This document shows positions 1 through 64,000 of a stretch of DNA of 64,000 nt, one piece after another. Under the pieces are notes generated by a model. That model made no database searches and was not told the origin of the DNA. It worked only from the letters and a program-made list of their open reading frames with translations. Made by a program: the position numbers and the translations under genes. Origin of the DNA: Saccharopolyspora gloriosae (lineage in GTDB: Bacteria; Actinomycetota; Actinomycetes; Mycobacteriales; Pseudonocardiaceae). The number at the start of each line of letters is the position of its first letter. Within the stretch, counting starts at the first letter, position 1. The DNA is taken from NCBI RefSeq assembly GCF_022828475.1, contig NZ_CP059557.1, forward strand, positions 1,550,001 to 1,614,000. The letters run 5' to 3'.

Positions 1-524
1 GGCCGCTGGTTCTCGTAGGCGTACTCGATCTCGTTGGTGGCGGTCATGGTGAACAGTCCGCCGCCGAGCTGCTCCTCCAAGTTCAGTGAATCACCGGACC
101 TGGGCACCGAACCTTCGTTGAACACGCCGCTGTAGCAGCAGTCCAGCACGATCGCCTTCGACCCCGCCTCGCATTCGGTGATCATGCGGTGCACGATCTG
201 CGCGGGCACCGCCGTGGAGTAGGGCAGGGTCACATCGGTGTTGCCCGCGGCGAAGAACAGCTGGTTGTCGTCGTTCTTGATGCCGTGGCCCGCGATGTAG
301 AGCAGCACCACGTCGTTCGGCTCGCACTTGCGGAAGTGTTCCTCGATGCCCCGCTCGATCGCGGCCTTGGTCTCGTTGACGAGGACGTGCACCGTGTCGT
401 ACCCGCCGATGTCCTGCTCGGCGAGCAGCTCCTTGAGCTCCCTGGCCTCCTCGGTCGTGCGCAGGCCGCGCAACCGCGGATCGAAGTAGTCCGAGGTCGC
501 GACCAGCAGCGCGTATCTCCGCAC
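1..524 (-). CDS. Caspase-fold (C14-like) protease, 3' end beyond window
   Basis: The frame reads from a GTG at 524 to the left edge, giving 174 N-terminal residues. The start of the caspase/metacaspase p20 domain is clear. A first strand (RRYALLVATSDY) is followed by the catalytic histidine in LLYIAGHG (His80) and the catalytic cysteine in IVLDCCYSG (Cys129/Cys130; the second C aligns with the metacaspase nucleophile). The protein probably cleaves peptides after activation. It lies two codons after the stop of the EACC1-like gene and in the same frame. An in-frame TGA at 531-533 fixes 524 as the first possible start. Downstream domains (NTPase, WD40, TPR or others) cannot be seen, so its target and regulation are unknown. 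The family call is firm; the conflict-system role is inferred. Confidence 0.85.
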   Translation of the reverse strand, partial: MRRYALLVATSDYFDPRLRGLRTTEEARELKELLAEQDIGGYDTVHVLVNETKAAIERGIEEHFRKCEPNDVVLLYIAGHGIKNDDNQLFFAAGNTDVTLPYSTAVPAQIVHRMITECEAGSKAIVLDCCYSGVFNEGSVPRSGDSLNLEEQLGGGLFTMTATNEIEYAYENQR

Positions 525-530
525 CCCGGG

Positions 531-896
531 TCACGCGCCGCTCTCGTCGGTCATCCGCTGCAGTGCCGATTCGATCTCCGAGCTCTCGGTACCCGCGTCC
601 GCGCGCAGTTGCAGCTCCCCGGCCCGCAGGGTGACCGCTCGATGCCGGTTGCGCTCGAGCCAGCCGGTGAGCACGGAGGACACGGTGGTGGCCGTCCCCG
701 CGCCCAGCGACCCGATGATCAGCAGTTCCGCCAACTGCGCACCGGCGCCGAGGCTGTCCGGCGGTGGCGTCTCCCGCACCCGGTGCACGGCCAGGCCGTG
801 GACCTTCTTCAGGTTGAACTGCATCAGGTGAGTGGCTCGATCAAGCCGCTCCGGTGCCATGTCCGGTGCTTCCAGCGCGACGCGAATTTCAGGCAT
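531..896 (-). CDS. EACC1-like small membrane protein (effector-associated constant component)
   Basis: This 121-residue protein has an N-terminal alpha/beta segment (residues 1-45), one hydrophobic helix (about 54-80, LAELLIIGSLGAG) ending in WLERNRHR, and a short polar tail containing RAGELQLRAD. That architecture matches my recollection of the EACC1 family, small proteins found beside caspase-like or trypsin-like effectors in predicted NTP-dependent conflict systems of multicellular bacteria. The ATG is preceded by GGGAG. The caspase-fold gene follows directly and is probably cotranscribed. EACC1 proteins are thought to couple a signal to the effector, but no mechanism is established. The family assignment rests on pattern and context and needs a profile search. 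Confidence 0.6.
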   Translation of the reverse strand: MPEIRVALEAPDMAPERLDRATHLMQFNLKKVHGLAVHRVRETPPPDSLGAGAQLAELLIIGSLGAGTATTVSSVLTGWLERNRHRAVTLRAGELQLRADAGTESSEIESALQRMTDESGA

Positions 897-1047
897 GTGA
901 TCTCCCAGCCCGGCGAGCAGTGATCACACCCGGTATATCAAAGATCGACCAGTGGTAGTGGTGCTTTTCCGGGGGAGGGCGCCGATCGCGCGCACATTCC
1001 CGATCGGATGATCTTTCGGGTGGATTCGCAGAGATGATGGACCGAAA

Positions 1048-1082
1048 CGTGCACGGGCCGCTCGCGCCACGGCCCGTGCACG
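1048..1082 (-). terminator. Perfect 13-bp-arm hairpin, leftward terminator
   Basis: CGTGCACGGGCCG (1048-1060) and its exact reverse complement (1070-1082) flank a 9-nt loop. On the minus strand the stem is followed by TTTC, which suits a leftward terminator. It would insulate the EACC1 promoter from upstream transcription. Confidence 0.6.
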
Positions 1083-1090
1083 CCCGGAGC

Positions 1091-1219
1091 TCAGGACGGG
1101 ATGCGCGGGCCGCTGGACCCGGGTCGATCGTCGAATTCCGATGGCGACGGCACCCGCTGCGTCGCCGCTCCGGCGGTGCTCACGGCCACGGCCGCCCCCC
1201 GCCCGAGTCGTTCTTCCAC
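1091..1219 (-). CDS. Possible 42-residue peptide gene
   Basis: A GTG at 1219 with GGGAGG four nucleotides upstream opens a frame that begins VEERLGRGAAVAV and ends PGSSGPRIPS. About 80 percent of third codon positions are G or C. The stop lies 8 nt before the perfect hairpin at 1048-1082, as expected for a small transcription unit with its own terminator. No family is recognised and no signal peptide or TM is seen. It could be a chance frame in GC-rich DNA. Confidence 0.25.
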   Translation of the reverse strand: MEERLGRGAAVAVSTAGAATQRVPSPSEFDDRPGSSGPRIPS

Positions 1220-1799
1220 CGATCCTCCCGAAATCCGCGGAATCACCGACCTGGCGAACTGAACGCTAAACGACGGTCGGCGGTTCGCACCACGATCCGC
1301 CGAAAGTTGCACGAGACGGACCAGTCGCCACCCGCGAACGGCCCCGCCCACAAGTAGGGGGTTTCGGTGGACGAGTGGCCGAGGTCATGGCAGGCATTTC
1401 CGCGCGGCGGCCGGCGGAGCAGGCCAGGTCAGCGATCCTGACCGAGTGGCCGATGGTGCTGCGCCGAGAACGGGATCGAGGAATGGGCCGTTTCCGGATC
1501 GGCCGCCCGAAGTCGAATCCGGAACTCGTTTCGAAAACGGCATCCGTGCACCTAGAGGAACAAGAGGTAGCGTCATCGGAGTTCCTTCGGGTGAATTGCG
1601 CAGCGTGCTCGCCCGGCATTCCCCGCGCATTCTCCGTCGTGCCGCGGACGCCATTCTCCGGGGTGCGCGGCACCGCCGTCGCGGCCGCGGCGAGGTCCGC
1701 CGACGAGAAGGTGCCGGAGGCGTTCTACTGGACATCGGCCCGCCGCGCGGGCTGCTCCGAACGGCCCAGTCCGAGAACGCGCTGTGCGCAGAGGTGACC

Positions 1800-3509
1800 A
1801 TGAGCATGACCCGTCAGGTGGTACCGGTAGCCTTGCGCGACGTGCCTTCCGCGGTCGCGACAGCCCCGCCTCGACCCGCTCAGGTCGAGCCGGTGCAGAT
1901 CCAGCATCTCGCCGAGACAATCGGCGCCCGGGTCATCAACGTGCCTGGTCACAACCCTGGTGATGGGTCGGTGACCGGAGCGACGTTGCGAGCTCAGCAA
2001 GTCCGGGCCGGTGACCTGTTCGCCGCGCTGCCCGGAACCAGAGTGCACGGTGCCGACTTCGCCGCCGACGCGCTCACCGCCGGTGCCACCGCGGTGCTCA
2101 CCGACCAGGCGGGCGTGGACCGCGTCGCCCTGCTCGAACACCCGCGGGTGCGGGCCGGTGAGGTCGCGCTGCTGGTGCACGAGAATCCGCGCGGCGTGCT
2201 CGGCTCCGCCGCCGCCCGCATCTACGGCGACCCGTCGCAGCGGCTCACCATCCTCGGCGTCACCGGCACTTCCGGGAAGACGACCACCAGCTACCTGCTG
2301 GAGTCGGCGTTGCGCGCCGCCGGGCACACCACCGGACTCGTCGGCACCGTGGAGACCCGCATCGCGGGCGAACGCCTCGACAGCGCGTTCACCACACCCG
2401 AAGCCCCCGACCTGCAGGCGCTGCTGGCGGTGATGGTCGAGCACGGCGTGACGCACGTGCCGATGGAGGTCTCCAGCCACGCGCTCGCGCTGGGCCGCGT
2501 CGGCGGCACCCGGTTCGCGGTCGGCGCGTTCACCAACCTCTCCCAGGACCACCTGGACTTCCACCGCGACCTCGACGACTACTTCCAGGCGAAGGCGCTG
2601 CTGTTCGACGGCCGCTCCGAACACGAAGTGGTGTGCGTCGACGGGAGCTGGGGGCAGCGGCTCGTCACCGACGACACGATCACCGTGTCCACCACCGGCG
2701 ACGCGTCCTGGACCGCGACCGACGTCGAAGCGTTCCCCACCGGCGAGCAGCGCTTCCGCGCACACGGCCCGGACGGGACGCTGGACGTGCGGCTGCGGCT
2801 GCCCGGGCCGTTCAACATCGCCAACGCGCTGCTCGCCGCCGGGGTGCTCACCGCGGCCGGCGTGCCCGCGGCGGCGATCGAGCAGGGCCTCGCCGAAGTG
2901 GACGTGCCCGGCCGGATGGAACGCGTCGCGCTCGGGCAGGACTTCACCGCCGTGGTGGACTACTCGCACAAACCCGGTGCCGTCGCCGCCGTGCTCGACG
3001 CGGCGCGCGCGCAGGTCACCGGGGCGCACATCGGTGGCCGGGTGCTCGCCGTGCTCGGCTGCGGAGGCGACCGGGACGTCGCCAAACGGCCCCTGATGGG
3101 GGAGGCCGCCGCCCGCCGATCCGACCTGCTCATCGTCACCGACGACAACCCGCGCAGCGAGGCTCCCGCCGACATCCGCGCAGCCATGCTCGCCGGGGCG
3201 CTCGACGTGCCCGAAAGCGAACGTGGTGAGGTGATCGAAGCAGGCGATCGGCGGGAGGCCATCGCCGAGGCGGTGCACCGCGCCCGCGTCGGAGATGTCG
3301 TGGTGATCGCGGGCAAGGGGCACGAAACCGGCCAGGACGTGGCCGGAGTGGTGCACCCGTTCTCCGACCGGGACGAGGTGGCGGCGGCGCTGCGGCGCAG
3401 GCTCGACACCGGCAGCGCCCGGATCGCCGAGAGCGGTGGGGGAACGCAGAGCTCGAGGGAGCCGACGTCCCCGGCCGGTGGCCGGGGCAGCAACGAGGAG
3501 GCAAGGTGA
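1800..3509 (+). CDS. murE: UDP-MurNAc-tripeptide synthetase MurE
   Basis: MurE adds the third stem-peptide residue to UDP-MurNAc-L-Ala-D-Glu in the cytoplasm. The ATP loop GVTGTSGKTTT is near residue 153. The DNPR motif (near 447) is the signature for meso-diaminopimelate selectivity, as expected for a meso-DAP actinomycete. The chosen ATG at 1800 gives 569 residues. The frame stays open upstream, but that part has no MurE homology pattern. The roughly 35-residue N-terminal extension before the Mur domain is longer than in E. coli MurE. The stop overlaps murF by 4 nt, so it is the first visible gene of the dcw operon. Confidence 0.95.
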   Translation: MSMTRQVVPVALRDVPSAVATAPPRPAQVEPVQIQHLAETIGARVINVPGHNPGDGSVTGATLRAQQVRAGDLFAALPGTRVHGADFAADALTAGATAVLTDQAGVDRVALLEHPRVRAGEVALLVHENPRGVLGSAAARIYGDPSQRLTILGVTGTSGKTTTSYLLESALRAAGHTTGLVGTVETRIAGERLDSAFTTPEAPDLQALLAVMVEHGVTHVPMEVSSHALALGRVGGTRFAVGAFTNLSQDHLDFHRDLDDYFQAKALLFDGRSEHEVVCVDGSWGQRLVTDDTITVSTTGDASWTATDVEAFPTGEQRFRAHGPDGTLDVRLRLPGPFNIANALLAAGVLTAAGVPAAAIEQGLAEVDVPGRMERVALGQDFTAVVDYSHKPGAVAAVLDAARAQVTGAHIGGRVLAVLGCGGDRDVAKRPLMGEAAARRSDLLIVTDDNPRSEAPADIRAAMLAGALDVPESERGEVIEAGDRREAIAEAVHRARVGDVVVIAGKGHETGQDVAGVVHPFSDRDEVAAALRRRLDTGSARIAESGGGTQSSREPTSPAGGRGSNEEAR

Positions 3510-5020
3510 TCCGGCTCAGCCTGGCTGACATCGCGGAAGCGGTCGGCGGCAGGCTCCACCACGCGGAGGGGACCGAGATCGTCACCGGTTCCGTCGAGTT
3601 CGACTCCCGGCAGGTCCGCCCCGGCGGGCTGTTCGTGGCGGTGCCGGGCGAACGCGTCGACGGGCACGACTTCGCCGCCCGCGCCGTCGCCGACGGAGCC
3701 GCCGGCGTGCTCGCCGCGCGTGAAGTGTCCACATCGGACGAACCGATCCCGACGGTGATCGTTCCGGAGCTGCCCGAACACCACCCGAACCGCGTGATGG
3801 CGCTCGCCGGGGACACCGACGGCAGCGGCGCCGCCGTGCTCGCCGGACTCGCGCGGCTCGCCCGCGCCGTGGTGGACCGGCTGCCCGAACTCACCGTCGT
3901 CGGAGTGACCGGCTCGTCCGGCAAGACCTCCACCAAGGACCTCATCGCCCAGGTGCTCGCCCCCGCCGGGGACACCGTGGCGCCGCCCGGTTCGTTCAAC
4001 AACGAACTCGGGCACCCGTGGACCGCGCTGCGCGCCGACGAAGCCACCCGTCACCTCGTGCTGGAACTGTCCGCGCGCGGCGTCGGCCACATCGCCGCGC
4101 TGTGCGAGGTGGCCCCGCCCCGGATCGGCGCCGTGCTCAACGTCGGCAGCGCCCACCTCGGCGAGTTCGGCTCGCAGGAAGCGGTCGCGCAGGCCAAGGG
4201 CGAACTCGTCGAAGCACTTCCCGCCGCCGCCGACGGCGGAGTCGCCGTGCTCAACGCCGACGACCCGCTGGTGGCCGCCATGGCCGACCGGACCCGGGCA
4301 CGAGTCGTGCGCGTCGGGCAGAGTCCCGCCGCCGACGTGCGAGCCGAGGACATCGAGCTCGACGAACAGGCGCGGGCCACGTTCACCCTGGCCACCGCCG
4401 CGGGCTCCGCGCAGGTGCGGCTGCCGCTGCACGGCGAGCACCACATCGGCAACGCGCTCACCGCCGCGGCCATCGCGATCGAACTCGGCGCGAGCGTCGA
4501 AGAGGCCGCCGAACGCCTCGGCGGCGTGCGGCGGGTCTCGGCGCGGCGCATGGAGGTCACCGAGACCTCCGGCGGCGTCACCGTCATCAACGACGCCTAC
4601 AACGCCAACCCGGAATCGGTGCGCGCGGCGCTCAAAACGCTCGCCTCGATGACCAGGGGCAAGCCGGGCCGCGCCTGGGCGGTGCTCGGAGTCATGGGCG
4701 AACTCGGCGACGCCGAGGTCGCCGCGCACGACGAGATCGGCCGGCTCGCCGTCCGGCTCAACATCGACCGCCTCGTGGTCGTAGGTGACCAGGCACGCGC
4801 GATGCACCAGGGTGCGTCGCTGGAAGGGTCATGGGGAGAGGAGTCGGTTCTGGTGCCGGATGTTGATGCCGCCGTCGCGCTGCTGCGCGACGAGCTGCGT
4901 CCCGGTGACGTCGTGCTCGCCAAGGCGTCCAAAGTCGCCGCGCTGTGGCGCGTCGCGGAGCAGCTGACCGAGCAGGTCACCGAGAACACCGCCACCGAAC
5001 AAGCCGGGGGTCACCCGTGA
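3506..5020 (+). CDS. murF: UDP-MurNAc-pentapeptide synthetase MurF
   Basis: MurF ligates D-Ala-D-Ala to the UDP-MurNAc-tripeptide and completes the cytoplasmic stem peptide. It has 504 residues in the usual three-domain Mur ligase layout: an N-terminal substrate domain ([14 protein letters not shown]), a central ATPase domain with [13 protein letters not shown] near residue 133, and a C-terminal domain with [10 protein letters not shown]. The GTG start overlaps the murE TGA (GTGA), so translational coupling is likely. It also overlaps mraY by 4 nt at its 3' end. Confidence 0.95.
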
Positions 5021-6093
5021 AGAGCATCCTCGTCGCCGCAGCGGTGGCGCTGGTCGTCTCCATCCTGTTCACCCCGTACCTGATCCGGATCTTCTCCAAG
5101 CAGGGCTTCGGCCAGGAGATCCGCGAAGAGGTGCAGAAATCCCACGCCGCCAAGCGCGGCACGCCCACGATGGGCGGCATGGCGATCCTCGTCGCCATGT
5201 GGGTCGGATACCTCGTCACGCACCTCACGGTGGCCGAGGAAGGCCCCTCGGTGTCCGGGCTGCTGGTGCTCGGGCTGACCACCGCCCTGGGCATCGTCGG
5301 GTTCCTCGACGACTTCATCAAGATTCGCAAGCAGCGCAACCTCGGCCTGAACAAGACCGCGAAGCTCGTCGGCCAGCTGGTCGCCGCGGTGCTGTTCGCG
5401 ATCCTGGCCATGCGGTTCCCGGACAACAACGGCATCACGCCCGCATCGGAGCACCTGTCGTTCATCCGCGACATCACCGTCGTGTCCTTCGGCACGATCG
5501 GATTCGTGATCTTCGCCTACGTGGCGATCAGCGGCTGGTCCAACGCCGTCAACTTCACCGACGGCATGGACGGTCTCGCCGGTGGCACCGCGGCGATGGT
5601 GCTGGCCACCTACGTGCTGATCTCCTTCTGGCAGCTGCGCTACGACTGCACGGGCGACAGCGGCACCGTCCCCGCCTGCTACACGGTGCGCGACCCGCTG
5701 GACATCGCGGTGGTGGCGGCCGCGGCGATGGCGGCGTGCATCGGGTTCCTGTGGTGGAACGCGGCACCTGCGAAGATCTTCATGGGCGACACCGGATCGC
5801 TGGCGCTGGGCGGTCTCGTGGCCGGGCTGAGCATGGTCACCCGCACCGAACTGCTCATGATCATCATCGGTGGGCTGTTCGTCGTCGAGGCGCTGTCGGT
5901 CGTCCTGCAGATCGTGGTGTTCCGCAGCACCCGGCGCAGGCTGTTCCGGATGGCGCCGTTCCACCACCACTTCGAACTTGCCGGGTGGGCGGAAACCACG
6001 GTGATCATCAGATTCTGGGTGCTGGCCGGGATCAGCTGTCTGTTCGGCGTCGGACTCTTCTACGCAGACTGGCTCAGCCTCGTCGACGTGTGA
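5017..6093 (+). CDS. mraY: Phospho-MurNAc-pentapeptide translocase MraY
   Basis: MraY transfers phospho-MurNAc-pentapeptide to undecaprenyl phosphate and forms lipid I at the inner membrane face. The 358-residue polytopic protein shows KRGTPTMGG near the N-terminus, the catalytic FLDDFIK aspartates, [12 protein letters not shown] and the conserved [13 protein letters not shown] loop. It starts at a GTG overlapping the murF stop by 4 nt. It is followed by a 284-bp spacer containing a structured repeat, the only long break between murE and ftsQ. Confidence 0.95.
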
Positions 6094-6134
6094 TGACGGA
6101 GGAACCTTTCAGAGCGAGCGGCCTGCGCGGGTGT

Positions 6135-6246
6135 CCGGGTAGCGGAACCTCAGCGGCTTCCTCGCTGCGGGATCGATTTCTGATGTATGTCCGATACACG
6201 GCGAAATCGCTGTCCTCGCGAGGAAGCCGCTGAGAACCCGCCGGTG
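6135..6246 (+). repeat. Dispersed 112-bp palindromic element, copy A
   Basis: The outer arms CTCAGCGGCTTCCTCG (6149-6164) and its exact complement (about 6216-6231) enclose an inner hairpin with GATTTC/GAAATC arms. Copy B lies inverted at 35588-35698. The ends and outer arms are nearly identical between copies, while the inner stem differs but still pairs. It sits between mraY and murD. It could be a REP/MITE-like mobile element or a structured RNA, and it may also affect transcription into murD. Confidence 0.8.
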
Positions 6247-6272
6247 GTCGTCTTGCTCAAGCTGGTCACTGC

Positions 6273-6291
6273 TCAGCGGCTTCGCCGCTGA
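6273..6291 (+). other. Tight hairpin upstream of murD
   Basis: TCAGCGG and CCGCTGA pair around a CTTCG loop, 86 bp before the murD start. There is no T-run, so it is either a weak terminator/attenuator or a remnant related to the neighbouring repeat, whose arms also contain CAGCGGCTTC. Confidence 0.45.
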
Positions 6292-6377
6292 CAAGGCACG
6301 GATCAAGGACCACTCCGGCGGACTCCGTAGCCTGAGGACGGACGGGAACCGGTAGTCGGGCAGGAGGGGAGAGTGCG

Positions 6378-7769
6378 GTGACACGAACGTTGCGGGGCCG
6401 GCGGGTGCTGGTCGCCGGGGCCGGAGTATCCGGCCGCTCGGCGGCAGAGGCATTGCTGGCGGCCGGTGCCGAGGTCACCGTCACCGACGCGTCCGAAGAA
6501 CGGCTCGCCGCGCTCGACACCGTGCGCGCGGGCGGCGGCAGGCTCGTCCCAGGACTGCTCGAACCGCCCGAAGGCACCGAGCTGCTCGTCACCAGCCCCG
6601 GCTGGCGGCCCACCGTGCCGCTGCTGACCGCCGCCGAGAACGCGGGCATCACGATCCTCGGCGAAGTCGAACTCGCCTGGTGGCTCGACCGGCAGCGCCC
6701 GGAACCCGCCGACTGGCTGGCCGTGACCGGCACCAACGGCAAGACCACCACGGTCACCATGCTCGAAGCCATCCTGCGCGCCGCCGAACTCGACGTCGTC
6801 GCCTGCGGCAACGTCGGACTCCCCGTGGTCGACGCGGTGCGCGCCGGACACCGGGTGCTGGCCGTGGAACTGTCCAGCTTCCAGCTGCACTGGTCCCAGT
6901 CGCTGGCCGCGCACGCCGGAGTCGTGCTCAACCTCGCCGACGACCACCTCGACTGGCACGGCACCCTCGACGCCTACGGCGCCGCCAAATCCAAGGTGTA
7001 CGCGGGCAACGTCGTCGCCGTGCACAACGCCGACGACGAATGGTCCACCCGGCTCGCCACCGGAGCGGGCAGGCCCGTCTCCTTCACCCTCGGCGAACCC
7101 GGACCGGACCAGCTCGGCATCGTCGACGGCGCGCTCGTCGACCGCGCCTTCGCCGACGCGGGCGGGGAAGTCCTCGCCGCCGTCTCCGACGTGCACCCCG
7201 GCGGGCCGCACAACCTGGCCAACGCGCTCGCCGCCGCCGCGCTCGCCCGCGCCTACGGCGTGCCCGCGGCCGCCGTCGCGCGCGGCCTCCGCGGCTTCGA
7301 ACCCGGCGCGCACCGCTCCGCCGTGGTCGCCGAAGCCGCCGGAGTGACCTATGTGGACGACTCCAAGGCCACCAACCCGCACGCCGCCGACGCCGCACTC
7401 CGCGCGCACGACCGCGTCGTGTGGATCGCGGGCGGACTCCTCAAAGGCGCGCACGTCGAAGAACTCATCGCCCACAACGCCGACCGGCTGGCCGCCGTGG
7501 TGCTCATCGGCCGCGACCGAGCCGTCTTCGCCGAAGCACTGGCCCGACACGCCCCGCACGTGCCCGTCGAGCAGGTCACGGCGGGGGACGATGAAGGCAT
7601 GTCCCAGGCCGTGCACCAGGCCGCCGCACTCGCCACCCCAGGTACGGCGGTGCTGCTCGCACCCGCCGCCGCCTCGATGGACATGTTCACCGACTACGCG
7701 CACCGGGGCCGGGCCTTCACCGAAGCCGTGCGGGCGCTGCCCGCCGCCATCGCCCCGACCGGCGGGTGA
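6378..7769 (+). CDS. murD: UDP-MurNAc-L-Ala:D-Glu ligase MurD
   Basis: MurD adds D-glutamate to UDP-MurNAc-L-Ala. The 463-residue protein has an N-terminal Rossmann segment ([20 protein letters not shown]), the ATP loop [14 protein letters not shown] near residue 115, and a C-terminal domain with [12 protein letters not shown]. The GTG start follows AGGAGGGGAGAGTGCG, a strong ribosome-binding site. That is consistent with independent translation after the mraY-murD spacer. The stop overlaps ftsW by 4 nt. Confidence 0.95.
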
Positions 7770-9199
7770 ACGCCGTGGCCACCTCCACCGCCACCGCGCG
7801 CCGCCCGCGCCGCACCGCCCGGCCCACCGGGATCGCCGCGATCACCACGCCGCTGACCGCGTGGCTCACCCGGCCGCTGGCCTCGTTCCACCTGCTGCTC
7901 GCCGTGTTCGGGCTGCTCACCGTGTTCGGCCTGGTGATGGTGCTGTCCGCGTCCAGTGTGGACTCGTTCACCAGCGCCGGATCGTCCTACGACATCTTCA
8001 TCCGCCAGGTCATCTACTGCGCCGCCGGACTGGTGCTGTTCTACGGCGCGCTGCGACTGCCGGTGCGGCAGATGCGCAAGCACAGCCTCACCGTGTTCGG
8101 CGGCTGCCTGCTGCTGCTGGCGCTCGTGCTCACCCCGCTGGGCTCCGAACGCAACGGCGCGCAGAGCTGGTTCGTGTTCGGCGGCATCTCCTTCCAGCCC
8201 GTCGAATTCGCCAAGATCGCCTTCGCGCTGTGGGGCGCGCACGTGCTGGTCACCAAGCGCGGGCTGCTCGCCCAGTACCGGCACCTGCTGGTCCCCGTGG
8301 TGCCCGCCGCGATGATGATGTTCGCGCTGGTCATGCTCCAGCCCGACCTCGGCTCCACGATCACCCTGTTCATCGTGCTGCTGGCGCTCATGTGGTTCGC
8401 CGGGGCGCCGCTGCGGCTGTTCGGTGTGTCCGTGCTCGGTGCCGTCACCGCCGCCGTCGTGCTCGCGATGGTCGCGCAATACCGGATGGACCGGATCACC
8501 ACCTTCCTCGACCCCGCCTCCGACCCCACCGGGCGCGGCTACCACGCCCGGCAGGCGCTGTTCGCGCTCGCCGACGGCGGCATGTTCGGACGCGGCCTCG
8601 GGCAAGGCTGGTCGAAGTGGCAGTACCTGCCCAACGCGCACAACGACTTCATCTTCGCCGTGATCGGCGAGGAACTCGGCTTCGTCGGCTGCGCCGTGGT
8701 GCTGATCCTGTTCGGCACCACCGCCTACGTGGGCATGCGCATCGCCGCCCGCAACACCGACCCGTGGATCAGGCTCGTCGCCGCCACCCTCACCGCCTGG
8801 CTCGTCGGGCAGGCCGCGATCAACGTGGGCTACGTGGTGGGCCTGCTGCCGATCACCGGGCTGCCGCTGCCGCTGATCTCCTCCGGCGGTTCGTCGGTGG
8901 TGACCAGCATGCTGGTGTTCGGACTGCTGGCGAACTTCGCCCGGCACGAACCCGAAGCGATCGCCGCGCTACGGTCGCTCGGACCAGGCCGCGTCGGGAA
9001 ACTGCTGCGGCTGTCCACACCCGAGCCTTACCGGCCGCCGGCGAAACGCCGCCCGGCGCGCGCCGCACCTTCGACTCGCCCCGGTGCGCGCAGCGCAGGG
9101 GCACAGCCGACCCGCCGGGGATCACCGGACACGCGGAACCGCACGGCGGCCCGCGGCAAGACCGGATCCCGGGCACAGACACGAGGAGGACACCGTTGA
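7766..9199 (+). CDS. ftsW: Septal SEDS glycosyltransferase FtsW
   Basis: This polytopic SEDS-family protein (477 residues, about ten TM helices) polymerises lipid II at the septum together with a class B PBP. Visible motifs are [10 protein letters not shown] after the first helix, the [11 protein letters not shown] segment with the catalytic-type aspartate, [18 protein letters not shown], and [13 protein letters not shown] near the end. The Arg/Pro-rich tail of about 60 residues is probably cytoplasmic. The GTG start overlaps the murD stop; a TTGA overlap links it to murG. Confidence 0.95.
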
Positions 9200-10335
9200 G
9201 CGGGCAGCAACCGGCCCCCGGACACCCCGGCTACCCCGGACAACCCGCCCGGCGCGGCCTGTCGGTCGTCGTCGCAGGCGGCGGCACCGCCGGACACATC
9301 GAACCGGCCCTCGCCCTGGCCGACGCCGTGCGCAGGCTGCGGCCCGACGCGCGCATCACCGCACTCGGCACCGAGCGCGGCCTGGAGAACCGGCTGGTGC
9401 CCGCACGCGGCTACCCGCTGGAACTGGTGCCGCCGGTGCCGATGCCGCGCAAGCCCAGCGCCGAACTCCTGCGGATGCCGGGCAAAGTGTGGGACTCCGT
9501 GCGCAAGACCAAGGACGTGCTGGAACGAGTCGACGCCGACGTCGTCGTCGGCTTCGGCGGCTACGTCTCGCTGTCCGCATACCTGGCGGCGCGCGGCAAG
9601 ATCCCGATCGTCGTGCACGAGGCGAACGCCCGGGCGGGCATGGCGAACAAGGTCGGCGCCCGGTTCGCCGAGCGAATCCTCGCCGCCACCCCGGACAGCG
9701 GACTCGCGGGCGCCCGGCCCATCGGCATCCCGCTGCGGGAATCCATCACCGGACTCGACCGGGCCGCGCTGCGCATGCAGGCCAGGCAGTTCTTCGGACT
9801 GCACCCGCACGCGCCGACGGTCCTCGTGTTCGGCGGTTCGCAGGGCGCGCAGACCCTGAACACCGCGTTCTCCGGTGCGGCGCAGGCCCTCGGCCGCGCG
9901 GGCATCGGCGTGCTGCACGCCCACGGACCGAAGAACACCCTCGCCGTGCAGCAGGTTCCCGGTGCTCCCGTCTACAACGCGGTGCCGTACCTGGAGCGGA
10001 TGGACCTCGCCTACGCCGCCGCTGACCTCGTGGTGTGCCGTTCCGGTGCGATGACCGTCGCCGAGGTCTCCGCGGTCGGGCTGCCTGCCGTGTTCGTGCC
10101 GCTGCCGCACGGCAACGGGGAACAAGCGCTCAACGCGCAGCCCGTCGTCTCGGCAGGCGGCGCCCTGCTCGTCGCCGACGAGGACATGACGCCGGACAAG
10201 GTCATCAACGAAATCCTGCCGCTGGGCCGCGCCCCGCAGCGGCTGCAGATGATGAGTCGTGCCACGCTGGGCACCGGACATCGCGAAGCCGACCAGGTGC
10301 TCGCACGAATCGTGCTGGAGGTGGCCGGCCAGTGA
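9196..10335 (+). CDS. murG: Lipid II synthase MurG
   Basis: MurG transfers GlcNAc from UDP-GlcNAc to lipid I at the inner face of the membrane. The 379-residue GT-B protein begins, after a Gly/Pro-rich leader, with [19 protein letters not shown]. It carries [24 protein letters not shown] and the donor-site motif [20 protein letters not shown]. The start is a TTG overlapping the ftsW stop (TTGA) with AGGAGG upstream; the frame is open further upstream, but that stretch lies inside ftsW. It overlaps murC by 4 nt. Confidence 0.95.
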
Positions 10336-11798
10336 CCGAACCACAGACCGCGGAACGCAGCGGCACCGACGACCTGCTGGCCCGAGTGCATCTCGTGGGC
10401 ATCGGCGGCGCGGGCATGAGCGGCATCGCCCGCATCCTGCTGGCCCGCGACCGGCAGGTGTCCGGCTCCGACGCCCGCGACTCGCGCACCGTGTTGGCTC
10501 TGCGCGCGCAAGGCGCGCACGTGGCGCTCGGGCACCGGGGGGAGAACCTCGACCAGCTCGACGAGGACCCGACCGCGATCGTGGTGTCCACCGCGATCCG
10601 GCCGGACAACCCGGAACTCGTCGAAGCCCAGCGCCGCGGGGTGGCCGTGCTGCGCCGCGCCGAAGCGCTCGCCGCGCTGATGGCCGACCACCGGGTCGCC
10701 TGCGTCGCCGGAACGCACGGCAAGACCTCCACCACTTCGATGCTCACCGTCGCGCTGCAGCACTGCAGGCTCGACCCGTCGTTCGCGATCGGCGGCGACC
10801 TCAACGAATCCGGGGCGAACGCGCACCACGGCGAAGGCGGCATGTTCGTCGCCGAAGCCGACGAGAGCGACGGATCGTTCCTGGTGTTCGCGCCCTCGGT
10901 GGCCGTGGTGACCAACGTCGAACCCGACCACCTGGACCACCACGGCACCGCCGAGGCTTACACGGAGGTCTTCGACGAGTTCGTCCGCCGCATCGAGCCG
11001 GGTGGGGTGCTCGTCGTCAACACCGACGACGCGGGCTCCGCGCGGCTGGCCGGACAGGCCGAAGCCGCCGGGCTGCGAGTCCGCCGGTACGGGCGCGACG
11101 CGAACGGCGTTGGCGACGCGCGCATCGTCGACTACCGGCCCGAGCACGGAGCCGGAGTGGCCGCCGTCGAACTGGGCGGACCGGACGGACCACAGCTGAT
11201 CGACGTGCAGATCTCCGTGCCCGGTGAACACATGGCGGGCAACGCGGTCGCCGCACTGCTGGCCGGGCTCGAACTCGGGGCGCCGCTGAACGAACTGCTC
11301 GACGGTCTCGCCGCGTTCGGCGGAGTGCGCCGCCGTTTCGAGTTCAAGGGCCAGGCGGGCGGGGTGCAGGTCTACGACGATTACGCCCACCATCCGACCG
11401 AGGTCGACGCGCAGCTGCGCGCAGCCCGGCCCGTCGTCGGTGACGGCAGGCTGATCGTGGTGTTCCAGCCGCACCTGTTCTCCCGCACCGAGGCCTTCGC
11501 CACGGAGTTCGCGACCGCGCTGGGACTCGCCGACGAGGTCGTGGTGCTCGACATCTACGGCGCGCGCGAGGATCCGGTGCCGGGCGTCACCGGGGCGCTC
11601 ATCGCCGACGCGATTCCCGGCGCACCGCGGCGAGTGCACTTCGAGCCGTCGCTGACCGACGCGGCGCCGCTGGTCGCGCGCTTGGCCGCGCCGGGCGACC
11701 TGGTGCTCACCATGGGCGCTGGTGACGTGACGATGCTCGGTCCGGAGATCCTGGTGGAGCTGGAACGAGCCGCGGGCACCGACGGGGCCTCGGGATGA
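10332..11798 (+). CDS. murC: UDP-MurNAc:L-Ala ligase MurC
   Basis: MurC adds L-alanine to UDP-MurNAc, the first stem-peptide step. In 488 residues it shows the N-terminal [13 protein letters not shown] glycine loop (about 24), the ATP loop [12 protein letters not shown] (about 126), [20 protein letters not shown] and a C-terminal [11 protein letters not shown] motif. The GTG start overlaps the murG stop; the 3' end overlaps ftsQ in an ATGA. Confidence 0.95.
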
Positions 11799-12538
11799 AC
11801 GCGTCGGGGCGGGCGTCGCGGCGGCCGGGAGTGCGCAGCACTCGCGGCAGGCCGGTGCGCGGCGGCGTCCCGCGCCCGCCGCGCCGCTGGCTGCTGCCGG
11901 TGGCGATGACGGTGATCACCGCCGTGGTGCTCGCGCTGTACTTCACCCCGATCCTCGGCGTGCGGTCGGTGCGGGTCGAGGGGGTGGCCGCGATCCCGGA
12001 GGGCACGGTGCTCGACACCGCCGGGATCGAGCTCGGCAACCCGATGCTGCAGGTCGACTCCGAGGCCGTCCGGTCCAGGCTGGGCGAAGTCCCGGAGATC
12101 GCGGGATCGGAGGTTCACCTGGAGTGGCCGTCGACGGTGCGGCTGGAGATCACCGAGCGAACCGCGGTCGCCTACCTGCCCGCCGACGGCCCCGGGGACA
12201 GCGGGGTGCGGTTGATCGACGCGACCGGCGTTCCGTTCCGCACGGTTCCGCGACCGCCCGCCGGGCTGGCCCAGCTGCGGCTGGGCAGCGACCGGGCCGA
12301 AGGCGTCCGGGCGGCGATGATCGCGCTCACGGCGCTGCCGCCGCAGCTGCGCGCTGAGGTGACCGAGGTTCGCGCCGATCGGCCGCAGAACCTGTACCTG
12401 GGGCTGACGGGTGGCCGGCAGGTGCATTGGGGGGAGAGCGGCGACGCGGCGCGGAAGTCGGCGATTCTGATTCCGCTGCTCACCCGCGAGGGGAAGGTCT
12501 ACGACGTCACGAGCCCGGATCTGCCCACTGTGGCTTGA
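11795..12538 (+). CDS. ftsQ: Divisome protein FtsQ
   Basis: This 247-residue bitopic membrane protein has a basic N-terminal tail, one TM helix ([16 protein letters not shown], about 30-50), a POTRA domain starting [17 protein letters not shown], and a C-terminal FtsQ/DivIB beta domain ([21 protein letters not shown]). FtsQ recruits FtsB/FtsL and regulates septal synthesis. It is the last gene of this dcw segment. In most actinomycetes ftsZ follows directly; here it begins 9.1 kb downstream. Confidence 0.92.
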
Positions 12539-12705
12539 GGTCGCGCGCCGCGCGCGTTCTGCGTTCGGAATGTGCGCGGGATTATTGTGAGTTCAATTGA
12601 TGGTTCCCTAGGGGGAACTGCGCGGATTGATGTGTTTCGGTATATGCCCATAGGAAATGTCCTGCGTCTCATTGGGTGCTGACTCTGCCGACGCTCCCAT
12701 TGTGC

Positions 12706-12724
12706 ATACATCCAATGGGTGTAT
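12706..12724. promoter_or_regulatory. Candidate operator palindrome upstream of the type VII gene set
   Basis: ATACA and TGTAT flank a 9-bp spacer about 90 bp before the first gene. The surrounding 12540-12810 spacer is richer in A+T than its neighbours and also holds a GTTCCC/GGGAAC hairpin near 12604. The promoter is probably here; the regulator is unknown. Confidence 0.3.
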
Positions 12725-12815
12725 CTGAACGGCATTTCGTGCGAAGTTCGTGCTTCCACATTCGGGGTGTCGCTAATGTTCTTCGTGTACATGGGGGGCG
12801 GCACGAGGAGACGTT

Positions 12816-13253
12816 GTGGCGGACGACCAGGGGGCGGTGACCTCCGGCGGTGGCGGCGGCTGGGGGAACATCGCCGCGCAGCTGACCGGCATCAAAGCAC
12901 AAACCGAGCAGGTCCGCGAGAAGGTCGCCGCCGGGCGGCTCAAGTTCGATCCCAGTGCAGCGTCGAACGCGGCGAAGGCCTACGAGCAGGCGCAGCAGCG
13001 ACTCACCCGGCTGACGCGAAACATCGATGCGCTGAGCCGAGTTCAGGGCCTGGGCGAATACGGATCGGCGACACAACTGGCCGGAAAATTCGAGAGCAAA
13101 GCGACCGATTCGAAGACCGGCGCGGTCGGACTGCTCACGCAACTCGGCGACGAGCTGAAGGAGAAGGCGGACATGTTCCGGCAAGCCGCCGAGGAGTACG
13201 CCGCGACCGACGAATCGATCGAAGAGGCGCTTCGGCGAGGAGAGCAGCGATGA
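12816..13253 (+). CDS. Type VII secretion-like helical protein with YxxxD motif
   Basis: This 145-residue, mostly alpha-helical protein has an N-terminal glycine run (SGGGGGWG). Two predicted helices (about 20-75 and 85-140) are linked near KFESKATDSKTG, like the helical hairpin of WXG100/EspC-type proteins. Near the C-terminus it carries Y128-AAT-D132, which fits the YxxxD/E general secretion signal of type VII substrates. The GTG start follows GAGGAG. It overlaps the next gene by 4 nt. No ESX core genes (eccB-E, mycP) are in the window, so export would need machinery encoded elsewhere. Substrate status is inferred. Confidence 0.6.
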   Translation: MADDQGAVTSGGGGGWGNIAAQLTGIKAQTEQVREKVAAGRLKFDPSAASNAAKAYEQAQQRLTRLTRNIDALSRVQGLGEYGSATQLAGKFESKATDSKTGAVGLLTQLGDELKEKADMFRQAAEEYAATDESIEEALRRGEQR

Positions 13254-13777
13254 GCCGACGTACCCGGATCGCCGGCGCGTCGCTGGCGATCGGAGTTCTG
13301 CTGGCAGTGCCGGGTTGCGCGTTGCGCTCCCAGGCGGAGGCGCCGGACGCGGAGGCCCCGGCGCGCAACGCCGGACTCGACTCCATCGACCCGTGCGCGT
13401 TGCTCACCGAGGACGAGCTCACCGCTCGCGGCGCGTGGCCGCCCGGTTATCCGAACCGGAACGTCCCCGCCGAGCCGGGTTGCGACTACGACGGTGATCC
13501 CTTCGGTTACAGCTTCTTCAAGAACCAGCAGATGACCGTCGAGTCCTACGGCGCGCAGGACAACTGGGCCGAGTTCGACCGCCGCGAGTTGAACGGCCGC
13601 GTGGCGGCGAACGCCATCAACGCGAGCTCGACCGGTGGGCGGATCTGCTCGACGATGTTCAACGCCGGGGGCGGCGTGATCATCGTGACGGTCGGCGAAC
13701 TCAACGACGAGGGCCGGGACGAGTGCGCCGAATCGTGGCAGCTGGCCGAGCTGGTCGAAGCGAAGACGCCGCGCTGA
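13250..13777 (+). CDS. DUF3558-type lipoprotein
   Basis: The 175-residue protein has a lipoprotein signal: a basic start (MSRRTRIAG), a hydrophobic core, and lipobox LAVPGC with Cys at about residue 23. The mature part has IDPCALLTEDEL and further cysteines (GCDYDG, GGRICS, DECAES), the usual pattern of DUF3558 proteins of Pseudonocardiales. It is probably anchored on the outer membrane leaflet. It overlaps the preceding gene (ATGA) and belongs to the PPE/EspG operon. Function unknown. Confidence 0.7.
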   Translation: MSRRTRIAGASLAIGVLLAVPGCALRSQAEAPDAEAPARNAGLDSIDPCALLTEDELTARGAWPPGYPNRNVPAEPGCDYDGDPFGYSFFKNQQMTVESYGAQDNWAEFDRRELNGRVAANAINASSTGGRICSTMFNAGGGVIIVTVGELNDEGRDECAESWQLAELVEAKTPR

Positions 13778-13854
13778 TCGATCGAGTCGGGACCGGGCCG
13801 CCCGGGAGAGGGGAACCGGGGCGGCACTGAATCTGGGGAGAACCATGGGGTTCG

Positions 13855-15309
13855 GTGACTGGGCACAGCACATCAGAGACACCGTTCACGACGCAGGCGC
13901 ACTGGCTGGGATACGACACCCGAGCGCAGCAGGAACAGCGCGAGCGCTCGGAAGGAGCCGAGCGCGCCGGGGAGCGGCGGCGGGACGCCCTAGCGGAGCA
14001 GAACGAGCGGCTGCACTCCGGTGGTGAGTTCGATCCGCCGTCCATCACGGAGCGGGAGAACTGGCAGTCCTACAGCCATCAGGAGCTGTACGACATCAAC
14101 GTGCGGTCGCTGGGCCTGGCGGAGGCGCAGGCCGCCGCGGAGGCGTGGCGGAAGATCGGGCAGGAACTCAAGGCGATCGGCCCCGAGCTGCAGCGCGACT
14201 CGCAGGCCGCGATCGAAGCGGGCTGGGAGGGCGACGCCGCCGACGTCGCCAAGGCCTCCGCCGAACCGCTGGTGAAATGGATGACCGACAGCGGGGAAGC
14301 GTTCCACCTCACCGGGAACAAGATCGAGGAAGCCGGGTCGGCCGCCGGACAGGCCAAGGCGATGGTGCCGGAACCGCAGGGTTTCAGCGTCGGCCGCGCC
14401 GTCGCGTCGAGCATTCCCGGCGGACTGGTCGGCGGCGGCATGGACGCGCTGGCGCAGATGCGGGAACGGCAGGAGGCCGAGCGCGCCGCGCAGGACACCA
14501 TGCAGCGGGTGCTGACCCCGACGTACGAGAACGTCGACGCCACGGTCCCGGTTTATCCGGGGCTGGACGGTGCGCCGCTGCCGCCGCCCCCGCCGGGCGA
14601 ACCGCCGCCCGTCGAGGCGCCGCCGCCACCCGTGGTTCCGGGGCCGGGCCGCGACGGGGGCAGCGGTGGCAACGACCTCAGACGTGACGACCGGGTCGGA
14701 GGCGACCACGGCGGCAACGACCGGGGCGGCAACGACCGGGGCGGCAACGACCAGGGCGGGAACGACCGAGGCGGCGACCGGAAGGTCCAGCCGCTCCCGT
14801 ATCCCAACCGTCCCGCGGAATCGGACTCTTCCTGGGTGCCGGACCGACCCGAATCCCCGCACGACCGGACGCCGTCGGGACCGCCGCGTCCGCCGGGTTC
14901 ACCGCAGACCCCGCCGGTCATCGGCGGACCGATGCCGGTCGGCGGTGGCGGGGGAGGCGGCCGCGTCGGTGGGCCTGCGGGCGGCAAGGCCGGAGGGGCG
15001 ATCGGCAGCGGGCCGGGCAGCGGCGTCGCGAGCGGCCGGACCGGCACCGGTGCGGGGAATCCCCCGGGGCCGGGCGGCCGAGCCGGTGTCGCGACACCGA
15101 ACGTCGGTGCGCCGGGGGCGGGTGCCGGCGCGACGGCGGGTGGCGCGGGCGGCGGGCCGCGCGGTGCCGCGGGCGGCATGGGCGCCGGTAATCGTGGTGG
15201 GCAAGGCGGCGAGGACTACGAACACGAGCACCCTGGCTGGCTCCAGGAGCAGGACGACATCTGGCTGGACGGAATGCCGAAGACCGCTCCGCCCGTGTTC
15301 GGCGAGTGA
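13855..15309 (+). CDS. PPE-like protein with long Gly/Pro-rich tail
   Basis: This 484-residue protein has an N-terminal helical PPE-type domain (about 1-200). It includes NWQSYSHQELYDIN, a WEGDAAD turn (a WxG equivalent) and KWMTDSGEAFHLTG. A Pro-rich linker (about 235-265), a GGNDR repeat block (about 285-310) and a Gly/Ala-rich tail follow, ending in a conserved-looking acidic stretch (EDYEHEHPGWLQ). PPE proteins are exported by type VII systems as helical pairs with help from EspG. The GTG start at 13855 is uncertain: an ATG at 13845 with a better ribosome site (GGGGAGAACC) opens a different frame for 60 codons. Confidence 0.65.
   Translation: MTGHSTSETPFTTQAHWLGYDTRAQQEQRERSEGAERAGERRRDALAEQNERLHSGGEFDPPSITERENWQSYSHQELYDINVRSLGLAEAQAAAEAWRKIGQELKAIGPELQRDSQAAIEAGWEGDAADVAKASAEPLVKWMTDSGEAFHLTGNKIEEAGSAAGQAKAMVPEPQGFSVGRAVASSIPGGLVGGGMDALAQMRERQEAERAAQDTMQRVLTPTYENVDATVPVYPGLDGAPLPPPPPGEPPPVEAPPPPVVPGPGRDGGSGGNDLRRDDRVGGDHGGNDRGGNDRGGNDQGGNDRGGDRKVQPLPYPNRPAESDSSWVPDRPESPHDRTPSGPPRPPGSPQTPPVIGGPMPVGGGGGGGRVGGPAGGKAGGAIGSGPGSGVASGRTGTGAGNPPGPGGRAGVATPNVGAPGAGAGATAGGAGGGPRGAAGGMGAGNRGGQGGEDYEHEHPGWLQEQDDIWLDGMPKTAPPVFGE
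14711..14781 (+). repeat. 15-bp tandem repeat inside the PPE-like gene
   Basis: Four consecutive 15-nt units close to GCGGCAACGACCGGG, plus a partial fifth, encode GGND(R/Q) repeats. Units 1 and 2 are identical; units 3 and 4 have one or two changes. This in-frame array could vary in copy number between strains. Confidence 0.85.
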
Positions 15310-15351
15310 ATCCGGCCTTCCGGCGCAGACCACTCCGAAAGGACTACGCAG

Positions 15352-16167
15352 GTGAGTCTGATCGTTCGTTGGCGGTTGCATCCGCTGCACCTGTACCTGG
15401 TGTGCAGCTACCTGGGGCTGGACGATCTCACGTTGCCGCTGGAGGGTCCCGCCTACGGGCGGACCCGGCGGCAGCTGGGCGAGGTCGCCCAGCTGGAGGC
15501 GGGCACCCTGCGGAAACTGGGAATTCTGGTCGACGACGAGGTTCCGGCGGAGCTCGCGCGAGCGCTGCGGGTGCTCACGAAGCCGTACCTGTGGGTCGAT
15601 TCCCTGTGGTTCCCCGAGTTCGGCGGCGACGCGGCGTGGCGCACCGTCGCCGCGCTGACCGACGGCGGCCGGGTGGTGCTCGGCGTCCAGGAACCGGGCG
15701 AGACCGGACGATTCGGCGGCACGTTGACCGTGGAGGTGCACGAGAAGGCCGGGTTGTCGGAGGTGCTGCTGGCGACGTTGCCGCCGGCCCCGCCGGGCAA
15801 CCGAGGCCGGGCGCAGGTGCCGGAGAGCTCGTTGCGCGCCGACGCCGAACCGCCCCAGGCAGGGTTTCTGCGGGAGGTCGTTGCGGCGCGCGGCAGTGGT
15901 GGTGACCGGCTCGTCGAGCTGTACCGCCGCATCGGCACGGACGCCCACGTGCGGGCCGGCCAATTCGCCGCGTCCATCCGCGAACCGGACGGACGGCGGC
16001 GGCGCTCCGCAGTGGTGCGCTGGTTCGACAACGCCGAACCGGACGGTCGCTACCTGGATCACCACGAGCGGGGCGCTACCGGGGAGCGGATGCATTCGCT
16101 GACCCCGGCGGACGCCCGGGCCGTCCGGGGGCAGATCGACACGTTGATCGCGTCGATCCGCGGGTGA
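15352..16167 (+). CDS. EspG-like type VII secretion chaperone
   Basis: The 271-residue protein fits the EspG (ESX secretion-associated) family of cytosolic chaperones that bind PPE partners. It opens with a short strand (SLIVRWRLHP) and a helix. The YLWVDSLWFP segment and alternating strands (DGGRVVLGVQE) suit the EspG fold. The C-terminal half has RLVELYRRIGTDAHVRAGQFAAS and RSAVVRWFDNAEPDGRYLDHH. The start is GTG 15352 after AAGGACTACGCAG. Its place directly after a PPE-like gene supports a cognate chaperone. Homology is judged by pattern only. Confidence 0.6.
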   Translation: MSLIVRWRLHPLHLYLVCSYLGLDDLTLPLEGPAYGRTRRQLGEVAQLEAGTLRKLGILVDDEVPAELARALRVLTKPYLWVDSLWFPEFGGDAAWRTVAALTDGGRVVLGVQEPGETGRFGGTLTVEVHEKAGLSEVLLATLPPAPPGNRGRAQVPESSLRADAEPPQAGFLREVVAARGSGGDRLVELYRRIGTDAHVRAGQFAASIREPDGRRRRSAVVRWFDNAEPDGRYLDHHERGATGERMHSLTPADARAVRGQIDTLIASIRG

Positions 16168-16287
16168 ACGGCAGTCCACAGTGGACTGAAGCCTGTTTCG
16201 CCGGTGGGCCGGGGAGCCCTGAATGGCGCATTGACGATGATCCGCCCCCGCAATAGCGTTCAGAAATCGTTTTCTGGGGGTGCTGCG

Positions 16288-17616
16288 ATGGTCGACGCCG
16301 CCGCGATCAGCCGACGAACCGCGTTGTGCGGAGCAGGAGCGGTACTGCTCGCCGGTGCCACCGCATGCGCGCCCGCCCGGAACCCCCGCGAGATCAGCCT
16401 GTGGAACTTCTACGGCCCCGGCGGGCAGACCAAGAGCCAGAACGACTGGATCATCAAGCTCGCCGCGGACTGGAACGCGACCCACGACGTGCAGGTCAAG
16501 CTGCGGTACGTGCCGAACAAGGACTACAAGACCGGCCCGACCCTGCAGACCTCGTTCAGCGCGGGCGCCGGGCCGGACGTGTTCCTGCTCAGCCCCGGTG
16601 ACTTCCTGCGCTACTACAACGGCGGCGCGCTCGCCGACCTCACCCCGCACCTCGAACCCGGCATGCGCGAGGACTTCCTGCCCGAAGTGCTCAGCACCCG
16701 CCTCGTCGACGACCGGGTGTACGGACTGCCGATGGAGATCGAGCCGCTGGCGCTGTTCTACGCCGAGGACGCCTTCGAAACGGCCGGGCTGTCCGAAGGA
16801 GACCTGCCGAAGACCTGGGACGACCTGCTGGGACTCGCCGAACGCCTCACCACCCCCGAGCGGTTCGGGATGCTGTTCGAGACCAACCCCGGCTACTACC
16901 AGAACTTCACCTGGTACCCGTGGCAGTGGATGGCGGGCGGCGAAGTCCTCACCCCCGACCAGCGGCGCAGCGCGTTCGACTCGCCGGCGACCCACCAGGC
17001 GCTGCGGCTCTGGCAGGACGCGGTGCGCACCGGATCCGCGCCGCGGCGAGTGCAAGGCGAAGGCGGCAACGACTCGATCTCCAACCTCGCCCAGAGCTAC
17101 TGCGCGATGCAGCAACTCGGCATCTGGGGCATCGTCGAAATCGCCGAACAAGCCCCCGGATTCCGATACGGCGTGACGCCGATGCCCGCGCCGCCCGGCG
17201 GCACCGCCACCACCGCGCTGGGCAGCTGGGCCATGGTCGCCAACGCGAAGGGCAACAACCCCGAAGCCGCCGCCGAATTCGTCGCCTGGGCGCTGGGCTC
17301 CTCCGACCCCGCCTGCGTGGAACGGATGCGGCAGTGGAACACCGAGGCCAAGACCGGCATCCCGCCGCGCCACTCGGTGCGCCGCGCCGCCGAAGCGCGC
17401 GGCGCGTTCGACGACGGGCCGATGCGAGTGTTCGCCGAACAGGTCATGGCCGACGCGCGACCGGAACCCCGCTACCCGCCGGAGGTGTACCGGGCGATCT
17501 CCGACGCGCTGCAGGCCGCCCAGCTCGACGGCGCCGACCCGGCCGAGGCCGCGGCGGGCGCGACCGAGCAGATCGACGCGTTCCTCGACGGCTACGACGG
17601 GGCGGCGATCCAATGA
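16288..17616 (+). CDS. ABC importer sugar-binding lipoprotein
   Basis: This 442-residue family-1 extracellular solute-binding protein captures a carbohydrate outside the membrane. The signal has a Tat-like SRRTALCGAG and a lipobox ending GATAC. The mature protein begins ISLWNFYGPGGQTKSQN and has the typical GAGPDVFLLSPGDF, GLPMEIEPLALFY and FTWYPWQWMAGG segments. The ATG at 16288 follows a GGGGG run; an in-frame ATG at 16237 is less likely. It overlaps the first permease gene by 4 nt. The sugar cannot be named from sequence. Confidence 0.88.
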   Translation: MVDAAAISRRTALCGAGAVLLAGATACAPARNPREISLWNFYGPGGQTKSQNDWIIKLAADWNATHDVQVKLRYVPNKDYKTGPTLQTSFSAGAGPDVFLLSPGDFLRYYNGGALADLTPHLEPGMREDFLPEVLSTRLVDDRVYGLPMEIEPLALFYAEDAFETAGLSEGDLPKTWDDLLGLAERLTTPERFGMLFETNPGYYQNFTWYPWQWMAGGEVLTPDQRRSAFDSPATHQALRLWQDAVRTGSAPRRVQGEGGNDSISNLAQSYCAMQQLGIWGIVEIAEQAPGFRYGVTPMPAPPGGTATTALGSWAMVANAKGNNPEAAAEFVAWALGSSDPACVERMRQWNTEAKTGIPPRHSVRRAAEARGAFDDGPMRVFAEQVMADARPEPRYPPEVYRAISDALQAAQLDGADPAEAAAGATEQIDAFLDGYDGAAIQ

Positions 17617-18497
17617 GCACCCGACGTCACGAAGGCCGGGCGGCACTCGGATTCCTGGCGCCCGACGGGCTGGGGCTGCTGGTGTTCGTCGCCCTCCCGA
17701 CGGTGCTCGCGCTGGTCGTGGGCCTGTTCGAAGTGGACGGCTTCGGCAACGTCGAATGGGCCGGGCTGAACAACTTCTGGCTGATGGCGGGCGACGGCCT
17801 GCTGTGGCAGAGCTTCGGCGTCACCGCCCTGTACGCGGTCCTGTTCGTACCGCTGGTGTTCGGGTGCGGACTCGGCCTGGCACTGCTGGTGCGCGACCAC
17901 TTCCCCGGCGTCGGGGCGGTTCGCGCCGCGCTGTTCCTGCCGAACGCGGTGAGCCTCGTCGTCGTCGGCCTGCTCTGGCAGTTCCTGCTCACCGACAAGA
18001 CCGGGCTGGTGAGCCGCATCGGCGCGATCTTCGGGCTCGACGGCGTGTCCTGGCTCGGCGACCCGGACCTGGCGCTGCTCACGCTGGTGCTGATCAGCGT
18101 GTGGTTCCTGATGGGCTACCAGATGCTCATCTTCCTCGGCGGCCTCAGCGACATCCCCGGCGACCTCTACGACGCGGCCACAGTGGACGGTGCGGGCGCG
18201 TGGCACCGGTTCCGGCACGTGACCTGGCCGATGCTGCGGCCCACCAGCTTCTTCGTGCTCGTCACGTCGATGGTCAACGCGGTCACCGGGCTCCAAGCGT
18301 TCGACCTGGTCTTCGTCACCACCTCCGGCGGTCCCGCCAACGCGACCTCCACCATCGTCTACTACGCCTACCAGCAGGCCTTCCAGTTCGGCCGGTTCGG
18401 CTACGCGGCGGCGATCTGCGCGCTGCTGGTGCTGCTGCTGGGCACGATCACCGGACTGCTGTTCGCCGCGACCCGAGGAGGCCGGTTCGATGCGTAG
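17613..18497 (+). CDS. Sugar ABC transporter permease, MalF type
   Basis: The 294-residue permease has six predicted TM helices. The coupling-loop (EAA) motif, DLYDAATVDGAGAWHRFRHV and the following WPMLRP, contacts the ATPase. The start ATG overlaps the binding-protein stop, and the end overlaps the second permease by 8 nt. It forms the heterodimeric channel with the next gene. Confidence 0.88.
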   Translation: MSTRRHEGRAALGFLAPDGLGLLVFVALPTVLALVVGLFEVDGFGNVEWAGLNNFWLMAGDGLLWQSFGVTALYAVLFVPLVFGCGLGLALLVRDHFPGVGAVRAALFLPNAVSLVVVGLLWQFLLTDKTGLVSRIGAIFGLDGVSWLGDPDLALLTLVLISVWFLMGYQMLIFLGGLSDIPGDLYDAATVDGAGAWHRFRHVTWPMLRPTSFFVLVTSMVNAVTGLQAFDLVFVTTSGGPANATSTIVYYAYQQAFQFGRFGYAAAICALLVLLLGTITGLLFAATRGGRFDA

Positions 18498-19293
18498 CCG
18501 CGTGCGCGGGAAGGCCCTGCTCGCCTACTTGGTGGCGCTGCTGACCGTCGCGCCGCTGCTGTGGCTGCTGCTGGCCGCCTTCCGGCCGGAATCCGAACTG
18601 TTCTCCGCGGAATGGCCGAGTTCGCTGACGCTGGACAACGTGCTCTACGTGCTGACCGAGGTGCCGTTCGTGCGCTACCTCGCCAACAGCGCGTTCATCT
18701 CCGCCACCGTGACCGCGGTCGCGCTGCTGCTGCACTCGATGGCCGCGTACGCCCTGGCCCGGATGCACTTCCGCGGCCGCGGCATCGCGTTCGCCACCAT
18801 CATCGCCACCCTGCTGATCTCGCTGCCCGTGATCCTGGTGCCGCTGTTCCTCGTGGTGCGCACCCTCGGCATGGTCGACACCTACGCCGGACTCATCGTG
18901 CCCGGTGTGTTCAACGCCTTCGGCATCTTCCTGCTGCGCCAGTTCTACCTCGGCGTGCCCCGCGAACTGGAGGACGCCGCCCAACTCGACGGGTGCGGTC
19001 ACTGGCGGACCTACTGGCACGTGGTGCTGCCGCTGAGCAGGCCGATGCTGTCCGCGCTGGCGGTGCTGTTCTTCCTCACCAACTGGAACTCGTTCCTGTG
19101 GCCGCTGGCCGTCGCCCAGGACGAGTCGCTGCGCGTGGTCCAGGTCGGCATCGCCTCGCTGCAAGGGCAGTACGCCTCCAAGCAGCACTACGTGATCGCC
19201 GCCGCGCTGCTCGCCGCCATCCCCACCGTGCTGGTGTTCCTGCTCGGCCAGCGCAAACTCATCGATTCCCTCAAGACCACCGGGCTCAAGTAG
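18490..19293 (+). CDS. Sugar ABC transporter permease, MalG type
   Basis: The 267-residue second permease begins MRSRVRGKALLAYL. The EAA loop is PRELEDAAQLDGCGHWRTYW followed by HVVLPLSRPM, and the end is the usual basic tail (LGQRKLIDSLKTTGLK). No ATPase gene follows. As known for several actinomycete sugar importers, a shared MsiK-type ATPase from elsewhere could energise it. Confidence 0.88.
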   Translation: MRSRVRGKALLAYLVALLTVAPLLWLLLAAFRPESELFSAEWPSSLTLDNVLYVLTEVPFVRYLANSAFISATVTAVALLLHSMAAYALARMHFRGRGIAFATIIATLLISLPVILVPLFLVVRTLGMVDTYAGLIVPGVFNAFGIFLLRQFYLGVPRELEDAAQLDGCGHWRTYWHVVLPLSRPMLSALAVLFFLTNWNSFLWPLAVAQDESLRVVQVGIASLQGQYASKQHYVIAAALLAAIPTVLVFLLGQRKLIDSLKTTGLK

Positions 19294-19362
19294 TCCGCCG
19301 TCGGGGGCGCGCTGTCAGGGGGTCGGCGTAGCGTTCCGGGCGCTCGACGGGAGGGGACCGAG

Positions 19363-20385
19363 ATGCGGGCGGCGCGGCTGATCTCACTGGTACTGCTGCT
19401 GCAATCCAGGGCGACCATGACCGGTGCCGAACTCGCCGCGGAACTGGAGGTCACCGAACGCACCGTCGCCAGGGACGTGCTCGCGCTCGCCGAATCCGGG
19501 GTGCCGATCGTCGCCGAACGCGGCCGCCACGGCGGATACCGCCTGCTCGGCGGCTACCGCACCCGGCTTACCGGCCTGCACCGCGCCGAAGCGGAAGCGC
19601 TGCTGCTGGCCGGGATACCCGGACCCGCCGCCGACATGGGACTCACCGACGCCGTCTCCAGCGCCCGCCGCAAGGTCTCCGCGGCACTCGCACCCGGCCA
19701 CCGAGACGTGCCCGACCGGGTCTCCGGCCGCTTCCACCTCGACGCCCCCGGCTGGTTCCGGGAAGCCGAAACCCCGCCGCTGCTGGCGGAACTCGCCGAC
19801 GCCGTGTGGCAGGACCGCAGCCTGAAAGTCGTCTACCGGCGCGGCGAGCACGACGTGCACCGCGAGATCGAACCGCACGGTCTGGTGCTCAAAGCCGGCG
19901 CCTGGTACCTCGCCGGGCGCACCGGCGGCGACTTCCGCGTCTACCGCGTCGACCGGTTCCGCCAGGTCGAGATCGCCGAACCGTTCCACCGCGACGAGAC
20001 CTTCGTGCTGCCCGAGTTCTGGACGCGACACAGCGCCGAATTCGCCCGCACCCTGCTGCGGGACGAGACCACCGTGCGGATCAGCCCGGCCGGGCTGCGC
20101 GCGCTGCACAACCACGTCGGTCACCCCTCGGCCACCGACGCCCGGGCCGCGGCCGGCGAACCCGACGAGCAGGGATGGGTGAGCACGACCCTGCCCGTCG
20201 AGTCCCTCGACATCGCCTACGAACAGCTGCTCGGCCTCGGACCGCACGTGCGCGTGCTGGCACCCGAATCGCTGCGCGAACGGATGGCCCGAACGGCCGC
20301 CGCCCTCGCCGAGCTCTACGCCGCGGATCAGCGGTATCCGGTGACGTCCTCCGGTTTGCCCGCCTCCACGACCTCGGCGATGTAG
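19363..20385 (+). CDS. HTH-WYL transcriptional regulator
   Basis: In 340 residues, an N-terminal winged HTH (residues 1-60: MTGAELAAELEVTERTVARDV) is followed by a WYL ligand-binding domain. The WYL domain begins near RSLKVVYRRGEHDVHREIEPHGLVL with AWYLAGRTGGDFRVYRVDR, and a C-terminal WCX-like part follows. The gene lies 69 bp after the importer genes in the same direction, so it may control them. Its last 58 bp overlap the 3' end of the convergent SDR gene. Confidence 0.85.
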   Translation: MRAARLISLVLLLQSRATMTGAELAAELEVTERTVARDVLALAESGVPIVAERGRHGGYRLLGGYRTRLTGLHRAEAEALLLAGIPGPAADMGLTDAVSSARRKVSAALAPGHRDVPDRVSGRFHLDAPGWFREAETPPLLAELADAVWQDRSLKVVYRRGEHDVHREIEPHGLVLKAGAWYLAGRTGGDFRVYRVDRFRQVEIAEPFHRDETFVLPEFWTRHSAEFARTLLRDETTVRISPAGLRALHNHVGHPSATDARAAAGEPDEQGWVSTTLPVESLDIAYEQLLGLGPHVRVLAPESLRERMARTAAALAELYAADQRYPVTSSGLPASTTSAM

Positions 20386-21236
20386 CGCCACGAGTCCGGC
20401 CGCGACCCGTCCACATCGGTGAAGTCGTAGAACTGCGCCAGCTGCGCGCTCGACAAGGTCCGACCGGCCCAGCGGGAGACCTCCGGATCACCCGCCATCG
20501 CCGCGACGCCCCGGCCGACGAAACGCGGCGTCTCCGAGATGCCGAAGTGCGGTTCGGTGGCCTCCTGCCAGTTCTGCTCGGTGACGCCGAACAGCTCCAG
20601 CATCATCTCCGAGCGCAACCACCCCGGCGTGACCGCGACCGCGGTGCCGCCGTGCGGGCGCAGCTCCTCGGCCTGCGCGAAGGCCAACCGGCTCGCGGCG
20701 ATCTTCGTCACATCGAAGAACGCACCCAGGTCGCCGCGATAGCGCTCGTTGTACTCCGAAGTGCCGTCGGTCAGCTCCACCACCAGGCCGCCCGGTGTCC
20801 GCGACAGCAATCCCAGCGCGAAATGGCTGGTGATCAAGTGCGCTTCGATGCCCACCCGCAACCGGCGCAGCCCGATGTCCAGCGAATGCTCCCAAACCGG
20901 CTTGTGCCAATCCGTCAGGTGCTCGCCGCCGAGATCGTTGACCAGCAGGTCCAGCCGTCCCCGCTCCCGCTCGATCCGCGCCACCAGCTGCTCGACCTCC
21001 GCGGGCACCGCGTGATCCGCCCGGACCGCGATGCCCTCGCCTCCCGCGGCGGTCACCAGCTCCGCCGTGTCCTCTATGGACTCCGGTCGGTCGTATTCGG
21101 AACGCTGCTCCCGCGTCGTGCGCCCCGACCCGTACACCGTGGCTCCCGCAGCGCCGAGCTCCACCGCGATCCCGCGACCCGCACCTCGCGTAGCGCCCGC
21201 GACCAGCGCGATCTTCCCACGCAGCGGCTGATTCAT
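20328..21236 (-). CDS. SDR-family protein lacking the catalytic tyrosine
   Basis: The 302-residue Rossmann protein carries the NAD(P) motif GATRGAGRG (about 14-22) and VNDLGGEH (in place of NNAG). Its active-site helix reads AFFDVTKIAASRLAF. The lysine of YxxxK is present, but the tyrosine position is Phe, confirmed in the DNA (TTCTTCGATGTGACGAAG read on the minus strand). A conserved TPGWLRSEMMLELFG follows. It resembles the DHRS1-like branch. It may be inactive, have a shifted catalytic residue, or act on another substrate. The ATG at 21236 follows GAGGGAGC. Confidence 0.8.
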   Translation of the reverse strand: MNQPLRGKIALVAGATRGAGRGIAVELGAAGATVYGSGRTTREQRSEYDRPESIEDTAELVTAAGGEGIAVRADHAVPAEVEQLVARIERERGRLDLLVNDLGGEHLTDWHKPVWEHSLDIGLRRLRVGIEAHLITSHFALGLLSRTPGGLVVELTDGTSEYNERYRGDLGAFFDVTKIAASRLAFAQAEELRPHGGTAVAVTPGWLRSEMMLELFGVTEQNWQEATEPHFGISETPRFVGRGVAAMAGDPEVSRWAGRTLSSAQLAQFYDFTDVDGSRPDSWRYIAEVVEAGKPEDVTGYR

Positions 21237-21681
21237 CGTTGTGCTCCCTCGTCGGATTCCCGTGTGCCGAAACGATGCTGGCGGTGAATCCGGACAACCG
21301 CCGTCGGGATTTCCGCAGCACTGTTTTCGAGTGGGCCGCCCGGCGTGCCCGAGCGCGCGGTACGGTGAACGAAGGTGATCGCGTTCCACGTGAATCACCG
21401 CGCAGGCGAGAACGACGGTCGAGGCGGATCTGCGACGTGGGTGGCACGACACACCTGGGAGATATCCCGGCGTGGCTGCTGGACGCGGTGGCGCGGGCCA
21501 GCCTACGGTCCGCACCGGGTACGGGGTTGGCCGCGTTTCGATCTTGTGCTCGCACGGGACCACCCCGGCGAACGCCGGTTCCCGTGCCGGCTCCGGACAC
21601 GAGTCCGGTTCCCACGGTGACCGCACCCGCGGCGGTCCGAGCAACGCAGAGCGCTCAGCCACGATCAGGAAGGCGGACCCG
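21237..21681. other. Divergent intergenic region between the SDR gene and ftsZ
   Basis: These 445 bp separate the leftward SDR gene from ftsZ and must carry both promoters. Short open frames are present, but none has a convincing start, composition or family. In other actinomycetes ftsZ has several promoters of its own, so a long leader is not unusual. No clear operator palindrome was found. Confidence 0.5.
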
Positions 21682-23049
21682 ATGACGCCCCCGCACAACT
21701 ATCTAGCGGTGATCAAGGTCGTCGGCATCGGTGGCGGCGGCGTCAACGCCGTGAACCGCATGATCGAGGTCGGGCTCAAGGGCGTCGAGTTCATCGCGGT
21801 GAACACCGACGCCCAGGCCCTGCTCATGTCCGATGCCGACGTCAAACTGGACATCGGCCGCGAACTGACCCGCGGGCTCGGCGCAGGCGCCGCCCCCGAG
21901 GTCGGGCACAAGGCCGCCGAGGACCACAAGGAAGAGATCGAAGAGGTCCTCAAGGGCGCCGACATGGTGTTCGTGACCGCAGGCGAAGGCGGCGGCACCG
22001 GCACCGGTGGCGCCCCCGTGATCGCCGACGTCGCGCGCAAGCTCGGCGCGCTCACCATCGGCGTGGTCACCCGGCCGTTCTCCTTCGAGGGCAAGCGCCG
22101 GGCCAACCAGGCCGAACAGGGCATCAAGGAACTCCGCGACTGCTGCGACACGCTCATCGTGATCCCGAACGACCGGCTGCTCCAGCTCGGTGACATCGGG
22201 GTCAGCCTGATGGACGCCTTCCGCTCCGCGGACGAGGTGCTGCTCTCCGGTGTGCAGGGCATCACCGACCTGATCACCACGCCGGGTCTGATCAACCTCG
22301 ACTTCGCCGACGTCAAGAGCGTCATGTCCGGGGCGGGCAGCGCCTTGATGGGCATCGGCTCGGCCCGCGGGGAGGGCAGAGCCGTGCAGGCCGCGCAGAA
22401 GGCGATCAACTCGCCACTGCTGGAAGCCTCGATGGAAGGCGCGCACGGTGTCCTGCTGGCCATAGCGGGCGGCTCCGACCTCGGTCTGTTCGAGATCAAC
22501 GAGTCGGCCTCGCTGGTGCAGGAATCCGCGCACCCCGAAGCCAACATCATCTTCGGTACGGTGATCGACGACTCGCTCGGCGACGAGGTGCGGGTCACCG
22601 TGATCGCCGCCGGATTCGACGCGGGTGCGCCCACGCACAAGAAGCTCGAACCGACCAAGGTCGGCGGGCGGGACACCGTCGCCGGCGGTGAAGCCGGGCA
22701 GATCACCGAGGGCCAAGTCGTCGACAGCACCGCTGAAGCCGCGCCCGAACCGCCTGCGGCACCGGCTCCGCAACCGGCTCAGCCCGTGGAGCAGGCTCCG
22801 CAGCCCCCGGCTCCAGCGGCCCCGGCTCCGGCTCCGCAGCCGGAACAGCGGGAGCACTACGGTCAGGAACCGCGGCAGGGCTACGGCGAAGGCGGCACGC
22901 CAGGCGTGTCGGTGCCGACCCGTTCCAGCGGCGGCTACCCGTCGCACACCGGTACGCAGGGCATGAGCGGTCAGCTGCCGTCGCGCCCGATGCCGGTCGC
23001 CGACGACAACGACGACGACGTCGACATTCCTCCTTTCATGCGACGCTGA
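21682..23049 (+). CDS. ftsZ: Cell division GTPase FtsZ
   Basis: FtsZ is the tubulin-like GTPase that polymerises into the Z-ring. The 455-residue protein has [15 protein letters not shown] at the N-terminus, the tubulin signature [11 protein letters not shown] (about 108-118), NDRLLQLGD, and the T7 loop [11 protein letters not shown] with the catalytic aspartates. A Pro/Ala-rich linker (about 350-430) leads to a C-terminal peptide [11 protein letters not shown] that binds SepF and other partners. The ATG at 21682 follows AGGAAGGCGGACCCG. A strong hairpin follows the stop. Confidence 0.98.
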
Positions 23050-23069
23050 TCGCCCGCACGCGTAGGCGA

Positions 23070-23108
23070 GAATGGGCACCGGGACGAACATCGTCCCGGT
23101 GCCCATTC
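23070..23108 (+). terminator. Perfect 17-bp hairpin after ftsZ
   Basis: GAATGGGCACCGGGACG (23070-23086) pairs exactly with 23092-23108 around loop AACAT, 21 bp after the ftsZ stop. There is no U-tract. It is probably a terminator or a 3'-end stabiliser that reduces expression of the following genes relative to ftsZ. Confidence 0.75.
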
Positions 23109-23189
23109 ATGTGCGGACCCGGCACTGCCGCCGCGGCCTCGTGGCGGGACGCCCAAGTCGGCAATGACCTCGAGATCGGGAGTGACAGA

Positions 23190-23909
23190 GTGCGGATCCG
23201 GCGCGTGATCACCACGCGGGAAGGCGGCAACTCGAAACCGCCGTTCGACTCGTTCAACCTCGGCGGCCGGGTCGGTGACGATCCCGTCGCGCTGGCCGCC
23301 AACGAGCGCAAGCTCGCCGCCGGGATCGGACTGGAACCCGGACGGCTGGTCTGGATGGAGCAGATCCACGGCAAGAGCGCCGTGCTCGTCGACGGGCCGC
23401 AGCAGGAGCCGGTGGAGGCCACCGACGCGCTGGTGACCGCTCAGCCCAACCTGGCGCTGGCGACGCTGACCGCGGACTGCGTGCCGGTGCTGCTGGGAGA
23501 TCCGGTCACCGGCGTCGTGTCCGCCGTGCACGCGGGACGGGTCGGCGCCCGGGTCGGCGTGCTCGTGGAAGCCCTGAAAGCGATGCGGGAGGCGGGCGCC
23601 CGGCTCGACGACATCGAGGCGCTGCTCGGTCCCGCCGCCTGCGGCCAGTGCTACGAGGTGCCCACCGCGATGCGGGACGACGTCGAGGAGTACCTCCCGG
23701 GAAGCGCCTGCCGCACCCGCAAGGGCACGCCAGGACTGGACCTGCGCGCCGGGCTCTGGGAACAGCTCGCCGGCGCGGGCATCGCGAAGATCGGGGTTGA
23801 TCCGCGATGCACCATGGAGACTCGTGATCTGTTCAGCCACCGCCGCGACGGCCCCCGCACCGGGAGATTCGCGGCCGTGGTGTGGGCGGAACCGGAGGAG
23901 GAGCCGTGA
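23190..23909 (+). CDS. pgeF: Purine nucleoside phosphorylase-like / laccase-domain protein (YfiH family)
   Basis: The YfiH/LACC1 family hydrolyses or phosphorolyses purine nucleosides; some members act on misincorporated peptidoglycan precursors. The 239-residue protein has the metal-site pattern TADCVPVLLGD, AVHAGRVGARVG and GPAACGQCYEVP, with a late HRRDGPRTGR. The start chosen is GTG 23190 (VRIRRVITTREGG), preceded by GGGAG, because residues of the longer frame before it do not fit the family. It overlaps yggS by 4 nt, the usual order after ftsZ in actinobacteria. Confidence 0.85.
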   Translation: MRIRRVITTREGGNSKPPFDSFNLGGRVGDDPVALAANERKLAAGIGLEPGRLVWMEQIHGKSAVLVDGPQQEPVEATDALVTAQPNLALATLTADCVPVLLGDPVTGVVSAVHAGRVGARVGVLVEALKAMREAGARLDDIEALLGPAACGQCYEVPTAMRDDVEEYLPGSACRTRKGTPGLDLRAGLWEQLAGAGIAKIGVDPRCTMETRDLFSHRRDGPRTGRFAAVVWAEPEEEP

Positions 23910-24643
23910 GCGAGGACGACTGTCGCCGCGCGGAACTGGCCGAATCGCTCGACGAGGTGCGGCAGCGGCTCGAAGCGGCCTGCAAAGCGGCTGGGCGGTC
24001 CGCGGCGGACGTCGAGCTGCTGGCGGTGACCAAGACCTTCCCGGCGCGGGACGTGGCGTTGCTGGTGGATCTGGGACTCACCGCGTTCGCGGAGAACCGC
24101 GAGCAGGAGGCGCGACCGAAGGTCGTGGAGTTCGACGAACTGCGCCCCGACTCGGGGGCTCGCTGGCACATGGTCGGACAGCTGCAGCGGAACAAGGCTC
24201 GCTCGGTGGCCCGCTGGGCCGATGTCGTGGAGTCGGTCGACAGCCCACGGCTGGTGGAGGCGTTGTCCGGGGCCGTCCGCAACGCCCTCGAGGCGGGAGA
24301 GCGGACACGCCCGCTCGAAGTTCTCGTTCAGGTGAACCTGGACGAGGCGGCGGGCCGGGGCGGCTGCGCCCCCGGCGATGTTCTGACACTCGCGGAGACC
24401 ATCACAACAACGAGTGAACTCAGGTTGCGCGGAGTGATGGCGGTGGCGCCGCAATCCACCCGGCCGGACGTGGCGTTCGACACACTTTCCTTGATCGCTA
24501 CGCAGCTGCAGCGTGACTTCCCGGAGGCTGGAGAGATCTCAGCGGGAATGAGCGGTGATCTGGAGAGTGCCGTGGCCCACGGCTCCACTCGGGTGCGTGT
24601 CGGAACGGCGCTGTTGGGAGGGCGACGGCTAATCTCGCCGTAG
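23906..24643 (+). CDS. yggS: PLP homeostasis protein YggS/PLPBP
   Basis: This cytosolic fold-type III PLP-binding protein (245 residues) regulates pyridoxal phosphate levels and has no known enzyme activity. Lys in [13 protein letters not shown] binds [30 protein letters not shown] and [24 protein letters not shown] are family segments. The GTG start overlaps the pgeF stop (GTGA). It is part of the ftsZ-sepF neighbourhood. Confidence 0.92.
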
Positions 24644-24713
24644 CCTGGGCGGAGGGTCGAAAGCCGGTCGAACCGCGCTCGGCTCGAAGGAGTCGCGGAA
24701 GAAGGGCACGCCG

Positions 24714-25361
24714 ATGAGCACGATGCACAAGCTGAAGGCCTACTTCGGCATGGTGCCTGCCGACGAAGTCGACGAGTTCGAAGACGACATCGACCGCTAC
24801 GCGGACGCCGACGAGTACGACGCGCCCGCGGACCGGATCGGTGGCCGTCGGCGTGTCGGAGTGCGCGGCGGTTACCAGGACGAAGCCGAAGCGGACGAAG
24901 GTTTCGACGATCACGGGCATCGGGACGCCCCACGCCGGGAAGCCGGTCACCGGGGCGAGGAGTACCGCGAGGTCAAGACGTCGCGCAGGCAGTGGACGCC
25001 GGAGACCGCGGCACGCACCGCCGCCGAACGGGAGTCCGTCTCCCGGCTGCGCGCGGTCACCGACACCGGCAGCCACTTCAACTTGAGCAAGATCACAACT
25101 CTGCATCCTCGCAGCTACAGCGAGGCCCGCACGATCGGGGAGCAGTACCGGGACGGCACGCCGGTGATCATGAATCTGACGGAGATGGACGAAGCGGACG
25201 CGAAGCGTCTGGTCGACTTCGCCGCAGGTCTGGCCTTTGCGATGCGCGGTTCGATCGAGAAGGTGACCAACCGGGTGTTCTTGCTCTCACCGCCCAACGT
25301 GGACGTCGCAGCCGAGGACAAGCGCCGCTTGGCCGAGGGTGCCTTTTTCAACTACGGCTGA
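24714..25361 (+). CDS. sepF: Divisome membrane anchor SepF
   Basis: SepF anchors FtsZ to the membrane in actinobacteria, which lack FtsA. The 215-residue protein has an N-terminal amphipathic segment ([14 protein letters not shown]), an acidic linker (about 20-95), and a C-terminal SepF core ([42 protein letters not shown]). It is separated from yggS by a 70-bp gap with AAGGAG at about 24687. Confidence 0.93.
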
Positions 25362-25380
25362 CCGGTGGCAGAGTTGAGCT

Positions 25381-25680
25381 GTGGAACTGGCGCTGATCGT
25401 CGTTTATTACGTCGTCTTCTTCTTCTGGCTGCTGCTCACGGCCCGTATCGTGATCGAGCTCGTCAGGGTGTTCGCGCGCGATTGGCGCCCCGCTGGAGGG
25501 GTTGCAATCGCGTTGGAGAGCATCTACACAGTGACCGACCCGCCGATCCGGCTGCTGCGTCGGGTGATCCCGACGGTCCGGATCGGCGGTGTAGGGCTGG
25601 ACCTATCCATTATGGTGCTGCTGCTGGTTGTGTTCATACTGATGCAGCTGCTGTTGAAACTATGGGCGCAGTCCGGGTAA
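25381..25680 (+). CDS. YggT-family membrane protein
   Basis: The 99-residue protein has two hydrophobic segments (about 5-27 and 74-95) around a basic loop with TVTDPPIRLLRRVIPTVRIGG, diagnostic of YggT. It is consistently found between sepF and divIVA in Gram-positive division clusters. Molecular role unproven; it probably assists membrane organisation at division sites. The start is GTG 25381. Confidence 0.88.
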   Translation: MELALIVVYYVVFFFWLLLTARIVIELVRVFARDWRPAGGVAIALESIYTVTDPPIRLLRRVIPTVRIGGVGLDLSIMVLLLVVFILMQLLLKLWAQSG

Positions 25681-25727
25681 CGGGGAACCCGGGTGACCCG
25701 CAGCCGAAGAGTGCGTGAGGTGATCTT

Positions 25728-26555
25728 GTGGGCCTGACCCCCGCCGACGTGCATAACGTCGCGTTCAGTAAACCGCCGATTGGGAAGCGCGGTTACAACG
25801 AGGACGAGGTAGACGCTTTCCTCGACCTGGTTGAAGCCGAGCTCGCCCGCTTGGTGGAGGAGAACAACGATCTGCGCAGCCAGATGGAGCAGCTGGAGAA
25901 CCAGCTGCAGACCGCGCAGGTCGACCTTGATGACGCCCGCAGTCAGGCGTCCGCGGTTCCCGCCGCCCCCGCTCCGGTGGAGGAACCGCGCCGGTTGGCG
26001 CCGGTCCCGGCCCCCACCGCGGCCGAGCAGACCTCGCCGGGGGGTGATCACCACGTGCAGGCGGCCAAGGTTCTGGGGCTGGCTCAGGAGATGGCCGACC
26101 GGCTCACCGGCGAAGCCAAGGCCGAGGCCGACGGCATGCTCTCCGAAGCTCGGACCAAGTCCGAGCAGTTGCTCTCGGACGCCCGGTCGAAGTCCGACAG
26201 CATGGTCAACGAAGCCCGCACCAGGGCCGAGACGATGCTCAACGACGCCCGGACTCGGGCCGAGACGCTGGAACGGCAGGCCCGCGAGAAGGCCGCCGGA
26301 CTGGAACGCGACGCGCAGCGCAAGCACGCCGAGGTGATGGGGAACATCACCCAGGAGAAGAACGCGCTGGAGAAGAAGATCGACACCTTGCGCACCTTCG
26401 AGCGCGAGTACCGCACGAGGCTGCAGACCTACCTGGAGTCGCAGCTGCGTGAACTGCAGGACCGCGGATCGGCGGCACCCGCCGAGAGCGGCAGCCGTTC
26501 GGCCACGCAGCAGAACACCTACAGCTTCGGAGCACGCGCCGCCGAAGCCGGCTAG
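25728..26555 (+). CDS. divIVA: Polar growth protein DivIVA (Wag31)
   Basis: DivIVA self-assembles at curved membranes and directs polar growth in actinobacteria. The 275-residue protein has the N-terminal lipid-binding domain ([31 protein letters not shown]). An Ala/Pro linker (about 75-105) and a long coiled coil follow. The coil contains a roughly 11-residue repeat of the form [44 protein letters not shown] (about 140-190). The start is GTG 25728 with GAGGTGATCTT before it. Confidence 0.95.
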
Positions 26556-26671
26556 CGGCCGGGTGACCGGATCCGCCGACGTCGAACCGCCGTGCGGCAG
26601 GGGTGCCGCCGGCGGTGAGCTGAGGTGGGGACAAGGGGGTCCCCGGACGGTGCGGTGAAGGAGATTTCGGC

Positions 26672-27151
26672 GTGTTGTTGGTTGTGCTGTTCCTGGTCCT
26701 GGCGGCCGGTGGCGTGCTGGTGACGTCGGTGCTGATGGATCACCCCGAATGGGCGTGGCTGTCGGTACTGCTCAGCGCACTGGCCGCGGCGTTGCTCGTG
26801 GTGCAACGGGTTCGGCGGCGACGGGAAGCGAGCTCGTCGTCGCCGGAACCGGTACCTGAGAGTGAGGCGGGGCAGGACTCGGCGGCGGAGACCGACGACG
26901 ACACCGCCGGACACGACGAGCCGGGTGAAGAGGACACCGATGCGGCGGACGCGCTGCTGGTGTCCGAATCGGACGACGAAGTCGTGGTGGTCGATGAACG
27001 TCCCCGCTACCACCTGTCGAGCTGTCAGTGGCTCGGCGACCTGGAGGTGCAGGGCTTGCCGGTGCGTGAAGCCAGGGAACTGGGCTTCACCGCGTGCGCC
27101 CGATGCACCCCGGACGCGGTGCTGGCGGGTCAGGCGCGCGCCGCGCGCTGA
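26672..27151 (+). CDS. Two-TM membrane protein with C-terminal Cys/His motif
   Basis: The 159-residue protein has two hydrophobic helices at the N-terminus (about 1-22 and 29-48), a basic RVRRRRE, then a long acidic disordered stretch (about 55-110). The compact C-terminal motif YHLSSCQWLGDLEVQGLPVR continues to ELGFTACARCTPD. The HxxxC...CxxC spacing resembles small Ada-like or nuclease-associated zinc modules. The GTG start follows AAGGAG. It ends the divIVA gene string. Function unknown; a metal-binding cytoplasmic tail is inferred. Confidence 0.75.
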   Translation: MLLVVLFLVLAAGGVLVTSVLMDHPEWAWLSVLLSALAAALLVVQRVRRRREASSSSPEPVPESEAGQDSAAETDDDTAGHDEPGEEDTDAADALLVSESDDEVVVVDERPRYHLSSCQWLGDLEVQGLPVREARELGFTACARCTPDAVLAGQARAAR

Positions 27152-27170
27152 GAGATCGGTTCGGAACGCA

Positions 27171-27202
27171 GATCAGTCTCCCAGTGCACTGGGAGACTGA
27201 TC
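27171..27202. terminator. 32-bp perfect palindrome after the divIVA string
   Basis: GATCAGTCTCCCAGTGC and its complement share a dyad centre (GATCAGTCTCCCAGTG|CACTGGGAGACTGATC) 20 bp after the preceding stop. It forms a strong hairpin and probably terminates the division cluster before the ileS leader. Confidence 0.7.
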
Positions 27203-27261
27203 TCGGGCCGAAGGCCGTTACCGGTGGTCGCGGAAAACAGGTGGCGTCGGATGGTTATGCT

Positions 27262-27550
27262 GAATGCGGGCTGGTCGCCGGGGAGCGATCGGCCCGCATT
27301 CGGCGTTGATCCGGCCATCACCGGGGAGCTTCCGGAAGAACGGGTGCACCGCGACTCGCGGTTTCCTCAGTAGAACCGGACGGGTTCGGCCCGTCACAGC
27401 CGGCAACGAGTGGCCGCCGCGATCAGCGGCGGCAAGCGGGGTGGTACCGCGGGACGCGGGCGACCGGATCGGTCGCGCGCCGTGTCGTCCCCGTGTGGGC
27501 ATCGATTCACGATGCCCGTGCGGCTGACGACGACACACCGGCGAGGAGCA
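27262..27550 (+). ncRNA. T-box riboswitch (ileS leader, isoleucine specifier)
   Basis: The leader opens with a stem GAATGCGGGC/GCCCGCATTC (27262-27271 with 27292-27301). The specifier region GGCCATCACCGGGGAG follows, with ATC (Ile) at 27317-27319. The T-box core CGGGGTGGTACCGCG lies at 27437-27451, with TGGT (27442-27445) pairing to the tRNA 3' end. Downstream, GGGCATCG/CGATGCCC (27497-27517) and GTGTCGTC/GACGACAC (27482-27489 with 27529-27536) form stems just before the GAGGAG ribosome site. There is no U-run, so control is probably at translation, as known for actinobacterial ileS T-boxes. Uncharged tRNA-Ile would expose the ribosome site. A TATGCT -10-like box lies just upstream. Confidence 0.92.
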
Positions 27551-27558
27551 CAACCGCG

Positions 27559-30500
27559 ATGGCATATCCGAAGGTCCGATTCGGCGGCACGTCCGCCGAG
27601 GGTCCCGCCCAGGAGCGCCCGGATCAGGAGCGCCCGGCCCAAGATCAACCGGCCCCGGCTCGCGGAGTCGCCGCGCAACCGTCGTTCCCGCAGATCGAGC
27701 GGGAAGTGCTCGACTTCTGGTCCGGGGACAAGACGTTCCAGGAGAGCGTGCAGGCGCGGGAAGCCGGAACGAACGGCTCGAACGAGTTCGTCTTCTACGA
27801 CGGCCCGCCTTTCGCGAACGGCCTCCCGCACTACGGGCACCTGCTCACCGGGTACGTGAAGGACGCGGTGCCGCGGTACCAGACGATGCGCGGCCGCCGG
27901 GTGGAGCGCCGGTTCGGCTGGGACTGCCACGGCCTGCCCGCCGAGGTCGAAGCGGAAAAGCAGCTCGGCATCACCTCCAAGTCCGAGATCGAGACGATGG
28001 GCGTCGCCGAGTTCAACGAGGCCTGCCGCGCCTCGGTGCTGCGCTACACCGGCGACTGGGAGGACTACGTCACGCGCCAGGCGCGGTGGGTGGACTTCGA
28101 CAACGACTACAAGACGCTCGACCTGGACTACATGGAAAGCGTCATGTGGGCGTTCAAGACCCTGTGGGACAAGGGTCTGATCTACGAGGGCTTCCGGGTG
28201 CTCTGGTACTGCTGGCGGTGCGAGACGCCGCTGTCGAACACCGAGACGCGGATGGACGACACCTACCGGCAGCGCCAGGATCCGGCGGTGACGGTGGGCC
28301 TTCGGCTCACCGCGCCGGGCAAGGCGTTCGACGGCGCGCTGGCGCTGGTGTGGACGACGACTCCGTGGACGTTGCCGTCGAACCTGGCGGCCGCGGTGCA
28401 CCCGGACGTGGACTACGTGCTGGTCGAGCCGGGGCAGGGCGCCGAGCGCTACGTGCTGGCCGAAGCCAGGTTGGGCGCGTACGCGCGGGAACTCGGCGAG
28501 GACGTCGCGGACCGCGTGGTCGCCCGATTCACCGGCAACGACCTGCTGGGCACGAACTACCGGCCGCCGTTCGACTTCTTCACCGGGCGTGCGAACGCGC
28601 ACCAGGTGCTGGCGGCGGACTACGTCACCACCGAGGACGGCACCGGCATCGTGCACATCGCACCCGCCTTCGGTGAGGACGACAAGCTCGTCACCGACGC
28701 GCACGGCATCGAACCGGTCGTCCCGGTCGACGCGCACGGCAGGTTCACCGCCGAGGTCGCGCCGTACGAAGGCCTGCAGGTGTTCGAAGCCAACAAGCCG
28801 ATCATCCGGGACCTCAAGGAATCCGGGCTGCTGCTGCGGCACGAGACCTACGACCACCCGTATCCGCACTGCTGGCGCTGCGACAACGCGCTGATCCAGC
28901 GTGCCGTGTCGTCCTGGTTCGTGGGCGTGTCCCAGTTCCGGGACCGGATGGTCGAGCTCAACCAGCAGATCAACTGGGTGCCCTCGCACATCCGGGACGG
29001 CCAGTTCGGCAAGTGGCTGTCCAACGCGAGGGACTGGAACATCTCGCGGAACCGGTACTGGGGTTCGCCGCTGCCCGTGTGGGTCTCCGACGATCCGGCG
29101 TTCCCGCGCACCGACGTGTACGGCTCGCTGGACGAGCTGGAACGCGACTTCGGGGTGCGGCCCGCGGATCTGCACCGGCCGAACATCGACGAGCTGACCA
29201 GGCCGAACCCGGACGACCCCTCGGGCGAGTCCACGATGCGCCGGGTGCCGGAAGTGCTGGACTGCTGGTTCGAATCCGGCGCGATGCCGTTCGCTCAGGT
29301 GCACTACCCGTTCGAGAACGCGGAGTGGTTCGAGCACCACTACCCGGGCGATTTCATCGTCGAGTACAACGGCCAGACCCGCGGCTGGTTCTACACGTTG
29401 CACGTGCTGGCCACCGCGCTGTTCGACCGGCCCGCGTTCGCCAACGTGGCCGCGCACGGCATCGTGCTCGGCGACGACGGCATGAAGATGTCGAAGTCGA
29501 AGCGGAACTATCCGGACGTCAACGAGGTGTTCGACCGGGACGGCTCGGACGCGATGCGCTGGTTCCTGATGTCCAGCCCCATCCTGCGCGGCGGTGACCT
29601 GGTGGTCACCGAACGCGGCATCCGGGACGCGGTGCGCCAGGCGGTGCTGCCGCTGTGGAACTCCTGGTACTTCCTGGCGCTGTACGCGAACGCCGAGGGC
29701 GTCGAGGGCAAGCGGCGGGTGGACAGCACGCACGTGCTGGATCGCTACGTGCTGGCCAAGACGCACGAGCTGGTGGGCGACGTGCAGGCCGCGATGGACG
29801 TCTTCGACCTGGCGGGTGCCTGCGGCAGCGTCCGGGACTTCCTGGAGGTGCTGACGAACTGGTACGTGCGGCGCTCCCGGGACCGGTTCTGGGCCGGGGA
29901 CGCCGACGCGGTGGACACGCTGCACACCGTGCTGGAGGTGGTCAGCCGGGTGGTGGCTCCGCTGTTGCCGCTGACCGCGGAAGCCGTGTGGCGCGGGCTC
30001 ACCGGCGGCCGATCGGTGCACCTGACGGATTGGCCGCTGGTCGACGAGCTGCCCGCCGACCCGGCGCTGGTCTCGGCGATGGACCAGGTGCGGCAGGTGT
30101 GCTCCTCGGCGCTGGCCCTGCGCAAGGCGAACACGCTGCGGGTGCGGTTGCCGCTGTCGAAGCTGGTGGTGGCGGTGCCGGAGGCCGAGTCGCTGCGGCC
30201 GTTCGCCGACCTGGTGCGCGACGAGGTCAACGTCAAGGAGGTCGAGCTGACCACCGACGTGGCCGCGCACGGCCGGTTCGAGATCGCCGTGAACGCGCGT
30301 GCCGCCGGACCTCGACTGGGCAAGGACGTCCAGCGGGTGATCAAGGCCGTGAAGTCCGGGAACTGGACTCGCACCCCGGCGGGCGCGGTGGTGGCCGACG
30401 GGACCGAGCTGCAGGAAGGTGAGTTCACCGAACGCCTGGTGTCCACCGATGACGGTGCGGCGGCTGCGCTGCCGGACGGCGGCGGACTCGTGGTGCTGGA

Positions 30501-30777
30501 CTGCGCGGTCACTCCGGAGCTGGCGGCCGAGGGCGTGGCGCGGGACGTGGTCCGGGTCGTGCAGCAGGCACGCCGGGACGCCGGTTTCGAGGTTTCGGAC
30601 CGGATCCGGGTGACGGTCTCCGCGCCGGCGGACGTGCTTGCCGCGGTCGACGCGCACCGGGAGTTCATCGCGGCGGAGACGCTGGCGGACGCCGTGGGAA
30701 CCGGTGCGGTCGACGGTGGCTTCGCGGGCAGCGTCGGCGACGGTGTCGCCGTGTCGGTCGGCGTCGAACGCGTCTGA
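27559..30777 (+). CDS. ileS: Isoleucyl-tRNA synthetase
   Basis: This class I synthetase charges tRNA-Ile and edits valine. The 1072-residue length is usual for actinobacterial IleS. Motifs: the HIGH equivalent HYGH in [16 protein letters not shown] (about 95-110), [10 protein letters not shown], an editing domain with [16 protein letters not shown] in [12 protein letters not shown] (about 642), and Cys pairs CWRCETPL and CWRCDNAL. The ATG at 27559 is placed by GAGGAGCACAACCGCG; about 45 extra Gln/Pro-rich residues precede the conserved start. It is controlled by the T-box leader. Confidence 0.97.
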
Positions 30778-30788
30778 TTGAGCGATCA

Positions 30789-30833
30789 GGCGGGCTTCCC
30801 CCCGGTTGGCAGAGTGCCAGGGGGGAGCCCGCC
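30789..30833 (+). terminator. Hairpin terminator after ileS
   Basis: GGCGGGCTTCCCCCC pairs with GGGGGGAGCCCGCC (one mismatch) around a loop that has its own small TTGGCAGAGTGCCA stem. It begins 11 bp after the ileS stop and separates ileS from the SAM-responsive leader. Confidence 0.75.
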
Positions 30834-30911
30834 CGGTCGGGCGTGGCGCGGCTCGCACTTTCGCGCCGGACGGTTGCGCGCCACAAGATCAAACTTTAGA
30901 GTTCTCCGTCG

Positions 30912-31030
30912 AAGGTCATGAGTGCCAGCGGGAAACCCCGGTTTGCTGGCCGGCAACCCTCCTACCGCGGTGGGGTGCCCCGGGTGAGGACCTGGCCGAT
31001 CGCGAAGGGCGACCGGCAAGCGCGGGCCCC
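30912..31030 (+). ncRNA. SAM-IV riboswitch
   Basis: The sequence closely follows the actinobacterial SAM-IV pattern as I recall it: GGTCATGAGTGCCAGCG, CCCCGGTTTGCTGGCCGGCA, ACCCTCCTACCGCGGTGGGG, TGCCCCGGGTGAGGACC, and the pseudoknot part GACCGGCAAGCGCGGG. The aptamer ends about 35 nt before a GTG with AGGAGG. It therefore probably controls the class V aminotransferase gene, turning it off at high S-adenosylmethionine. That fits a sulfur or cysteine/methionine role for the gene. Confidence 0.85.
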
Positions 31031-31065
31031 GAATGTGCCGGGTCCGATGAGGCCCAGGAGGCATC

Positions 31066-32427
31066 GTGTCGTCAGCCGTCCGCTCCGCCGGCAGCGAGAG
31101 CACCGAAAACCCGACTTGGTCCATTGTGGACTCCGTCCCGGCGGTTCCCGCCGTGGTCGGCGCGCAGCTGCGAGTTCCGCTGGTCACCGGTGATTCGATC
31201 GAATACGCGAACCTCGATCACGGTGCCAGCGCGCCCTGCCTGAACGCGGTGCGCGACGCCGTGAACGAGCTGCTGCCCTGGTACGCCAGCGTGCACCGCG
31301 GCGCCGGATTCGCCTCGCAGGTCTGCACGCGGGTGTACGAGGGCGCTCGGGACGTGCTGCGCCGGTTCGTCGGCGCCCGCCGCACCGACTCGGTGATCTT
31401 CACCCGGAACACCACCGATGCGCTGAACCTGCTCGCGGCGGCGCTGCCCGCGGACACCTCGGTGGTGGTCTTCGACACCGAGCACCACGCCGCGCTGCTG
31501 CCGTGGGGCGGGGACCGGGTGCGGCGGCTCGGGATTCCCGACAGCCCGCAGGACGCGGTGCGACTGCTCGACGAGGCGCTCGCCGAATGCACCGACGGGC
31601 CGAAACTGGCCGTGCTCACCGGTGCCTCCAACGTGACCGGCGAGGTGTGGCCGGTCGCCGAACTCGCGCGGGTCGCCCGGCGGCACGGGGCGCGCACCGT
31701 CCTCGACGCCGCCCAGCTCGCCCCGCACCGCCCGGTGCGGATCGCGGAACTCGGCGTGGACCACGCGGTGCTGTCCGGGCACAAGCTGTACGCGCCGTTC
31801 GGCGCGGGCGCGCTCATCGGCCGCGACGACTGGCTGGACACGGCCACGCCGTACCTGGCGGGCGGCGGCGCGACCCGTTCGGTGCCGGAAAGCGGTGAGA
31901 TCGACTGGAACACCGGCCCGGAACGCCACGAGGCGGGCTCGCCGAACACCGTGGGCGTGCACGCGCTCGCCACGGCCTGCGCGGCGCTGACCGAGCACGC
32001 GGAGGCGATCGCCTGGCACGAGGAACTGCTGCTGGAGCGGCTGCGCAACGGACTTCGCGGCGTGCCGGGGCTGCGGGAGCTGAGCCTGTTCGGTGCCGAG
32101 CACGACCGGGTCGGCGTGGTGAGCTTCGTCGTGGACGGCCAGGACCCCGGCCTGCTCGCGGCGGCCTTGGCGGCCGAGCACGGGATCGGCGTGCGAGACG
32201 GGCTGTTCTGCGCGCACCGGGCGGTGCGGCACCTGCTGGCCGGTACCGATGAGCAGCGCGCGGTCCGCATCAGCCTCGGGCTCGGCACCACCGTCGAACA
32301 CGTGGACCGCATCGTGCGAGCACTGTGCGGCTTGATCGCCGACGGGCCGCAGTGGCGCTACGAGCAGGTCGACGGACGCTGGGCTCCGGTGGACGACCCC
32401 CGGGAGTTCCCGGCCGTGCTGGTGTGA
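31066..32427 (+). CDS. Class V aminotransferase / cysteine desulfurase-like, SAM-riboswitch-controlled
   Basis: The 453-residue PLP enzyme is of the NifS/CsdA-like class V type. It shows NLDHGASAPC at the N-terminus, VIFTRNTTDALNLLA, FDTEHHAALLPW, and VLDAAQLAPHRP with the PLP aspartate. The Schiff-base lysine is in HAVLSGHKLYAPFGAGALIG. A cysteine near LFCAHRAVRHLL could be the sulfur-accepting residue. The SAM-IV leader ties it to sulfur amino-acid economy, so cysteine desulfuration or a related lyase step is inferred. The start is GTG 31066 after AGGAGGCATC. lspA follows 34 bp downstream. Confidence 0.88.
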   Translation: MSSAVRSAGSESTENPTWSIVDSVPAVPAVVGAQLRVPLVTGDSIEYANLDHGASAPCLNAVRDAVNELLPWYASVHRGAGFASQVCTRVYEGARDVLRRFVGARRTDSVIFTRNTTDALNLLAAALPADTSVVVFDTEHHAALLPWGGDRVRRLGIPDSPQDAVRLLDEALAECTDGPKLAVLTGASNVTGEVWPVAELARVARRHGARTVLDAAQLAPHRPVRIAELGVDHAVLSGHKLYAPFGAGALIGRDDWLDTATPYLAGGGATRSVPESGEIDWNTGPERHEAGSPNTVGVHALATACAALTEHAEAIAWHEELLLERLRNGLRGVPGLRELSLFGAEHDRVGVVSFVVDGQDPGLLAAALAAEHGIGVRDGLFCAHRAVRHLLAGTDEQRAVRISLGLGTTVEHVDRIVRALCGLIADGPQWRYEQVDGRWAPVDDPREFPAVLV

Positions 32428-32461
32428 GCCGCTGTGAGCGGCCGAGTCGCGGTCGGGGAGA

Positions 32462-33157
32462 ATGGGCCGAGTGAACACCGAGCAGTCCGACCCCGACCGG
32501 CCCGGAGCGAACTCCGCCACGAGCGGAGCGGGCGCCCCTGAGCCGGGATCCGACGCGTCGGGAGCAACCGAACAGGCCTCCGGTGCGGAGCAGGCTGAAC
32601 CGGGAACGGGAGACACCGCCGTGCGCTCGCCGCGGCCGCGCAAGCTGCTCGCGCTGCTGTTCGGGGTCGCCGCCGTGCTGCTCGCCGCGGACGTGTTCAC
32701 GAAGATCGCCGCGGTCGCGGCACTGGAGAACCAGCCCCCGATGAAGCTGTTCGGGGGCGCCGTCTACCTCGTGCTGGTGCGCAATCCGGGGGCGGCGTTC
32801 TCGCTGGCCACCGGGTTGACCTGGCTGCTGGCGCTGCTGGCGATCGCGGTCGTCGGCGTGATCGTGTGGCTGGCGCCGAAGCTGCGCTCCACCGGCTGGG
32901 CCATCGGGCTCGGCCTGGTGCTCGGCGGGGCCTGCGGCAATCTGGGTGACCGGCTGTTCCGGGCTCCGGGACCGCTGCGCGGGCACGTCGTGGACTTCGT
33001 GTCGCTGTTCGCGCCGGACGGCAGCGTGTGGCCGGTGTTCAACGTCGCGGACTCCTCCATCGTGTGCGGCGGCATCCTCGTGGTGCTCATGTCGCTGCTC
33101 GGGCGGGACTACGACGGCACCGTGCACGTGCGCAAGAAGCGTGAGGACAAGGCGTGA
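32462..33157 (+). CDS. lspA: Lipoprotein signal peptidase II
   Basis: LspA cleaves prolipoprotein signal peptides at the lipid-modified cysteine. The 231-residue protein has an unusually long acidic Ser/Ala/Glu-rich N-terminal extension (about 55 residues) before four TM helices. Catalytic aspartates lie in GNLGDRLFR and [21 protein letters not shown] is conserved. Either ATG 32462 or GTG 32471 could start it; the latter is better spaced from GGGGAG. It overlaps rluD by 4 nt. Its substrates would include the lipoproteins elsewhere in this window. Confidence 0.93.
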
Positions 33158-34086
33158 GCGATCTGCGGATGCTTCCGGTTCCGGACGGGCTGGAAGGCAT
33201 GAGGGTCGATGCGGGCCTGGCGAAACTGCTCGGGATGTCCCGGAACACGATGGCCGGGCTCGCCGAATCCGGGGAAGTGCTGCTCGACGGCGCCCAGGTC
33301 GGCAAGTCCGATCGGCTCATCGCGGGCGGGCTGCTGGAAGTCACGCTGCCCGCGGCCAGGCCCGAACCCGAGGTCGTCGCCGTCCCGGTGGACGGACTGA
33401 AGATCCTGCACCAGGACGACGACATCGTCGTCGTGGACAAACCGATCGGCGTGGCCGTGCACCCCAGCCCCGGCTGGGAAGGGCCGACGGTGATCGGCGG
33501 ACTCGCCGCGGCCGGGGTCCGGATCGCCACATCCGGTGCCGCCGAACGGCAAGGCGTGGTGCACCGGCTCGACGCGGGCACCACCGGCGTCATGGTCGCG
33601 GCCAAGAGCGAGCACGCCTACACGGTGCTCAAACGGGCCTTCAAGGAACGCACCGTGGAGAAGCGCTACCACGCGCTGGTGCAGGGACATCCCGATCCGA
33701 GCAGCGGCACCATCGACGCGCCGATCGACCGCCACCCCCGGCACGACTACAAGTTCGCCGTGGTCAGCGGTGGCAAACCCAGCATCACCCACTACGAGAC
33801 GGTGGAGGCGTTCCGCGCCGCGTCGCTGGTGGACGTGAAGCTGGAGACCGGGCGGACCCACCAGATCCGGGTGCACTTCTCCGCCGTCCGGCACCCCTGC
33901 GCGGGCGACTTGACCTACGGCGCGGACCCGGTGCTGGCGCGCAAGCTGGGGCTGACCAGGCAGTGGCTGCACGCGCGGATGCTCGGCTTCGAGCACCCCG
34001 CCGACGGGGAATGGGTGACGTTCACCAGCGAGTACCCGGCGGACCTGCAGGACGCGCTGGACGTGCTGCACGCGCAGGACTCGTAA
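33154..34086 (+). CDS. rluD: RluA-family rRNA pseudouridine synthase
   Basis: The 310-residue protein has an N-terminal S4-like domain ([20 protein letters not shown]) and the catalytic domain. The catalytic domain has the nucleophilic aspartate in [12 protein letters not shown] (about 136-147) and [26 protein letters not shown] and [11 protein letters not shown]. The family modifies uridines in 23S rRNA; the exact site is inferred from the customary lspA-rluD order. The GTG overlaps the lspA stop. Confidence 0.9.
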
Positions 34087-34219
34087 CGGCTCCGCGTCGG
34101 GGTCGGTGAAGCGACCTCGGGATGGCCCGCCGGCGACGTGCGCGTGAACGGGCCGTCAAGGCTCGGTGTCCGGATCGCGTAGCTTGGGTGGAAACACGCG
34201 GGATCATGGGGGAGGCGCG

Positions 34220-34684
34220 ATGACCCAGGTGGGTGCGGGAGGCGCGTTCGGCGATGAGCGTCGGGAGTTCGTCGACGAGACGCCGACGCCGCCGATGGGC
34301 ATGTCGTGGAGCGGTTCGCTGCTGACCGAGGGTGCCGGGGCGCCGGAGCCGGAGCGGGCCACGCAGTCGGTGGCCGTGCCCGACGAACGTGCGACCTCCC
34401 CATCGGTCCGGGGTGAGCTCGCCGACGCCGCTGCGCGCGGCTCCTCCGGGGCGGAGACCGATCGTGCCGGAGCGGAGGAAGCACCGACCGATCCCGGTTC
34501 GATGGGCTTGGCCGAGTTGTTGGCGGCCGAAGACCTCGGCCGCGCCGGTCCTGCCGTGCTCGGCGCCGACAACTCGGGTGACGTGTCCGGGGACGCGGGC
34601 GACTGGCCCACCTTGCAGCGTCGGGAACGGCAGGAACAGCAGGACCGCGGTGGTGCGCTCGGCTGGATCCGGCGTCGCCGCTAG
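34220..34684 (+). CDS. Hypothetical acidic, disordered protein
   Basis: The 154-residue protein is rich in Ala, Glu, Gly and Ser. It has no signal peptide or TM, a short hydrophobic MGLAELLAAEDLG segment and a basic end (LGWIRRRR). The ATG follows GGGGGAGGCGCG, a good ribosome site. It ends 10 bp before the convergent DedA gene. No family recognised. Confidence 0.6.
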   Translation: MTQVGAGGAFGDERREFVDETPTPPMGMSWSGSLLTEGAGAPEPERATQSVAVPDERATSPSVRGELADAAARGSSGAETDRAGAEEAPTDPGSMGLAELLAAEDLGRAGPAVLGADNSGDVSGDAGDWPTLQRRERQEQQDRGGALGWIRRRR

Positions 34685-34694
34685 CGGTGACCGC

Positions 34695-35342
34695 TCAGTC
34701 CACACCCACCGGAACGCGCTCCGGCTCGGCACGACGTGCCGTGCGCTTGCGCAGCACGTAGCGGATCAGTTCGACGACACCGGCGATCACCAGCGCGGAA
34801 CCGATGCCCAGCAGCACCGCGGGCAATGGCCGATCTCGGAACACCGCGCCGCCCAGGCAGCCGACCAGCGTGAAGTACGTCGAGTAGGCCACGGCCCCGA
34901 TCGCCGTGCAGCTGCTGAACATGCGCAGCGGCAACCTGCTCGCCCCGGCGGTCATGGCGGCCGCGGTGCGGCAACCCGGCACGAACCGGCACACGATCAA
35001 GATCGAAGCGCCGCGCCGGTTCAGCGCCCGCTGCGCCCACTCGAACGGTTTCCGGCGCCGCGAACCCGGCGGAAGCCGGCTCAGCAGCGCGCCACCTGCT
35101 CGCCTGCCCAGCAGGTACGCAAGGTGGTCCCCGGCGAACCCGCCGACCGCGCCTGCCACGAGAACCCCGGCCAGGTTCGGGGTGCCGGACATCGCGAACA
35201 CCCCGCAGGTCACCACCAGGACCTCCCCGGGAACGCTCGGCAGCACCGCGTCGAGCGCGACGAACGCGACGAGCACCAGGTAGATCCACGGTGAGCCCAT
35301 CGCGCCGTGCACGAGGTCCAAGACGGCGTCGGACACGATCAT
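34695..35342 (-). CDS. DedA-family membrane protein
   Basis: The 215-residue polytopic protein has the DedA core: VLPSVPGEVLVV, VGGFAGDHLAYLLGRRAGG, and the arginine-containing RRGASILIVCRFVPGCRTAAAM motif of the family. DedA proteins act as membrane transporters or scramblases linked to undecaprenyl phosphate recycling and proton balance. The ATG at 35342 is the likely start. A longer frame runs upstream into the palindromic spacer and is not family-like. Confidence 0.88.
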   Translation of the reverse strand: MIVSDAVLDLVHGAMGSPWIYLVLVAFVALDAVLPSVPGEVLVVTCGVFAMSGTPNLAGVLVAGAVGGFAGDHLAYLLGRRAGGALLSRLPPGSRRRKPFEWAQRALNRRGASILIVCRFVPGCRTAAAMTAGASRLPLRMFSSCTAIGAVAYSTYFTLVGCLGGAVFRDRPLPAVLLGIGSALVIAGVVELIRYVLRKRTARRAEPERVPVGVD

Positions 35343-35466
35343 CCCCAGAGTCGGCTCGGAAGTGCTGCCGGTCGACACCGACGCTAGAGATCGGAAGTGA
35401 ACAGCGAGTGCGGGAAAGACCCTGAACGACCCCGGAGACGACCCTGCCTTCCACGCTCCGTTGCAC

Positions 35467-35566
35467 TTCGGCGGCGAAGCCCGCAAAGGGCGGGCGAAGC
35501 CACGCCTGCCTCGCCGCCGAAGGCCGTGTCTTGCGGCGAAGCCGTGCCTGGATGCGCGAAGCGCAT
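35467..35566. repeat. Palindrome-rich spacer with nested hairpins
   Basis: TTCGGCGGCGA (35467-35477) pairs with TCGCCGCCGAA (35511-35521) around an inner GCCCGC/GCGGGC stem. ATGCGC-GAA-GCGCAT (35552-35566) forms another hairpin. GCGAAGCC recurs several times. Together with repeat copy B this makes the 35343-35724 spacer dense in secondary structure and free of genes. Confidence 0.7.
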
Positions 35567-35587
35567 AGGCCACGTCGAAAAGCCGCT

Positions 35588-35698
35588 CACCGGCGGGTTC
35601 TCAGTGGCTTCCTCGCGAGGATGGCTTTTTCCCTCGTGGCGGAGCCACTAGGGAAAAAGATCCCGCAGCGAAGAAGCCACTGAGGTTCCGCCACCCGG
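35588..35698 (-). repeat. Dispersed 111-bp palindromic element, copy B
   Basis: This is the inverted partner of copy A at 6135-6246. Read on the minus strand it keeps CCGGGTGGCGGAACCTCAG, GGCTTCTTCGCTGCGGGAT, CCTCGCGAGGAAGCC and CTGAGAACCCGCCGGTG. The inner stem is CTTTTTCCCT/AGGGAAAAAG instead of GATTTC/GAAATC, and the outer C-G pair of copy A is T-A here. Hence the structure is conserved although the bases differ. Confidence 0.8.
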
Positions 35699-35724
35699 CC
35701 ACCAAAGCAAAACGACCGGAAGCC

Positions 35725-36762
35725 TTAAAGATCAGTGATATCCCAGGTAAGAGTGCGTTGGTCGTCGCCTGGGCGGGGTGTCCAACGGACCGCGGAAAGT
35801 TCCGTCTCTTCCGGCAGCACGTAGACGGTGTGGCCGCCGGCGGTTTCGCCCGGCGGGACGCCGATGCGGTGCGGCGGGCGGGAGGACAGCGACACCGGCG
35901 CCTTGCCCACCGTGGAGCCGTCGGTGGCGACCAGGACCAGATACAGGTCCGGCAGTGAGGTGAACGGTATCGGGCTGCGGTTGGTCAGCTCCGTGTGCAC
36001 GACGACCGACCGTTCACCTTCCTGCAGCTGGTATCCGGCTGCGGTGAACAGGAAGTCGGCGGGGTCGACGACCTCCACGAGCTGGATGGTGATCCGTTCG
36101 CCTTCCAAACCGTCCACGTCGAGCTTGCCGCCGACTTTGCCGGTGCGGGCCGACGCGGGTTGGGCCGGGGCGGGGTTTTTCGCGGTGGGCGCGTTCGCGT
36201 TCGCCACCTGCGGATTCGCCTGCTGCGGACCGGGATTCGGCCCGGAATGGGGGGTGCCGGGTTGCTGGGCGGCGCCCGGCTGCTGATCACCTCGCGCCCA
36301 CGAGGCGGACCCCGGCGGACCCCACGTGTTCATCGGCTGCGCGGGCTGGTGCGGCGCCGGTCGCGGCGGAGGCTGCTGGCCGAACGACGCGGGCTGCGCG
36401 GCCGGGGTGAACGGCTGCGGCCCGCTGGGGGTTCCGCCCGGCCCCGGTTGCCTGCCGCTGGGGGAGCCGTGCACCTGGTAGCCGCCGCTGGGGTTCTGCA
36501 CCTGGTGCGGGCCGGACACCGGGTAGCCGCCGCTGTTGGCTTGGGTCCAGGCGTTCGCGGCGGCGACGGCGTTGCGGATGCCGACCGGGTCGCACTCCAC
36601 GCCGACCACCATCGGCAGTCCGGTCGTGGATAACACCGCGAGCCGGGCGGCGACATCCCGGACGTCCATGCCGAGCCGTCCCGCGAGCTCGTGCACCGCC
36701 GCGCGGCCGGATTCGGCGACGGCGGTCAGCAGACGTACGTCCACGGGATCAGGTGCAGCCAC
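35725..36762 (-). CDS. HTH (AsnC-like) protein with Pro/Gln linker and C-terminal beta domain
   Basis: This 345-residue protein has three parts. The first is an N-terminal winged-helix of Lrp/AsnC type ([40 protein letters not shown], about 5-50). A long Gly/Pro/Gln-rich linker follows (about 75-215). The C-terminal domain of about 125 residues ([36 protein letters not shown]) looks like a DUF4352-type beta sandwich, normally extracytoplasmic. No TM is seen. GTG 36762 is chosen because upstream residues are not HTH-like. Function unknown. Confidence 0.65.
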
Positions 36763-37106
36763 GGCAAGCCACGCTACCCTCTCGGATCGATCACCGTCCG
36801 CAAGGGCGGAGAGTTCGGCACGCCACCTCGCGGGGACGGTCCGTCGAGCTCGCCGCCTTCGGGATCGATCCCGCCCGAACCGATCCGCGGCACGCCAGGG
36901 AGGGTCGGAGAGTTGCTCTTGCCGTGGCGTTAGGCTGTCTCGGTCCGGCACCGCCGCGGCCGTCCCCTGTGGTTCTCGCACCGTCGTTTCGACCGGTGTC
37001 GCGCACCGCGATCCGAGTCCTTCCGGCCGGTTCGCGCCTCCCGCGCCCAGGGGAGACCGCCGAACGGTCCGCGCTCGTTCCGGCCGATCGCGCAGGAGGA
37101 TGCCCC

Positions 37107-40100
37107 GTGCCCGTCGATCCCTTCGTTCATCTCCACGTGCACACCGAGTACTCGATGCTCGACGGGGCGGCGAAGGTCGCGCCGCTGTTCGAGGAAGCGA
37201 AGCGACTGGAGATGCCCGCCGTGGGCATGACCGACCACGGCAACATGTTCGGGGCCGACGAGTTCTACCAGCAGGCCAAGAAGACCGGCATCAAACCGAT
37301 CATCGGCATCGAGGCCTACATCGCGCCGCACAGCCGGTACCACAAGAAGCCGGTGTTCTGGGGCGAGGCGAAGCAGCGCGGCACCGACGAGTACGGCGAG
37401 GGCGGTGACGTCTCCGGTGCCGGCGCCTACACGCACATGACGATGGTGGCGCGCAGCGCGACGGGCCTGCGCAACCTGTTCACGCTCTCCAGCCGCGCCA
37501 GCATGGAAGGCCAGTACCGCAAGCCGCGGATGGACCGGGAGCTGATCGCCGAGTTCTCCGAGGGGATCATCGCGACCACCGGCTGCCCGTCCGGCGAGGT
37601 GCAGACCAGGCTGCGGTTGCGGCAGTACAAGGAGGCGTTGCAGGCCGCCTCCGACTACAAGGACATCTTCGGGGAGGAGAATTTCTTCCTCGAACTGATG
37701 GACCACGGGCTGCCCATCGAACGGTCCGTGCGGGAGAACCTGCTCAAGATCGCCGGTGAGCTGAACCTGAAGCCGCTGGCGACCAACGACAGCCACTACG
37801 TGACCGCCGACCAGGCCGAGTCGCACGGCGCGCTGCTGTGCGTGCAGTCCGGCAAGACGCTCAGCGACTCGAGCCGGTTCAAGTTCGACGGCGACGGCTA
37901 CTACCTCAAGTCCGCGGAGGAGATGCGGCAGTACTGGGACGAGGAGGTTCCCGGCGCCGCGGACAACACGCTGCTGGTCGCGGAGATGGTCGAGTCCTAC
38001 GAGGACGTGTGGAGCTTCCAGGACCGGATGCCGCGCATCACCGTGGAAGGCGGCCAGTCCGAGCTGGAGCAGCTGCGCGCGGAAGTCGAGGAGTTCCTGC
38101 CCAGCCGCTACCCGGACGGCGCCAGCCAGGACGTGCTGGACCGCGTCGACATCGAGCTCGACGTGCTGGACAAGAAGGGCTACTGCGCCTACTTCCTCGT
38201 CGTCGGTGACGTGACGCGGTGGGCGAAGTCGCAGGGCATCCACGTCGGGCCGGGCCGTGGTTCGGCCGCGGGCTCGCTGCTGGCCTACATCCTGCACATC
38301 ACGAACCTGGACCCGCTGGAACACGGGCTGATCTTCGAGCGGTTCCTGAACCCGGAGCGCGACTCCCCGCCGGACATCGACCTCGACTTCGACGACCGGC
38401 GCCGCGACGAGGTGCTGCAGTACGCCATCGACAAGTACGGCCGCGGCAAGGTCGCCCAGGTCATCACCTTCGGCAAGATCAAAACGAAGGCGGCGATCAA
38501 GGACTCGGCGCGGGTGCACCACGGCCAGCCGGGGTTCGCGATCGCGGACAAGATCTCCAAGGCGCTGCCGCCGCCGATCGCGGCGAAGGACATTCCGCTG
38601 TCGGGCATCGTCGACCCGCAGCACGAGCGCTACGCCGAAGCCTCCGAGGTGCGCAGCCTCATCGAGACCGACCAGGCCGTGTCGCAGATCTTCGACACCG
38701 CCCGCGGTCTCGAAGGCCTGATCCGCAACGCCGGTGTGCACGCCTGCGCGGTCATTCTGTCCTCGCAGGACCTGCTGGGCACCGTGCCGCTGTGGCAGCG
38801 CGACGACGGCTCCGTCATCACCGGCTGGGACTACCCGTCGTGCGAGGCCATCGGCCTGCTGAAGATGGACTTCCTGGGGTTGTCGAACCTCACGATCCTC
38901 GGCGACGCCCTGGAATCGGTGAAGACCAACCACGACCTCGAGATCGACCTCTCCACCCTCGGGCTCGACGACAAGGCCACCTACGAGCTGCTGGCGCGCG
39001 GCGAAAGCCTGGGCGTGTTCCAGCTCGAAGGCGGCGGCATGCGGGAACTGCTCAAACGCATGCAGCCCACCGAGTTCGGCGACGTGGTCGCGGCGAACGC
39101 GCTGTACCGGCCGGGTCCGATGGAGGTCAACGCGCACCTCGACTACGCCGACCGCAAGAACGGCAAGAAGCCCGTCGAGCCGATCCACCCGGACCTGGAG
39201 GACGCGCTCAAGGACATCCTCGCCGAGACCTACGGCCTGATCGTCTACCAGGAACAGATCATGGCGATCGCGCAGAAGGTCGCCGGATACAGCCTCGGAC
39301 GAGCCGACATCCTGCGCCGCGCCATGGGCAAGAAGAAGAAGTCCGTGCTGGACCAGGAATTCGAAGGCTTCCGCGAGGGCATGCTCGCGAACGGCTACAA
39401 AGACGAGGCCATCGACAAGCTGTGGTCCACGGTGCTGCCGTTCGCCGGCTACGCGTTCAACAAGTCGCACGCGGCCGGATACGCCCTCGTGGCGTACTGG
39501 ACGGCGTACCTGAAGGCGAACTACCCGGCCGAATACATGGCGGCGCTGCTCACCTCCAACGGTGACAACAAGGACAAGATGGCCGTGTACCTCGCCGAAT
39601 GCCGCCGTATGGGGGTGAAGGTGCTCTCGCCCGACGTCAACGACTCGCGCAACAACTTCACCGCCGTCGGCTCCGACATCCGCTTCGGGCTCACCGCCAT
39701 CCGCAACGTCGGCTCCAACGTCGTCGCCTCCATCTGCAAGGTCCGCGAAGAGAAGAGCCGCTACACCTCCTTCACCGACTTCCTCGACAAGTCCGAGACG
39801 GTGGCCTGCAACAAGCGGGTCATCGAATCGCTGATCAAGGCGGGCGCGTTCGACTCGCTCGGGCACACTCGGATGTCGCTTTCGCAGCACCACGAAGCCG
39901 CCGTCGACGCGGTGATCGGGCTCAAGCGGCAGGAGGCGCTGGGGCAGTTCGACCTGTTCGGCGGCGGCTCCGACGACGAGGCGGGTGAGGACTCCTCACC
40001 GCTGGCGCACCTGCAGTTCACCCCCGAGGAATGGCCGCGCAAGCAACTGCTGGCCTACGAGCGGGAAATGCTGGGGCTCTACGTCTCCGCGCACCCGCTG

Positions 40101-40697
40101 GACGGGGCCGAGCGGCTGCTCGCGCCGTACCAGGACACCGGCATCGCCCACCTCGTCGGCGGTGAACGGCAGAGCTCCGGGGACGGCAAGGACCAGTGCA
40201 AGATCGCCGGGATGATCTCGGGGATTCAGCGCCGCATCAACAAGAACGGCAGTCCCTGGGCGATCGTCACCCTCGAGGACCTCGACGCCAGCGTGGAAGT
40301 GCTGTTCTTCCCCAAGTCCTACGAGATGTTCGCCGACTGCTTGGTGGAGGACACGGCCATCGCGGTGAAGGGCCGCATCAACGAGCGGGAGGGCGCGATC
40401 AGCGTCTTCGCCTCCGACGCGCTGCCGGTCGACATCTCCGCCGCCGAGACCGATCCCGGAACCAGTCCCGCTTTCGTGATCAAGGTGCCCGCCAGCCGGG
40501 TCGACAAGTCCCTGGTCGGGGAACTCAAGCGCACCCTCCGGGCGCACACCGGCAACGTTCCGGTGCACGTGAAGCTCAGCGGCCCGCGCGGAGTGACGCG
40601 CCTGGCGCTGTCCAGCGACTACTTCGTGTCCACCGAGAACGGGCTGCAAGGGGAGCTCAAGGGCCTGCTCGGAGCCGGGTGCTTCGAAGCGTTCTGA
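37107..40697 (+). CDS. dnaE: DNA polymerase III alpha subunit DnaE1
   Basis: This is the replicative polymerase, 1196 residues. An N-terminal PHP domain ([31 protein letters not shown]) is followed by the C-family palm with catalytic aspartates in [15 protein letters not shown] (about 421-435). [14 protein letters not shown], the helix-hairpin-helix region and an OB domain ([15 protein letters not shown]) lie further along. The length and domain order match the high-fidelity DnaE1, not the shorter mutagenic DnaE2. The GTG at 37107 is set by AGGAGGATGCCCC; the frame is open upstream without homology. Confidence 0.96.
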
Positions 40698-40711
40698 CCT
40701 GAGCAGAGGGG

Positions 40712-40737
40712 GCCGTCCGCATGCCGGACGGCTCCTT
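40712..40737 (+). terminator. Intrinsic terminator of dnaE
   Basis: GCCGTCCG and CGGACGGC pair around a short loop and are followed by TCCTTTTT, 14 bp after the dnaE stop. This is the clearest classical rho-independent terminator in the window. Confidence 0.9.
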
Positions 40738-40801
40738 TTTCGTCGTGAACTACGCCAGAATGCGGGGCGACGCGCCGGCGCAACGAGGCATCAGCCGCGC
40801 G

Positions 40802-41020
40802 GGCATTCCCGTGCGGGTGGTCACCCGTTACGCCGAAGCCCGGCAGGCGCTGTCCGATCCTCGGCTCAGCAAGGGCGTCGAAGGCACCAAGAAGGTCATC
40901 GATTCCCAAGTGGCGCTGCGCGCACCGGGGCTTGAGCACCAGCTTCAGCAGCCGGGTGTGGTCCGGTGGGTCGGTGTTGAGCAGGTGCGCCTGCAGATCT
41001 TCGACGTATTCGATCGCCGT
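40802..41020. pseudogene. Rearranged cytochrome P450 remnant
   Basis: On the plus strand 40802-40903 reads GIPVRVVTRYAEARQALSDP and RLSKGVEGTKKVID, typical of the first strands of an actinomycete P450. On the minus strand about 41020-40928 reads YVEDLQAHLLNTDPPDHTRL and LKLVLKP, the segment that normally follows a few dozen residues later. The two pieces face each other, so part of the gene was inverted and the rest, including the heme-cysteine region, was lost. A short plus-strand frame from 40721 covers the first piece but is not a functional gene. Confidence 0.6.
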
Positions 41021-41100
41021 GGATCCCGTCGAACTGCGCCGGCGGCCCAGCACGCTGATCCACGGCTTGGAAGAACTCCATCCGGTTGTGAACCGCGGAC

Positions 41101-41129
41101 GTCCCGGCCGCTCGTGGAGCGGCCGGGAC
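41101..41129 (-). terminator. 13-bp hairpin downstream of aftA
   Basis: GTCCCGGCCGCTC and its exact complement around a 3-nt loop lie 13 bp beyond the aftA stop. There is no T-run; it probably acts as a terminator or 3' stabiliser. Confidence 0.6.
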
Positions 41130-41142
41130 CGGGATGCTCGGG

Positions 41143-43164
41143 TCAGCGCGCGTCGCGGACCGCGATGATCGTGTACGGGCCGACGTCGCTGCGCTCGAAC
41201 TGCGGGCCGTCGAACGCCACCGGGTCGAAGTGCACGTCGTAGTCCCGGACGTTCGGCTGCTGCGGGAACGCGTCGCCCTTGAGGTTCAACGCCAGCTTGC
41301 CCGCGTTCTCGTCCGACGGGTCCGCGGCGCGCTCCTGGTCCGCCTCGGACGCCACCGGGCTCGCCGGGTTGCGCAGCACGAACACGTTCGGCGTCGTGAA
41401 CTCGCTGCGGCGCAACATGTTCACCAGTTCCGGGGCGTTGCGGGCCTTCGACCACCGTTCGATCTCCGCGGCGCGCTCGTCGTAGTCGGCGAGCGGGTTC
41501 GCGTAGTGCGGAGTCTCCTGCTGGAAACCCCAATACGGCCGGAACGACATCAGCTTGTAGTCGGTGCTCAGCAACAGATCCCGCTCCGGCGGGCGGCCGG
41601 TGAGATCGGAGATCTCGCGGTAGACGTCATCAGCCCAGGAACCGGTCTTGTCCGGATCGCGCGCGCCCTTCGCGTTGTCGCCCGTCGGGTAGTAGTCCTC
41701 GTAGGCCTGCTCCGTGGAAGTGGCCAACGCCGTCCCGATGGCGCCCTGCGTCAACGTGACCGCGCCCAGCAGTCCCAGCGCGCACGACAGCGTCGTGATC
41801 CGCGCCGCGTAGCCGACGTCCACGCGTTCCCGGAGCCATCCGATGAACTCCAGCACGGCGAACACCCCGGCCACCGCCAGCACCACGCCCAAGATCACGT
41901 TGAGGCGGAACGCCAGCAGCGTCGTCTTCGCCACCAGAGCCAGCGTGGACAACCCGAACCACACGTAGATCGCGATCACCAGGGTGAGCATCGCGCCGGC
42001 GACCTCGCTGCGCTTGGCGCGCAAGATCAACCAGGCGAACCCGGCCAGGCACAACGCCCCGAAAACGCTCGCGTCCGTCATCGGCACCGGCAGGAACGAA
42101 CCGTCCTCCGGCAGGTAGTGCAGCGCCGCGCTGCGCGGATTGTCCGTGAACACGTGCGTGGCCAGCACGTACGGCGCCCACACCAGCAGTGAGATGAGGC
42201 CGCTGACGATGCCGATCGGCAGCAACCGCAGGAACATCCGCTTGACCGTCGCCCACACGGCCTCGCCGCGGCGCACCCGGGACGTCCCCGCCACCACGGC
42301 CATCGCCACGATCAGCAGCACTGCGAACCCGAAGTGCAGCGTGTAGGTGATCGCGGCGAAACCGACGTAACCGCCGATGCAGATCAACGTCCAGCGCGGG
42401 GCGCGCTGCTCCCGGCGCATCGCATGCCAGGTCAACACCGCGATCGGAGCCAGCCACGCCGCCGACGGCCACGCGTACGGCTCCTCGATGCCGTGCAGCA
42501 TCCCCGCCAGCGACGTCACCACCGCAGCCAGCAACGCCAGGCGCCGCCGCACCACGACGCTCCACAAGGTGAACGCGACGACGCTCGTCACCGCCACCCA
42601 GATCAACGCGTAGGGCTTGTAGGCGGCCCAGCCCTCCCAGCCCAGCAGGTTCGCGAACCTGCCGCCCAGCCAGAACCAGCCACCCGGGTAGTACGGGGCG
42701 GTGCCCGCGTAGTTCATGTCCGACAAGCCCCACGAGGAAGCCATCCGCGTCATGTACTGCAAGCGGAACCCGTTGTCGGTCGACGAACCGCCGAAGTAGT
42801 ACCGCGTCGCCTGCAGCGGAATCGCCAACGCCAGCGTCGTGAACGTCGACAACGCCGCCCACGTCCCGGCGAGCCGCACCGGTCGCGGAAAGCGACGCCT
42901 GCCGAACGCCAGCAGGCCGAACGTGATCAACAGCACTAGGGCCGCGCCGAGTGAAGCCAACGCTTCCGGCGCGAAGCTCGGTTCGCTGATGCCCAGTCGT
43001 GCCACCGCGAACTGCAGGGCGAGGCTGATCACCGCAGCGACCACCGACCCCGCGATCAACTCGGAAACCGTGCTGCGCAACGGAAGTCGCACAGCCGAAT
43101 CCTGGCGCGGTGCATCGATGGGTCGGGGTCCGGTCAACACCGGACTCGGCAAGGTTCCCGCCAC
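41143..43164 (-). CDS. aftA: Galactan 5-O-arabinofuranosyltransferase AftA
   Basis: AftA primes arabinan on galactan using decaprenyl-phospho-arabinose (family GT85). The 673-residue membrane protein has about eleven TM helices and a C-terminal extracytoplasmic domain (from about residue 480). The first large loop has the conserved acidic SSTDNGFRLQYMTRMASSWG and DMNYAGTAPYYPGGWFWLGG. GTG 43164, preceded by AAGGATCGAATTGAC, is chosen over an ATG at 43224. It signals an arabinogalactan wall. emb or dprE genes are not adjacent here. Confidence 0.88.
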   Translation of the reverse strand: MAGTLPSPVLTGPRPIDAPRQDSAVRLPLRSTVSELIAGSVVAAVISLALQFAVARLGISEPSFAPEALASLGAALVLLITFGLLAFGRRRFPRPVRLAGTWAALSTFTTLALAIPLQATRYYFGGSSTDNGFRLQYMTRMASSWGLSDMNYAGTAPYYPGGWFWLGGRFANLLGWEGWAAYKPYALIWVAVTSVVAFTLWSVVVRRRLALLAAVVTSLAGMLHGIEEPYAWPSAAWLAPIAVLTWHAMRREQRAPRWTLICIGGYVGFAAITYTLHFGFAVLLIVAMAVVAGTSRVRRGEAVWATVKRMFLRLLPIGIVSGLISLLVWAPYVLATHVFTDNPRSAALHYLPEDGSFLPVPMTDASVFGALCLAGFAWLILRAKRSEVAGAMLTLVIAIYVWFGLSTLALVAKTTLLAFRLNVILGVVLAVAGVFAVLEFIGWLRERVDVGYAARITTLSCALGLLGAVTLTQGAIGTALATSTEQAYEDYYPTGDNAKGARDPDKTGSWADDVYREISDLTGRPPERDLLLSTDYKLMSFRPYWGFQQETPHYANPLADYDERAAEIERWSKARNAPELVNMLRRSEFTTPNVFVLRNPASPVASEADQERAADPSDENAGKLALNLKGDAFPQQPNVRDYDVHFDPVAFDGPQFERSDVGPYTIIAVRDAR

Positions 43165-43312
43165 GTCAATTCGATCCTTCGGCGGTGGGGGACAGGGCGC
43201 CCGCGCAGAATAGAGGATGCCCACCGAGCGCCCGCGCCGCGCCTGGGCGGGTGCCGACGATCACCCGCTAGGGTGCTCAGCGCTTGCTCACACACGACAG
43301 GAAGGGCGGCTG

Positions 43313-43903
43313 TTGCCACCAGGAGCGGTCGAGACCAGCGGAACACCCGAACCTGCCGGGCCGCTGCTGCCGTCCGAGCGGGACGCCCGGACGACGCGGG
43401 TCGCGGTGCGGGCGGACCTGCTTCCCGCGCTGAGCACGCTCTCCCTCGTGGCGTTGCTCGGGTTGCCGCTGGGATGGGTGTGGTCGCGGATCGCCCCGCC
43501 TCAGGGCAGCGTGCTCAGCAGCACCGGCACGCTGGTCGCCGCGCAGATCGTGGAGAGCTACCACCGCTTCGACGCGCTCGCGATGTTCCTGCTCGTCGCC
43601 TTCGGGACCGGCCTCGTCACCGCCGCCGTGCTGTGGACGTTCCGGCGCCGCCGAGGACCGGTGCTGCTGGTGGCCGCCGTGCTCGGATCGCTCATCTCGT
43701 CCTGGCTGGCGATCCGGATGGGGACGACCTTCGCCGCCGAGCTCTACCCGTGGCCCGTCGGGCTCGCCGTCGGCGACACCCTCATCGCGCCCCCGGAAGC
43801 GCCCACCGGGTGGGCCGTCGTCGTCCAGCCCATGGCGATGGCGCTGGGCTACGGCCTGGCCGCTTCCTGGAACGGATTCGACGACCTGGGGCGGCGCAGC
43901 TAG
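43313..43903 (+). CDS. DUF2567-type membrane protein
   Basis: The 196-residue protein has four predicted TM helices (about 33-52, 78-97, 103-120, 170-188). It resembles the DUF2567 proteins of mycobacteria and relatives (FLLVAFGTGLVTAAVLWTFR, VVVQPMAMALGYGLAASWNG). A TTG start at 43313 is supported by GGAAGG seven nt upstream. It is divergent from aftA and shares its 148-bp promoter region, which hints at a cell-envelope role. Function unknown. Confidence 0.65.
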   Translation: MPPGAVETSGTPEPAGPLLPSERDARTTRVAVRADLLPALSTLSLVALLGLPLGWVWSRIAPPQGSVLSSTGTLVAAQIVESYHRFDALAMFLLVAFGTGLVTAAVLWTFRRRRGPVLLVAAVLGSLISSWLAIRMGTTFAAELYPWPVGLAVGDTLIAPPEAPTGWAVVVQPMAMALGYGLAASWNGFDDLGRRS

Positions 43904-43924
43904 CGAGCTCCGGGCGGTTCGCGA

Positions 43925-44923
43925 TCAGCCTGCCGGGCGCAGGGAAGCGGTCAGCCGATCCAGAACATCGGGGGCGATGGCGCCGGGAACGCTCTGGTCG
44001 GCGCCCGCGATGTGCACCACCGAACTCTCCCCGTCGTTGTTGGTGGCCAGCGTATTGATCAGCACACTGGGGGAGCCGCACGGCCCTGGGGCGGGTACGA
44101 CGGTGGCGACGACCTTGCTCGCGGCGATGCCCCCGGCCAGCTGCACCGGCTGCGGCGGGGAGAGCTCGATCCCCGCGTCCCGGCCGTAGGCGAGCTCGGC
44201 GAACTTGCGGGCGGTGTCGGTGGCGACCGCGGCGTCATCCGGTCCCCGACGCGCGGTGGCGCCGGCGATCGCGCGGTAGCTCCCGTGGACCTCCGCGCAG
44301 AAGTCCTCCTGGTAGATCGAGACCCCGGTCATGGTCACCGGGTCTTCTTGGGGGCCGAAGCCGACGACGTTGTCCGGAGCCTCCAACCGCCACTCCAGCG
44401 GGGCGTCGTACACGGCGTGCCGATTCGGCACCGGCACCGCCTGCCAACCCGGCACCACCGCCACCGGCGGGGGCGCGGAGGCGGCGGAGGTCGCTTCCGA
44501 GGTGACCGGCGGCGGAGCGTCGGCTGTGGGCGCCGGAAGCCGATCGTCGCCGGCCTGCTCCTCGCCTCCTGAACTCGCGACTGCCACCGTCGTCACCAGC
44601 GCGACCACCACGACCGCACCCGCGGAGATCGCCGCGATCAGCGGGCCGCGCTTGCGCGCAGGCCGCGGGGTGGGGGCGAAACCCTGCTGACTCCACTGAG
44701 GCTGCTGTTGCTGGGGCTGTTGAGGCTGCTGGAACGTGCCGAACCCCTGATAGCGCATGCCGCCCTGGTACGGCGGCTGCCCGAACTGCTGCGACTGTTG
44801 AGCGTGCTGCGGTTGCTGCACCGAACCCCAGCCCTCGTGCCCGCCGCCCCGGTTGTCCCCGCGTTGCCGCGAACCCCCATTTTCCGGAGAACCCCAGTTC
44901 CCCGGCCCACCCGGTGATGACAT
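43925..44923 (-). CDS. Single-TM protein with extracytoplasmic domain and Gln-rich cytoplasmic tail
   Basis: The 332-residue protein has a disordered Gly/Gln/Pro-rich cytoplasmic region (about 1-88) and one TM helix (LIAAISAGAVVVVALVTTVA, about 94-115). A Pro/Ala spacer leads to an outer domain (about 155-332) with two cysteines (EDFCAEV, GPCGSP) that may form a disulfide. This layout is common in Pseudonocardiales membrane proteins of unknown function. The ATG follows AGGATCACCCC. The upstream LON gene is 48 bp away in the same direction. Confidence 0.6.
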   Translation of the reverse strand: MSSPGGPGNWGSPENGGSRQRGDNRGGGHEGWGSVQQPQHAQQSQQFGQPPYQGGMRYQGFGTFQQPQQPQQQQPQWSQQGFAPTPRPARKRGPLIAAISAGAVVVVALVTTVAVASSGGEEQAGDDRLPAPTADAPPPVTSEATSAASAPPPVAVVPGWQAVPVPNRHAVYDAPLEWRLEAPDNVVGFGPQEDPVTMTGVSIYQEDFCAEVHGSYRAIAGATARRGPDDAAVATDTARKFAELAYGRDAGIELSPPQPVQLAGGIAASKVVATVVPAPGPCGSPSVLINTLATNNDGESSVVHIAGADQSVPGAIAPDVLDRLTASLRPAG

Positions 44924-44971
44924 GGGGTGATCCTAGCGAGCGACCCGAACCGGCCGGGCCGCCTTCGCGGA

Positions 44972-45649
44972 TCAGTTCACGCTGGTCTGCTCGGCGAACT
45001 CCGCCAGCGGGGCCGGAACTGCCCGCAGCTCGCGCAGGAACTCGGCCTCTCGCACGAGCAGCCGCCGCACCAGCCGCAACCGAGCCAGCGGATCGGTCTC
45101 CGCGAGCAGATCCTGACGGTCCTCGGCGCTAAGCACGCAATCCTCGGCCAGGACGTACGACAGGTCCGCGGGGTCCACGTCCGGTGCCGGGGCGTCGTAA
45201 CGATCCCCTCGCAGACCGGTGCCGTGATAGCGCTCGTGCGCGGCACGGGCCGCGGCGTCGAGCCTGCCCGTGAGCCGCGGGTCTTCGGCGGGCTCGCTGT
45301 CGGGGAGCCATTCGACGCGGGCCATCAAGTACGGCGCCGCCTCCCGGTCGATCTGCAGCAGCCGGAACCGCTGCCCGCCGTCGGCGGTGATGTCGTAGCG
45401 GCCCTGTGGCAGCTGCTGCACCTGGCGCAGCCGTGCCGAGCAGCCCACGTCGTACATCGAGTCGACGTTGTCGTCACCGACCTCCCAGCCCTGCCGGATC
45501 CCGACCACGCCGAAACGTCGGTCCGGGACGACTTCCTCGACCAGGTCCAGCACCAGCTGCCGGTAGCGCGCCTCGAAGATGTGCAGCGGCAGGTCGGCCC
45601 CGGGCAGCAGCACCGTGCTCAACGGGAACAGCGGAAGGGTGTCGGTCAC
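44972..45649 (-). CDS. LON N-terminal-domain (substrate-binding) protein
   Basis: The 225-residue cytosolic protein contains only the PUA-like N-terminal domain of Lon: TLPLFPLSTVLLPGADLPLH, IFEARYRQLV, FGVVGIRQGWEVG, DVGCSARLRQVQQLPQGRY. It lacks the ATPase and protease parts. Such stand-alone LON-domain proteins may bind misfolded protein or act with other factors; no activity is proven. GTG 45649 gives the standard VTDTLPLFPL start. Confidence 0.82.
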   Translation of the reverse strand: MTDTLPLFPLSTVLLPGADLPLHIFEARYRQLVLDLVEEVVPDRRFGVVGIRQGWEVGDDNVDSMYDVGCSARLRQVQQLPQGRYDITADGGQRFRLLQIDREAAPYLMARVEWLPDSEPAEDPRLTGRLDAAARAAHERYHGTGLRGDRYDAPAPDVDPADLSYVLAEDCVLSAEDRQDLLAETDPLARLRLVRRLLVREAEFLRELRAVPAPLAEFAEQTSVN

Positions 45650-45714
45650 AGCCGCCAACCTACGTCGCACCCCCGTAACGCGGCCACCTTGCTTCGGTGT
45701 CCGGTGGCGGAACG

Positions 45715-46434
45715 TCAGCGTCCTTCTCGTCCGGTCGGCGGCCGGAGCACGGCGAACGGGTCGGTGATCTCCAGGTCGGGGTTGGTGAACCGGAACAGCG
45801 CGGGCGGGCGGCCCCCGGCGGGACCCGCGGGCATGGTGCGGCCGGTCGGATGCAGGGCGCCGCGGCGGGTGAGCACGCGCTGCAGGTTGGTCGCCGCGAC
45901 CTCGTAGCCCAGTGCGGCGGAATAGATGCCGCGCAGAGCGGAGATGGTGAACTCGGTGGGGGCGAGGGCGAAGCCGATGTTGGTGTAGGACAGCTTCGCG
46001 CGGAGCCGGGCGCGGGCCGCGTGCGTGATGCGCTCGTGGTCGAACGCGGTCGGCGGCGGATCGTCGAGCGGATGCCAGGCGGTGTCGGCGGGCACCTCCG
46101 GATCGACGTCGGAAGGCACCAGGCCGAGGAACGCGGTCGCCACCACCCGGTGGCCCGGAACCCGGTCGGGGTCGCTGAACACCGAGAGCTGCTCAACGTG
46201 GCTCAGCTTGTGCACATCGACCTTCTCCGCGAGCTGACGGCGAATGGAGGTCTCCACGTCCTCGTCGTCGCCGAGCCTGCCGCCGGGCAGCGCCCAGCGG
46301 TGCTCGTGCGGGGGCTGGGCGCGTTGCCACAGCAGCACCTGGAGGCGTCCCTCGTGTGCGCGCAGCACCCCCGCCAGTACCTCGTGAGCTGCATCTCTCT
46401 TGTCCGCACAACTGGCGGTGTTACGATGAGGCAC
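45715..46434 (-). CDS. nrtR: NrtR-type Nudix-derived repressor of NAD synthesis
   Basis: The 239-residue protein fuses an N-terminal Nudix domain with a C-terminal winged HTH ([33 protein letters not shown]). The Nudix box [20 protein letters not shown] continues AEK. The RExxEE core is changed (RQLAEK), as in known NrtR repressors that bind ADP-ribose without hydrolysing it. It is divergent from nadABC and fits a repressor released by NAD turnover products. The GTG start at 46434 falls within the shared promoter region. A pure hydrolase is the less likely alternative. Confidence 0.82.
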
Positions 46435-46457
46435 GTTTTCGATTGTAAGGCGAAAAC
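46421..46457. promoter_or_regulatory. Candidate NrtR operator between nrtR and nadA
   Basis: Two overlapping dyads lie here: GTTTTCG/CGAAAAC (46435-46441 with 46451-46457), perfect, and TTACGAT/ATTGTAA (46421-46427 with 46442-46448), one mismatch, spaced by two helical turns. They overlap the nrtR start and lie 60-100 bp before nadA, where a repressor could control both. Confidence 0.5.
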
Positions 46458-46518
46458 CGCTCGGTGGGCAAACACCGGCCCGCGCGCCGACGCGCGTGCC
46501 GGTGCGGAGGAGGAACAG

Positions 46519-47523
46519 ATGGTGGTTGCCGAACAGCTCGTTCCCTACGCGGGCGTGGAACCGGACGAGGCGTGGGCTCGGGAAGTCCGCGAACTGGCCG
46601 ACGAACGCGATGCCGTGGTGCTGGCGCACAACTACCAGCTGCCCGCGATCCAGGACGTCGCCCACCACACCGGGGACTCCCTGGCGCTGAGCCGGATCGC
46701 CGCCGAAAGCGTCGCCTCGACCATCGTGTTCTGCGGCGTGCACTTCATGGCCGAAACCGCGAAGATCCTCAGCCCCGGCAAGAAGGTCCTCATCCCGGAC
46801 GCGCGCGCCGGATGCTCGCTCGCCGACTCGATCACCGCGGACCAGCTGCGCGGGTGGAAGGCCGAACACCCCGGCGCCGTCGTCGTCTCCTACGTGAACA
46901 CGACCGCCGAGGTGAAAGCCGAGACCGACATCTGCTGCACCTCCTCGAACGCGGTCGACGTGGTTCGGTCCATTCCCGCGGAGCAGGAAGTGCTGTTCTG
47001 CCCGGACCAGTTCCTCGGCGCGCACGTGCGCCGCGAGACGGGACGGGACAACTTGCACGTGTGGGCAGGGGAATGCCACGTGCACGCGGGCATCAACGGG
47101 CCGGAGCTGGCCGACCGCGCGGCCGCAAACCCGGACGCCGACCTGTTCATCCACCCGGAGTGCGGTTGCGCGACCTCCGCGCTGTACTTAGCCGGCGAAG
47201 GGACGCTGCCCGCGGAACGGGTCAAGATCCTCTCCACCGGCGGGATGCTCGACGCCGCGCGCGAGACCGGCGCCGAATCGGTGCTGGTGGCCACCGAGGT
47301 CGGCATGCTGCACCAGCTGCGCCGCGCTGCGCCCGAGATCGACTTCCAGGCGGTCAACGACCGGGCTTCCTGCCGCTACATGAAGATGATCACCCCGGCC
47401 GCCCTGCTGCGCGGTCTGCGGGAGAACGCCGACGAGGTGCACGTGCCCGCGGACATCGCCGCCAGCGCCCGCGCCTCCGTGGAACGAATGATCAGCATCG
47501 GCAAGCCCGGGGGTGGCGAGTGA
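46519..47523 (+). CDS. nadA: Quinolinate synthase NadA
   Basis: NadA condenses iminoaspartate and dihydroxyacetone phosphate to quinolinate using a [4Fe-4S] cluster. The 334-residue protein has [20 protein letters not shown], the cluster-cysteine regions [19 protein letters not shown] and HPECGCAT, and [12 protein letters not shown]. The ATG at 46519 follows GGAGGAGGAACAG. A longer open frame upstream overlaps nrtR and is not used. It overlaps nadB by 4 nt. Confidence 0.95.
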
Positions 47524-49115
47524 CCTGGGAAGCGCGCGCCGACCTCGTCGTCGTCGGCACCGGCGTGGCCGGACTCACCGCCGCGCTGCGCGCACGGGAA
47601 CTCGGTCTGCGAACTCTCGTGGTGACCAAGGATTCCGCGGAGGCGGGCAACACCGGCTGGGCGCAAGGCGGTGTCGCCGTGGTGCGTCCCGAGGAGCACG
47701 ACGACGGCGACAGCGTGCAACGGCACGCCGCGGACACCCTGACCGCGGGCGTGGGCCTCTGCGACGAGCAGGCCGTGCGGTCGATCCTCACCGACGGCGC
47801 GGCGGCGGTGGCCGGGCTCCGCGCGGCGGGGGCGCGGTTCGACACCGCGGGCGGCGAGCTCTCCCGGACCCGCGAAGGCGGCCACACCGCGTTCCGGGTG
47901 ATCCACGCGGGCGGCGACGCGACGGGCGCGGAGGTGCAGCGCGCACTGTCGACGGCGGTCGGCTCCGGGGGGATCCCGGTGCTGGAACGGCACTGCGTCG
48001 TCGAGCTGGTGCGCAGCGACGGGGGAGCGCTCGCCGGTGTGCTCGCGCTCGATTCGCACGGCAACCCCGGAGTGGTGCGCGCCCCCGCGGTACTGCTCGC
48101 GACCGGCGGACTCGGCCAGCTGTACGCGGCGACGACTAACCCGGACGTGGCCACCGCCGACGGGATCGCGCTCGCGCTGCGCGCGGGAGCGACCGTGGCC
48201 GACCTGGAGTTCGTGCAGTTCCACCCCACCGTGCTCTACACGCCCGATGCCGCACGCGGACGCAGGCCGCTGGTGACCGAGGCGGTGCGCGGCGAGGGCG
48301 CGGTGCTGCTGGACGCCCGCGGTGAGCGGGTCATGGCCGGTGAACATCCGCTCGCGGACCTGGCGCCGCGCGACGTGGTCTCCGCGGCGATCAACCGCAG
48401 GATGGCCGAGACCGGCGCGGAATGCGTGCTGCTGGACGCCACGAGGATCCCCGGGTTCGCCACCAGGTTCCCCACCGTCTTCGCGTCGTGCCGGGAAGCG
48501 GGCATCGATCCGCTGCGGGAGCCGATCCCGGTGACCAGCGCCGCGCACTACTCGTGCGGCGGCGTTGTGTCCGATGTGGACGGAAGAACCGGGGTGGCCG
48601 GGCTCTACGCCGCGGGCGAGGTGGCGCGAACCGGGTTGCACGGCGCGAACCGGCTGGCCTCGAACAGCCTGCTGGAAGGACTGGTCGTCGGTGCCCGCGC
48701 CGCGGACGCGGTGGCCCGCGACCTGCGCGGCGGCCTGACCGCGCGCAAGCCCGTGCTGCCGCCGGTTCCGGCGGCAGCCGTGGTGGACCGCGACCTGCTG
48801 CAGCGCACCATGACGCGCCACGCCGGAATCGGACGCACCGCCGACGGGCTCGCGACGGCCGCCGCGACGCTGGACCGCGCAGGCGTCGTCCGTCCACTTC
48901 GGACGCGGGCGGCGGTGGAGGACGCCTCGCTGGCACTCACGGCGCAGGCACTGCTCGCCGCCGCGGCCGCCCGCGACGAGTCACGCGGAAGTCACCGGCG
49001 ACGCGATCACCCGGAGTGCGACGACGTACGCTGGCGACGCAGCGTCGCGCTGCGACTGGACGTGTCCGGCTGGCTGTTCCGCACCGACCGCGAACCCATG
49101 AGGAGCGTGGCATGA
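47520..49115 (+). CDS. nadB: L-aspartate oxidase NadB
   Basis: This FAD enzyme oxidises L-aspartate to iminoaspartate for NadA. The 531-residue protein shows the dinucleotide motif [51 protein letters not shown] and [18 protein letters not shown]. The GTG start overlaps the nadA stop; an ATGA overlap links it to nadC. Confidence 0.95.
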
Positions 49116-49999
49116 CCCTGTCCGAGGTGACCGCCGCGCACCTGCGCTCGGCCGGTCTGGAACCCCAAGAGATCCGCGCGCTGGTGCGCGCCGCACTGGC
49201 CGAAGACCTCCGCTACGGCCTCGACGTCACCACTGAAGCGACCGTGCTGGTGGACGCCATCGCCGAGGCCGCCTTCCAATCCCGCCCGGCCGGAGTCGTC
49301 GCCGGGATCCCGGTCGCGCGCGCGGTGCTCGACGAGGTGCTCGGCCCGGACGGCTACAAGGTGCTGCACAGCCGCACCGACGGCGACATGATCATGCCGG
49401 GGGAGAGCGCGCTGAGCGTGCACGCCCCGGTTCGCGGGCTGCTCACCGCGGAACGCACCGCGCTGAACCTGCTCTGCCACCTCTCCGGCATCGCGACCGC
49501 GACGGCCGAATGGGTGCGGGCGGTGGAGGGCACCGGCTGCCGCATCCGGGACAGCCGCAAGACCCTGCCCGGACTGCGCGTGCTGCAGAAGTACGCGGTG
49601 CGCTGCGGCGGCGGCGTGAACCACCGCATGGGGCTGGGCGACGCGATGCTCATCAAGGACAACCACGTCGTGGCCGCGGGGTCCGCGGTGGCCGCGCTGC
49701 GCGCCTGTCGCGACCACGCGCCGGAACTGCCCATCGAGGTCGAAGTGACCACGGTCGAGGAACTGGACGAGGTGCTGGGGGAAGGCGCCGAACTGGTCCT
49801 GCTGGACAACTTCACGCCGCAGGACTGCGCCGACGCGGTACGGCGCACCGAGGAGATCTCGCCGGGGACCGAGCTGGAGGCCTCCGGCGGGCTCACCCTC
49901 GACGTCGCCCGCACCTACGCCGAGACCGGCGTGCACTACCTCGCCGTGGGCGCGCTCACCCACTCCTCCCCGGCGTTGGACATCGGCCTGGACATGTGA
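49112..49999 (+). CDS. nadC: Nicotinate-nucleotide pyrophosphorylase (quinolinate PRTase) NadC
   Basis: NadC converts quinolinate and PRPP to nicotinate mononucleotide. It has 295 residues of type II PRTase fold: EDLRYGLDVTTEATV, ERTALNLLCHLSGIAT, DSRKTLPGLRVLQKYAVRCG, NHRMGLGDAMLIKDNH and ASGGLTLDVARTYAETGV. It is the last gene of the nadABC operon and is followed immediately by a strong hairpin. Confidence 0.95.
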   Translation: MTLSEVTAAHLRSAGLEPQEIRALVRAALAEDLRYGLDVTTEATVLVDAIAEAAFQSRPAGVVAGIPVARAVLDEVLGPDGYKVLHSRTDGDMIMPGESALSVHAPVRGLLTAERTALNLLCHLSGIATATAEWVRAVEGTGCRIRDSRKTLPGLRVLQKYAVRCGGGVNHRMGLGDAMLIKDNHVVAAGSAVAALRACRDHAPELPIEVEVTTVEELDEVLGEGAELVLLDNFTPQDCADAVRRTEEISPGTELEASGGLTLDVARTYAETGVHYLAVGALTHSSPALDIGLDM

Positions 50000-50040
50000 C
50001 GTGCCGACCGGTCGCCCTCGAGGAGCGACCGGTCGGCACG
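50000..50040. terminator. Bidirectional hairpin between nadC and the nitrilase gene
   Basis: CGTGCCGACCGGTCGC (50000-50015) and its perfect complement (50025-50040) lie directly between the nadC stop (49999) and the convergent gene's stop (50043). They can terminate both operons. Confidence 0.8.
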
Positions 50041-50042
50041 GC

Positions 50043-50834
50043 TCAGAAGCGGCGGTTGGACAGCACCGGGATGTTCGCGCGCGCCTGCTCGACCGCGGTC
50101 GGGTCCAGATCCGTGACCAGCACGTCCGGGGCACCGGCGAGTTGCGCGTGCACGGTGCCGACCGGAGTGGCGACCGTGCTGTAGCCGATGCCGGTGGGGG
50201 CCTTGCCGCTCGGTTCGACGCCAGTGGTCCGCGGGTCGGCCTGCCCGCACGCCACGACCCACGACGTGCTGTCCAACGCGCGGGCGCGCACCAGCAGCTC
50301 CCACTGCTCGCGCTTGCCCTCGCCGGCGCCCCAGGAAGCGGCGGTGACGATCACCGAAGCACCCTGGTCGGCCAACGCCGTGTACAGACCGGGGAAGCGC
50401 ACGTCGTAGCAGGTCGTGACTCCGACCCGGGTGCCGCCGACATCGACGACCAGCGGTGCGGTGCCGGGAGCGACGGTGCGGGACTCGGCGAAACCGAAGG
50501 CGTCGTAGAGGTGGATCTTGTCGTAGTGCGCGTCCAGGTCCTGTCCGGTGACCAGCAGCGTGTTCGTGACCCTGTCGTCGGCCGCCGGAGTGAACATGCC
50601 CGCGATCACCGCGATGCCCGCCTCATCGGCGAGTCGGCGGACCTCGGTGGCCCACGGGCCGTCGAGCGGTTCGGCGATCGGCGTGAGCGGGACGCCGAAG
50701 CAGGCCATGGCGGCCTCCGGGAAGATCGCGAGTTCCGCACCCGCGGCCGCGGCGCGGCGGATACCGTCGGCGACCAGATCCAGGTTCGCCTTCGGTTCGG
50801 GGGTCGACACGATCTGGCACAACGCGACGCGCAT
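50043..50834 (-). CDS. Nitrilase-superfamily amidohydrolase
   Basis: This 263-residue cytosolic carbon-nitrogen hydrolase has the Glu-Lys-Cys triad visible in FPEAAMACF (Glu about 40), YDKIHLYDAF (Lys about 110) and VTTCYDVRFPGLY (Cys about 142). The family cleaves amides or omega-amides; the substrate is unknown. It is divergent from a GntR regulator and shares an operator-like site with the DUF2848/transporter pair. The set probably degrades one compound. Confidence 0.9.
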   Translation of the reverse strand: MRVALCQIVSTPEPKANLDLVADGIRRAAAAGAELAIFPEAAMACFGVPLTPIAEPLDGPWATEVRRLADEAGIAVIAGMFTPAADDRVTNTLLVTGQDLDAHYDKIHLYDAFGFAESRTVAPGTAPLVVDVGGTRVGVTTCYDVRFPGLYTALADQGASVIVTAASWGAGEGKREQWELLVRARALDSTSWVVACGQADPRTTGVEPSGKAPTGIGYSTVATPVGTVHAQLAGAPDVLVTDLDPTAVEQARANIPVLSNRRF

Positions 50835-50863
50835 GGGGTCCGCCTCTCTTTGCCTCTACACTG

Positions 50864-50884
50864 TTGTATACCAGAGATATGCAA
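50864..50884. promoter_or_regulatory. Candidate GntR operator, site 1
   Basis: TTGTATA-CCAGAGA-TATGCAA is a near-palindrome (one mismatch) in the 91-bp gap between the nitrilase and GntR genes. Its core TGTATACnAGA...TATGC recurs at 52886-52904. Confidence 0.6.
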
Positions 50885-50925
50885 GGGTTCTGGATCGAAC
50901 CTCGCCGCACTGCAAGGAGCCATCG

Positions 50926-51552
50926 TTGACCTCGGGCCGCCAGCTCGCCTACGACCATCTCAAGGACACCGTGCTGAGCGATCCCGCGATGCAAGGTCAG
51001 TTCGTCAACGAGCAGTCGCTCGCCGACGACATCGGCGTCTCCCGCACCCCGATCCGCGAGGCGCTGCTGCTGCTGGCGGCCGAGGAGCTGGTGCAGCTCG
51101 TCCCGAAGCGCGGCGCCTACATCGCGCCCGTCGCGGGGCGGCAGATCCGCGAACTGTTCGAGCTGCGCGGAATGATGGAGTGCTACTCGGCCCGTCGCAC
51201 CCTCGAACTCGGCACCGTCCCGGTACCGGAGATGCGCGGTGAGCTCGACCGGCAGCGCGCGCTGCGCGCCGACGACGACGCGCGGTCGTTCATCGACCTC
51301 GACCACCGCTTCCACGCGGCCCTGGTGCGGGCCGTGGGCAACGACATGCTCACCAAGAGCTACGACGGATTGCGCGCTCGGCAGATCCGCGCGGGCATCG
51401 TCGCGCTGTTCTCCGTGGAGAACAGGCGCAATGTGGTCCTCAACGAGCACGACGCGATCCTCCACGCGCTGGCCGACGGTGACGCCGCGGCAGCCCAGTC
51501 GGCGATCACCGCCCACCTGGACGCTACGCAGCACGTGCTGCTCGCGGGCTGA
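50926..51552 (+). CDS. GntR-family (FadR/FCD) transcriptional regulator
   Basis: The 208-residue regulator has an N-terminal winged HTH (NEQSLADDIGVSRTPIREAL, PKRGAYIAPV) and an all-helical FCD ligand domain (LFELRGMMECYSARR, DLDHRFHAALVRAVGNDML, EHDAILHALADGDAAAAQSA). The TTG start has AAGGAG six nt upstream. It probably represses itself, the nitrilase and the nearby transporter and DUF2848 genes through the repeated operator. The 3' end overlaps the convergent transporter gene by 29 bp. Confidence 0.9.
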   Translation: MTSGRQLAYDHLKDTVLSDPAMQGQFVNEQSLADDIGVSRTPIREALLLLAAEELVQLVPKRGAYIAPVAGRQIRELFELRGMMECYSARRTLELGTVPVPEMRGELDRQRALRADDDARSFIDLDHRFHAALVRAVGNDMLTKSYDGLRARQIRAGIVALFSVENRRNVVLNEHDAILHALADGDAAAAQSAITAHLDATQHVLLAG

Positions 51553-52822
51553 TCGCCAACCCGATGAGGGTGACCACGCAGGTGCCGAGCAGGTAGCAGG
51601 CGGGTGCGATCCAGCTGTCGAAGTAGGCGAACAGCGAGGTGAACAACAGCGGAGCCAACGCGCCGCCGATCACGCCGGCCAGCGTGTACGCCAGCGAACA
51701 GCCGGTGTAGCGAAGCCGGGTGCTGAACTGCTCGGCTACGAACGCCGCCTGCGGGCCGTACATCAGGGAGTGCCACAGCAGGCCCACGATCACCCCGACC
51801 ACCAGCAGCGGCGCCGAACCGCCCCCGATGAGCGGGAAGAACACGAACGGCCACACCGCGCCGCCGATCGCGCCGATCGCGTACACCCGGCGTCGGCTCC
51901 ACCGGTCCGACAGCCAGCCCGCGGCGGGAATCAACGCCAGCTGACAGGTAGAGCCGATCATGACTCCGGCGACGGCCCAGCTCTGCGGAAGCCCGAGTTC
52001 TTTCGTGACGTAGGTGAGCACGAAGACGGTGAACAGTGCGTAGAGCACATCCGGGCCGACGCGGGACAGGATCGCGGAGATCAGCGCGCGCGGTTCCTCG
52101 GTGAACACCTCGCGCAGCGGTGCGGAAGCCTGATCACCTTCTCGCTGCAGCTCGCGGAACACCGGGGTCTCCTCCAGTTTCACCCGGATCCACAATCCGA
52201 AGATCACCAGGACTGCGGAGAGCAGGAACGCGACCCGCCAGCCCCAGGACAGGAACTGCTCCGGAGTGAGGCTCGCGGCCAGCGCCGCGAGCACGCCATT
52301 GGCCAGCAGGTTGCCCGCGGGTGGGCCGATCTGGGCAGCCGATGCCCAGAAGCCGCGGTGCTGTTCGTCGCCGAACTCGCTGGAGAGCAGCACGGCTCCG
52401 CCCCATTCGCCGCCGATGCCGACCCCCTGCGCGAACCGCAGTGCCACCAGCAGCACGGCGCCCAGCGCGCCCACCTGGCCGTGCGTGGGCAACAGCCCGA
52501 TGAGCACGGTGGCGATGCCGGTGAGCAGCAGGGTCGTGACCAGTACCTGTTTGCGTCCGAGCACGTCGCCGAGGCGGCCGAACACGAATCCGCCCAGCGG
52601 CCGGGACAGGTATCCGACGGCGTATGTGGAGAAGGCCAGCAGCGTGCCCGAGAGCGGGTCGTGGCTGGGGAAGAACAGGTCGCCGAAGACGAGAGCGGAC
52701 GCCACCGAGTAGGCGGCGAAGTCGTACCACTCCAGCGAGGTTCCGGACAGGGCGGCGACGAACGCCTTGATCAGGTCTTTGCGGGGCGGACGGGTGGGCG
52801 TGTCGGCGAGCGCTCGACTCAT
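51524..52822 (-). CDS. MFS transporter, metabolite:H+ symporter type
   Basis: The 432-residue protein has twelve predicted TM helices. The MHS-family patterns are LEWYDFAAYSVASALVFGDLFF, SRPLGGFVFGRLGDVLGRK between TM2 and TM3, and RFAQGVGIGGEWGGAVLL. MHS proteins import organic acids, betaines or similar compounds. It is divergent from the DUF2848 gene across a 98-bp promoter region with operator site 2, suggesting uptake of the compound handled by the neighbouring hydrolases. Confidence 0.9.
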   Translation of the reverse strand: MSRALADTPTRPPRKDLIKAFVAALSGTSLEWYDFAAYSVASALVFGDLFFPSHDPLSGTLLAFSTYAVGYLSRPLGGFVFGRLGDVLGRKQVLVTTLLLTGIATVLIGLLPTHGQVGALGAVLLVALRFAQGVGIGGEWGGAVLLSSEFGDEQHRGFWASAAQIGPPAGNLLANGVLAALAASLTPEQFLSWGWRVAFLLSAVLVIFGLWIRVKLEETPVFRELQREGDQASAPLREVFTEEPRALISAILSRVGPDVLYALFTVFVLTYVTKELGLPQSWAVAGVMIGSTCQLALIPAAGWLSDRWSRRRVYAIGAIGGAVWPFVFFPLIGGGSAPLLVVGVIVGLLWHSLMYGPQAAFVAEQFSTRLRYTGCSLAYTLAGVIGGALAPLLFTSLFAYFDSWIAPACYLLGTCVVTLIGLAISPRAARAA

Positions 52823-52885
52823 CGGCGGTCCTTGTCGGGGAGTTCGTCACATCGGCCGGGTTCCCGGGCGAATTGGTGATACGAA

Positions 52886-52904
52886 CTGTATACAAGAAGT
52901 ATGC
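52886..52904. promoter_or_regulatory. Candidate GntR operator, site 2
   Basis: CTGTATACAAGAAGTATGC lies between the transporter and DUF2848 genes and matches site 1 (50864-50884) at most positions. It ends 16 bp before the DUF2848 ATG, where a bound repressor would block transcription or initiation. Confidence 0.6.
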
Positions 52905-52920
52905 TGATCGGGAGGGTTTA

Positions 52921-53598
52921 ATGTTTCCGCTTCGTTTCGATGTGGCAGGCGCGTCCGTCGAGGTGCCGGTGCGGACCTTGCTCAACGCCGGATACGCCGG
53001 TCGGAGTCAGGACGACGTGGCTGCGCACGTCGCCGAACTCGCCGAGCTCGGGGTGCCTGCACCCACTCGCACTCCGTGCCTGTACCCGGTTGCGCCGTAC
53101 CTCGCGATGCAGACCGCGGACGTCCCCGTGCAACACGCGCGTACCTCAGGGGAAGCGGAATGGGCGCTGATCATCGCCGGCCAGGGCGAGGAGGACGTGC
53201 TGCTCACCGTCGCCTGCGATCACACTGACCGGGAGCTGGAAGTGCACGGCGTCGCCTGGAGCAAGCAGGCCGGACCGGACGTGCTCGGGTCCCGCGCGTG
53301 GCGGTTGATCGACGTCGCCGACCGGATCGACTCGCTGACCCTCACCGCTCAGGTCGGCGGCCGACGCATCCAGCACGGCACGCTCGGGGAGCTGCTCAGT
53401 CCCCAGTACTGGCTAGAGGAACTGCGGAACCTCGAACTCGCCGAGGTCGGGACGGTGCTGCTGTCCGGCACGATCCCGATGGACACCACCGTCGACCAGT
53501 TCGCGGACTCGTGGCGAGTGGATTTGACGGATCCGGCGAGTGGCGACGTTCTGACCTGTGACTACACCGTGCGTCAGCTGCCCGCGCCGATCGCTTAG
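52921..53598 (+). CDS. DUF2848 family (fumarylacetoacetase-like) hydrolase
   Basis: The 225-residue protein matches the DUF2848 pattern: RTLLNAGYAGRSQDDVAAHV, a centre with VACDHTDRELEVHGVAWSKQ, WRLIDVADRIDSLTL, and QHGTLGELLSPQYWLEEL. The acidic and His residues in ACDHTDRELE are probable metal ligands, as in the related FAH fold. ATG 52921 follows GGGAGGGTTTA. It is likely a catabolic hydrolase or lyase working with the nitrilase and transporter. Exact reaction unknown. Confidence 0.82.
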   Translation: MFPLRFDVAGASVEVPVRTLLNAGYAGRSQDDVAAHVAELAELGVPAPTRTPCLYPVAPYLAMQTADVPVQHARTSGEAEWALIIAGQGEEDVLLTVACDHTDRELEVHGVAWSKQAGPDVLGSRAWRLIDVADRIDSLTLTAQVGGRRIQHGTLGELLSPQYWLEELRNLELAEVGTVLLSGTIPMDTTVDQFADSWRVDLTDPASGDVLTCDYTVRQLPAPIA

Positions 53599-53979
53599 CG
53601 CGGGCGTCCGGCACGCCACGCCCGGCCGATGCCGTCCGATCGTGGTCATTGCCGACGACCGCCCCTTTTCGCGGTGGGACCAGGTCGGAATGCGCATCCG
53701 TTCCGGATGCGTCCGGGCTGTCGGCCGCCCGTGGCTCCTTGCTCTGCGGCCCTTTCCGAGAGCATGCTCACCCCGGCAGGTGCACGGGTATGCCACGCGG
53801 TCTCCCCGGGTGGAGACGGGGTCGGCTCCTGGTGTTCGCCGCGCGTCTCCACGTAGGCGATCAACCGGGCACGTGGTCCGAATGTGATCCGGCCGATGTG
53901 GCATCGTGACTCCCTGCAAGTTCACGGCACCCGGCCGTGAACGGTGCCAGAAGCAGCACGCGAAGAGTGGGAGACAGAC
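53599..53979. other. Non-coding spacer with one hairpin
   Basis: No plausible gene is seen in 381 bp. CGCATCCG-TTC-CGGATGCG (53693-53711) forms a perfect 8-bp hairpin that could terminate the DUF2848 transcript. Short frames here lack start signals and family features. Confidence 0.5.
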
Positions 53980-54141
53980 GTGAGCGACAGCGGCGAGGGC
54001 ACCACTTTCATGCAGTGGCGCGAGCGGGCGCAGTCGGAGGTCCAGGAGGAGCGGCCGCAGCTGCGAGCCGTGCTGATCACGGCGGCGGTCGTGGTCCTGG
54101 TCGGCATCATCGTGGGAGTCGTCGTTCTCCTGCTGTCCTGA
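53980..54141 (+). CDS. Small single-TM protein (53 residues)
   Basis: It has a polar, acidic/Gln-rich N-terminal half (SDSGEGTTFMQWRERAQSEV) and a C-terminal TM helix (VLITAAVVVLVGIIVGVVVL) ending LLS, so it is tail-anchored. The GTG start has GGGAGACAGAC upstream. Composition and ribosome site support a real gene. No family recognised. Confidence 0.6.
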   Translation: MSDSGEGTTFMQWRERAQSEVQEERPQLRAVLITAAVVVLVGIIVGVVVLLLS

Positions 54142-54412
54142 TCCGTTCAGGAAGATCGAACGACGACACCACCCGGATGATCCGTCCCGAGGTTGGTCCG
54201 GGTGGCCCGAGTCGGCGTGGGCGACGTTCCCGGAACGCGCCCATCCGCCGCCAATGCGGTCGACGTCGCGCTGGCGCGTGCTCTTCCGCATGGTTCTGGC
54301 CCGTCGGGCACGGACTTCGGCCTGGTTCCACATCGGCCCGCCGCCGGATTCGGCTGGATACAGCACGATCAAGTGATGACGAATCTGTGTTCGACTGTGG
54401 ACACTGGACGTC

Positions 54413-55849
54413 ATGGAACCCTTGGTCGTGCCGCAGCCCGGTGTGGGCGGTCCGCCGCGTGTGCCGCAGCCGCGCGACGAAGCTCGTCGCGCCGCAGGCG
54501 GTCATGTCGACGGTTCGGCCGCGGACTCGCATTCCGCGGCCGTTCCCGGTTCCGAACTCGGACCGGTCATGGAGGACTTGTTCGACCGCTCTGAGCGCCC
54601 CGCCGCGTCCCGGTCTGACGCCGAGCTGATCGCGGGCATTCGCGACTCGGAAGCGGTCGCCCGGGCCGCGTTGTCGTGGCAGGCGGAGCTCATCGCGGAA
54701 TCCGAGCGGCGAGGTCTGCACAGCGAGGCGGGCGCCCGATCGATGCCGGTGTGGGTGCGCGAATTGCTGAACATCGCCCGTGGTGACGCGAGGTCCCGCG
54801 TGGTCGTCGGCAGAGCAGTGGCGGAACGCGCCGCGCCCGGCGGCGAGCCGCTGCCGCCCGCGTTGCCCGCGACCGCCAAAGTGCTGCGGGAACGAGACAC
54901 GAGCCTCGTGCACGCTCAGGTGATCGTCAACAGCATGGAGAAGCTGCCGCCGCTGGTAGGGCCGGTGCAGCGCGCCGAGGTGGAGGAACTTCTCGCCGAA
55001 CAGGCGAAGGTCCTTTCCCCACGTGAGCTGGAGATCGCAGCCGAGCGGTTGCGCTACCTCCTCGACCAGGACGGTGCGTTGCGCGATGAGCGTCGGCAGG
55101 TCGAGCGTCGTGAACTGCACCTGACCACCGACCGGGACGGCATGACCCTGCTGAAGGGCCGGCTGGACCGTGAGACCGGAGCGAAGCTGCAGGCGGCGCT
55201 GGAGCCGCTCGCCGCTCCGCGACCCCAGAACTCCGGAGAACGGGATCGTCGAACCGCGGGCAAGCGGAACGCCGACGCGCTCGCCGACCTCGTGGAAATC
55301 GTGCTGGCCGGGGACGAACTTCCGCGCAGTGGCGGACAACGTCCGCACCTGACGATCACCATCGCGCACGATCAACTGCGCGAATCCTTGGGCGACGAGC
55401 GATTCGGCGGGACGATCGAGACCACCGGGCAACCGATCACAGCGGAAACGGCGCGTCGCATCGCCTGCGACGCGGAGCTGCTGCCGGTCCTGCTGGACGG
55501 TGAGAGCCGCCCGCTGGACGTGGGCCGTGCCCGGCGTTCAGCGCCGCCGCACCTGCGTGCCGCATTGCTCGCGCGGGACGGGAAGTGCGCCTTTCCTTCG
55601 TGCGACCACCCGCCTGGAACATCCGAGGCGCACCACATTCGGCACTGGGCGGACGGCGGACCCACCGCGCTCGACAACCTGGTCATGCTCTGCGCCCATC
55701 ACCACTCGGTGACCCACGCCCAGAACTGGAAGATCACGCTTGATGCCGGGCGGCCGATGTTCACTCCGCCGTCGTGGATCGATGCCGACCGAACACCCAG
55801 GCCCGGTAACCGGGCGCATCACGAACCACCCGACCTGGCCGCACGATGA
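54413..55849 (+). CDS. DUF222 / HNH endonuclease-domain protein (13E12-like)
   Basis: The 478-residue protein has an N-terminal DUF222 region (about 60-330: GIRDSEAVARAALSWQAELI, VHAQVIVNSMEKLPPLVG, RLDRETGAKLQAALEPLAAP) and a C-terminal HNH nuclease (about 385-445: RDGKCAFPSCDHPPG, SEAHHIRHWADGG, NLVMLCAHHHSVTH) with a zinc-type Cys pair. Families like this occur in many near-identical copies in actinomycetes and often associate with mobile DNA (REP13E12). Nuclease activity is likely; biological role unknown. Confidence 0.9.
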   Translation: MEPLVVPQPGVGGPPRVPQPRDEARRAAGGHVDGSAADSHSAAVPGSELGPVMEDLFDRSERPAASRSDAELIAGIRDSEAVARAALSWQAELIAESERRGLHSEAGARSMPVWVRELLNIARGDARSRVVVGRAVAERAAPGGEPLPPALPATAKVLRERDTSLVHAQVIVNSMEKLPPLVGPVQRAEVEELLAEQAKVLSPRELEIAAERLRYLLDQDGALRDERRQVERRELHLTTDRDGMTLLKGRLDRETGAKLQAALEPLAAPRPQNSGERDRRTAGKRNADALADLVEIVLAGDELPRSGGQRPHLTITIAHDQLRESLGDERFGGTIETTGQPITAETARRIACDAELLPVLLDGESRPLDVGRARRSAPPHLRAALLARDGKCAFPSCDHPPGTSEAHHIRHWADGGPTALDNLVMLCAHHHSVTHAQNWKITLDAGRPMFTPPSWIDADRTPRPGNRAHHEPPDLAAR

Positions 55850-56019
55850 CGGCGACCAGGCACACCGGTGCGCGCGGTCAAGATCGCCTGCTCGATGCCG
55901 TTCGGACATGGGTGAACACAAAGATCGAATGCTGCGGGGAGTCGTACCAGGACGGCGATCCGGACTCGTCGCCGAACGCCGCCGTTGCCGCGTGCTGAAG
56001 TCGCTCTAGCGCCCGGAAC

Positions 56020-56913
56020 TCATTGCGGAGCCGGAGGTTTCATCCCGACGGCCGCCCAGCCGTTGCCGACTGCCGTGCGGACCTGCTCGCTGACGTCGAA
56101 GTCCGGGCGCCAATCCACCACGGACACCACGCCCGGCGGGATCAACGACCAGCCGGTGAGCAGCTCCCGCGCCTGCTCCGCGGGACGCAGGCTCAGCGGG
56201 GTCGGGGTCTGATCGTAGATGCGCAATCCCTCGACCACCTGCGTCGTGGACAGGCCGGCGCCGGAGGCGTGGCTCAACGCGAGAACACTGCCGGGCGCGC
56301 AGGCGCGGCGATACGCGTCGAGGACGCCCACCGGGGCCGCCTCGTCGGGCACGAAATGCAGCACCGACAACGCCAGCACCGCGAGCGGCTGATCGAAGTC
56401 CAGCAGCCGGGTAACCCCGGGGGCATCGAGCACGTCGGCTGGGCGGGACAGGTCGGCCTGGGTGACCGTCACCCGCGTTTCGCCGTGCAGCAACCGTCGG
56501 GCGTGCGCGACGGCGACCGGCTCATGATCGACGTAGGCGATCACGGTGTCGGGCCTGTCATCGTGCGCGACCTCATGCACGTTGCCGGCGGTGGGAATCC
56601 CCGAACCGAGGTCGAGGAATTGACGGATGCCGCGTTCCACGCAGTAGCGCACGACGCGGCGCAGGAACGCCCGGTTCTCGCGCACCCCGACTCGCGTCGC
56701 CGGAAGCAGGTTCAGCTGCTGCTCGGCGGCTTTCCGGTCTGCGGGGAAGTTCTGCGTTCCACCGAGGAAGTAGTCGTACATGCGCGCGGCGTTGGGGCGC
56801 TGCAGGTCGAGTTCACCGTGAATGTCGGCCAGCTCCTTGAACAACTCGTCATCGCTGGTGATCGCGAACCCCTCCTGCCTGAGCCGGTGATCGCGACCGT
56901 ATCGCTCTCTCAC
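56020..56913 (-). CDS. DUF574-type SAM-dependent methyltransferase (start uncertain)
   Basis: This Rossmann methyltransferase of the Methyltransf_19/SAV2177 type is common in actinomycetes. It shows PNAARMYDYFLGGTQNFPADR-like start residues (the NAARMYDYFLGG core), SAM motif FLDLGSGIPTAGNVHEVA, VIAYVDHEPVAVAHARRLL and LALSVLHFVPDE. GTG 56913 lies only 14 nt from a terminator stem. A strong AGGAGGGG sits 8 nt before an in-frame ATC at 56862, a possible non-standard start giving 280 residues. Substrate unknown. Confidence 0.85.
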   Translation of the reverse strand: MRERYGRDHRLRQEGFAITSDDELFKELADIHGELDLQRPNAARMYDYFLGGTQNFPADRKAAEQQLNLLPATRVGVRENRAFLRRVVRYCVERGIRQFLDLGSGIPTAGNVHEVAHDDRPDTVIAYVDHEPVAVAHARRLLHGETRVTVTQADLSRPADVLDAPGVTRLLDFDQPLAVLALSVLHFVPDEAAPVGVLDAYRRACAPGSVLALSHASGAGLSTTQVVEGLRIYDQTPTPLSLRPAEQARELLTGWSLIPPGVVSVVDWRPDFDVSEQVRTAVGNGWAAVGMKPPAPQ

Positions 56914-56926
56914 CGCGCACAAGGGA

Positions 56927-56959
56927 AAAGCCCGGATCCCGAGCGGGCATCCGGGCTTT
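56927..56959 (-). terminator. Intrinsic terminator of the carboxypeptidase gene
   Basis: AAAGCCCGGAT (56927-56937) pairs with ATCCGGGCTTT (56949-56959). Read leftward, the stem runs into CTTTTCCC. It lies 19 bp past the carboxypeptidase stop and immediately before the methyltransferase coding region, so the two genes are not a simple operon. Confidence 0.85.
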
Positions 56960-56977
56960 CCCTCAGCGCTGGGCGGC

Positions 56978-58198
56978 TCAGGCGCCGGCTTCGCGCAGCA
57001 CGATGTCCACTGCGGCGTTGTTGCGAGCGGTCTCCCGCTCGATCACGTCACCCGGCGGGTAGAACCCGTCGATTCCGCCGCTGGACGGGTACATCTCCAG
57101 GGTGAAGGCGAGGATCTTGTGCTTGCCCCACATCCAGTCGAGGCTGTCGCCGTCGGTGGTGTACAGGTCGCTGGACTGCTGCGGCGTGTAACCGTTGGAG
57201 TTCGCCATCTCGGTGCCGACCTTTTCGAAACGGTCGTACTCCTGCTGGGTCATGCCTTCGGACACGTCGTCCTGGGTGTGTCCGAAGGGCCACAGCACGA
57301 GTTCCGAGAACGTGTGGAAATCGATCGCCGACTTGATCTGCTGGGCGCCCCCGATGACGCGGGAGTCGATGAAGTCGGCCAGTGCCTTGGTCTCGGGCGC
57401 GGAGAACGCCTCCGGGCCGCGGTAGGTCTCGTCCTGCGGGTCGTCGCTGGCGCCGCCGCAGCAGCCCCACAGGTAACCCCAGTTGCGGTTGAGGTCGGTG
57501 CCCGTGTCCTGCCGGTTCTTGCGCCAGCCTTGGTACTCACCGGACTCGACGTCGTAGGTCGAGCCGTCTACGTTGACCGACGGGACGATCCACACCTCGC
57601 GGTTGTCCACGCTCTCCTTCACCGCGGGGTCGGCGTACTCGTCGGTGAGCCGGTTCGCGATCTGTAGGCACATCTCGGTGGTCAGGTGCTCCCGCGCGTG
57701 CTGGTTGCAGTCGAACAGGACTTCAGGTTCGTCCTCGTCCTGCGCCACGTTGTCGCTGATCTTGAGCAACGGGATGTCCCGGCCCTCGAAGCTCTTCCCG
57801 AGGCTGGACTTCGCGGCAAGCTCCGGGTGGTCGGCCGTGATCTTGTCGAGCTCGGCGACCATCTCGTCGTAGTTGTGGTAAGCCTCGTCGCCCGGCGGGA
57901 AGTCCCGCGGCGCTGCCTGGGTCTGCAGGTCGAGCCCGTTCGAGCGCAGTTCCTCGGCCTGTGCGGGTGTGGCTTCCACTGTCGCCACACCGTCTTTCGC
58001 CCCGAGGACATTGGCGCCGGAGGCATTGATGTCGGTGCGGATGCGGCTGTCGGTGCCGGGCACCGTGTAAACACCGGCGGCCGCGGTTTCGGGAGCCGGC
58101 CGGGGTTGAGGTGCGGCGACACTCGCCTGAACCGGGAGTAGCAGGGCCAAGGACGCGGCGGCCGCCACCGCCGTTGCTCTGCGCCGTGCGCTGGACAT
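56978..58198 (-). CDS. Secreted M14 zinc carboxypeptidase
   Basis: In 406 residues, a signal peptide (ATAVAAAASLALLLPVQASV) is followed by a propeptide-like segment and the M14 catalytic domain. Zinc ligands are in NQHAREHLTTEM (His, Glu) and DFHTFSELVLWPFG (His); the general-base Glu is in FTLEMYPSSGG. Substrate-binding DLNRNWGYLWGCCGG is also present. It removes C-terminal residues from peptides outside the cell. ATG 58198 has GGAGG five nt upstream; a GTG at 58231 is an alternative start. Confidence 0.9.
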   Translation of the reverse strand: MSSARRRATAVAAAASLALLLPVQASVAAPQPRPAPETAAAGVYTVPGTDSRIRTDINASGANVLGAKDGVATVEATPAQAEELRSNGLDLQTQAAPRDFPPGDEAYHNYDEMVAELDKITADHPELAAKSSLGKSFEGRDIPLLKISDNVAQDEDEPEVLFDCNQHAREHLTTEMCLQIANRLTDEYADPAVKESVDNREVWIVPSVNVDGSTYDVESGEYQGWRKNRQDTGTDLNRNWGYLWGCCGGASDDPQDETYRGPEAFSAPETKALADFIDSRVIGGAQQIKSAIDFHTFSELVLWPFGHTQDDVSEGMTQQEYDRFEKVGTEMANSNGYTPQQSSDLYTTDGDSLDWMWGKHKILAFTLEMYPSSGGIDGFYPPGDVIERETARNNAAVDIVLREAGA

Positions 58199-58396
58199 CG
58201 AGGCCTCCGATCGATCACGGATGGTGATCACGAGAGACTCCCCGAGTAACGTTCCGTTGGCAACCCACTAACGTCGGAAGCGGCGGATCACCGTTTTACC
58301 GTTCATCAGCGGACGCGCGTCCGACAGCGTCGAACAGGACGATTACCCTGGTGACCGAGCTACTAGCCGCAATCCGTCCGTACTGAAAGGACGCCC

Positions 58397-61507
<3,111 letters not shown>

Positions 61508-61660
61508 ATGGCGAACTTGGGGCCGATCGTGCTGTTGGCCGTGGCCGGTTTTCTCGTCGGCGGTGTCGCCGCGATGTGGAAGACGGCCAGGGTGATGGCG
61601 GTGGTGCTGGGCGTGCTCGCGGCGTTGGCCGCAGCGGGTGGAATCGCCTGGCTGCTGTGA
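61508..61660 (+). CDS. Small two-helix membrane protein (50 residues) after hisB
   Basis: The frame begins MANLGPIVLLAVAGFLVGGV and ends GGIAWLL, giving two hydrophobic helices joined by MWKTARVMA. The ATG follows the hisB stop with no gap, so it is probably translated by coupling. Its last codons form the left arm of a perfect hairpin (61643-61687). It occupies the place where hisH is usually found. Function unknown. Confidence 0.7.
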   Translation: MANLGPIVLLAVAGFLVGGVAAMWKTARVMAVVLGVLAALAAAGGIAWLL

Positions 61661-61687
61661 CGGGGATGTGAACAGCAGCCAGGCGAT
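61643..61687. terminator. Perfect 16-bp hairpin ending the his operon
   Basis: ATCGCCTGGCTGCTGT (61643-61658) pairs exactly with 61672-61687. The left arm is the 3' end of the small membrane-protein gene. The structure lies between convergent operons and can act on both strands. Confidence 0.75.
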
Positions 61688-61702
61688 GTCCTGGGGTACC
61701 CG

Positions 61703-62629
61703 TCAGGCGTTCAACGGGTGGTCTTGGAAGAACTCCCAGATCAGCGGAGTCGCTTCGATCACGGTGGGTTCGTCGGAGTCCGGGTTGGACGATCGGCTCG
61801 GCCAGTCGTGGCCGAGGTCGTCGATCCGGTAGTGCACGAGCCCGCCCCGGTCTTCGCAGTCCGTCCAGTGTTGCCGCGTCACTTGCGGCTGCGGGTGCTC
61901 GGTGACCGGGTCGGTGTCGCAGCCGTCGTGCCCGGCCCATTCGTCGAGCCAGTCCGGGATCGCGGGCAGCCCTTTGTCCGGGTTGCCGTTGTACGGGATG
62001 GTGTCGTCGGCGGTGCCGTGGAAGGAGATCATCGGTACCGGTTCGGACGGGGCGCATTCGCCGCTTTGCGGGTAGTAGGCGCCGGCGACCGGCGCGAACG
62101 CGGCGATGCGATCGCCGAGGCGGCAGGCGAGCACTTCGGTGAAGCCGCCACCGTTGGACTTCCCGGCCGCGTAGATGCGTTCCGGTTCCACGCAGAAGTC
62201 GTTCTCCACCTGGTCGAGCAGGTCGTCGGTGAATTGGACGTCGTCGGCGTCGGCGGAGTACGGCGCGCCTTCCCACGCCGTGTCGCCGTCGGTTCCGACG
62301 AGGCCTTGCGGGTAGACGGCGATGGCGTCCAGTTCGGAGAACCGGGACAGCTGCTCTTGGTATTCGGCGGTGCGGCCGTGTCCGTGGAACGACAGCACGA
62401 CGGGCGTCGACCGTTCGGGGTCGTAGTTCTCCGGTACGTGCACGAGGTATTCGCGTGTCCGGCCACCGGAGGTGATCTCTTGGCCCGCGGTGGTGCCGGG
62501 TTCGACGGCGGGGGAGGCGTCGCAGCCGTGGCGCGGCACCTCCCGGTCCGGTGCGGCGGCGTGCGCGGGCGCGCCGGTGGCGGCTACCGCGCCGAGGGTG
62601 ACCAGCAGACTCAGCACTGCTCTGTGCAT
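61703..62629 (-). CDS. Secreted PHB-depolymerase-family (LpqC-like) esterase
   Basis: The 308-residue alpha/beta hydrolase has a signal peptide (MHRAVLSLLVTLGAVAATGA). It has the oxyanion FHGHGR, nucleophile Ser in AAGKSNGGGFTE (about 160), Asp in FHGTADDTIPYNG and His in DDLGHDWPSRSS. The four cysteines of the family are present (HGCDAS, DFCVEP, LACRLG, GECAPS, plus later CDTD/DCED). It may cleave polyesters or feruloyl esters outside the cell. Confidence 0.85.
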   Translation of the reverse strand: MHRAVLSLLVTLGAVAATGAPAHAAAPDREVPRHGCDASPAVEPGTTAGQEITSGGRTREYLVHVPENYDPERSTPVVLSFHGHGRTAEYQEQLSRFSELDAIAVYPQGLVGTDGDTAWEGAPYSADADDVQFTDDLLDQVENDFCVEPERIYAAGKSNGGGFTEVLACRLGDRIAAFAPVAGAYYPQSGECAPSEPVPMISFHGTADDTIPYNGNPDKGLPAIPDWLDEWAGHDGCDTDPVTEHPQPQVTRQHWTDCEDRGGLVHYRIDDLGHDWPSRSSNPDSDEPTVIEATPLIWEFFQDHPLNA

Positions 62630-62699
62630 CTTCGACTCCTGTTGTCTCGGCGCGGCCCGGTCCGGGCGCGCCCGCTCACGCCGTGCTGTTCGATCGGTT

Positions 62700-64000
62700 C
62701 TACTGCTTGGCGGCCGCGGCGGTTTCCTTGTCGGCCGGTTCGACCGTCGAAGCGTCCTCCTCGTCGAGGAAGCTCTGCTCGTTGAACGGGTCTTCCTTGG
62801 CGAACACGCGCTGCATCTGCTCGCGGTCGATCTCCTTGGTCCAGGAGCCGATGATCACGGTGGCGATCGCGTTACCCGCGAAGTTGGTCACCGCGCGGGC
62901 TTCGGACATGAAGCGGTCGATGCCGACGATGAGGCCGACGCCGTCCACCAGTTCCGGGCGGTGCGATTGCAGGCCACCGGCCAGCGTCGCCAAGCCTGCG
63001 CCGCTCACGCCCGCCGCGCCCTTCGACGCGATGATCATGAAGACCAGCAGTGAGATCTGCTCGCCGACCGACAGCGGCTGCCCCATCGCCGAGGCGATGA
63101 ACAGCGACGCCATGGTCAGGTAGATCGCGGTCCCGTCGAGGTTGAACGAGTATCCGGTCGGCACCGTGATGCCCACGACCGGCTTGCTCACGCCGAGGTG
63201 CTCCATCTTCGCGATCAGCCGCGGCAGTGCCGCTTCCGACGAGGAGGTGGACACGATCAGCAGGAATTCCCGGCCGAGGTAGCCGAGCAGCTTGAACACG
63301 TTGACCCGCGCGAAGGCCCACAGCAGCGGCCCGAGCACGAGGAACACGAACAGCAGGCAGGTGGTGTAGAAGCCGAACATGATGATGCCGAGGCCCTTGA
63401 GGGCGTCCACGCCGGTCGCGCCGACGACGGCCGCGATGGCGCCGAAAGCGCCGATCGGGGCCGCCCACATCACCATCGCCAGGATCTTGAACACGAGCCG
63501 TTGGATGTGCTCGATGCCGCGCAGGATCGGGGTGCCCTTGTCGCCGAGCGCTTGCAGGGCGAATCCGGCCAGCAGCGCCACCAGCAGCGTTTGCAGCACT
63601 TCGCCTTCGGTGAGGGCGGAGACCAGGGTGTTCGGGATGATCCCGATCAGGAACCCGCTGAGCCCTTCGGATTCGCCGGGGGCCTGGTCGGTTCCGCTGT
63701 TGCGCAGTTCCTCGGTCAGCTGCAGGCCTTCACCCGGGTGCAGGAGGTTGCCGACAAGCAGGCCCACGACGAGCGCCACCAGGGACATCACCATGAAGTA
63801 GCCGAGCGCGAGACCGCCGACCTTGCCGACCTGCGCGGCCTGCCGCACGCCGCCGACTCCGAGCACGATGGTGCAGAAGATGACCGGTGAGATCATCATC
63901 TTGATGAGGTTGATGAACCCGGTGCCCAGTGGTTTCAGTGCGGTGGCGAAGTCGGGGAAGGCGAATCCGACCGCGATGCCGGCCAGGACCGCCACGATGA
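62700..64000 (-). CDS. Dicarboxylate/amino acid:cation symporter (DAACS), 5' end cut
   Basis: About 433 C-terminal residues of a DctA/GltP-type symporter are present, lacking only the first few residues and first part of TM1 beyond the right edge. Family signatures include the serine-rich STSSSEAALPRLIAKMEHLG, PTGYSFNLDGTAIYLTMASL and GIDRFMSEARAVTNFAGNAIAT. The family imports C4-dicarboxylates or acidic amino acids with H+ or Na+. A charged C-terminal tail of about 45 residues follows the last helix. Confidence 0.93.
   Translation of the reverse strand, partial: IVAVLAGIAVGFAFPDFATALKPLGTGFINLIKMMISPVIFCTIVLGVGGVRQAAQVGKVGGLALGYFMVMSLVALVVGLLVGNLLHPGEGLQLTEELRNSGTDQAPGESEGLSGFLIGIIPNTLVSALTEGEVLQTLLVALLAGFALQALGDKGTPILRGIEHIQRLVFKILAMVMWAAPIGAFGAIAAVVGATGVDALKGLGIIMFGFYTTCLLFVFLVLGPLLWAFARVNVFKLLGYLGREFLLIVSTSSSEAALPRLIAKMEHLGVSKPVVGITVPTGYSFNLDGTAIYLTMASLFIASAMGQPLSVGEQISLLVFMIIASKGAAGVSGAGLATLAGGLQSHRPELVDGVGLIVGIDRFMSEARAVTNFAGNAIATVIIGSWTKEIDREQMQRVFAKEDPFNEQSFLDEEDASTVEPADKETAAAAKQ

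Follow-up and report, generated by a model that had tools for sequence, protein, structure and literature searches.

A caspase fused to an EccC-type secretion motor beside an EACC1-like gene in Saccharopolyspora gloriosae and its relatives, and the relationship of its motor part to the EccC of the host lineage

The closest described counterpart of the locus examined here is System 4 of Kaur 2020, a predicted EACC1-caspase conflict system of actinobacteria which, according to the main text of that paper, consists of an EACC1 gene on the 5' side and, 3' of it, a gene for a caspase that is extended at its C-terminus (PMC7159879). The present locus shares this layout, but the description of System 4 names no EccC or FtsK module and the terms "type VII" and "T7SS" are absent from its main text, whereas in the present case a conserved motor of the EccC type forms the extension, and it follows the EccC of the host lineage. 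An EccC fusion may already be drawn in the figures or supplements of that publication (PMC7159879). In the accessible part of the description of an McrBC-type operon, a motor of the T7SS type has likewise been recruited into a predicted conflict system; however, there the motor is a separate gene, and a caspase fusion and conversion with the resident motor are absent. The MoxR-vWA ternary systems, in the accessible text of the papers that describe them (PMC7159879, PMC8195603), also combine FtsK-superfamily ATPases, some of them inactive, with predicted conflict systems, but their FtsK protein stands in effector position and is linked to vWA, and a fusion of an EACC1-type caspase with a four-module EccC is not described. 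With EccC itself, as represented by the protein of Thermomonospora curvata (PDB 4nh0), the fusion shares the A1-A2-A3 order, the ATP sites, the ATPase3 domain, the sequence and the fold; in contrast to EccC, it is without the membrane/stalk half, carries a caspase and an additional module (A0) in front, has a sometimes degraded ATPase1 and is not accompanied by adjacent T7SS genes. Among the literature matches listed for caspases combined with EccC or type VII secretion, neither the fusion nor its conversion with EccC was reported. The two-gene EACC1-caspase system is known as a prediction, and the evolution of its EccC part is the new finding.

The window analysed here is a stretch of 64,000 nucleotides covering positions 1,550,001-1,614,000 of the single-contig 6.88-Mb genome of Saccharopolyspora gloriosae (genome G000, contig C1). 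The features that are discussed below are as follows:

1..524, minus strand: residues 1-174 of the 1,392-residue caspase-EccC fusion (from the ORF and domain profiles)
135..137, minus strand: codon of the catalytic Cys130 (DCCYSG) of the caspase
285..287, minus strand: codon of the catalytic His80 (AGHG) of the caspase
531..896, minus strand: EACC1-like gene, 121 aa (from a PF19953 match, conserved position and strand, and hydropathy)
1048..1082, unstranded: GC-rich hairpin upstream of the EACC1-like gene, on the murE side (97% identity over 35 bp to the hairpin of genomes G004 and G005)
1800..3509, plus strand: murE, the right-hand neighbour (Mur ligase domains; named from sequence and position, start approximate)

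The caspase ORF starts with a GTG at position 524 of the minus strand, 6 nt past the stop of the EACC1-like gene on the same strand, and from this spacing the two genes are probably cotranscribed. The adjacency of the pair, which an earlier note on this DNA had pointed out, was confirmed and is not due to chance, since an EACC1-like ORF lies directly upstream in 41 of 46 caspase-EccC loci (43 from the GTDB scan described below, the window's locus and two relatives). Such ORFs are present in 42 of these loci, in 41 directly upstream on the same strand and in one downstream, and the remaining four were unclustered. The assignment of the small protein to the EACC1 family is less straightforward: it matches Pfam PF19953 with an E value of 2.1e-4, but its score of 21.7 bits misses the gathering cut-off of 23.6. 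Because of this score we refer to the protein as EACC1-like, although 14 of 23 such proteins from these loci match PF19953 at E<=1e-3 (best 4.9e-8). Its best 19-residue Kyte-Doolittle mean is moderately hydrophobic (1.61 at residue 58), and a single membrane segment at about residues 58-76 is possible.

The caspase residues encoded by positions 1-524, 174 in number, are only the start of a fusion of 1,392 aa. With the left flank fetched, the caspase ORF continues into four FtsK/EccC-type ATPase modules, whose limits, by our own cuts, are ~1-250 for the caspase, ~271-525 for A0, ~561-815 for A1, ~866-1115 for A2 and ~1136-1392 for A3. Caspases are defined by a His/Cys dyad. The earlier identification of a caspase-fold protease with His80 in AGHG and a Cys in DCCYSG is upheld by the scores against Pfam C14 (53.5 bits, cut-off 21.4) and NCBIfam NF047832, "caspase, EACC1-associated type" (147.6 bits, cut-off 140), the latter model giving 163.9 and 158.4 bits for the fusions of loci L063 and L058. 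The dyad, H80 and C130 in the window's protein, is kept in all six fusions that were found by profile (G000, G014 and L151-L154, L153 being the L066 gene); its conservation in the 43 loci of the scan is biased, as the motifs were part of the search patterns.

The remainder of the fusion is of EccC type. The FtsK/SpoIIIE profile matches in four stretches (357 bits), and TIGR03925 EccCb, which covers ATPase2-3, gives 921.6 bits (cut-off 346.6) as compared to 809.7 for the genome's own EccC. The EccCa profile, in contrast, reaches only 490.2 bits, under its cut-off of 509.2, and its best stretch is the ATPase1 part (392-672 of 673), whereas the genome's own EccC aligns to EccCa 1-672. The L063 fusion exceeds the EccCa cut-off by score (623.5), yet its best stretch starts at 390. 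The nearest solved structures by sequence are those of EccC of Thermomonospora curvata, and A0 is most similar to A2 (38% identity). A hydropathy rule detected no transmembrane segment in the window's fusion, a result that says little because 4 of 12 true EccC proteins were also negative. A structural model of residues 1-813 of the ortholog L049 (pLDDT 82) matches EccC (4nh0) with an E value of 1.6e-31 and, in its front part, human paracaspase MALT1 (TMt 0.67); because its pTM is 0.41, the packing of the domains is unsure. In PADLOC 16 models were matched, of which the best were mad8 (224.9 bits), SspH (114.4) and caspase (51.2); the mad8 and SspH matches fall on the ATPase modules, and no system was assigned. 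The protein is a caspase joined to a T7SS motor that is without the membrane/stalk half of EccC and has the caspase and A0 in its place.

The fusion gene (L004:14347-18525 in the fetched left flank) ends at G000:C1:1546346, 3,655 bases left of the window start. Its next neighbour on the left, across a gap of 367 bp, is the convergent ftsI gene (named from its transpeptidase and PBP dimer domains), and on the right of the unit murE is divergent and ~903 bp away. Left of ftsI there are in turn ftsL (named by position only), rsmH and mraZ, followed by a MoxR-type AAA-DUF58-TgpA/transglutaminase cluster, and 11 ORFs of L004 were profiled. The suggestion that more components of a conflict system lie to the left of the pair has to be revised accordingly: no NTPase or sensor gene adjoins it in this flank, where the ATPase modules are fused to the caspase and ftsI comes next. 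A MoxR-type AAA gene does occur (L004 ~7869-8930), but ~5.4 kb, with ftsI-ftsL-rsmH-mraZ among them, lie between it and the end of the fusion gene, and no sign tying its cluster to the EACC1-caspase pair was seen. What stands of the proposal of a predicted conflict-system pair is its fit to System 4. Two further features were observed in this flank. The ftsI-fusion gap contains, at L004:13985-14340 (G000:C1:1545984-1546339), an interspersed repeat of ~300 bp composed of a long inverted-repeat hairpin and a variable run of short hairpins, which looks MITE- or REP-like and has at least 97 matches in the genome, a count based on the scoring of 40 out of 361 first-look candidates. Transposase genes (IS481-type and an IS21-type pair) are located at L004:447-1502 and L004:2033-4068, further left than the TgpA-DUF58-MoxR cluster.

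The unit was correctly placed next to the division cluster by the earlier note, since it lies between ftsI and murE in four of the six genus genomes (G000-G003, own included). In G004 and G005 the unit is absent and the ftsI-murE gap is 753 bp. In these two genomes a hairpin is found 25 bp 3' of ftsI, and its counterpart in G000 is the hairpin at 1048-1082. It probably represents an ftsI terminator, and its position marks where the unit sits. The simplest account of this arrangement is that the unit was inserted just behind ftsI, the alternative being loss. No caspase was found at murE or ftsI of four further genomes of the family (L045-L048), in each of which one of the two genes was recovered. 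Neither ftsI nor murE was found in the flanks of 42 other fusion loci, and for this reason the location of the unit at the dcw cluster looks incidental.

To determine how widespread the fusion is, GTDB genomes were scanned with the caspase and A0 as the query, which gave 443 relatives, of which 80 were kept. In 43 of these (L049-L090 and L125) the caspase is followed by EccC-type modules in one ORF, several of the loci being cut by contig ends, and the hosts belong to Saccharopolyspora, Goodfellowiella, Amycolatopsis, Saccharothrix, Nocardia and Micromonospora together with one Micromonosporaceae MAG. A0 was not seen in the other 37 loci, three of which are truncated at the end of a contig. 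Of 150 genomes sampled evenly across the order (own included), 6 had a continuous match of caspase and A0 at E<=1e-40. Caspase matches at E<=1e-3 occur at five further places in the S. gloriosae genome, at ~743, 2,691, 3,498, 4,193 and 4,936 kb of G000:C1. Several individual loci are also of note. Three Streptomyces EACC1-type caspases among the 37 loci without A0 (L092, L115 and L119) carry a single A1-like stretch, which in L092 is best matched to FtsK, and perhaps represent a separate capture of a pump-type motor. In Nocardia vaccinii (L085:7983-10208) the fusion ends at 741 aa inside A1, with the contig continuing. In two other members of the family the unit is decaying: at L029:8420-9967 EACC1 is accompanied by a 367-aa protein in which the first 110 caspase residues are joined to A3 only, and at L030:5395-8217 the caspase is cut near its Cys and its second half is gone, with A1-A3 kept.

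Among the gene clusters listed, no third gene besides EACC1 is conserved across genera. A SCO2521-SCO2524 set upstream of EACC1 and the fusion is shared by eight Nocardia loci only; at L068:2669-7526 the family genes SCO2524, SCO2523 (ParA-like), SCO2522 and SCO2521 precede the EACC1-fusion unit on the same strand, and related ORFs were seen in eight Nocardia loci. No T7SS gene recurs beside the fusion loci. In the S. gloriosae genome the WXG100 genes are located elsewhere, none having been found close to the unit, and the EccC nearest in sequence to the window's fusion is encoded at G000:C1 578.3-582.4 kb, ~0.97 Mb from the fusion. Other products of that EccC locus are EccD, an Rv3446c-like protein and WXG100 proteins, a pair of which is encoded at ~586.1-586.7 kb.

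The phylogenetic trees indicate two different histories for the two halves of the protein. In the tree of the caspase domain (83 rows), from which the six paralogue rows L010, L011, L013, L016, L023 and L024 (wrong ORF picks with long branches) had been left out, 46 fused caspases were split from the 37 others by one branch with a support of 91, which was not starred; the fused caspases need two changes with the six rows and one change without them. The A0 modules formed one side of a branch that separates them from A2 with a support of 100 (23 A0 and 49 A2 rows). Based upon these trees, the caspase and A0 look to be of single origin. A different result was obtained for the A1-A3 part. When 25 fusions were analysed together with 34 EccC proteins (839 columns), the starred (well-supported) branches of the tree forced at least seven label changes, and a single group of fusions was recovered in 0% of 200 bootstrap trees. 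Constraining the EccC part to one fusion clade cost 1,037 log-likelihood units and was rejected with p 5.8e-104 (49 rows), and under a mixture model one fusion clade was also rejected (p 2.6e-47, 35 rows). One clade for the Micromonospora fusions alone was weakly rejected (p 0.029).

The grouping of individual fusions accords with these tests. The Goodfellowiella fusion forms a pair with the EccC of its own genome, three Micromonospora fusions cluster with EccC proteins of that genus, those of Nocardia likewise with EccC from Nocardia, and the window's fusion groups with Saccharopolyspora-type EccC, including that at G000:C1 578.3-582.4 kb, with a support of 100/100. The EccC-like part of the fusion thus groups with the EccC of the host lineage and is not of one origin. 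These results apply to rows that were hand-picked after the full tree (23 of 44 fusions with 26 of 52 EccC, 25 of 44 with 34 of 60, and 14 with 21), and the search that supplied the EccC rows was itself based upon similarity to the motor of one fusion. The fast-evolving L055, L058, L076 and L086 are part of the full tree and of the residue counts given below and are absent from the hand-picked trees; fusions shorter than 1,200 aa (L053, L054, L056, L080, L085 and L090) were excluded from both the EccC-part trees and the residue counts.

Comparison of fusions with the EccC of the same genome revealed long conversion tracts in 3 of 11 genomes. The longest run identical to the own EccC is 233 nt in M. 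noduli, 191 nt in Goodfellowiella and 134 nt in M. lupini, and runs of such length were obtained in 0 of 300 codon shuffles in each case. A run of 48 nt in N. neocaledoniensis was likewise not equalled (0/300), whereas that of 50 nt in M. acroterricola (7/300) does not stand out, since 4 of 24 control pairs did at least as well, and a conversion signal is absent from 6 of the 11 same-genome pairs. The controls involved EccC from other genomes: not one of the 24 pairs had a run that the shuffles failed to equal, four had counts of 1, 3, 5 and 6 of 300, and the longest run was 67 nt. In M. noduli the DNA identity between the fusion and its own EccC is 73-86% in the windows of A1 and 88-100% in A2-A3, whereas that between this fusion and its sister fusion L069 is 87-92% in A1, 78% in the linker and 79-88% in A2-A3; the two species' EccC genes, when compared with each other, diverge uniformly (88-95%). 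This mosaic is most simply explained by a transfer of sequence from EccC into the fusion. The M. noduli tract may be an assembly error, as it comes from draft-genome contigs; those of M. lupini and Goodfellowiella are separate. The window's fusion shows 53-63% identity per module to its nearest EccC, and any copying in it must therefore be old.

The catalytic residues of the motor provide further information. In ATPase1, all 60 EccC proteins have an intact set of Walker A Lys, Walker B Asp and catalytic Glu, as compared to 32 of 44 fusions. Among the 12 altered fusions Asp is replaced by Glu in six, and the other six, including that of G003 from the window's own genus, show clearer losses. The Walker A Lys is kept in A0 and A2 of all 44 fusions and in A3 of 43 (Arg in one). 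From these residues it seems that nucleotide binding is needed in the fusions and that hydrolysis by ATPase1 is dispensable. In EccC the signal peptides of substrates bind to a pocket of ATPase3, according to the accessible part of the work describing it (PMC6954902). When ten positions of this pocket were mapped by means of a PDB alignment, agreement with the nearest EccC of the same genome was 8/10 for the window's fusion, 10/10 for M. lupini and M. noduli and 5/10 for G003, whereas second EccC paralogues agreed at 3-7 of the ten positions (six genomes compared). This agreement is weak evidence because the pocket residues follow overall similarity.

The re-copying of the motor into the fusion in some relatives suggests a built-in tripwire for the T7SS. 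We tentatively propose, as a reading that falls somewhat short of probable, that the fusion is a caspase which carries a refreshed look-alike of the T7SS motor as its sensor, is activated on a partner shared with the motor and sets off a response that protects or kills the cell; a function of the unit in immunity or cell death is a prediction. The EACC1-like protein would hold the fusion at the membrane, where its EccC-like part would mimic the working motor and meet the same substrates or attackers. The candidate partner would be a normal substrate, for instance the C-terminal signals of WXG100 proteins in the pocket of ATPase3, or a T7SS that is out of balance; alternatively, it could be a phage or competitor factor aimed at EccC. 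Rosenberg (2015) reportedly found that substrate binding drives the multimerisation of EccC. In the fusion, binding of the partner might cause an EccC-type multimerisation that brings the caspase domains together for proximity activation in the manner of an apoptosome, and cleavage of the protein itself or of cell proteins would then lead to that response. What would count in such a mechanism is the binding of ATP and not translocation, and the fusion would have to stay similar to the working motor so that the same partner meets it. The fact that most fusions keep the catalytic residues of ATPase1 counts against the idea of a tripwire. A more specific proposal, which we regard as possible and rather doubtful, is that of an integrated decoy, in which the caspase acts as a guard whose secretion-motor bait is kept in register by repeated conversion with EccC, the motor being the trigger of a programmed response. 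In the integrated decoys of plant NLR proteins a copy of a targeted host protein is fused to a defence protein; the principle is the same, but the proteins and the kingdom are different, and here the attacker or ligand is hypothetical.

Other explanations of these observations have to be considered. As the main alternative, the fusion could be an ordinary member of System 4, in which the EccC-like part is one variable C-terminal effector of the pump type, freed by caspase autoproteolysis after EACC1 senses membrane stress. The main text on that system speaks of up to 50 alternative C-terminal domains and proposes their auto-proteolytic release (PMC7159879), the Streptomyces L092 caspase does bear a different, FtsK-like module, and conversion between similar genes may be neutral, with 6 of 11 same-genome pairs lacking a tract. 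This explanation is weakened by the occurrence of the same multi-module architecture in 43 of 80 loci from several families (the query being caspase and A0), by the altered ATPase1 catalytic residues of 12 of 44 fusions, residues that belong to the pump itself, and by the seven or more label changes forced by the EccC-part tree, and we consider it unlikely, if well within reason.

We regard it as somewhat less likely still that the fusion is an auxiliary component of the T7SS, which joins or replaces EccC and whose caspase processes substrates as a cytoplasmic counterpart of mycosin. Its EccCb score is like that of true EccC (921.6 bits, own EccC 809.7), the ATPase3 pocket positions are identical in two species (M. 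lupini and M. noduli), and conversion would keep the hexamer interfaces; but no T7SS gene is a recurrent neighbour, the membrane half of EccC is missing (EccCa 490 bits, under 509), ATPase1 is degraded in some fusions and ~0.97 Mb separate the fusion from the nearest own EccC. That the unit is a regulator of cell division or of the envelope tied to the dcw cluster, as its place between ftsI and murE in G000-G003 might suggest, is very improbable, and a function deduced from this position was rejected: G004 and G005 are without the unit there, and the 42 other fusion loci, flanked by neither gene, are elsewhere.

The proposal of a caspase with a look-alike of the T7SS motor as its sensor gives an otherwise uncharacterised caspase system a specific and testable partner, namely the T7SS motor of the same cell together with the WXG100 proteins that are its substrates. 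Should the proposal hold, this would be a defence protein that updates its bait by copying the machine that it guards, and to our knowledge no earlier case of this kind is known from bacteria. It would also suggest that ligand-driven ring assembly can serve as a switch for bacterial caspases, in effect an apoptosome made from a secretion motor.
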